From positions 1 through 20,809 of IMG/VR virus record IMGVR_UViG_3300049825_000693: DNA of 20,809 nucleotides. One strand, written 5' to 3'. The position numbers were made by a program, and so were the translations under genes. Below, in pieces: positions 1 through 20,809 of the stretch (the first letter of the stretch is position 1; each line of letters opens with the position of its first letter). The notes below the pieces were generated by a model. The model was not told where the DNA came from. It searched no databases and saw only the letters and a list, made by a program, of their open reading frames with translations. This DNA comes from a virus.

Positions 1-157
1 ACCCGTTGGTGGCATCGGCGGTGAAGACCAAGGAATTATTGGCCCCGGCCCCGGTATAGTCATTCGCCGCCGCGGTGATGAGCTGATTCATGGCCGTCGA
101 GGCGTTGTTCGAGACATCGCCTACTTTGGAGAAAATCGGATCAATATTGCCGGGCAT
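1..157 (-). CDS. Partial virion-type hypothetical protein, N-terminus only
   Basis: The first 52 codons of a gene that runs out of the left edge. The ATG at 157 is followed by an open frame to base 1 (starts MPGNIDPIF, later NNSLVFTADATNG). A GAGG sits four bases upstream as a ribosome site, and the gap to the stop of the preceding fibre gene is only 14 bases. Ala/Asn/Thr-rich text ending in SLVFTADATNG resembles small beta-sandwich phage structural proteins I have met, but no named family can be assigned from this fragment. Its position as the next gene after the repeat fibre suggests another appendage component. The start and frame are fairly secure; the function is unknown. Confidence 0.6.
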   Translation of the reverse strand, partial: MPGNIDPIFSKVGDVSNNASTAMNQLITAAANDYTGAGANNSLVFTADATNG

Positions 158-171
158 ACATCCTCAGTCGG

Positions 172-1371
172 TTAGGGCATCCCCATGCCGCGTGCCGCGA
201 CATAGAGTTCGCCTTGGATCTTGACGTTGATCGTAAACGAGCTATTGGCGCCGCCGTCGATGAAACTGATCCCGCTCCCGGACACCACAATCCGCTCGGC
301 ACTCAACCCGGCGTCGGCCGCGAGCACGAGGTACTGGGACGTTGTGGGGGCGCCCCCACCGGCCTGGGTGTTGGTAATCGTGAGCGCCCCGCCCGCGCCG
401 GCATCGGTGAAGGAGATGCCGCTCCCTGCCGTCAAGACCCGCTCATTGGTGAGCGTCGCATTCGAGGCGAGGGTGACATACTGCGGGTCGATCAACTGGT
501 TGGTAATCGTGAGGGCCGCGCCGGCCCCCGCGTCCGTGAAGGAGAGACCTGACCCGGCCGTGAGGATACGTTCGGCGGTCAGGGTCGCGTTCGATGTCAG
601 GGTGAGATATTGGGCATCCTCGGGACCCCGACTTCCCGCCGGCGCGGCGGTCACGGTGAGGGTTAGCGCCCCACCAGCCCCCGCGTCCGTAAACGAGATC
701 CCGCTGCCCGCCGTCATTACCCGCTCGTTGGTGAGCGTCGCATTCGAGGCGAGCGTCACATACTGCGGATCAATGAGTTGGTTGGTGATCGTGAGGTTGC
801 CGTTGGCGCCGGCATCCGTGAACGAAAGGCCGGACCCCGCCGTGAGGACGCGCTCCGCGCTCAAGGTGCCATCGGTGGCCAGGGTGATGTATTGCGCGGT
901 GGTCGGGGCGGCGGTCAAGGCTCCGGTGTTCGTGATCGTGAGCGCCCCACCCGCGCCGGCATCCGTGAAGCTCACCCCACTCCCGGCGGTCAAGACCCGT
1001 TCATTGGTGAGGGTGGCGTTCGAGGCGAGGGTGATGTACTGCGGGTCGATGAGTTGGTTGGTAATCGTGAGGTTGCCGTTCGCGCCGGCATCGGTGAACG
1101 ACAACCCACTGCCAGCGGTCAGGACACGCTCGGCCGTGAGGCTCGCGTCCGTCGCCAGGGTCACATACTGGGAGGAGGTCGGCGCGCCGGCCGCCCCGGT
1201 ATTCGTGATCGTGAGGTTGCCGCCGGCTCCCGCGTCGGTGAACGAGATCCCGCTCCCGGCGGTGAGTACCCGTTCGACGGTGAGGGTCGTGTTCGAAGCG
1301 AGCACCACGTACTGGGCATCGGTCGGGGCCCCACTCCCCCCGGCGGCACCGGCATTCGGATGATAACTCAT
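172..1371 (-). CDS. Repetitive beta-rich tail fibre-like protein with eight tandem units
   Basis: A 399-aa protein built almost wholly of eight units of about 43-49 residues. Each has the pattern QYxxLAxxxxLTxERVLTAG, then SGxSFTDAGAxGxLTITN. Units 2, 4 and 6 end in NQLI and lead straight into DPQY; the others end in longer linkers ending in APT or similar. The last 16 residues (KIQG...GMP) are non-repetitive. Similar QYVTLA/ERVLTAG repeats occur in phage tail or head fibre proteins, where they are thought to form elongated beta structures; that is recollection, not a search. No enzymatic motif is visible. The ATG overlaps the stop of the upstream tailspike gene as ATGA, so the two are probably coupled and made in ratio. 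Likely an extended fibre or stalk in the virion. Confidence 0.75.
   Translation of the reverse strand: MSYHPNAGAAGGSGAPTDAQYVVLASNTTLTVERVLTAGSGISFTDAGAGGNLTITNTGAAGAPTSSQYVTLATDASLTAERVLTAGSGLSFTDAGANGNLTITNQLIDPQYITLASNATLTNERVLTAGSGVSFTDAGAGGALTITNTGALTAAPTTAQYITLATDGTLSAERVLTAGSGLSFTDAGANGNLTITNQLIDPQYVTLASNATLTNERVMTAGSGISFTDAGAGGALTLTVTAAPAGSRGPEDAQYLTLTSNATLTAERILTAGSGLSFTDAGAGAALTITNQLIDPQYVTLASNATLTNERVLTAGSGISFTDAGAGGALTITNTQAGGGAPTTSQYLVLAADAGLSAERIVVSGSGISFIDGGANSSFTINVKIQGELYVAARGMGMP
223..1329 (-). repeat. Eight-unit protein-coding tandem repeat with a two-unit super-period
   Basis: At DNA level the best-conserved copies are every second unit. The string ttggtgag begins at 446, 728 and 1004, spacings of 282 and 276 bases. 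Around each lies roughly 105 bases of near-identical sequence that runs on through a conserved gttggtaatcgtgag-like segment. The repeat therefore appears to have grown by duplication of a two-unit block (about 92 residues) rather than of single units. Such DNA identity would allow slippage or homologous recombination that changes fibre length. Confidence 0.8.
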
Positions 1372-2807
1372 TTGGCGAGGTAACCCGAGCCGTAGCTCTG
1401 GAACGTGACACTCTCGAATTGGGTCGCGAGGGTCATGGTGGAGTTGTTGTTGAGTGAGGCCCCGGAGGTGGCATTCACCACCACGGTCTGGGTCCCCAGT
1501 CGCTGCACATCAAACAGTTGGCCGGTGACGGTCGACGGCGCGGGGAGGGTGATGGTCACCGTGGAGCTGGAGTTCACCGAGACCGTCTGGTCCTGTTTTG
1601 TGGCGGTGTAGTTGCCAGTTTTGATTGTGAGACTAGAACGGAACCCCGGCACCGAGAACGCCCCGAAACTTTGGGCGATCACACTGGCCTCACTCCGATA
1701 GAGACCGAGGCTGGTCTCCGACGAGAACGCGAATGTGGGAAGGAGTCCGTTGGTGGCGTCCGCCGTCGATCGGGTACCGAGGAAGTGGCTGAGCGCGGCA
1801 CGAAACCCCAACCCGGTATTCCCGTAGACCCCGCCAATAACCAGATTCACCCCGGGGGCCGCAAGATCAATGACGCCAGAGACCGTTGAGGTGACCACAG
1901 TGCATCCCTGGGCGTTGGCGTCGAGCACAACATTGCCGGCGTGACCGCCACCGAAATAGTCGATTGTGATCCCGGTGAGCGTCGTGGGTGAGCCCTGTGT
2001 GCCGAGCCGAACCCCCTGCATGAAGATATTCTGCGACATACTCGTCATCGAGACGTTGTGTGCAAAACAATTGGAGAGGAAGAGGTCTTTGATCCCCTGA
2101 ACCTCAAACAGGACACCATCGGTATAGATATTGGAAATTCGCCGCGGCACGGCCCCGCTGTCGGTTCCCCGCATACCAATGGCCGCCTCCGGCCGAGGGG
2201 AGGCGGTGGTCGCGAAACTCGGACGGAAAATCGTCCCATCAATAAGCGAGCGCGAGGCACTGTTGGCGTCCCAGAGAACCCCGTAGCTCCCCGTGCTGGC
2301 CACCTGTCCTCCGTACATCCCAAACTCAAGCGCGAACCCCGAGGTGTGGATACCTACGTTGGTGGTGTTGCGCGCGCCGTTGTAGGTATACCCCGAGCCC
2401 GTGAGGTCGAGATGGTGGAACTCCACCTCGTTCGAGTTGACCTCGAAGATAGCTCGGCTGTGGTCCGAGCTAATGATACTGGCATAGATACCTTCGCCAA
2501 CAAACTTGACGCCGGCATAGGTCGTGGTCAGTGGTGAGGTGGTGCGGTAGACCCCGGTCGGAAAGTATACCACCGCACTCCGGTGGCCGGCTTGGCCGGC
2601 GACCGCAATGGCCGAGAGAATAGAGGCGGTGTCGTCCGCAGATCCATCCCCAACGGCACCGAACTCTGCCCTGACATCGTACCATCCCGACGCTGCGCCG
2701 TTAAGCGCGGCAATGTTGGCCACCAGCGGGTTGAGCTTGCTATTGAGGTGCGAGGGGGAGAGGGGGTCGCGGTCCTCCCAACTGGTGACCGAGGAGAGGG
2801 TCGCCAT
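1368..2807 (-). CDS. Tailspike-like protein with pectate-lyase-type beta-helix
   Basis: A 479-aa protein. Residues 1-40 form a short N-terminal segment (SVTSWEDRDPLSPSHLNSKL) of the kind that anchors appendages. Residues 44-60 (DVRAEFGAVGDGSADDT) are the hallmark entry of the Pectate_lyase_3/GH28-type right-handed beta-helix found in many phage tailspikes, and are followed by helix rungs such as VEFHHLDLTGSG to about residue 330. Residues 370-479 form a separate beta-rich tail (Thr/Val/Ser-rich, ending GSGYLAK), probably a trimerising or receptor domain. Such proteins bind and often cleave host surface polysaccharide, but I cannot identify catalytic residues. The ATG directly follows the TAG of the upstream small gene (TAGATG), and the stop overlaps the next gene. 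Confidence 0.8.
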   Translation of the reverse strand: MATLSSVTSWEDRDPLSPSHLNSKLNPLVANIAALNGAASGWYDVRAEFGAVGDGSADDTASILSAIAVAGQAGHRSAVVYFPTGVYRTTSPLTTTYAGVKFVGEGIYASIISSDHSRAIFEVNSNEVEFHHLDLTGSGYTYNGARNTTNVGIHTSGFALEFGMYGGQVASTGSYGVLWDANSASRSLIDGTIFRPSFATTASPRPEAAIGMRGTDSGAVPRRISNIYTDGVLFEVQGIKDLFLSNCFAHNVSMTSMSQNIFMQGVRLGTQGSPTTLTGITIDYFGGGHAGNVVLDANAQGCTVVTSTVSGVIDLAAPGVNLVIGGVYGNTGLGFRAALSHFLGTRSTADATNGLLPTFAFSSETSLGLYRSEASVIAQSFGAFSVPGFRSSLTIKTGNYTATKQDQTVSVNSSSTVTITLPAPSTVTGQLFDVQRLGTQTVVVNATSGASLNNNSTMTLATQFESVTFQSYGSGYLAK

Positions 2808-3050
2808 CTAGGGCCGGCCTTCGGGTTGCACCTCAGCAATCGCGACGGGACGATCCGCACTGACGCGCATCGGGTAGGCCACCTCCGCCTCGAGACGAAA
2901 GTCTACCCCGTAATCCACGGTCGTGAGGAGGCTGCTCATCTGCCCCCAGGCGGGAGGCGAGACGGTGGTGGTCTGGGCGGCCCAGGTTTTCGAGGTCGGG
3001 GCCTGCGCGGCCCAGGTCCCGGTCGACGCACCGAGGGTCTGCCAGGTCAT
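2808..3050 (-). CDS. Small hypothetical virion-module protein (80 aa)
   Basis: An 80-aa ORF between the adaptor-like gene and the tailspike. Its ATG overlaps the upstream stop as ATGA, and its TAG is followed immediately by the tailspike ATG. This context, rather than homology, is the reason to believe in it. The N-terminal third is Trp/Thr/Ala-rich with WAAQ repeated twice (TGTWAAQAPTSKTWAAQ). The rest looks beta-stranded (YGVDFRLEAEVAYPMRV). There is no signal peptide or membrane segment. Position suggests a small adaptor or spike-attachment protein; I do not recognise a family. Confidence 0.6.
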   Translation of the reverse strand: MTWQTLGASTGTWAAQAPTSKTWAAQTTTVSPPAWGQMSSLLTTVDYGVDFRLEAEVAYPMRVSADRPVAIAEVQPEGRP

Positions 3051-3667
3051 CGAATGACCTGGACCCGCATCGCCAGTTTATCGCGCTGCCGAAGGGCCAT
3101 GTCGTTCGGGGTGCTCCCCATGTACGAGAGGTAGCGGGCCTTGTTCTGGGCCTCGCTCTCCCCATCGTCTCGAGCCGCCGCGACATAGGCCGCCGTGAGG
3201 AGTGCCACCCCAAAGTGCCAGCGTTCATCGAACACCGGGGTGGCGGTCGACGAGATCAAACTGGCCATCTTGGTGCCGTACCGGAGCTGAATCGAGTAGG
3301 CCGAATCCGGCGACGGCCACACTTCCATCCAGGTACTATAGAGCGCGTACTGTTCCGGGATGCCGAGCGCGGTCCCGCGACTATCGAAGGTGTGCGCCTC
3401 CATCCCCCGTAACTCGCGTCGGTTCCCGGTCGCGGAGAGATTCGAAATCTGGATTGGGTAGGCGAAGTTCGACGGCAGGGCGAGCCGGTTCTCGCCGCTC
3501 GTGGTACTCGAGACCGCCAGGGCCTCATCGGTGGCATACCGAATCCGGGTCGCCACTTCCTGATAGGCGATGTTGGCCCAGAACGAGGCCTCGGATAACG
3601 GCACGTCCGTCCGGCCCTTGACGAGGCTCGTGGCCGTCGAACAGAGTTGGGTGAGGTTTAGTTCCAT
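3047..3667 (-). CDS. Putative head-tail adaptor/connector protein
   Basis: A 206-aa protein when started at the ATG at 3667 (MELNLTQLC). The frame is open for another 25 codons, but those residues read as antisense noise and lie inside the upstream gene. The N-terminal half is helical (FWANIAYQEVATRIRY). Then come a beta segment containing EVWPSPDSAYSIQLRYGTK and a C-terminal helical part (FDERWHFGVALLTAAYVAAARDD). The P-x-PDSAY-x-hydrophobic-x-RY motif followed by a DERWH helix is typical of phage adaptor proteins of the SU10/P22 gp4-like kind, as I remember them, which sit below the portal. The start overlaps the upstream stop by 10 bases, and its own stop overlaps the next gene as ATGA. 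Confidence 0.6.
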   Translation of the reverse strand: MELNLTQLCSTATSLVKGRTDVPLSEASFWANIAYQEVATRIRYATDEALAVSSTTSGENRLALPSNFAYPIQISNLSATGNRRELRGMEAHTFDSRGTALGIPEQYALYSTWMEVWPSPDSAYSIQLRYGTKMASLISSTATPVFDERWHFGVALLTAAYVAAARDDGESEAQNKARYLSYMGSTPNDMALRQRDKLAMRVQVIR

Positions 3668-4278
3668 CCTGCCCCCCGCTGTGCCAGGTACATCTGTCCA
3701 ATCGCCAGGGCAGTCATGAGGTGCCAGAGCGCATGGCCCCACACCCCCACCAGCGGACTCCGCCGGCGGTCAAGGTGCCACGCCACATACCCCACCGCAA
3801 AGAGTCCCCAGGCCGCCAGGACGCTCAGGGTCATCCCTCGCATTAGGGGACCCACCGACCCGAGGATCATCGCCGCCAGGATATGCCAATCGGCCTGCAT
3901 CCAGCGTTGGTGGCCATAGAAGGCAATCCCGGCCCCGGCCCCCACCAGGATCGCCCAGGAGACCCAAGGCACGGTCGGGAGGAACCCGTGGGCGATGATC
4001 GCCCCACAGACCGCATACATCCCCACCCAGTCGAGCCGGTTGGCGAGGCGGGTCTTCTGGGCGTGATAGAGCGCGCTTCCGGTGGCTAAGACCCAGAGCG
4101 CCACCGCGAGGGCGGCGCTCGAGGCGTCCTGGAACCGCCACGCACAATACGTCCCGACCGCGGCATACCCGAGATTCGAGATGGTATTGCGGGGACCGAT
4201 CATCCCACGGCAGGCGTAGTTGAGTCGGTCCTCAGACCAACCGCCCCGCGCCCGCCGCCGCGCACACGGTTCTTCCAT
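3658..4278 (-). CDS. Ceramidase-like (CREST superfamily) seven-helix membrane hydrolase
   Basis: A 206-aa integral membrane protein with about seven hydrophobic segments (roughly residues 32-50, 53-70, 84-103, 105-121, 131-147, 150-167, 179-198). The metal-hydrolase signature of alkaline ceramidases and related CREST proteins is complete: S68-x3-H72 (GSALYHA), D83 eleven residues after H72 (LDWVGMY), and H182-x3-H186 (WGHALWH) in the last helix. The spacings match Ser77/His81/Asp92/His217/His221 of human ACER3 as I remember them. The N-terminal segment W14-x-E16 and the NTxSN at 31-35 also resemble the family; the calcium-site residues are only partly matched. Family members hydrolyse membrane lipids or act as receptors in this fold, and the substrate here is unknown. 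It lies between a small Ig-like gene (one base gap) and the adaptor-like gene (10-base overlap), so it is co-expressed with virion genes. The start has no clear ribosome site and is probably coupled. Confidence 0.75.
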   Translation of the reverse strand: MEEPCARRRARGGWSEDRLNYACRGMIGPRNTISNLGYAAVGTYCAWRFQDASSAALAVALWVLATGSALYHAQKTRLANRLDWVGMYAVCGAIIAHGFLPTVPWVSWAILVGAGAGIAFYGHQRWMQADWHILAAMILGSVGPLMRGMTLSVLAAWGLFAVGYVAWHLDRRRSPLVGVWGHALWHLMTALAIGQMYLAQRGAGWN

Positions 4279-4279
4279 G

Positions 4280-4615
4280 TTACGCCGACACGGTCACATC
4301 CACCTGGACCGGGGCGGCGGTCGGACGGGCGAGGACCGCGATATCAATCACGTTCCCGCTCGCGGTCGCCTGGACCACGGCCGGATCGCTGACCACCACG
4401 TCCGTAACCACCGGGGTATCCGGGAGAGTGGCGCCGGTACCGTCGACCCAGGACAGGGTGACGCTTTTGGGGCCATCATCGCCGACCGGAAAGGCGAGAC
4501 TCGCCGGGGACGCCACCAGGGTGAACGGCCCCACATGGGACGGCTCAATGGTGATCGCGATGACGACACGGCCGGGACCAAAAACAGGAACAGAGAGCAC
4601 CGTCGGAGGAGTCAT
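4280..4615 (-). CDS. Small Ig-like beta-sandwich protein (111 aa)
   Basis: A 111-aa protein that is almost all beta-strand. The order of short strands, with SVTLSWVDGTG, then VVSDPAVVQAT and VQVDVTVSA at the end, resembles a single bacterial Ig-like (BIG_2-type) domain, the same kind of fold as in the adhesin at 7500-8972. There is no signal peptide or membrane segment. An AAGAAAG sequence lies a few bases upstream of the ATG at 4615. The gene is one base from the membrane-hydrolase gene. A decoration or spike-base role is plausible; the family assignment is tentative. Confidence 0.5.
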   Translation of the reverse strand: MTPPTVLSVPVFGPGRVVIAITIEPSHVGPFTLVASPASLAFPVGDDGPKSVTLSWVDGTGATLPDTPVVTDVVVSDPAVVQATASGNVIDIAVLARPTAAPVQVDVTVSA

Positions 4616-4626
4616 GAGAATCTTTC

Positions 4627-4860
4627 TTAGAAGGTTCGCACGGGATGCACCATCATCCCCATGCCGAGGGGGGCCACGGTGAACGTGACACTAACCATGG
4701 TGGGAGGAACAACAGGGAAGGCCCCCGCGCCGCCCGCGTAGGCGCCCGCGAGGTCACCGCGATCCTGGGCGTTGTTAATACTCCCATCCGGCATGACGGG
4801 CAATCCCGCGATCGCGACCGAGAGGGCCGCGAACCGTTTGGCGCGAGTGGTAATCGCCAT
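4627..4860 (-). CDS. Small phage structural-module protein with PDG/ADR-like motif (77 aa)
   Basis: A 77-aa protein starting MAITTRAKRFAAL. The central motif VMPDGSINNAQDRGDLAGAYAGG resembles a short conserved protein seen in many phage tail clusters, with a pattern like PDG-x-I-x2-x-DR-x-x-L-x-x-Y-x-G; I recall no name or experimentally known role. The ATG overlaps the upstream stop by one base (TAATG), giving coupled translation. The C-terminus is Met-rich (GMGMMVHP). Likely a minor virion or appendage protein. Confidence 0.6.
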   Translation of the reverse strand: MAITTRAKRFAALSVAIAGLPVMPDGSINNAQDRGDLAGAYAGGAGAFPVVPPTMVSVTFTVAPLGMGMMVHPVRTF

Positions 4861-5693
4861 TAGACGTATTTCCCGCGGAGGAAGGTGGTCCCATCATCGC
4901 TCGTGGTTGCGGTCCCAATGCTCGCGGTATCCGCATCATTCCGAATCAACTGGACCGTAGAGGTCTGGGAGACCTTGTTGCGGAGTACCGCAAAGATCCA
5001 GTCGATCTTGTCCGACATGGCCGCGGTCGCCGCCGGCGGCGCGGTCGGTTCGGTCTGGACATCGACACTCACCACGTCAACCACTTCGTTGTTGATCTCG
5101 GCCAGGGTGATCCCCTGGGAGCCCGGGAACACACGGAAGGTCGAGGTGCTGTCCGGGTTGATCGTCCAGGCGCGATCCACCAACGCCAACTTGCTCGAGC
5201 CGGTATACGAGGTGATCTCCCGCTGCTGTTCCGCGCCGGTCCCGAACTCAACGTAGATCGTGGAGCCCAGGTACCAGTTGTTCGTCGCGGACGAGGAGGC
5301 GTCGAGGGTGATCGTGGTCGAGGTCGAGGTCTGCGCCGAGGCGCGACGGATCTCCCCCATGAACCGATTCTCGATCGAGAAGGTCCCGAGGGCCGCATTC
5401 ACAAAGGCCCCGTCGATCGACGCTCCAGACAACATGACGTGGAAGTCATTCCCAGGCGCGTAGAAGTTGACGCTCGCCGAACTGTCGATGGTAATGAGGT
5501 TGATCCCAACGAGCGCGTCGAACCCAGTGGTATGGGCTGTGACCCCGACCGAGGTCTCCGTGGTGGAGTTGTTCTTGTAGACCACCACCGTCCCGGCCGA
5601 CGACGGGGTGACCGCCGCACCGAGCGAGTTGTTCGACGACCACGGCACGTAGAGGATAGCACTCCGGCGATAGTCGCCCAAATAATCGGCCAT
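4860..5693 (-). CDS. Beta-rich phage structural protein (277 aa)
   Basis: A 277-aa protein. The first half has the order VVVYKNNSTTE, VGVTAHTTGFDALVGINLIT, FYAPGNDFHVML, then FSIENR near residue 110. That order is common to a family of uncharacterised phage virion proteins that accompany tail fibres. Residues 115-190 form a further beta domain (TITLDASSSATNNWYLGSTIY). The last 70 residues are partly helical (SDKIDWIFAVLRNKVSQTS). A strong ribosome site, AAGGAG five bases before the ATG, is visible, so this gene can initiate without coupling. No catalytic motif. Probably an appendage or baseplate-like protein. Confidence 0.7.
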   Translation of the reverse strand: MADYLGDYRRSAILYVPWSSNNSLGAAVTPSSAGTVVVYKNNSTTETSVGVTAHTTGFDALVGINLITIDSSASVNFYAPGNDFHVMLSGASIDGAFVNAALGTFSIENRFMGEIRRASAQTSTSTTITLDASSSATNNWYLGSTIYVEFGTGAEQQREITSYTGSSKLALVDRAWTINPDSTSTFRVFPGSQGITLAEINNEVVDVVSVDVQTEPTAPPAATAAMSDKIDWIFAVLRNKVSQTSTVQLIRNDADTASIGTATTSDDGTTFLRGKYV

Positions 5694-5702
5694 GGGATCT
5701 CC

Positions 5703-7499
5703 TTAGCGGGCCAGCAATCCGCCCGAACGGGCGCCGCGCTGACCGTGAATTTTGGTGAGGGGGTAGGTCACGGCACCACCGGCGCCAAACGACCCGGCGA
5801 AGGCCCCGATCGTTAGGCTTTGATGGGAGGCGGACCGGAGGGACGTGTTCGTCGGCCGGAACCCCTCCGCGACGTAGTTCCAGAGGTTCCCAACCGTCGC
5901 GTTACTATTTCCACCCGACCGGTTGAGTCGTGAGAACAGGGCTTGAATGGCCGAGGTGGTGGAGCTGGTGAATCCGAGCGACGAGGCCCACTTCGCGAGC
6001 CCGCGATCTTTATCCACAAACTGCGGGTCGGCTTCAACATCGTTGGCGCCCGGGGTTCCCGAACACAAGTGGGTGGTGGCCGACCCCTGGTAGCCCTTGC
6101 CGTCTGAGCCCGGCGCGAAGGACCACCCCGAGTTGAAGTTGGCACTCCCCGCGCTAATAATGTCCTGGATAATGTTCGACGTGTCGCGCCAGATCTTGTA
6201 ACCCCGTGCGGTGCTATCCCAACTGAGATTCCCTCGGGCCGACAGGATCAGATTTGCGCGACCGTAGGACTCGCCACAGTACAACCCCCCATTACTGCCG
6301 GCCATGGTCGTGTTGTAGTCCGCGAGAATCGTGGCATTCGAGCCGCCGTTCAGGTTGAGCGCGCCAGAACTATCCCCCCCTCCGTTCGGGAGGACGAGGT
6401 TGCGGGTGATGATGTAGGTCGTCCCGCTGGCGTTTCCGCTGAGGCCTAGGATACAGTCCCCATTCCCGGCGGTCGCGGTCTGCTCGAAAATGCACCCCGA
6501 GAGCGTGACATCTCCGCTCGCGGCGTTCAAGGGGCTGATGTAATGGGCGTTCCCGAAGGCCCCGTCCGCCACGTAGTAGTTCGAGTAGATACTCGCGTGG
6601 GTGGCATGGCCCGTCGCGGCCCCGGTTTGCCGGACCATGTTCCCCGTGAACATGTACGATCCAGTCCCCGAGGCGACGATCGTGTTCCCAAAGACATTCC
6701 CGTCGATGGTCCCACCGGAGGTGTTGGCGATATTCACCACATCACCAATGACGTTGTCCGCGATGAGCCGTACCGCGCCGGCCGGGGCCCCCGCCTGCCA
6801 GGCAATTTTGAGTGCCGTGTCGACGGTATTCGTGAAGACCGAGGAGGTGATCGAGACGGTTTGGGCCGAGGAGATGGTGTTCATCTCCAACTGGCCACAC
6901 GTGTCGAATACACAGTGATCGAACGTGGCTTCCGCAATCGAGCTGGTGAGGCCGGCGAGGTAGATCGCGGAGGTGCCGTTCGCCCCCATCCGCACGAAAT
7001 CTGTGTAGGTACAATTGTAGAAGTTCGTAGCTGTAAAGGCGTTCCGGGAAAAGGTCGACGGCGCGCCACCCGCCACGCTCCCCACCGTACAGATCGACGC
7101 CGCGCTCCCGCGGGTCACGAACCGAACCCGCTGGTTGTTGGCCCGACCCAGGCGGGTGTAATAGGTCACCGAGGCGGTGCTCTGGCTATTGTCGATCCAG
7201 TACTGCCCACCCCCCTCAAGTTGGATGAGATCGGCCACGGCCCCGGACGTGGGACCCACACAGCCGACATCGCCGCGGATCGTGACCTTCGCGCCGGGGT
7301 TGATAATCAGGGCGCCGGTACTGGTGATCTCCAGGGCGGTGACGTTGGAGACGGCCGCGCTCGCCCCAATGGTGTGAATACTGTCCGCGGTCACCGTGTG
7401 CGAGATCGTGACGGAGTCACCCGACGCGGGCTGCACCCCCGCCGACCACGTCGTCCCGGTGGACCATAACCCGGTCGCAATCGAGGTGATGTAACTCAT
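5703..7499 (-). CDS. Right-handed beta-helix appendage protein (598 aa)
   Basis: Residues 1-80 begin with GLWSTGTTWSAGVQPASGD and continue as short strands ending TIRGDV. This is the cap pattern that precedes many secreted or phage parallel beta-helix proteins. Residues 100-480 hold irregular beta-helix rungs with Asn/Cys/Phe ladders (NCTYTDFV, FDHCVFDTCG, SSVFTN, LSGCIFEQT). Residues 490-598 are less regular and include a short helix (TSAIQALFSRLNR). Such proteins act as receptor-binding spikes, sometimes with polysaccharide-degrading activity; no catalytic residues can be assigned. GGAG lies eight bases before the ATG, and the start directly follows the upstream TAG. Confidence 0.7.
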   Translation of the reverse strand: MSYITSIATGLWSTGTTWSAGVQPASGDSVTISHTVTADSIHTIGASAAVSNVTALEITSTGALIINPGAKVTIRGDVGCVGPTSGAVADLIQLEGGGQYWIDNSQSTASVTYYTRLGRANNQRVRFVTRGSAASICTVGSVAGGAPSTFSRNAFTATNFYNCTYTDFVRMGANGTSAIYLAGLTSSIAEATFDHCVFDTCGQLEMNTISSAQTVSITSSVFTNTVDTALKIAWQAGAPAGAVRLIADNVIGDVVNIANTSGGTIDGNVFGNTIVASGTGSYMFTGNMVRQTGAATGHATHASIYSNYYVADGAFGNAHYISPLNAASGDVTLSGCIFEQTATAGNGDCILGLSGNASGTTYIITRNLVLPNGGGDSSGALNLNGGSNATILADYNTTMAGSNGGLYCGESYGRANLILSARGNLSWDSTARGYKIWRDTSNIIQDIISAGSANFNSGWSFAPGSDGKGYQGSATTHLCSGTPGANDVEADPQFVDKDRGLAKWASSLGFTSSTTSAIQALFSRLNRSGGNSNATVGNLWNYVAEGFRPTNTSLRSASHQSLTIGAFAGSFGAGGAVTYPLTKIHGQRGARSGGLLAR

Positions 7500-8972
7500 C
7501 TAGTCGGCTCCATAGAGATAGACCGGCCCCCACCATTGGAGCATGTCATAGGGCGCCGGATTGGTGCCACCACCATAGGTGCCCTCAAATCGCAGTTGTC
7601 CCAACTGGGTTGTCGACCCACTCGTACTGCCGGCGCCACCAAAGGTGAGCGTGTTATAGTTCGCAATCAGGTTCCCGTCGATCCACATACGCCAGGTCCC
7701 GTTGGGGTCTCCCGCGCCAAGTGGCGACATCTCGAAATACATCTCGAGTTCGTGAACCCCGCCATCCGTCATCTCAGGGTTCGTCCCTTGATTCGGGCCA
7801 AGCTGTTGGGCCGGGGCGTTTCCCCAGCTCTGGAGATTCCAGTCGTAGAACAACGAACTGTCGACGCTGCCGCCCCCACGTTTCATTTCGAGAAATGCAC
7901 CGGAGGTCTGTTGCCCATCGCGACGCACCCACATCTGCTTGATCTGGACGTTGCCGTTGGTGGTGAAATCCCCGCCGACTCCGGCATCCCCCTGCCGGCA
8001 ATACTCAATCCAGCTATGGAAATAGAAGCGACGCCGCGGGGTGGCAAAGTTGTAGATGGTGGCGTAGGGCGCCGTGCCACCCGGATGCCCGGTGGGGTAG
8101 GTGTATTGGAGGCACCCTGAGTTCGCCGGGAAGCCCGAGCGCGGCGCGATGACGGTCGAGTTCGGGCGCTTACTCGCCTGCGCTTCATCCCATGATCCTG
8201 GGGTATTCCCAGATCGACCGAACGAGGTGGTGCTCCCACTGGGGCCGTTCTTGAAACTCTTCCCGATCACCCAGATCGTCGCAATCTCAAGGTTCATCCC
8301 GGGCGGGAGGTTGGGGTGGGTCGTGTTCGCCACCTGCACATCCACCGCCGCGGTCCCGTTCACAAGATCCGTGGTATCGGTCGCCGTGATCGTGGCGGTG
8401 CCCACCGTGAGGGCGGTGACTAACCCGACCGACGAGACGGTCGCGACCGCAGGATTCGAGGAGACGTAGGTATAACTCCGTCCGGTGATCTGCGTCCCCG
8501 TCCCATTCAACCCGGTCCACGAGGTGGCCGCGAGCGACGAGAGGCCACCCGTCACCAAGGCGATCGAGGAGGGGACGAGTTGGACACTCAAGGCTACGGA
8601 GGGGATCGGCCCATTCACCGTGAGCGTCATGTTGGTGCTCAGGGAATTGGCGGGTGCCGCTGCGGTAATCGCGACCGTCCCAGGCCCTGGCCCCACCGCG
8701 GTCAGGATCGTGGTGACCCCACTCGCGGGCGCGACCGTGCCAAGCGTCGTATCCGCACTCGACCAGTTGATCGACAGGGAACTGGCGATGTCGGTATCGA
8801 AGGCGTTAAACGCCCGGGCCGTGAGGAGCGCGGTTTGCGCGCTATTCATCACGACCCCGGTCGGGACAACCGTGAGCGAGACCGGGATCGCGGGATCGGG
8901 GGGTTGGCCTGCCGGGCCCGTGGGTCCTCGCGACCCCCACCGGCCCCGTCCCGCCGCGCGTCGGATCGGCAC
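7500..8972 (-). CDS. Adhesin with two Ig-like (BIG_2-type) domains and a C-terminal jelly-roll
   Basis: I choose the GTG at 8972, which overlaps the upstream stop as TAGTG and has GGTGA seven bases before it; the frame is open upstream, but that part is covered by the previous gene. The 490-aa product has a short basic and collagen-like start (GSRGPTGPAG). It continues with two bacterial Ig-like domains at about 30-125 (INWSSADTTLGTV) and 130-220 (YVSSNPAVATVSSVGLVTAL, a classic BIG_2 pattern). Residues 240-490 look like a concanavalin-like or polysaccharide-lyase-like jelly-roll (RRRFYFHSWIEYC, QIKQMWVRRDGQ, GVHELEMYFEMS, GTWRMWIDGNLI). Probably a host-surface-binding appendage; whether it cleaves glycans is unknown. 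Confidence 0.7.
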   Translation of the reverse strand: MPIRRAAGRGRWGSRGPTGPAGQPPDPAIPVSLTVVPTGVVMNSAQTALLTARAFNAFDTDIASSLSINWSSADTTLGTVAPASGVTTILTAVGPGPGTVAITAAAPANSLSTNMTLTVNGPIPSVALSVQLVPSSIALVTGGLSSLAATSWTGLNGTGTQITGRSYTYVSSNPAVATVSSVGLVTALTVGTATITATDTTDLVNGTAAVDVQVANTTHPNLPPGMNLEIATIWVIGKSFKNGPSGSTTSFGRSGNTPGSWDEAQASKRPNSTVIAPRSGFPANSGCLQYTYPTGHPGGTAPYATIYNFATPRRRFYFHSWIEYCRQGDAGVGGDFTTNGNVQIKQMWVRRDGQQTSGAFLEMKRGGGSVDSSLFYDWNLQSWGNAPAQQLGPNQGTNPEMTDGGVHELEMYFEMSPLGAGDPNGTWRMWIDGNLIANYNTLTFGGAGSTSGSTTQLGQLRFEGTYGGGTNPAPYDMLQWWGPVYLYGAD

Positions 8973-9283
8973 TAGGTGGTCACCAAGCCACTGAACTCCC
9001 AGGTCGCCGAACTCGCCGACCCGCGCGTGACCCGCATCCACCGCGACCCCGTCTCGAGGATGAATGGGCCCTGGGCCCCCACCGTGGTGGCGGTAGACCA
9101 GGAGACATCCGGGATCGCCGTCGCGAACCCGTCCGCGTTACTGACGTGGACGGCGTAGACCCCCGCGCCCGTCTGGGTCACGAGACTCAGGCCGATCTGC
9201 GACATTGCGGCAACCATGACGGGATTCGAGGTGATGTTGCTGTTGCTCACCCCAAGTAAGACTTCTTGTTTGGTATACGGCAT
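8972..9283 (-). CDS. Small virion-associated hypothetical protein (103 aa)
   Basis: A 103-aa protein. After a polar N-terminus (MPYTKQEVLLGVSNSNI) the sequence is beta-rich (GVYAVHVSNADGFATA, GPFILETGSRWMRVTRG, ATWEFSGLVTT), a composition typical of small decoration or fibre-attachment proteins. AGGAG lies six bases before the ATG. It shares one base with the start of the adhesin gene (TAGTG), so it may be its partner or chaperone. I do not recognise a family. Confidence 0.65.
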   Translation of the reverse strand: MPYTKQEVLLGVSNSNITSNPVMVAAMSQIGLSLVTQTGAGVYAVHVSNADGFATAIPDVSWSTATTVGAQGPFILETGSRWMRVTRGSASSATWEFSGLVTT

Positions 9284-9320
9284 GCCCAGCTCCTATCGTG
9301 CGACGCGAAGAGAGGGGAAT

Positions 9321-9356
9321 CCCCCTGTCCCCCCACGTCCGTGGAGAGACAGAGGG
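9321..9356 (-). other. Imperfect hairpin between the capsid and appendage genes
   Basis: Bases 9321-9329 pair with 9348-9356 with one C/A mismatch. An inner CCAC/GTGG stem (9333-9336 with 9341-9344) closes a four-base loop. It sits in the only sizeable gap (9284-9374) of this part of the operon. No T-run follows on the minus strand, so it is not a standard intrinsic terminator. An mRNA processing site, or a stabiliser of the 3' end of the upstream capsid message, is possible. Confidence 0.4.
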
Positions 9357-9374
9357 CTCCCGCGCCCCGCCGGG

Positions 9375-9719
9375 TTACCGGATGATCGAGAGGGCGTAGG
9401 TTCCGGCGGCCTGCACGGCGTTCACCGTCGAGCAGTTCGAGAAACTGAGCGTCAGGGTCCCCGTGGAGCAGGACACCGACAAACTCACGCCGTTGCTATA
9501 GCCCGAGGCCGTGGGGACAATCGCGACCGCATCGGTCGGCAAGAGCCCCGTAACCACCGCATCCGTCGTGGTACTCTTGGTCGCGACACAGGTGATGGCC
9601 GCCACCGCGATCGTCTGCTTCGAGAGGACCGTCACCCCACGGGAGCCTCCGAGTTGGAAGCCCCCTTGCAGGCTGAGGTTCGAGAGGACGGTCGTCTGGT
9701 CCGAAATGTTACCGGCCAT
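9375..9719 (-). CDS. Small structural protein downstream of the capsid gene (114 aa)
   Basis: A 114-aa beta-rich protein rich in Ser, Thr, Val and Ala (LLPTDAVAIVPTASGYSNG, TGTLTLSFSNCSTV) with three cysteines. GGAGG lies eight bases before the ATG, and the start is three bases after the capsid stop. Small genes directly after the major capsid gene are often head decoration or fibre proteins, and the AVQAAGTYALSIIR ending resembles proteins of that kind I have seen, but no family name is secure. Confidence 0.6.
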   Translation of the reverse strand: MAGNISDQTTVLSNLSLQGGFQLGGSRGVTVLSKQTIAVAAITCVATKSTTTDAVVTGLLPTDAVAIVPTASGYSNGVSLSVSCSTGTLTLSFSNCSTVNAVQAAGTYALSIIR

Positions 9720-9722
9720 CGC

Positions 9723-10637
9723 TCAACCTCCCGACGTGCCCCAGAAGCCACGCCATTCGTTGTGGTAGACCACGAAGCCCTGGACGAGCTTCCGCTTGAT
9801 GACTTCGGCATCGAAATCCTCATCCATGCCGTTGCGGGGCCGCTCTTCCCAGACAAAGTGCGCGCCATGCTTGTCGCCCTGGAGGAACCACGCATCGTTG
9901 TCGGTCTTGTAGTGGGATACCATGAACGAGAGACCCTCTTCCTTGAGGGCGTTGATCTCGTTGTTGGCGGTGCCGGGCTTGTACTCCGAGCCGAGGAGTT
10001 CGCGGGCCGTGAACTTGTCTTCCGGCGAGATGATGAGCAACTTCGGGCGAATCATGGACGGACGACCGCGGTCATCCTTCCAGTTCTCGAAGTCGATCAA
10101 CGCCTGCTGGAGTGCCGTCACGCCGAGATCGGCGTCGGTCGACGGACGGTTCCGCTGGGTCGCGCCCCCATCCAGCCGCGTGTGCGCGGTCGAGAAGAGC
10201 TGCAGCCCATCGAAGCCGGTTGCCGAGTACCCATCGGCATTGGTGGTGCCGAAGCCGTTGTTCATGACCAGCGCCGCGACGGTTTCTTGCCCGTCGACCG
10301 CACTCTTCATGAGCGAGCCTTCGATCTTGTCGAACATGCCGTACAGCTCGTGCTTCTTGGCCTCGTCGGTGATCTTGTAGCCCAAGGCGAACCGGACAGG
10401 CTGGGCCTGCTTGGTGACCTCGCCGATCGGGTCGTCGTACTGAATGTTGGCCCCTTCTGCCTTGTACCGGAGTGACCCGAAATCGGTCATCTTGTAGTCG
10501 GTGATGGTAGCCTTCTGGGTGGACTTGACGTTCAGGTACCGGCTGAACTCGAGGGGGTACTGAGGGTAAACCTCGTACCAGATCTCGGACAGCTTCGGTT
10601 CCAAGAGCGTCAGAAATTGCGACCGTGAAATGGTCAT
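9723..10637 (-). CDS. Major capsid protein (HK97-fold, Mu gpT-like type)
   Basis: A 304-aa protein. An N-terminal arm (MTISRSQFLTLLEPKLSEIW) is followed by a core with the order ITDEAKKHELYG, DGLQLFSTAHTRLDGG, ELLGSEYKPGT with NNEINALK, MVSHYKTDNDAWFL and a C-terminal WRGFWG. The FSTAHTRLDGG and SEYKPGT/NNEIN blocks are, in my recollection, characteristic of capsid proteins in the Mu gpT-like or related HK97-fold groups. The ribosome site is strong (AAGGAG seven bases before the ATG), as expected for the most abundant virion protein. The gene follows the decoration-like gene by 12 bases, and a separate probable scaffold lies upstream. Length is normal for the fold. Confidence 0.85.
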   Translation of the reverse strand: MTISRSQFLTLLEPKLSEIWYEVYPQYPLEFSRYLNVKSTQKATITDYKMTDFGSLRYKAEGANIQYDDPIGEVTKQAQPVRFALGYKITDEAKKHELYGMFDKIEGSLMKSAVDGQETVAALVMNNGFGTTNADGYSATGFDGLQLFSTAHTRLDGGATQRNRPSTDADLGVTALQQALIDFENWKDDRGRPSMIRPKLLIISPEDKFTARELLGSEYKPGTANNEINALKEEGLSFMVSHYKTDNDAWFLQGDKHGAHFVWEERPRNGMDEDFDAEVIKRKLVQGFVVYHNEWRGFWGTSGG

Positions 10638-10649
10638 CGTGACGCTCCT

Positions 10650-11111
10650 TTAAACGATGGTCTGCGAGGTCGACGAGCCGTAGACCTGGCCAGAGAGGAT
10701 CATGCCCAATTCGATCTGGGATGTGGGGCTGGTGATGATGGCCGACCGGACCACAAACGGCCGCGAGGCGGACGACGTGTAGACCGTGGTCACCACGGAG
10801 ACGGTGTTGCCGGACTTGACGATCCCGACTGTCTGGCCCAAGGACAGGCCCGAGGCGGCATCGCCCGCGGTCAGATCCGCCATGACGGTGCAGGCGGGGT
10901 CGGTCGGGATCGCGACCAACACGCGACCGGCGGGTAAAGAATTGGCACTGTTGTGGAGGGCAACGCCCAGAAAACTGGCTTCGCCTCCCGAGTACTCAGA
11001 GACGGTGCGAGCGGCGCCGAGCTTGACGAGCGAGCCTTGACGAAAGGTCGCGGTCGACAGCACGTTGAACGACTCGTATTCCCACCGGCCCCGATTGGGG
11101 ATAAGACCCAT
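10650..11111 (-). CDS. Putative head decoration/stabilisation protein (153 aa)
   Basis: A 153-aa protein located directly upstream of the major capsid gene. The arrangement FRQGSLVKLGAARTVSEYSG, then FLGVALHNSA, then GRVLVAIPTDP reads as a small SH3-like beta barrel. This is the usual layout of capsid-proximal decoration proteins that begin with a hydrophobic/charged cap and end in beta-strands. GAGGT lies about ten bases before the ATG. The genome position fits; a sequence search would be needed to name the family. Confidence 0.6.
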   Translation of the reverse strand: MGLIPNRGRWEYESFNVLSTATFRQGSLVKLGAARTVSEYSGGEASFLGVALHNSANSLPAGRVLVAIPTDPACTVMADLTAGDAASGLSLGQTVGIVKSGNTVSVVTTVYTSSASRPFVVRSAIITSPTSQIELGMILSGQVYGSSTSQTIV

Positions 11112-11144
11112 AGGGGGGATACCTCATGAAACGACGGTTGAGAG

Positions 11145-11723
11145 TTAGCCCGTCGAGCGGGTCACATGGACATCGGCGATGCCCTTGACTGACCGTGCGA
11201 CGGATTCAAACCCCTCAGCGGCGTTTCCGAGGTTACCTACACCATCCATTTGTTCGCGATTCGCCCGATCTTTTCGGGCCTGGTTGCGGGCAGCAATCCG
11301 CTGCGGCGCATAATGCAACTGCAAGTCCCCGGCGGCGTTCACGATACTCCCATCTGGGAGTTTGCGCGCGCCTGGCGGCATGGCGGTGAGCCACGTCTCC
11401 TTGCCAACCTGGTCGGCCTTGACCGGGAGATATCCCTGGTTGGCAGCCCGCATCAGCTTGACATGCGAGGGCTCGTCTTTGGTGCCGCGCGTGATCGCGA
11501 CCCACCGACAATTCACCGGGAGGGTGGAGACCTCCTGGCCACGGCGTCGGCCCGCATGGACTTCCGCGAGTTCAAGATCGCGGCGGTGACGCATCCCCGT
11601 AAACCCGGGGACCTCCAACAAGTCGATCGAATTGGACTCACCGAGATCTGCGGGATCGGCCACCCCAAACTCACTCACGGGGGTGGTGTTGACCAGCGGG
11701 CGGAGTGGGGAATTAGAAGCCAC
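11145..11723 (-). CDS. Hypothetical head-module protein (192 aa)
   Basis: A 192-aa protein that starts with GTG at 11723, overlapping the upstream stop by 11 bases; GGAG lies about six bases before it. Residues 50-75 are charged (LELAEVHAGRRRGQE). A central section reads VNCRWVAITRGTKDEPSHVKLMRAANQGYLPVKAD. It continues with LPDGSIVNAAGDLQLHYAP and a basic helix (RIAARNQARKDRANREQ). The middle part resembles proteins of unknown function found between scaffold and capsid genes in several phages. No catalytic motif is apparent. A role in head assembly is inferred from position only. Confidence 0.6.
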   Translation of the reverse strand: MASNSPLRPLVNTTPVSEFGVADPADLGESNSIDLLEVPGFTGMRHRRDLELAEVHAGRRRGQEVSTLPVNCRWVAITRGTKDEPSHVKLMRAANQGYLPVKADQVGKETWLTAMPPGARKLPDGSIVNAAGDLQLHYAPQRIAARNQARKDRANREQMDGVGNLGNAAEGFESVARSVKGIADVHVTRSTG

Positions 11724-12510
11724 GGCTACTCCGTTCGGTGATAACGTTCATGTTGTGCTTCTTGGCCGTCTCGAACCACTTCTTGCGGTCCTCGGGCCCC
11801 ATGTTCATCGTAACGAAGAACTCCTCGAGTTTCCGGTCGTCGATGCCCTTGCGTTCGAGCATGGCCCGATAATCGGCCGGGAGTTCATCGCTTTTGGTGA
11901 GGGGGCCTGAACTCGGCGAGGACCCGCCGAGGAGACTGGGGGCGCTTCCACCCCGTAGAGTGGGATCGCCACGGGACTCGTCTTCCCAGCGCTTGCGCTC
12001 TTCCTGGAGATGACGGCCCATTACAAGATCAACGGTCAAGGCCAGATTGTCAAGGGTCCTGGCCGGGAGCGGGAGTTTGTCGATCAATGGCTGAATCTCA
12101 TGGCCGTACCGCTCGAACGCTTCCCGTTTCTGGGACCGAATCTGCGAGACGTTGTTCGACGCGATGTTCCCCCAGACCTGCTCAAACCCCTGTTGGTAGG
12201 GCTGGGAGGCCGTCGCCAGGATGTTCTTGAGGGTCTTCCCGTCAATGAAATCCTCGTCGCGCACGTCGCGGGGATCGAAACTCTGGGTCGGGGGCGGCGG
12301 GGGCGGTTGATACTGCTGACTCGCGGCCTGCGCGTACCCGATCGCTTGATCGGTCAGGCTGAGGAGTTCCGAGGCGTTTTTACCGCGGGCCCACACCCTC
12401 GGGTCGGTGTCCGGGACCCTCCACTCCCTCGGCTCCTGACCACCAGGGGGTGCCGAAGAAGCGGGAAGTGGCGGCGCTGCGGGCGGTACGGGCGGATTCG
12501 GATCGCTCAT
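11713..12510 (-). CDS. Probable capsid scaffolding protein
   Basis: A 265-aa protein if started at the ATG at 12510 (MSDPNPPVPP). The N-terminal 100 residues are Pro/Ala/Gly-rich with a run of six prolines, and the rest is strongly helical and charged (KREAFERYGHEIQPLIDKL, LQEERKRWEDE, PEDRKKWFETAKKH). That composition, and a position between portal and capsid, fits internal scaffolds, which are often acidic, helical and poorly conserved. A later GTG at 12396 (VWARGKN) would shorten the overlap with the previous gene from 131 to 17 bases, so the start is uncertain. Confidence 0.65.
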   Translation of the reverse strand: MSDPNPPVPPAAPPLPASSAPPGGQEPREWRVPDTDPRVWARGKNASELLSLTDQAIGYAQAASQQYQPPPPPPTQSFDPRDVRDEDFIDGKTLKNILATASQPYQQGFEQVWGNIASNNVSQIRSQKREAFERYGHEIQPLIDKLPLPARTLDNLALTVDLVMGRHLQEERKRWEDESRGDPTLRGGSAPSLLGGSSPSSGPLTKSDELPADYRAMLERKGIDDRKLEEFFVTMNMGPEDRKKWFETAKKHNMNVITERSSRGF

Positions 12511-12817
12511 GGGTAGCCTGTTCCAAGCGGACGTGCATCGCCTCCAGCTCATCCGGAAGCGCGGCGGCTCGCCGCAACCCGGCAAGCAGCCCTATTTGTT
12601 TCAGATACTCATCGTGGGGCATCCCATGGAGGAGCCGTTCAGCCTCCGAATGCCAGACCCATTCCAGCGCCTTGAGGTACTTGCCCCATCCCGGATGGGT
12701 CTGGCATGCCCTGAGCGTTGGGATCTCCTCCGCCATCAGGCCCGCCAGGGGCTTGTCCGGGTCCAGCTTGGGGCGGCGGAACTTCGGGACTAATCGCATC
12801 AGGATCTCGGAAATCAT
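12380..12817 (-). CDS. Small charged helical protein overlapping portal and scaffold genes
   Basis: The best start is the ATG at 12817 (MISEILMRLV), preceded by GGAG four bases away, which gives 145 aa. It is in a different frame from both neighbours: the first 179 bases lie inside the 3' end of the portal gene, the last 131 inside the scaffold gene, and only about 128 bases are unique. Residues 30-100 look like a real helical protein (HPGWGKYLKALEWVWHSEAE, HDEYLKQIGLLAGLRRA, ALPDELEAMHVRLEQ) and resemble a small protein often encoded after phage portals. The last 30 residues (GAEGVEGPGHRPEG) look like an alternative reading of the proline-rich scaffold start. An internal ATG at 12736 is another possible start. 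Confidence 0.5.
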   Translation of the reverse strand: MISEILMRLVPKFRRPKLDPDKPLAGLMAEEIPTLRACQTHPGWGKYLKALEWVWHSEAERLLHGMPHDEYLKQIGLLAGLRRAAALPDELEAMHVRLEQATHERSESARTARSAATSRFFGTPWWSGAEGVEGPGHRPEGVGPR

Positions 12818-14636
12818 ATTGCTCCAACAGGCGGCGATAGAGTTTGCTTTGGCCATCAGCCAGATCGAGCGCAATCGTTCCAATCGGGGTGCCTTGCATC
12901 TGAATCCCGGCCTGGACGAGCTGCAAGAACTGCGGGGCCAACTGCCCATGGAGGGCCAAAAGGCCCTGGAGGTTCTGTTTCTCGAGTTCCTTGTTCGCGG
13001 TCCCCGAGACGGCGTTGATACTGACGCCGAGCCCCATTTCGGCGGATTCTGCCGGGGTCGCGAGCTTCTCGGCCACCATCTGGCCTTCGGGGAGCCCGAG
13101 TGTCTCCGTGGCGATTTGCAACCACTGCACCCCCTCGATATCCATCGGGGAGGTGGCGTACTGCTGGAGATACTGGATCATCCGAAGGCCCAGAACCCCC
13201 AGGCCGGAGTAGCGCATATCGCGTATGGTTAAGTCAGGGCGACGCTTGCCTTCGGCGAGGAGGTTCTGGACGGTGGAGGCGGGGGTGCGGCTCGGGAGGG
13301 ACTGGAGGTTGCCCAATTGGAGGTCGGAGACCGAAGTCCGCCGTTCGCCCACCGCCTGGACAAACTGAATCAGTTGCGGCAACGAGGGATAGATCTCCCC
13401 CATCTGCCACGCCTTGAAGTCCTCATTCACGTTCCCCGACACCAGCTTGACCGCCCCCGGGAAGATGGGCTCCCCTGGGGCAATGTTCGAGCCTTCGCGC
13501 GCGACGATCATCCGGCTGTTGGCCAACATGACATTGTCGTGCTGGAAGTTGAACAAGTCGCTCACCATCGTCTGGAACACTTCCTTTTGTTCACACACCC
13601 CAATCCCATAGAACCCATCGCCCGGGAAGTAGCGCACTACTTCAAACGGGCGCTGGCCATGATGATAGGGGTTCAAGATCGGGCGGAGCACGGTCCGAGT
13701 CGGACGATGGAACCAGACAATCACATCGTCTTCGCTGTCCCCGTTAACCGCGAACCGGGCATGCACCTCATACAGTTCGATGTCGCGCACGCGGGTGGGC
13801 GCTCCGCCCGGGGTCCTGGTACTCAACACTCCGGTGTCCCGATCAAATTGGGCCGGCGTCCCACCCCAGGTCCGCTTCTCGTAATCGAGATTCGAGACGG
13901 TCCGCTGGTACTCGGTCTGGGATTGCTCTTCCCAGAGGAGGACTCGGGCAATGTCGTCTTCACTGACTTCGGGATAGAGTGGGACCCAGCTATTGGCCAT
14001 CGACCGAAACCGTTCGATCGGCATCCGAATCCGGTGCGCGATCCACGGCGCCCCACCCGGGACATCGGCTTGGTGTTCAATCGCGGTCGGGGGAAGGATG
14101 AAGTCAGTCAGGGGGATGTGATCCACAAAGGGGCGGGAAACCCGCTTCTGGACCTTCTCCCAGCGCCCCATCTCACTGTACCGATGCACGGGACGGGTCT
14201 CGTAGTGCCACCCGTGCTTATACACCCCGGTCCCCAACTTGACCATCTCGAGGATGACCCGTTTGTTGACCTGGTACATGTGCAGGACAGACTTGTCGAG
14301 AAACGTCAGGAAATCTTGGAGGGGCTTGGCCGAGGGTTCCCACCGCTCGTTCAGGGCGGACACACTCCAGAGGTCGTCCGTGGCGTGGAGGGTCTGCATG
14401 AACGAGGCATAGAGTTGGTCGACATCAATCGCCGTGAGGGGCATCACCACGGCGGACGCCCCCTCGAAGGGGTGCTGTTTGAGGGGTTGCCGGGCGGCGG
14501 GTCGATACTGGATCAACCATTCTCGCCATTGCCGCTCGAGCCCCATCCGGGCCGCTAGGGTGTTGGTGAGTTCGGCGTCGATCCACGCCAGGAACCGGTC
14601 GCGGCGGCCAGGGCCCCATTGAATGGCATCAGTCAT
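12639..14636 (-). CDS. Portal protein
   Basis: A 665-aa protein that would form the dodecameric DNA-entry ring at the capsid vertex. Features include LERQWREWLIQYRPAARQPL, LYASFMQTLHATDDLWSV (helical wing) and VKLGTGVYKHGWHYE, a Gly-Val-Tyr-x-x-Gly segment frequent in portals. The aspartate/asparagine-rich LFNFQHDNVMLANSRM fits the stem region, and QAVGERRTSVSDLQLGN precedes the clip. The last 55 residues are a Pro/Gly/Gln tail (GQAPGGPDGGGDPNAQG). Length and order fit portals of the SU10/P22-like type. The start overlaps the upstream stop by 8 bases. The Pro/Gly tail is encoded where the overlapping small gene is also read, which may explain its low-complexity composition. Confidence 0.85.
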   Translation of the reverse strand: MTDAIQWGPGRRDRFLAWIDAELTNTLAARMGLERQWREWLIQYRPAARQPLKQHPFEGASAVVMPLTAIDVDQLYASFMQTLHATDDLWSVSALNERWEPSAKPLQDFLTFLDKSVLHMYQVNKRVILEMVKLGTGVYKHGWHYETRPVHRYSEMGRWEKVQKRVSRPFVDHIPLTDFILPPTAIEHQADVPGGAPWIAHRIRMPIERFRSMANSWVPLYPEVSEDDIARVLLWEEQSQTEYQRTVSNLDYEKRTWGGTPAQFDRDTGVLSTRTPGGAPTRVRDIELYEVHARFAVNGDSEDDVIVWFHRPTRTVLRPILNPYHHGQRPFEVVRYFPGDGFYGIGVCEQKEVFQTMVSDLFNFQHDNVMLANSRMIVAREGSNIAPGEPIFPGAVKLVSGNVNEDFKAWQMGEIYPSLPQLIQFVQAVGERRTSVSDLQLGNLQSLPSRTPASTVQNLLAEGKRRPDLTIRDMRYSGLGVLGLRMIQYLQQYATSPMDIEGVQWLQIATETLGLPEGQMVAEKLATPAESAEMGLGVSINAVSGTANKELEKQNLQGLLALHGQLAPQFLQLVQAGIQMQGTPIGTIALDLADGQSKLYRRLLEQYDFRDPDAISPEVPPPQAGPGQAPGGPDGGGDPNAQGMPDPSGMGQVPQGAGMGLAFGG

Positions 14637-14901
14637 GGCCGTCCCCTTCCTCGAGGCGTCGCGCCTCCTGATCGACCAAGAACGCCTTTAACCCCTCGGG
14701 GGAGACATCCTGGACCATCGTGACTTCGGTACACCGCAGGAACGTGGTATCCCCGAAGGCGTCCTCCCCTTCCCAGAAGTCCCGTCCGTCCCGGAGCGAC
14801 GCCGTGAGTTGGTCGTAGCTCGAGCGCGGGAGCTGGGTCGCCTGCCCATCGGCGGTCCAGACCTTGACATACCCGTTCGGCCAGCGATCGACTATCGCCA
14901 C
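14629..14901 (-). CDS. Small hypothetical protein upstream of the portal (90 aa)
   Basis: A 90-aa acidic protein (LEEGDGHD at its C-terminus) beginning at a GTG at 14901. An ATG two bases upstream is in another frame and hits a stop after three codons. The text is MAIVDRWPNGYVKVWTADGQ, then LRDGRDFWEGEDAFGDTTFL and VSPEGLKAFLVDQEARRLEE, with a small beta start and a helical end. No strong ribosome site is visible near the GTG. Its stop overlaps the portal start by 8 bases. The family is unknown. Confidence 0.55.
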   Translation of the reverse strand: MAIVDRWPNGYVKVWTADGQATQLPRSSYDQLTASLRDGRDFWEGEDAFGDTTFLRCTEVTMVQDVSPEGLKAFLVDQEARRLEEGDGHD

Positions 14902-14905
14902 ATGC

Positions 14906-14920
14906 GAATGAGAGTCATTC
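14906..14920. promoter_or_regulatory. Palindrome GAATGA-GAG-TCATTC
   Basis: A perfect six-base inverted repeat around three bases, lying just upstream of the GTG at 14901. A second pairing, ATGAGA (14908-14913) with TCTCAT (14919-14924), uses the same bases. It resembles a Fur-type operator (about 14 of 19 positions of the E. coli consensus). The resemblance may be chance: it could equally be an mRNA hairpin in the leader of the portal block. Confidence 0.3.
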
Positions 14921-14933
14921 TCATCTCCAGGAC

Positions 14934-14976
14934 AAACAAAAAGCTAGCGCCGCCACTGAATACAGTGAGAGGCGGC
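14934..14976 (-). terminator. Terminator-like hairpin between packaging and head genes
   Basis: On the minus strand GCCGCC and ACTG form a ten-base-pair stem interrupted by a four-base bulge (arms 14971-14976 plus 14963-14966, and 14949-14958) with a four-base loop. After six bases comes TTTTTGTTT (14942-14934). The six-base spacer is longer than ideal, so termination may be partial. It would reduce readthrough from the terminase genes to the portal block or act as an attenuator. I see no convincing promoter just downstream. Confidence 0.5.
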
Positions 14977-14987
14977 CTCGAACGCGG

Positions 14988-15095
14988 TCAGTTTTTGCGT
15001 TTCGGCTTGGGGCCGGGTTTGAGCTTCGGAAACCCCGGAACCCCCTTGCGGCGCAAGCGCAACCGGCGCATCCGTTCCGCCCCGGACATTGCCAT
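14988..15095 (-). CDS. 35-aa basic microprotein (MRRLRLRRKG type)
   Basis: A 35-codon gene whose ATG overlaps the stop of the upstream gene as TGATG. The text begins MAMSGAERMRRLRLRRKGVP and ends in a Lys/Pro tail (PKPKRKN). It carries a strongly positive charge. Short Ser-x-AERMRR-L-R-x-RR proteins occur in other phage genomes, and a nucleic-acid-binding role would fit the composition. Real translation is supported by the coupled start. No structure or function is known to me. Confidence 0.5.
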   Translation of the reverse strand: MAMSGAERMRRLRLRRKGVPGFPKLKPGPKPKRKN

Positions 15096-15295
15096 CACGC
15101 GGAGCGACGGTCACGGTACAGCCGTTCGGCTTGATCCCGCTCTCCGTCTCCCTCTTGGTAGTTCGCCCCGCCGCGCATGTTCTCGCGCCCATCGAAATTG
15201 GCTGGGGTACCCCCGGTCTGCTTTCCGGGTTTCCCAACCTCCCGGATCGCCGGGGCGGTTTGCTTGACCGTTTTCTTCTCGAATCCGCCTGGCAT
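15095..15295 (-). CDS. Small hydrophilic protein (66 aa)
   Basis: The ATG at 15295 is two bases after the upstream TAG, and the stop overlaps the next start. The 66-aa product is Gly/Lys/Arg/Asn-rich (KPGKQTGGTPANFDGRENM, then GANYQEGDGERDQ) with no hydrophobic core, so it is probably disordered. Overlapping frames in this stretch are shadows; this frame is preferred because it is linked at both ends. Confidence 0.5.
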   Translation of the reverse strand: MPGGFEKKTVKQTAPAIREVGKPGKQTGGTPANFDGRENMRGGANYQEGDGERDQAERLYRDRRSA

Positions 15296-15297
15296 CG

Positions 15298-15513
15298 CTA
15301 GACCGCCTTGTCGTTGAACTGCTGCGCCGGGATGTTGTTGGTACCCTTCCCGGAGGTTGGGGCACCTACCGGGCCATAGATCACCGGTTTTTCGCTCAGG
15401 GCCTCGGTTCCCCCGAGATCCTCACCCTTGCCTCCGCTCCCGGTTGCCTGCCCCGGCCCCATCTTCTGTTCGCCGGCCCGCAGATTGGCCGTGCCTGGTT
15501 CATCGTACATCAT
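15298..15513 (-). CDS. Small Gly-rich protein after terminase (71 aa)
   Basis: Start at the ATG at 15513 (MMYDEPGTANLRAGEQK), with GAGGT about six bases upstream; an adjacent ATG at 15510 is the alternative. The frame is open further upstream, but that part lies in the terminase gene. It is 71 aa, Gly/Ser/Thr-rich and apparently disordered (GQATGSGGKGEDLGGTE), ending QQFNDKAV. It lies nine bases from the large-terminase stop. Similar small disordered proteins often follow phage terminases; the role is unknown. Confidence 0.55.
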   Translation of the reverse strand: MMYDEPGTANLRAGEQKMGPGQATGSGGKGEDLGGTEALSEKPVIYGPVGAPTSGKGTNNIPAQQFNDKAV

Positions 15514-15521
15514 ACGATACC

Positions 15522-17237
15522 TCAATTCCGTTGAATAGTCAAACCACGTCGGCGGTAGTAGGCATCGCGTTCCGCCTGCTGCCGTTGGGCAATGGAGCGG
15601 GGGCCCGCGAGACTCGCCCGTTTCCACAATTTAGGGCCATACGCCAGGGCATCCAAGAGGTCGTTCCGCCGGCCCCGCGGGAAGGTCCGATACTGTTCCC
15701 GGAACTCGGTGAACTCGGCCCCGCGGCCGACATAGACCTGGCCCCGCTGGAAATAGGGCTCGAGCACCAGAATCCGCTGCTCTTTCTGGACGCTCTCGGG
15801 CTTCACGGCCTCAAAAGATAACTCCATCCCCCGATCTTTGGCAGCCCGGCGCAAGAGGTCGAGGAACGCGGCCTGTTGGGCGGCCACTTCGACCCCGATC
15901 CGGCGCACCTTGTAGCGGGTCGCCAGGGTCAGAATCCGTTGCATCACCTCGGTATAGGTGACCCGTTCGGACCAGGCCTCGAGGATCAAGTGGTCAAGCT
16001 GGGGGGTGGTCCCCGTGACCAAGACACTCCCACGGACCCGATCCCCACCCCGGGTCGCGGCAAACCCGCCGGGATCGACGAGCATCACGAGATCGAGGTC
16101 CTGGAGGCCGTAGATCACCGGTTTCCCCTCCAATGTGTTCACCCGCACCGTCCGCTCATCCAACCAGTCGAAGTACCGCAACCAGGCGTCTTTGAAGGTG
16201 GCGGTGATCTCGTCCGAGGGCTGGTTCTGGTAGTTCGCGGCAAAGAGGACGGGGTCGGCGAGGCGGAGCTTGGCGAGGGACTCGAGCGAATAGTCCGGAT
16301 TTTCCGGCCAGATGCTCTTCCCGTCCTCGATCGCGCTCCGCCGGAAGGTGGCGACATCCCCGCGGCGGCGGAGGACGATCCGCTGGGATGAGGCATCCGG
16401 CAACTTCTGCACCACCACCCACTGCCGCTCGTCTTCCCCGTACCCGAACGCCTCGTCGATGTATTCGTAGCTGTCTCCCGCGAACCAACGCGTCCCAATA
16501 AAAAGGATTTCAGGTCGCGGGAGGGCCCAGGGGTTCAAAAGGGGCTTGAGCTGCACAATCCAGCGGTTGGTGCGGCCCGTGATATCGGCATTTCCCGAGC
16601 GCGCATTCTCGGCCGCTTCCCGGGACAGCATATCGTCGACCACAATCACATCCGGGTGCATGCCTGTCACGGTCCCGCCCACGCCGATACACATGACGGT
16701 CGGTTCGCGCCGGGCCGTGGTGCGCTGGACCACGATTTTATCGGTGGCCCAGGTGGTTTTGGCGAAGTCGGGGATGATCTCGGGGAATAACTCTTGGAGG
16801 AGTTGGTTGGTCTGAAACTCTTGTTTGATGGCCCCGAGAAAGGCGATACAGTTCTCGAGGCGTTCGTTACAGATCAGGATGGCGACGTTTGGGTCTTGGA
16901 GGATGCGTTGGATGGTGCGGGCCTGCGTCCCCATCGTGCTTTTCCCGACGCCGCGCGGGGCCTCCGCTTTCTTGATTGGGGCTTCGTCGATCTCTTTGAT
17001 CCCGGTCGTGCCTTCGAGGAACCGACAGAGGAGGCCGTGGCAGCCCGGGGTCATGTGGACCTTATCCCCGTACCCGAGCACGACCCCTGCGAACCAGTAG
17101 AGATCGGTTTGGCACCGCTTGCGATACGCCTCCCAGTCCGCGTCACCGCGCACGAAGCTTAGGATCGGGGACTGCGTCAGAAGCCCACCATGCGGAACCC
17201 GGGATACCGACGACAGAGGTCTTCGTGGGTTGACCAC
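15522..17237 (-). CDS. terL: Terminase large subunit (TerL)
   Basis: The DNA-packaging motor and headful/cos nuclease. Residues are counted from the GTG at 17237 (571 aa). Walker A is PRGVGKS at 94-100. Walker B is VIVVDD at 197-202 with the catalytic acidic pair. GTRW at 248-251 is a coupling-type motif. The nuclease aspartates are D388 (LVMLVDPGG), E450 (RRIGVEVAA) and D529 (NDLLDALAY). All motifs needed for ATPase and nuclease activity are present. The start is uncertain: the GTG at 17237 overlaps the preceding small gene by 61 bases, and a later GTG at 17153 (FVRGD) is an alternative. Packaging specificity and terminus type cannot be told from the sequence. Confidence 0.9.
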   Translation of the reverse strand: MVNPRRPLSSVSRVPHGGLLTQSPILSFVRGDADWEAYRKRCQTDLYWFAGVVLGYGDKVHMTPGCHGLLCRFLEGTTGIKEIDEAPIKKAEAPRGVGKSTMGTQARTIQRILQDPNVAILICNERLENCIAFLGAIKQEFQTNQLLQELFPEIIPDFAKTTWATDKIVVQRTTARREPTVMCIGVGGTVTGMHPDVIVVDDMLSREAAENARSGNADITGRTNRWIVQLKPLLNPWALPRPEILFIGTRWFAGDSYEYIDEAFGYGEDERQWVVVQKLPDASSQRIVLRRRGDVATFRRSAIEDGKSIWPENPDYSLESLAKLRLADPVLFAANYQNQPSDEITATFKDAWLRYFDWLDERTVRVNTLEGKPVIYGLQDLDLVMLVDPGGFAATRGGDRVRGSVLVTGTTPQLDHLILEAWSERVTYTEVMQRILTLATRYKVRRIGVEVAAQQAAFLDLLRRAAKDRGMELSFEAVKPESVQKEQRILVLEPYFQRGQVYVGRGAEFTEFREQYRTFPRGRRNDLLDALAYGPKLWKRASLAGPRSIAQRQQAERDAYYRRRGLTIQRN

Positions 17238-17314
17238 TGACTCACGACCGAGGGGACGCGTGTGTCCGCTATGCGCCGCAACCGTTCCCAGTCAAAGAAG
17301 TGCGGGTCACTCAC
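17177..17314 (-). CDS. Small protein preceding terminase (45 aa)
   Basis: The GTG at 17314 starts a 45-aa protein (VSDPHFFDWERLRRIAD, then SQWSTHEDLCRRYPG, ending MVGF). It has a mixed, protein-like composition with helical segments. The longer open frame upstream is low-complexity and overlaps the previous gene, so the GTG is favoured. A nine-codon ORF bridges from the upstream stop to this GTG with GTGA overlap. Function unknown. Confidence 0.45.
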   Translation of the reverse strand: MSDPHFFDWERLRRIADTRVPSVVSQWSTHEDLCRRYPGFRMVGF

Positions 17315-17339
17315 CCCGAGAGGTCCGTCCGCAGGGCCA

Positions 17340-17723
17340 TCAGACCTCTTCAGTTTCGACCTCGATGGTCTTCGGGCGGACGACCTTGACGCATCGCACA
17401 ATCCGGATTTCGTCCTCGTGTTTCACGGCCAGTCGTCGCGCCTCGCGTTCGGCTTCCTTCATGTCATCACAGGTCTTGAGGAGGGTGCCTTCGGCGTCGA
17501 CCAACAACACATCTGACTGCTTCTTCATGACCATCACCTCGGGTTGAGAAATGGGTGGCGTAATACTGGGGATGAGGGGATACGCGGGGTACGCTCGATT
17601 CCCCGGGTACTGGTATTCGCAGGTCCATGTGTTTCCGAGACTAGTACCGGTCCTAGCCGTGGTGGTCTTGGCAATGAGTCCGGTGAACTCGGCGCCGCCG
17701 GCGTTGAGATAATATGTGCTCAT
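17340..17723 (-). CDS. 127-aa protein with possible internal start
   Basis: ATG at 17723 with AAGGGA five bases before it, overlapping the stop of the 27-aa microprotein as ATGA. The product starts MSTYYLNAGGAEFTGLIAKT and has a Tyr/Pro-rich middle (YQYPGNRAYPAYPLIPSITP). It ends in a charged helix (DDMKEAEREARRLAVKHEDE). At about 17530 a GAGGTGATG sequence precedes a MKKQSDVLLVDAEG restart in the same frame, so a second, shorter product of about 63 aa is possible. No family recognised. Confidence 0.55.
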   Translation of the reverse strand: MSTYYLNAGGAEFTGLIAKTTTARTGTSLGNTWTCEYQYPGNRAYPAYPLIPSITPPISQPEVMVMKKQSDVLLVDAEGTLLKTCDDMKEAEREARRLAVKHEDEIRIVRCVKVVRPKTIEVETEEV

Positions 17724-17803
17724 GGTTTTCCCTTCGGGGGTTTCGGTGGGATCGGCTTGCCCCACCCATCGCGGCGCGGTGGTGTCGGTTTCGGTTTGGT
17801 CAT
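17720..17803 (-). CDS. 27-aa Pro/Lys-rich microprotein
   Basis: A 27-codon ORF linked to its neighbours at both ends by ATGA overlaps (start at 17803 with the upstream stop, stop at 17720 with the downstream start). It is made largely of Pro, Lys and Arg (TKPKPTPPRRDGW, then PPKPPKGKP). Its location in a continuous chain of coupled genes argues for translation. It may be a real peptide or only a bridging reading frame. Confidence 0.4.
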   Translation of the reverse strand: MTKPKPTPPRRDGWGKPIPPKPPKGKP

Positions 17804-17982
17804 GGACGTTTCCACGCGACACCCGTTGTCCTCCCAATCTGCTCACCGAGCGAGGCGATCATCCAGGTTTGTCCGCCGATCCCGGCCGCGAAGTGAGAAT
17901 AGAGATTTCCCTCCGCCATCCCCGAAAACCATGGGACCTGGACGGAGAGGAGAATTTCGAGGTCGTAGATTTGTGGGGTCAT
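17800..17982 (-). CDS. MTPxI-family small protein, copy A (60 aa)
   Basis: Starts MTPQIYDLEILLSVQVPWFS and ends WKRP. The first eight residues are identical to those of the protein at 18485-18646 and close to the other two copies in this window, while the rest diverges. There is a short hydrophobic middle (QTWMIASLG). The ATG is three bases after the GroES-like stop, with AAGGG upstream. I do not recognise the family outside this genome. Confidence 0.55.
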   Translation of the reverse strand: MTPQIYDLEILLSVQVPWFSGMAEGNLYSHFAAGIGGQTWMIASLGEQIGRTTGVAWKRP

Positions 17983-17985
17983 GGG

Positions 17986-18243
17986 TTAGCCCTTGGCCCA
18001 GATCGCGGTTTCCGGGATGACCAGAAGGTCATCGAGGGTGACCGCATCGGGTTGCAGGATGTTCACGAGGACCCGTTCCCCGGGTATCAGGTCGTGGCAG
18101 TTCTCCCCGACCCGTTCCAGGCGGCCCCAGCGCATATGCGTCCCAGTATCCGCCGTGTCCGGGGTGATGAGGGTCGCGGACGCGCTCGGGGGTGGCTCGA
18201 GGCGGATGGTGACATAGCGTTCTAACGGCAGAATCGTGGTCAT
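17986..18243 (-). CDS. GroES-like co-chaperonin (Cpn10 fold)
   Basis: An 85-aa protein with the Cpn10 layout. PLERYVTIRLEP (residues 6-17) matches the first strand of GroES (PLHDRVIVK). A mobile-loop region follows (about 19-33, ATLITPDTAD), then GRLERVGEN (40-48, compare RGEVLAVG), PGERVLVNI (54-62, compare VGDIVIF) and DDLLVIPETAIWA (71-83, compare EEVLIMSESDILAI). Several phages, such as T4 with Gp31, encode their own GroES substitutes to fold capsid or tail proteins with host GroEL; that is established. The gene is short of the 97 aa of E. coli GroES and the similarity is moderate, so the call is probable rather than certain. It starts with an ATGA overlap with the zinc-knuckle gene. Confidence 0.6.
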   Translation of the reverse strand: MTTILPLERYVTIRLEPPPSASATLITPDTADTGTHMRWGRLERVGENCHDLIPGERVLVNILQPDAVTLDDLLVIPETAIWAKG

Positions 18244-18464
18244 TCGGGGTGCTCACGGAAAGAGGCGCACTCATCCCAGTCGCGCTGATCGTTATGCTCC
18301 CAGGGCACCGGGTGTCCACAGGAGACGGGTAACCCGGCAGCGGATCGACCGGGTTGCAAGGTCCCACATTCCACACATCGCCACTGTCGTGGACGCGGGG
18401 CGGCGTGTTCGCGGCGGTCGTGGGTCGCGGCCGGGATGCGAAGGATCGTGGCGCGTGGTTGCAT
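18240..18464 (-). CDS. Zinc-knuckle-like small protein (74 aa)
   Basis: A 74-aa basic protein. The possible metal site is C30-x2-C33 (CVECG) and C49-x-H51 (VSCGH); a further cysteine, C66, is at the end of the sequence. The N-terminal 25 residues are Arg-rich (RIPAATHDRREHAAPRPRQ), giving a potential nucleic-acid-binding arm. Small one-finger proteins of this kind often regulate or bind DNA in phages. The stop overlaps the GroES-like start as ATGA. There is no clear ribosome site. Confidence 0.5.
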   Translation of the reverse strand: MQPRATILRIPAATHDRREHAAPRPRQWRCVECGTLQPGRSAAGLPVSCGHPVPWEHNDQRDWDECASFREHPE

Positions 18465-18484
18465 AACCCGCTACGTTGTTAGGG

Positions 18485-18646
18485 TCATCGGGCGTGAAGA
18501 TCCCACAGTACCGAATCCCGCAACTCCTCCCGGGCCCCTGCCACCGCATCCCAGATAGGGCACCCCACAAGGTGGATTGTGTGGAGGATGAGTCCGGAAG
18601 GGGAACCCCGATGGCAGGGAGAGAGATCGTAGATCTGTGGGGTCAT
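18485..18646 (-). CDS. MTPxI-family small protein, copy B (53 aa)
   Basis: Starts MTPQIYDLSPCHRGSPSGLI, sharing the first eight residues with copy A. Residues 31-38 (IWDAVAGA) resemble VWDAVNTV of copy C, and DSVLWDLHAR ends it. The ATG overlaps the stop of copy C as ATGA, so the two are probably coupled. Start chosen by alignment with the paralogues; ten further codons upstream are open but lie in copy C. Function unknown. Confidence 0.55.
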   Translation of the reverse strand: MTPQIYDLSPCHRGSPSGLILHTIHLVGCPIWDAVAGAREELRDSVLWDLHAR

Positions 18647-18801
18647 GGGAGGTGAACCGTATTCACGGCGTCCCATACCAACTGCCGCGGCCCTTCCGCC
18701 CCTACCCCTTCTATCTCCCCCACAGCGCTCCAGTCAGAGGGGTCCCAGTCATGGGGCATACCATGATACCTGGGGTGGAGGGAGACGATCGCTGGGGTCA
18801 T
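18643..18801 (-). CDS. MTPxI-family small protein, copy C (52 aa)
   Basis: Starts MTPAIVSLHPRYHGMPHDWD and ends LVWDAVNTVHLP. It carries the family pattern MTPxIxxLxPxxxGxP and is more divergent than copies A and B at the start. Acidic and Trp-containing with no signal or membrane segment. The ATG overlaps the stop of the preceding probable small-terminase gene as ATGA. The frame is open much further upstream but that part is a shadow of that gene. Confidence 0.5.
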   Translation of the reverse strand: MTPAIVSLHPRYHGMPHDWDPSDWSAVGEIEGVGAEGPRQLVWDAVNTVHLP

Positions 18802-19352
18802 GAAGTGGTGATCTCGGCCGGGACTTCTTCGATCGCCGCAATCTCGATCGGGGAGAGGCTCGTGACGTGTTTCGCCGCGAACCCACCCGGGGCCCCGACC
18901 ACGATCTGAATGATCTGGGCTGAGGTCGCGGCATGTTCTTTCGGGAGCAACCGATCGAGGAGCGGGTTCGTGTACTTCACGAGGGTCTCCCACTTCTTGT
19001 TCACTCGGAGATCGTCGATCCCTTCGAAGTGCGCTTCGACCGCCGTCATCATCCGGCTCTCGGCAAACGCACGCGGGCGCGCCAAGACTTCCTCTTCGTA
19101 CTGCTGCACTGCGGCGAGAAAGGCGGGGTTCCGCAACAGTTTCTCGATCGGGGCCTTGCCGATATGGTTCCCGCCACAAACCGTGCTCGCGTAGGTTTGC
19201 ACTGCGGTCACATGCGGGCGCTCGGGTTGTCCCGCCCACCACACGGCCACGGCTTTCTGCCAGGGCCGCAAGGCGTCCCCGTCGCATTGCGCCGCCAGGG
19301 TTGCTTCACGCCGGAGCCGACTATATTTGTGCCGGTCGACTTCTTTTGCCAT
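18798..19352 (-). CDS. Probable terminase small subunit
   Basis: A 184-aa protein directly upstream of the packaging genes. The N-terminal half contains a probable helix-turn-helix region (PWQKAVAVWWAG, TAVQTYASTVCG, KAPIEKLLRNPAFLAAVQQY), which corresponds in order to the DNA-binding part of small terminases. It is followed by charged helices (SRMMTAVEAHFEGIDDLRVN and WETLVKYTNPLLDRLLPKE). The LLRNPAFLAAV and K-x-TxPLLDRLLPK blocks recall small-terminase-like proteins. AGGG lies five bases before the ATG. The assignment is by composition and position and the family is divergent. Confidence 0.55.
   Translation of the reverse strand: MAKEVDRHKYSRLRREATLAAQCDGDALRPWQKAVAVWWAGQPERPHVTAVQTYASTVCGGNHIGKAPIEKLLRNPAFLAAVQQYEEEVLARPRAFAESRMMTAVEAHFEGIDDLRVNKKWETLVKYTNPLLDRLLPKEHAATSAQIIQIVVGAPGGFAAKHVTSLSPIEIAAIEEVPAEITTS
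19301..19327 (+). promoter_or_regulatory. Weak candidate promoter for the epimerase gene
   Basis: TATATT (19322-19327, one mismatch to TATAAT) lies 38 bases before the plus-strand ATG in an otherwise GC-rich region. A poor TTGCTT stands 15 bases before it, in the -35 position. It lies in the antisense of the 5' end of the divergent gene. Only 12 bases separate the two genes, so any promoter must be inside that coding sequence. Weak evidence. Confidence 0.3.
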
Positions 19353-19364
19353 CGAGCCCTAGCC

Positions 19365-20390
19365 ATGTGGTGCGTGATTGTCGGGACCCGACCCGAATGC
19401 ATTAAGATGGCGCCCGTCGTGGCGGAAAGCAAGCGGGCCGGCCTCCCGGTGACGGTGTGGCATACCCAACAACATCGCGATCTCTGGCACGGGACCGGGC
19501 TCACTCCCGACGCCCTGCTCGACTGCGGGCTCGAGGGGCGGGACCCCTTGACCGACGGGCAACGGGTCGAGGACACCGTGCTCCGTGCCCTCAGCCCCGC
19601 GATCACCGGCCTGATCGTCCAAGGGGATACCCTGTCCGCGTTCGGCGGTGCGGGGGCCGCCTATGTCCAGCACTTGCCGCTCGTACATGTCGAGGCCGGG
19701 GTGCGGAGCGGGAACCTCGATCATCCCTGGCCCGAAGAGTTCTTCCGCCAGGCGATCGATACGTCCGCCACACTCCGCCTCTGTGCCACGGAGGCGAACC
19801 GCCAGCATCTCCTTCGCGAGAAGCTTGACGGGGTGGTGACCGGGAACAGTGGGGTCGACGCCTGCCTCCTCCGCCAGCGCCCCGTCCATCTCACCGACCG
19901 GCTCGAGCACGTTCTGATTACCCTCCACCGCCGCGAATCCTTCGGCGCGCCGATGCAGGCGATTGTCGAGGGACTCCTCCGGGTCGTGGTGAGCTGCCCT
20001 GAGATCACCTTTCAGTGGCCCCTGCACCCGAATCCCGCGCTCCAGGACGCGCTCCCAACGGTCGTCCCGCCGAACCTCCGGCTCGGCCCACCGCTCGCCT
20101 ACAGTACCTTCCTCACCAAACTGGCCCATGCCCAGGCTGTCCTCACCGACTCCGGTGGGGTCCAGGAAGACGCCGCGACCCTCGGAATCCCGGCTGTCAT
20201 TGCCCGCGAGGTCACCGATCGGCCCGAAAGCGTCGCCACGGGTCAGGCTGTGGTGGCGGGCCGGACGGCGGACGGGGTGGAGCGAGGGCTCTGGCGGGCG
20301 ATCGGGGGACACCTCGTCACGGAGCCGAGTGATGTGTTCGGGGAGCGGGGGGCCGCGGCGAAGATCGTGGCGGCAGTGCAGGGGATCTAG
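19365..20390 (+). CDS. wecB: UDP-N-acetylglucosamine 2-epimerase, non-hydrolysing (WecB-like)
   Basis: A 341-aa cytosolic enzyme that would convert UDP-GlcNAc to UDP-ManNAc. GTRPE is at residues 7-11, the QGDT aspartate is D88, HVEAGVRSG carries E110, PWPEE carries E124, and LHRRES carries H188. These correspond to the catalytic Asp95/Glu117/Glu131/His213 of E. coli WecB as I remember them. The UDP-binding LTDSGGVQEDA (260-270) and TDRPESV (284-290) are intact. It is about 35 residues shorter than E. coli WecB, so some loop is trimmed. The start matches the family N-terminus exactly, although the frame is open further upstream. No good ribosome site is seen. It is the only plus-strand gene in the window, so it looks like an inserted moron that could alter the host or virion glycan. 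Confidence 0.85.
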   Translation: MWCVIVGTRPECIKMAPVVAESKRAGLPVTVWHTQQHRDLWHGTGLTPDALLDCGLEGRDPLTDGQRVEDTVLRALSPAITGLIVQGDTLSAFGGAGAAYVQHLPLVHVEAGVRSGNLDHPWPEEFFRQAIDTSATLRLCATEANRQHLLREKLDGVVTGNSGVDACLLRQRPVHLTDRLEHVLITLHRRESFGAPMQAIVEGLLRVVVSCPEITFQWPLHPNPALQDALPTVVPPNLRLGPPLAYSTFLTKLAHAQAVLTDSGGVQEDAATLGIPAVIAREVTDRPESVATGQAVVAGRTADGVERGLWRAIGGHLVTEPSDVFGERGAAAKIVAAVQGI

Positions 20391-20586
20391 GCCCGAGGGA
20401 CCAGAGCGTTTCCCAATCCACCACGGTCGGGGCGATAGCCCAGTCCACGAGCCACCATGTATCTATTGTCGTCCTGTCCGTGACCACGTCCGCGCCATCT
20501 GGAAACGACGGGAACCCCTGATAATTGGGATAGAGATGGTAGATTTGTGGGGTCGTTCGCTCACCTCCGCCGTAGTTACGAACCAA
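20317..20586 (-). CDS. MTPxI-family protein, copy D, with altered start and extended C-terminus
   Basis: The frame opens at a TTG (20586), but the family start aligns at 20556, where an ACG stands in place of ATG (TTPQIYHLYPNYQGFPSFPD). A near-perfect GGAGG lies seven bases before that ACG. Residues from there to about the wecB stop codon (20390) give 56 aa, the length of the other copies. The next 23 residues (PALPPRSSPRPPAPR...) are the antisense of the wecB 3' end, and the stop is at 20317. This suggests the original stop was removed when the epimerase gene was placed here. It may be translated from TTG or ACG, or be a pseudogene. Confidence 0.45.
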   Translation of the reverse strand: MVRNYGGGERTTPQIYHLYPNYQGFPSFPDGADVVTDRTTIDTWWLVDWAIAPTVVDWETLWSLGPRSPALPPRSSPRPPAPRTHHSAP

Positions 20587-20682
20587 GCTATCACCGCCAC
20601 CCCGGTTCCGCCAGGCCTGTAATTCGTAACGGACCTTTCCGAAAACTATAGCGCCAGTAGTCAGGGGAGCCCGCGTCTTGTT

Positions 20683-20696
20683 CCCCCCGAAGGGGG
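20683..20696 (-). other. C(UUCG)G hairpin
   Basis: On the minus strand CCCCC-TTCG-GGGGG forms a stem with a UUCG tetraloop, an unusually stable RNA element. No T-run follows, so it is not a classical terminator, but it could stall or stabilise a transcript entering this module. It lies in the 223-base stretch right of the last small ORF, in which I see no convincing gene. Confidence 0.5.
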
Positions 20697-20718
20697 ATAA
20701 CGGGGCCCCCGGGCTTTG

Positions 20719-20764
20719 TTCGGGTGCTTCGGCGGGTATTCGGGTCGGTTCGGTCGGTGTTCGG
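20719..20764. repeat. Five TTCGG motifs at about 10-base spacing
   Basis: TTCGG occurs at 20719, 20728, 20739, 20749 and 20760, spacings of 9, 11, 10 and 11 bases, which puts the copies on one face of the helix. Such phasing is seen in protein-binding arrays (iterons, pac or operator sites), but the motif is short and the region GC-rich. Function unknown; there is no support from neighbouring genes. Confidence 0.35.
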
Positions 20765-20809
20765 GCAGTCAGACAGCTTAACAGAATCCAGCTTATACGA
20801 CACGGAATA

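Follow-up and report, generated by a model that had tools for sequence, protein, structure and literature searches.

Gene content and organization of the window

The window, that is, the whole stretch of DNA analyzed here (20,809 bases, IMG/VR record), carries on its minus strand one long late module that encodes, besides the proteins listed in Table 1, an Ig-domain protein, further large structural-looking proteins and a pectate-lyase-like tail protein. The portal, capsid, terminase and SU10-type adaptor genes identify the window as a fragment of the genome of an SU10-like podophage, with a terminase about 33% identical to its nearest counterpart among sequenced phages. No lysis gene was recognized in the window, which is a genome fragment.

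The head-tail operon of this phage includes a gene for a polytopic membrane protein of the CREST superfamily, which starts with an ATG at 4278 and ends with a stop codon at 3660-3658. The stop codon of a small upstream ORF is located one base ahead of this ATG (TAACATG), and the ATG of the adaptor gene (3667), preceded by a purine-rich site, lies within the 3' end of the CREST gene, resulting in a 10-nt overlap (3658-3667); this arrangement makes translational coupling likely. A preliminary description of the locus had an Ig-like gene and an adaptor-like gene on the two sides: the adaptor is a homolog of the SU10 family, but the Ig-like label is unsupported because the upstream ORF has no family match. 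By codon position, the CREST gene and the flanking genes are similar in GC content, and the CREST gene has the most hydrophobic windows among the 23 minus-strand genes tested. A scan for sigma-70 promoters yielded 3 weak sites, compared to 1.7 expected.

Table 1. Genes and sequence features of the window
Feature	Coordinates	Strand	Evidence or remark
SU10-type head-tail adaptor gene	3047..3667	-	Pfam SU10_adaptor 2.2e-13
CREST-superfamily 7-TM putative Zn-dependent lipid hydrolase gene	3658..4278	-	206 aa; homology, AF2 and Foldseek
H186 codon	3721..3723	-	equivalent to ACER3 Zn ligand H221 (PMC6303388)
H182 codon	3733..3735	-	equivalent to ACER3 Zn ligand H217 (PMC6303388)
D83 codon	4030..4032	-	equivalent to ACER3 D92, general acid/base (PMC6303388)
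H72 codon	4063..4065	-	equivalent to ACER3 Zn ligand H81 (PMC6303388)
S68 codon	4075..4077	-	equivalent to ACER3 S77, oxyanion stabilization (PMC9436119)
Residues 10-17, ARGGWSED	4228..4251	-	ARGGWxED kept in 4 phage members
Small upstream ORF	4280..4615	-	111 aa; no family match
Major capsid protein	9723..10637	-	Pfam Phage_capsid_4 1.5e-10
SU10-type portal protein	12639..14636	-	Pfam SU10_portal 1e-21; phrog_1216
Terminase large subunit	15522..17237	-	phrog_38 4.5e-67

Several other features of the window are worth recording. The minus strand at 172-1371 encodes a 399-residue protein whose repeat unit is about 45 residues long (ASNATLTNERVLTAGSGISFTDAGAGGALTITN) and which is likely a part of a tail fiber or spike. 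A UDP-N-acetylglucosamine 2-epimerase gene (18933-20390, plus strand; Pfam Epimerase_2, 1.7e-56), oriented against the packaging genes, probably starts near 19340 and is possibly involved in surface sugar modification. A 27-nt sequence is present in three copies that are 81-93% alike (17959-17985, 18623-18649 and 20533-20559); on the minus strand, two of these have ATGACCCCACAAATCTACGA-like starts and the third has ACGACCCC. The copies could be short ORFs that all begin with MTPQIYDL; the alternative is a non-coding repeat with a promoter or operator role.

Related proteins in viruses and bacteria

Relatives of the CREST protein were detected in six further contigs of uncultured viruses. The window protein shares 34-47% identity with those from contigs L029 (57 kb), L036 (7 kb), L037 (41 kb) and L064/L080 (39.5 kb); those from L060 and L061 are more distant (E values of 1.4e-14 and 1.6e-6, respectively, with the viral profile). 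The relatives in IMG/VR were recovered by alignments and a DNA motif only; exact-peptide searches of this database gave no match when the queries were the CREST, adaptor and portal proteins of the window by themselves. When 19 other genes of the window were compared to the contigs of the relatives, the sole match was a 57-residue Ig-like stretch in L037; thus, the CREST gene is common to otherwise unlike phages, and its active site persists among them at 34-47% protein identity.

The cellular relatives nearest to the phage proteins are bacterial "ceramidase domain-containing" proteins (PF05875) from Hymenobacter, Rudanella and Acidobacteriota, with others found in Rhodobacterales. Those from Hymenobacter, Rudanella and Acidobacteriota have the motif CEESLCGWxRQPxNTxSN...GSAFFHASET...SGHALWH; the bacterial proteins are probably the hypothetical groups 1 and 2 of the CREST superfamily (PMC3146951). 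Unlike them, the phage proteins have no CEES/CERT motif, and their PF05875 scores do not reach the cut-off. Maximum-likelihood analysis of 43 sequences separates all viral proteins from the rest by a branch with support of 99/97, although this grouping may be favored by the way in which the viral relatives were searched for, and the cellular rows L038, L040 and L094 are badly cut and long-branched. The sequence comparison thus suggests a single viral clade separate from every cellular relative found. The single viral clade, together with the neighbor-like GC content by codon position, argues against recent pick-up of a host gene.

In a genome of the Gemmatimonadota set, a CREST gene adjoins a YhhN-family gene (L038:1300-2061 and 2061-2714; Pfam 5e-50; lysoplasmalogenase family), which suggests a lipid-cleaving role for the cellular cousins of the phage proteins. 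Plasmid genes for ceramidase-domain proteins (L004, L005 and L010) adjoin efflux and metal-binding genes in Hymenobacter or a fatty acid desaturase gene in Paracoccus.

Evidence of CREST superfamily membership

In a tblastn search of 7.3 Gb, the window protein matched a "ceramidase domain-containing protein" from a plasmid of the cyanobacterium Planktothrix (E value of 7e-4, covering 68% of the query), and a scan of GTDB genomes yielded 15 relatives confirmed by tblastn, the best with an E value of 5e-8 relative to the candidate stretches. An HMM built from six plasmid-borne cellular proteins alone recognized the window protein (2.9e-10) and its L029 homolog (1.6e-10), whereas among 7,000 shuffled viral sequences no E value was better than 0.036; the scores of L060 (0.089) and L037 (0.24) were not significant, and L061 was not among the best matches listed. 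Conversely, when a profile of the seven viral proteins only was compared to all PDB sequences, human ACER3 was the best match (5.8e-5), and the viral SxxxH, D and HxxWH coincided with its active site in the alignment; for a mixed viral-cellular profile, the E value reached 4.8e-15. Taken with residue conservation and the predicted fold, these results support the earlier proposal of a metal-hydrolase-type protein of the CREST superfamily in a tailed-phage virion operon, and the membership itself is strongly supported.

A narrower assignment, to the alkaline ceramidase family, is not supported. The window protein scores 15.8 bits against PF05875 (E value of 0.0095; gathering cut-off of 32.5), the L029 and L037 homologs (19.9 and 14.8 bits) are likewise under the cut-off, and L036, L080 and L060 had no listed match in this search. 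Because of these scores and the lack of counterparts of the ACER3 Ca2+ ligands D19 and E33, the designation "ceramidase" in the strict sense is unsupported. The similarity to hemolysin III, of the hemolysin III/PAQR branch of the same superfamily, is weak and far under the curated cut-off of that family (TIGR01065, 12.5 vs 172.2 bits).

Active site and predicted structure

The window protein contains all the residues that had been noted in it, S68-x3-H72, D83 and H182-x3-H186, and their spacings are those found in human ACER3 (PDB 6g7o/6yxh): both proteins have seven transmembrane helices, predicted in the phage protein, with S-x3-H at the end of TM2, D exactly 11 residues past that histidine, H-x2-W-H at the start of TM7 (W185 aligns with ACER3 W220) and NTxSN near TM1. 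The two differ in that they are 16% identical, the phage TM6-TM7 loop is shorter, and the origin is a phage. The motif set occurs at these spacings in 67 of 200,000 composition-preserving shuffles of the window protein and is therefore only suggestive by itself; the doubt that it arose by chance is removed by homology, as seen with tblastn, the bacterial-only HMM and the viral-only profile, so that a chance motif can be dismissed on homology and shuffles combined.

In the seven-row viral alignment, S68, H72, D83, H182, W185 and H186 are invariant columns, in L061 only via a gap: this protein has H-x4-H and failed the strict motif test. Hence the full Zn, acid/base and oxyanion set is found in six of the seven viral members and is nearly complete in the seventh. 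Conservation of the five residues thus extends over viral and cellular homologs, the other exception being the cellular L014, with R in place of the first H. The Ca2+ loop of ACER3 (D19-W20-C-E22-x-N24, together with E33) is retained in part: by alignment, the phage protein keeps W14 and E16, and has G13 for D19 and G28 for E33. W14, present in all five closest phage members, is probably the counterpart of W20 in the DWCE of this loop, a residue that in ACER3 contacts the Zn ligands (PMC6303388).

An AlphaFold2 (AF2) model from a 20-sequence alignment (pLDDT 79, pTM 0.81) shows seven transmembrane helices in the CREST arrangement; a single-sequence model was poor (pLDDT 55) and was set aside. 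In the retained model, S68-x3-H72 lies at the end of TM2 (helix 52-74), D83 at the start of TM3 (77-99) and H182-x3-H186 at the start of TM7 (178-202), and these locations are those of the published CREST topology (PMC3146951). The comparison with the ACER3 structure suggested at the outset bore out the prediction: in a Foldseek search of PDB, ACER3, also the first match by sequence profile, ranked first (TM 0.69 by query length, probability 1.00, E value of 1.7e-3), followed by SID-1, Myomaker and AdipoR1, with GPCRs lower (TM <0.5). Clustering of the five residues at one metal site is implied only by this superposition of the model on ACER3. Each of the seven viral proteins has more lysine and arginine per residue toward the N-terminal side (14 of 80 residues vs 3 of 43 in the window protein) which, by the positive-inside rule, points to a cytoplasmic N-terminus and an active site at the cytoplasmic face. 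Very probably, then, the modeled protein adopts the CREST fold with seven transmembrane helices and the N-terminus in the cytoplasm, with H72, H182 and H186 holding Zn2+, D83 activating water and S68 stabilizing the oxyanion, all at the cytoplasmic face.

Among viral models (BFVD), the best matches were two giant-virus ceramidases (Pithovirus LCPAC001 and Marseillevirus LCMAC103; TMq 0.70-0.72) and a membrane protein of Emiliania huxleyi virus 86. All three are virus-encoded and have the same fold but, unlike the phage proteins, belong to viruses of eukaryotes without a known tie to tailed phages. The sole phage-named match among the first ten was a histidine kinase (TM 0.49), and no tailed-phage member was found in BFVD.

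Gene neighborhoods of the viral relatives

The phage CREST genes occupy diverse locations. In L029, three small genes (two with one transmembrane segment each) are followed by an Amidase_2 endolysin gene (Pfam 3e-15), the CREST gene, a gene whose product has an N-terminal transmembrane segment and is i-spanin-like by shape only, and a Gp80-type fiber gene. In L037, downstream of a tape measure gene, the order is CHAP-like endolysin (phrog_9589, lysis, 8.8e-12), CREST and a multi-transmembrane protein. In both phages, the CREST gene overlaps the gene on either side by 4 nt; such adjacency and coupling to an endolysin gene were not seen in the window, L036, L080, L060 or L061. In L036, connector and tail genes precede the CREST gene, and the tape measure gene follows it. 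In L080/L064, the CREST gene belongs to an accessory region, with a nucleotide phosphatase gene as its neighbor and a small terminase gene about 6 kb away. Thus, two of the five clear members are located in lysis cassettes and, with only five such members, the link to lysis is a lead supported by two independent cases rather than a rule.

A simple lipobox scan for o-spanin-like lipoproteins detected none in the late region of the window, in L036 or near the L029 CREST gene. Downstream of its lysis operon, L029 encodes a subtilase with a lipobox-like N-terminus (12644-14203; Peptidase_S8, 3.8e-44). A gene resembling sulfotransferases (IPKCGGTS motif; L060:10920-11495) adjoins the divergent viral CREST gene of L060.

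Possible functions of the phage CREST proteins

The metal, substrate, timing and role that we infer for the phage proteins can be combined in a scheme to which we give roughly even chances: a phage-specific CREST clade of polytopic inner-membrane metalloenzymes that would cleave lipids and be used late, at release. By analogy, Zn2+ would be bound by the three histidines, D83 would serve as the general acid/base, and an acyl amide or ester would be cleaved. The target is likely an acyl bond of a host membrane lipid, cleavage of which would yield a single-chain lipid and a fatty acid; the candidate substrates would be a sphingolipid, an N-acyl aminolipid or a phospholipid. In Rhodobacterales, where some of the cellular relatives occur, N-acyl amino acid lipids are a possible substrate. 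Against this scheme, hydrolase activity is not known for some members of the superfamily, such as Myomaker.

With regard to timing, we consider it plausible, at slightly less than even chances, that the phage CREST protein is produced late, together with structural or lysis proteins, and acts at release, where it would weaken the membrane or aid the holin, endolysin or outer-membrane steps. If a lipid hydrolase is active at lysis, its products in the inner membrane would be single-chain lipids along with fatty acids. Late expression is supported by the position of the gene in the late module of the window and by that in L036, just ahead of the tape measure gene. There is a precedent for a lipolytic enzyme in a lysis cassette, namely, LysB, the mycolylarabinogalactan esterase of mycobacteriophages, which aids release (PMC5707550). 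A more specific and rather doubtful proposal is that an intramembrane zinc lipid amidase is a dedicated lysis protein of some tailed phages that breaks host lipids from the cytoplasmic leaflet at endolysin release, in a membrane-destroying step distinct from those of holins and spanins, and belongs to a long-standing branch of the ceramidase superfamily that is confined to phages. LysB and the phage CREST protein differ in the kind of enzyme, the target and the host envelope.

Lysis was among the roles offered in the preliminary description, and it is favored by the 4-nt coupling of CREST genes to endolysin genes of different families in two unrelated phages; the remaining relatives are located elsewhere, with L080/L064 in an accessory region and L060 and L061 outside lysis operons. 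Furthermore, an active site facing the cytoplasm has no direct reach to the outer membrane, and L029 may itself encode a spanin. This variability of position, from virion operon to lysis operon to accessory region, is what would be expected of a moron or auxiliary gene, present in any operon of suitable expression, whose product edits host membrane lipids during infection, possibly changing membrane fluidity or the cell surface, excluding other phages or releasing fatty acids for the phage. The lipid-related neighbors of the cellular relatives, YhhN in L038 and the desaturase in L010, fit such an activity. Recurrent coupling to unrelated endolysins is unexpected for a free-floating moron, however, and a single phage clade apart from the cellular genes implies long residence in phages rather than repeated pick-up, so that the auxiliary role is a minority possibility.

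Two further interpretations appear improbable. The coupling to the adaptor gene in the window and the proximity to the tape measure gene in L036 could indicate a virion protein, packaged or ejected, that acts on the host inner membrane at DNA entry. Seven transmembrane helices require a membrane, though, and the particle of tailed phages has none; the homologs in lysis operons do not fit this role either. A non-enzymatic pore, that is, a holin-like or fusogenic protein on the CREST fold, comparable to hemolysin III or Myomaker, is suggested by the weak hemolysin III resemblance, the presence of Myomaker among the fold matches and the location of CREST genes beside endolysins. The catalytic set, complete in nearly all viral members, would however be superfluous in a pure pore, and both lysis operons already contain other small membrane genes.

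Implications

The CREST superfamily and ceramidase-like proteins of giant viruses were already known; the new part is the clade in tailed phages. The study that established the superfamily mentions no phage, and no tailed-phage member was found in the literature searched (open-licence only); in one paper on a Tenacibaculum phage that mentions a ceramidase, the gene is that of the host. A tblastn search of INPHARED (50,697 sequenced phages) with any of six viral proteins yielded no relative, and a search for prophage copies in 895 bacterial genomes from three phyla yielded cellular-type matches only. Present profile libraries miss the phage clade, with no PHROG family and no Pfam call over the cut-off.

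CREST enzymes have been studied mainly in eukaryotic lipid signaling, as ceramidases, adiponectin receptors, Per1 and SID-1, and the phage proteins are small members of a family with debated catalysis. With a phage branch whose active site is intact and which is found next to endolysins, lipid hydrolysis would join the known means by which phages open Gram-negative cells. This branch also bears directly on the spanin question, given that 91 of 677 phages of Gram-negative hosts (about 13%) have no recognizable spanin (PMC6139136).
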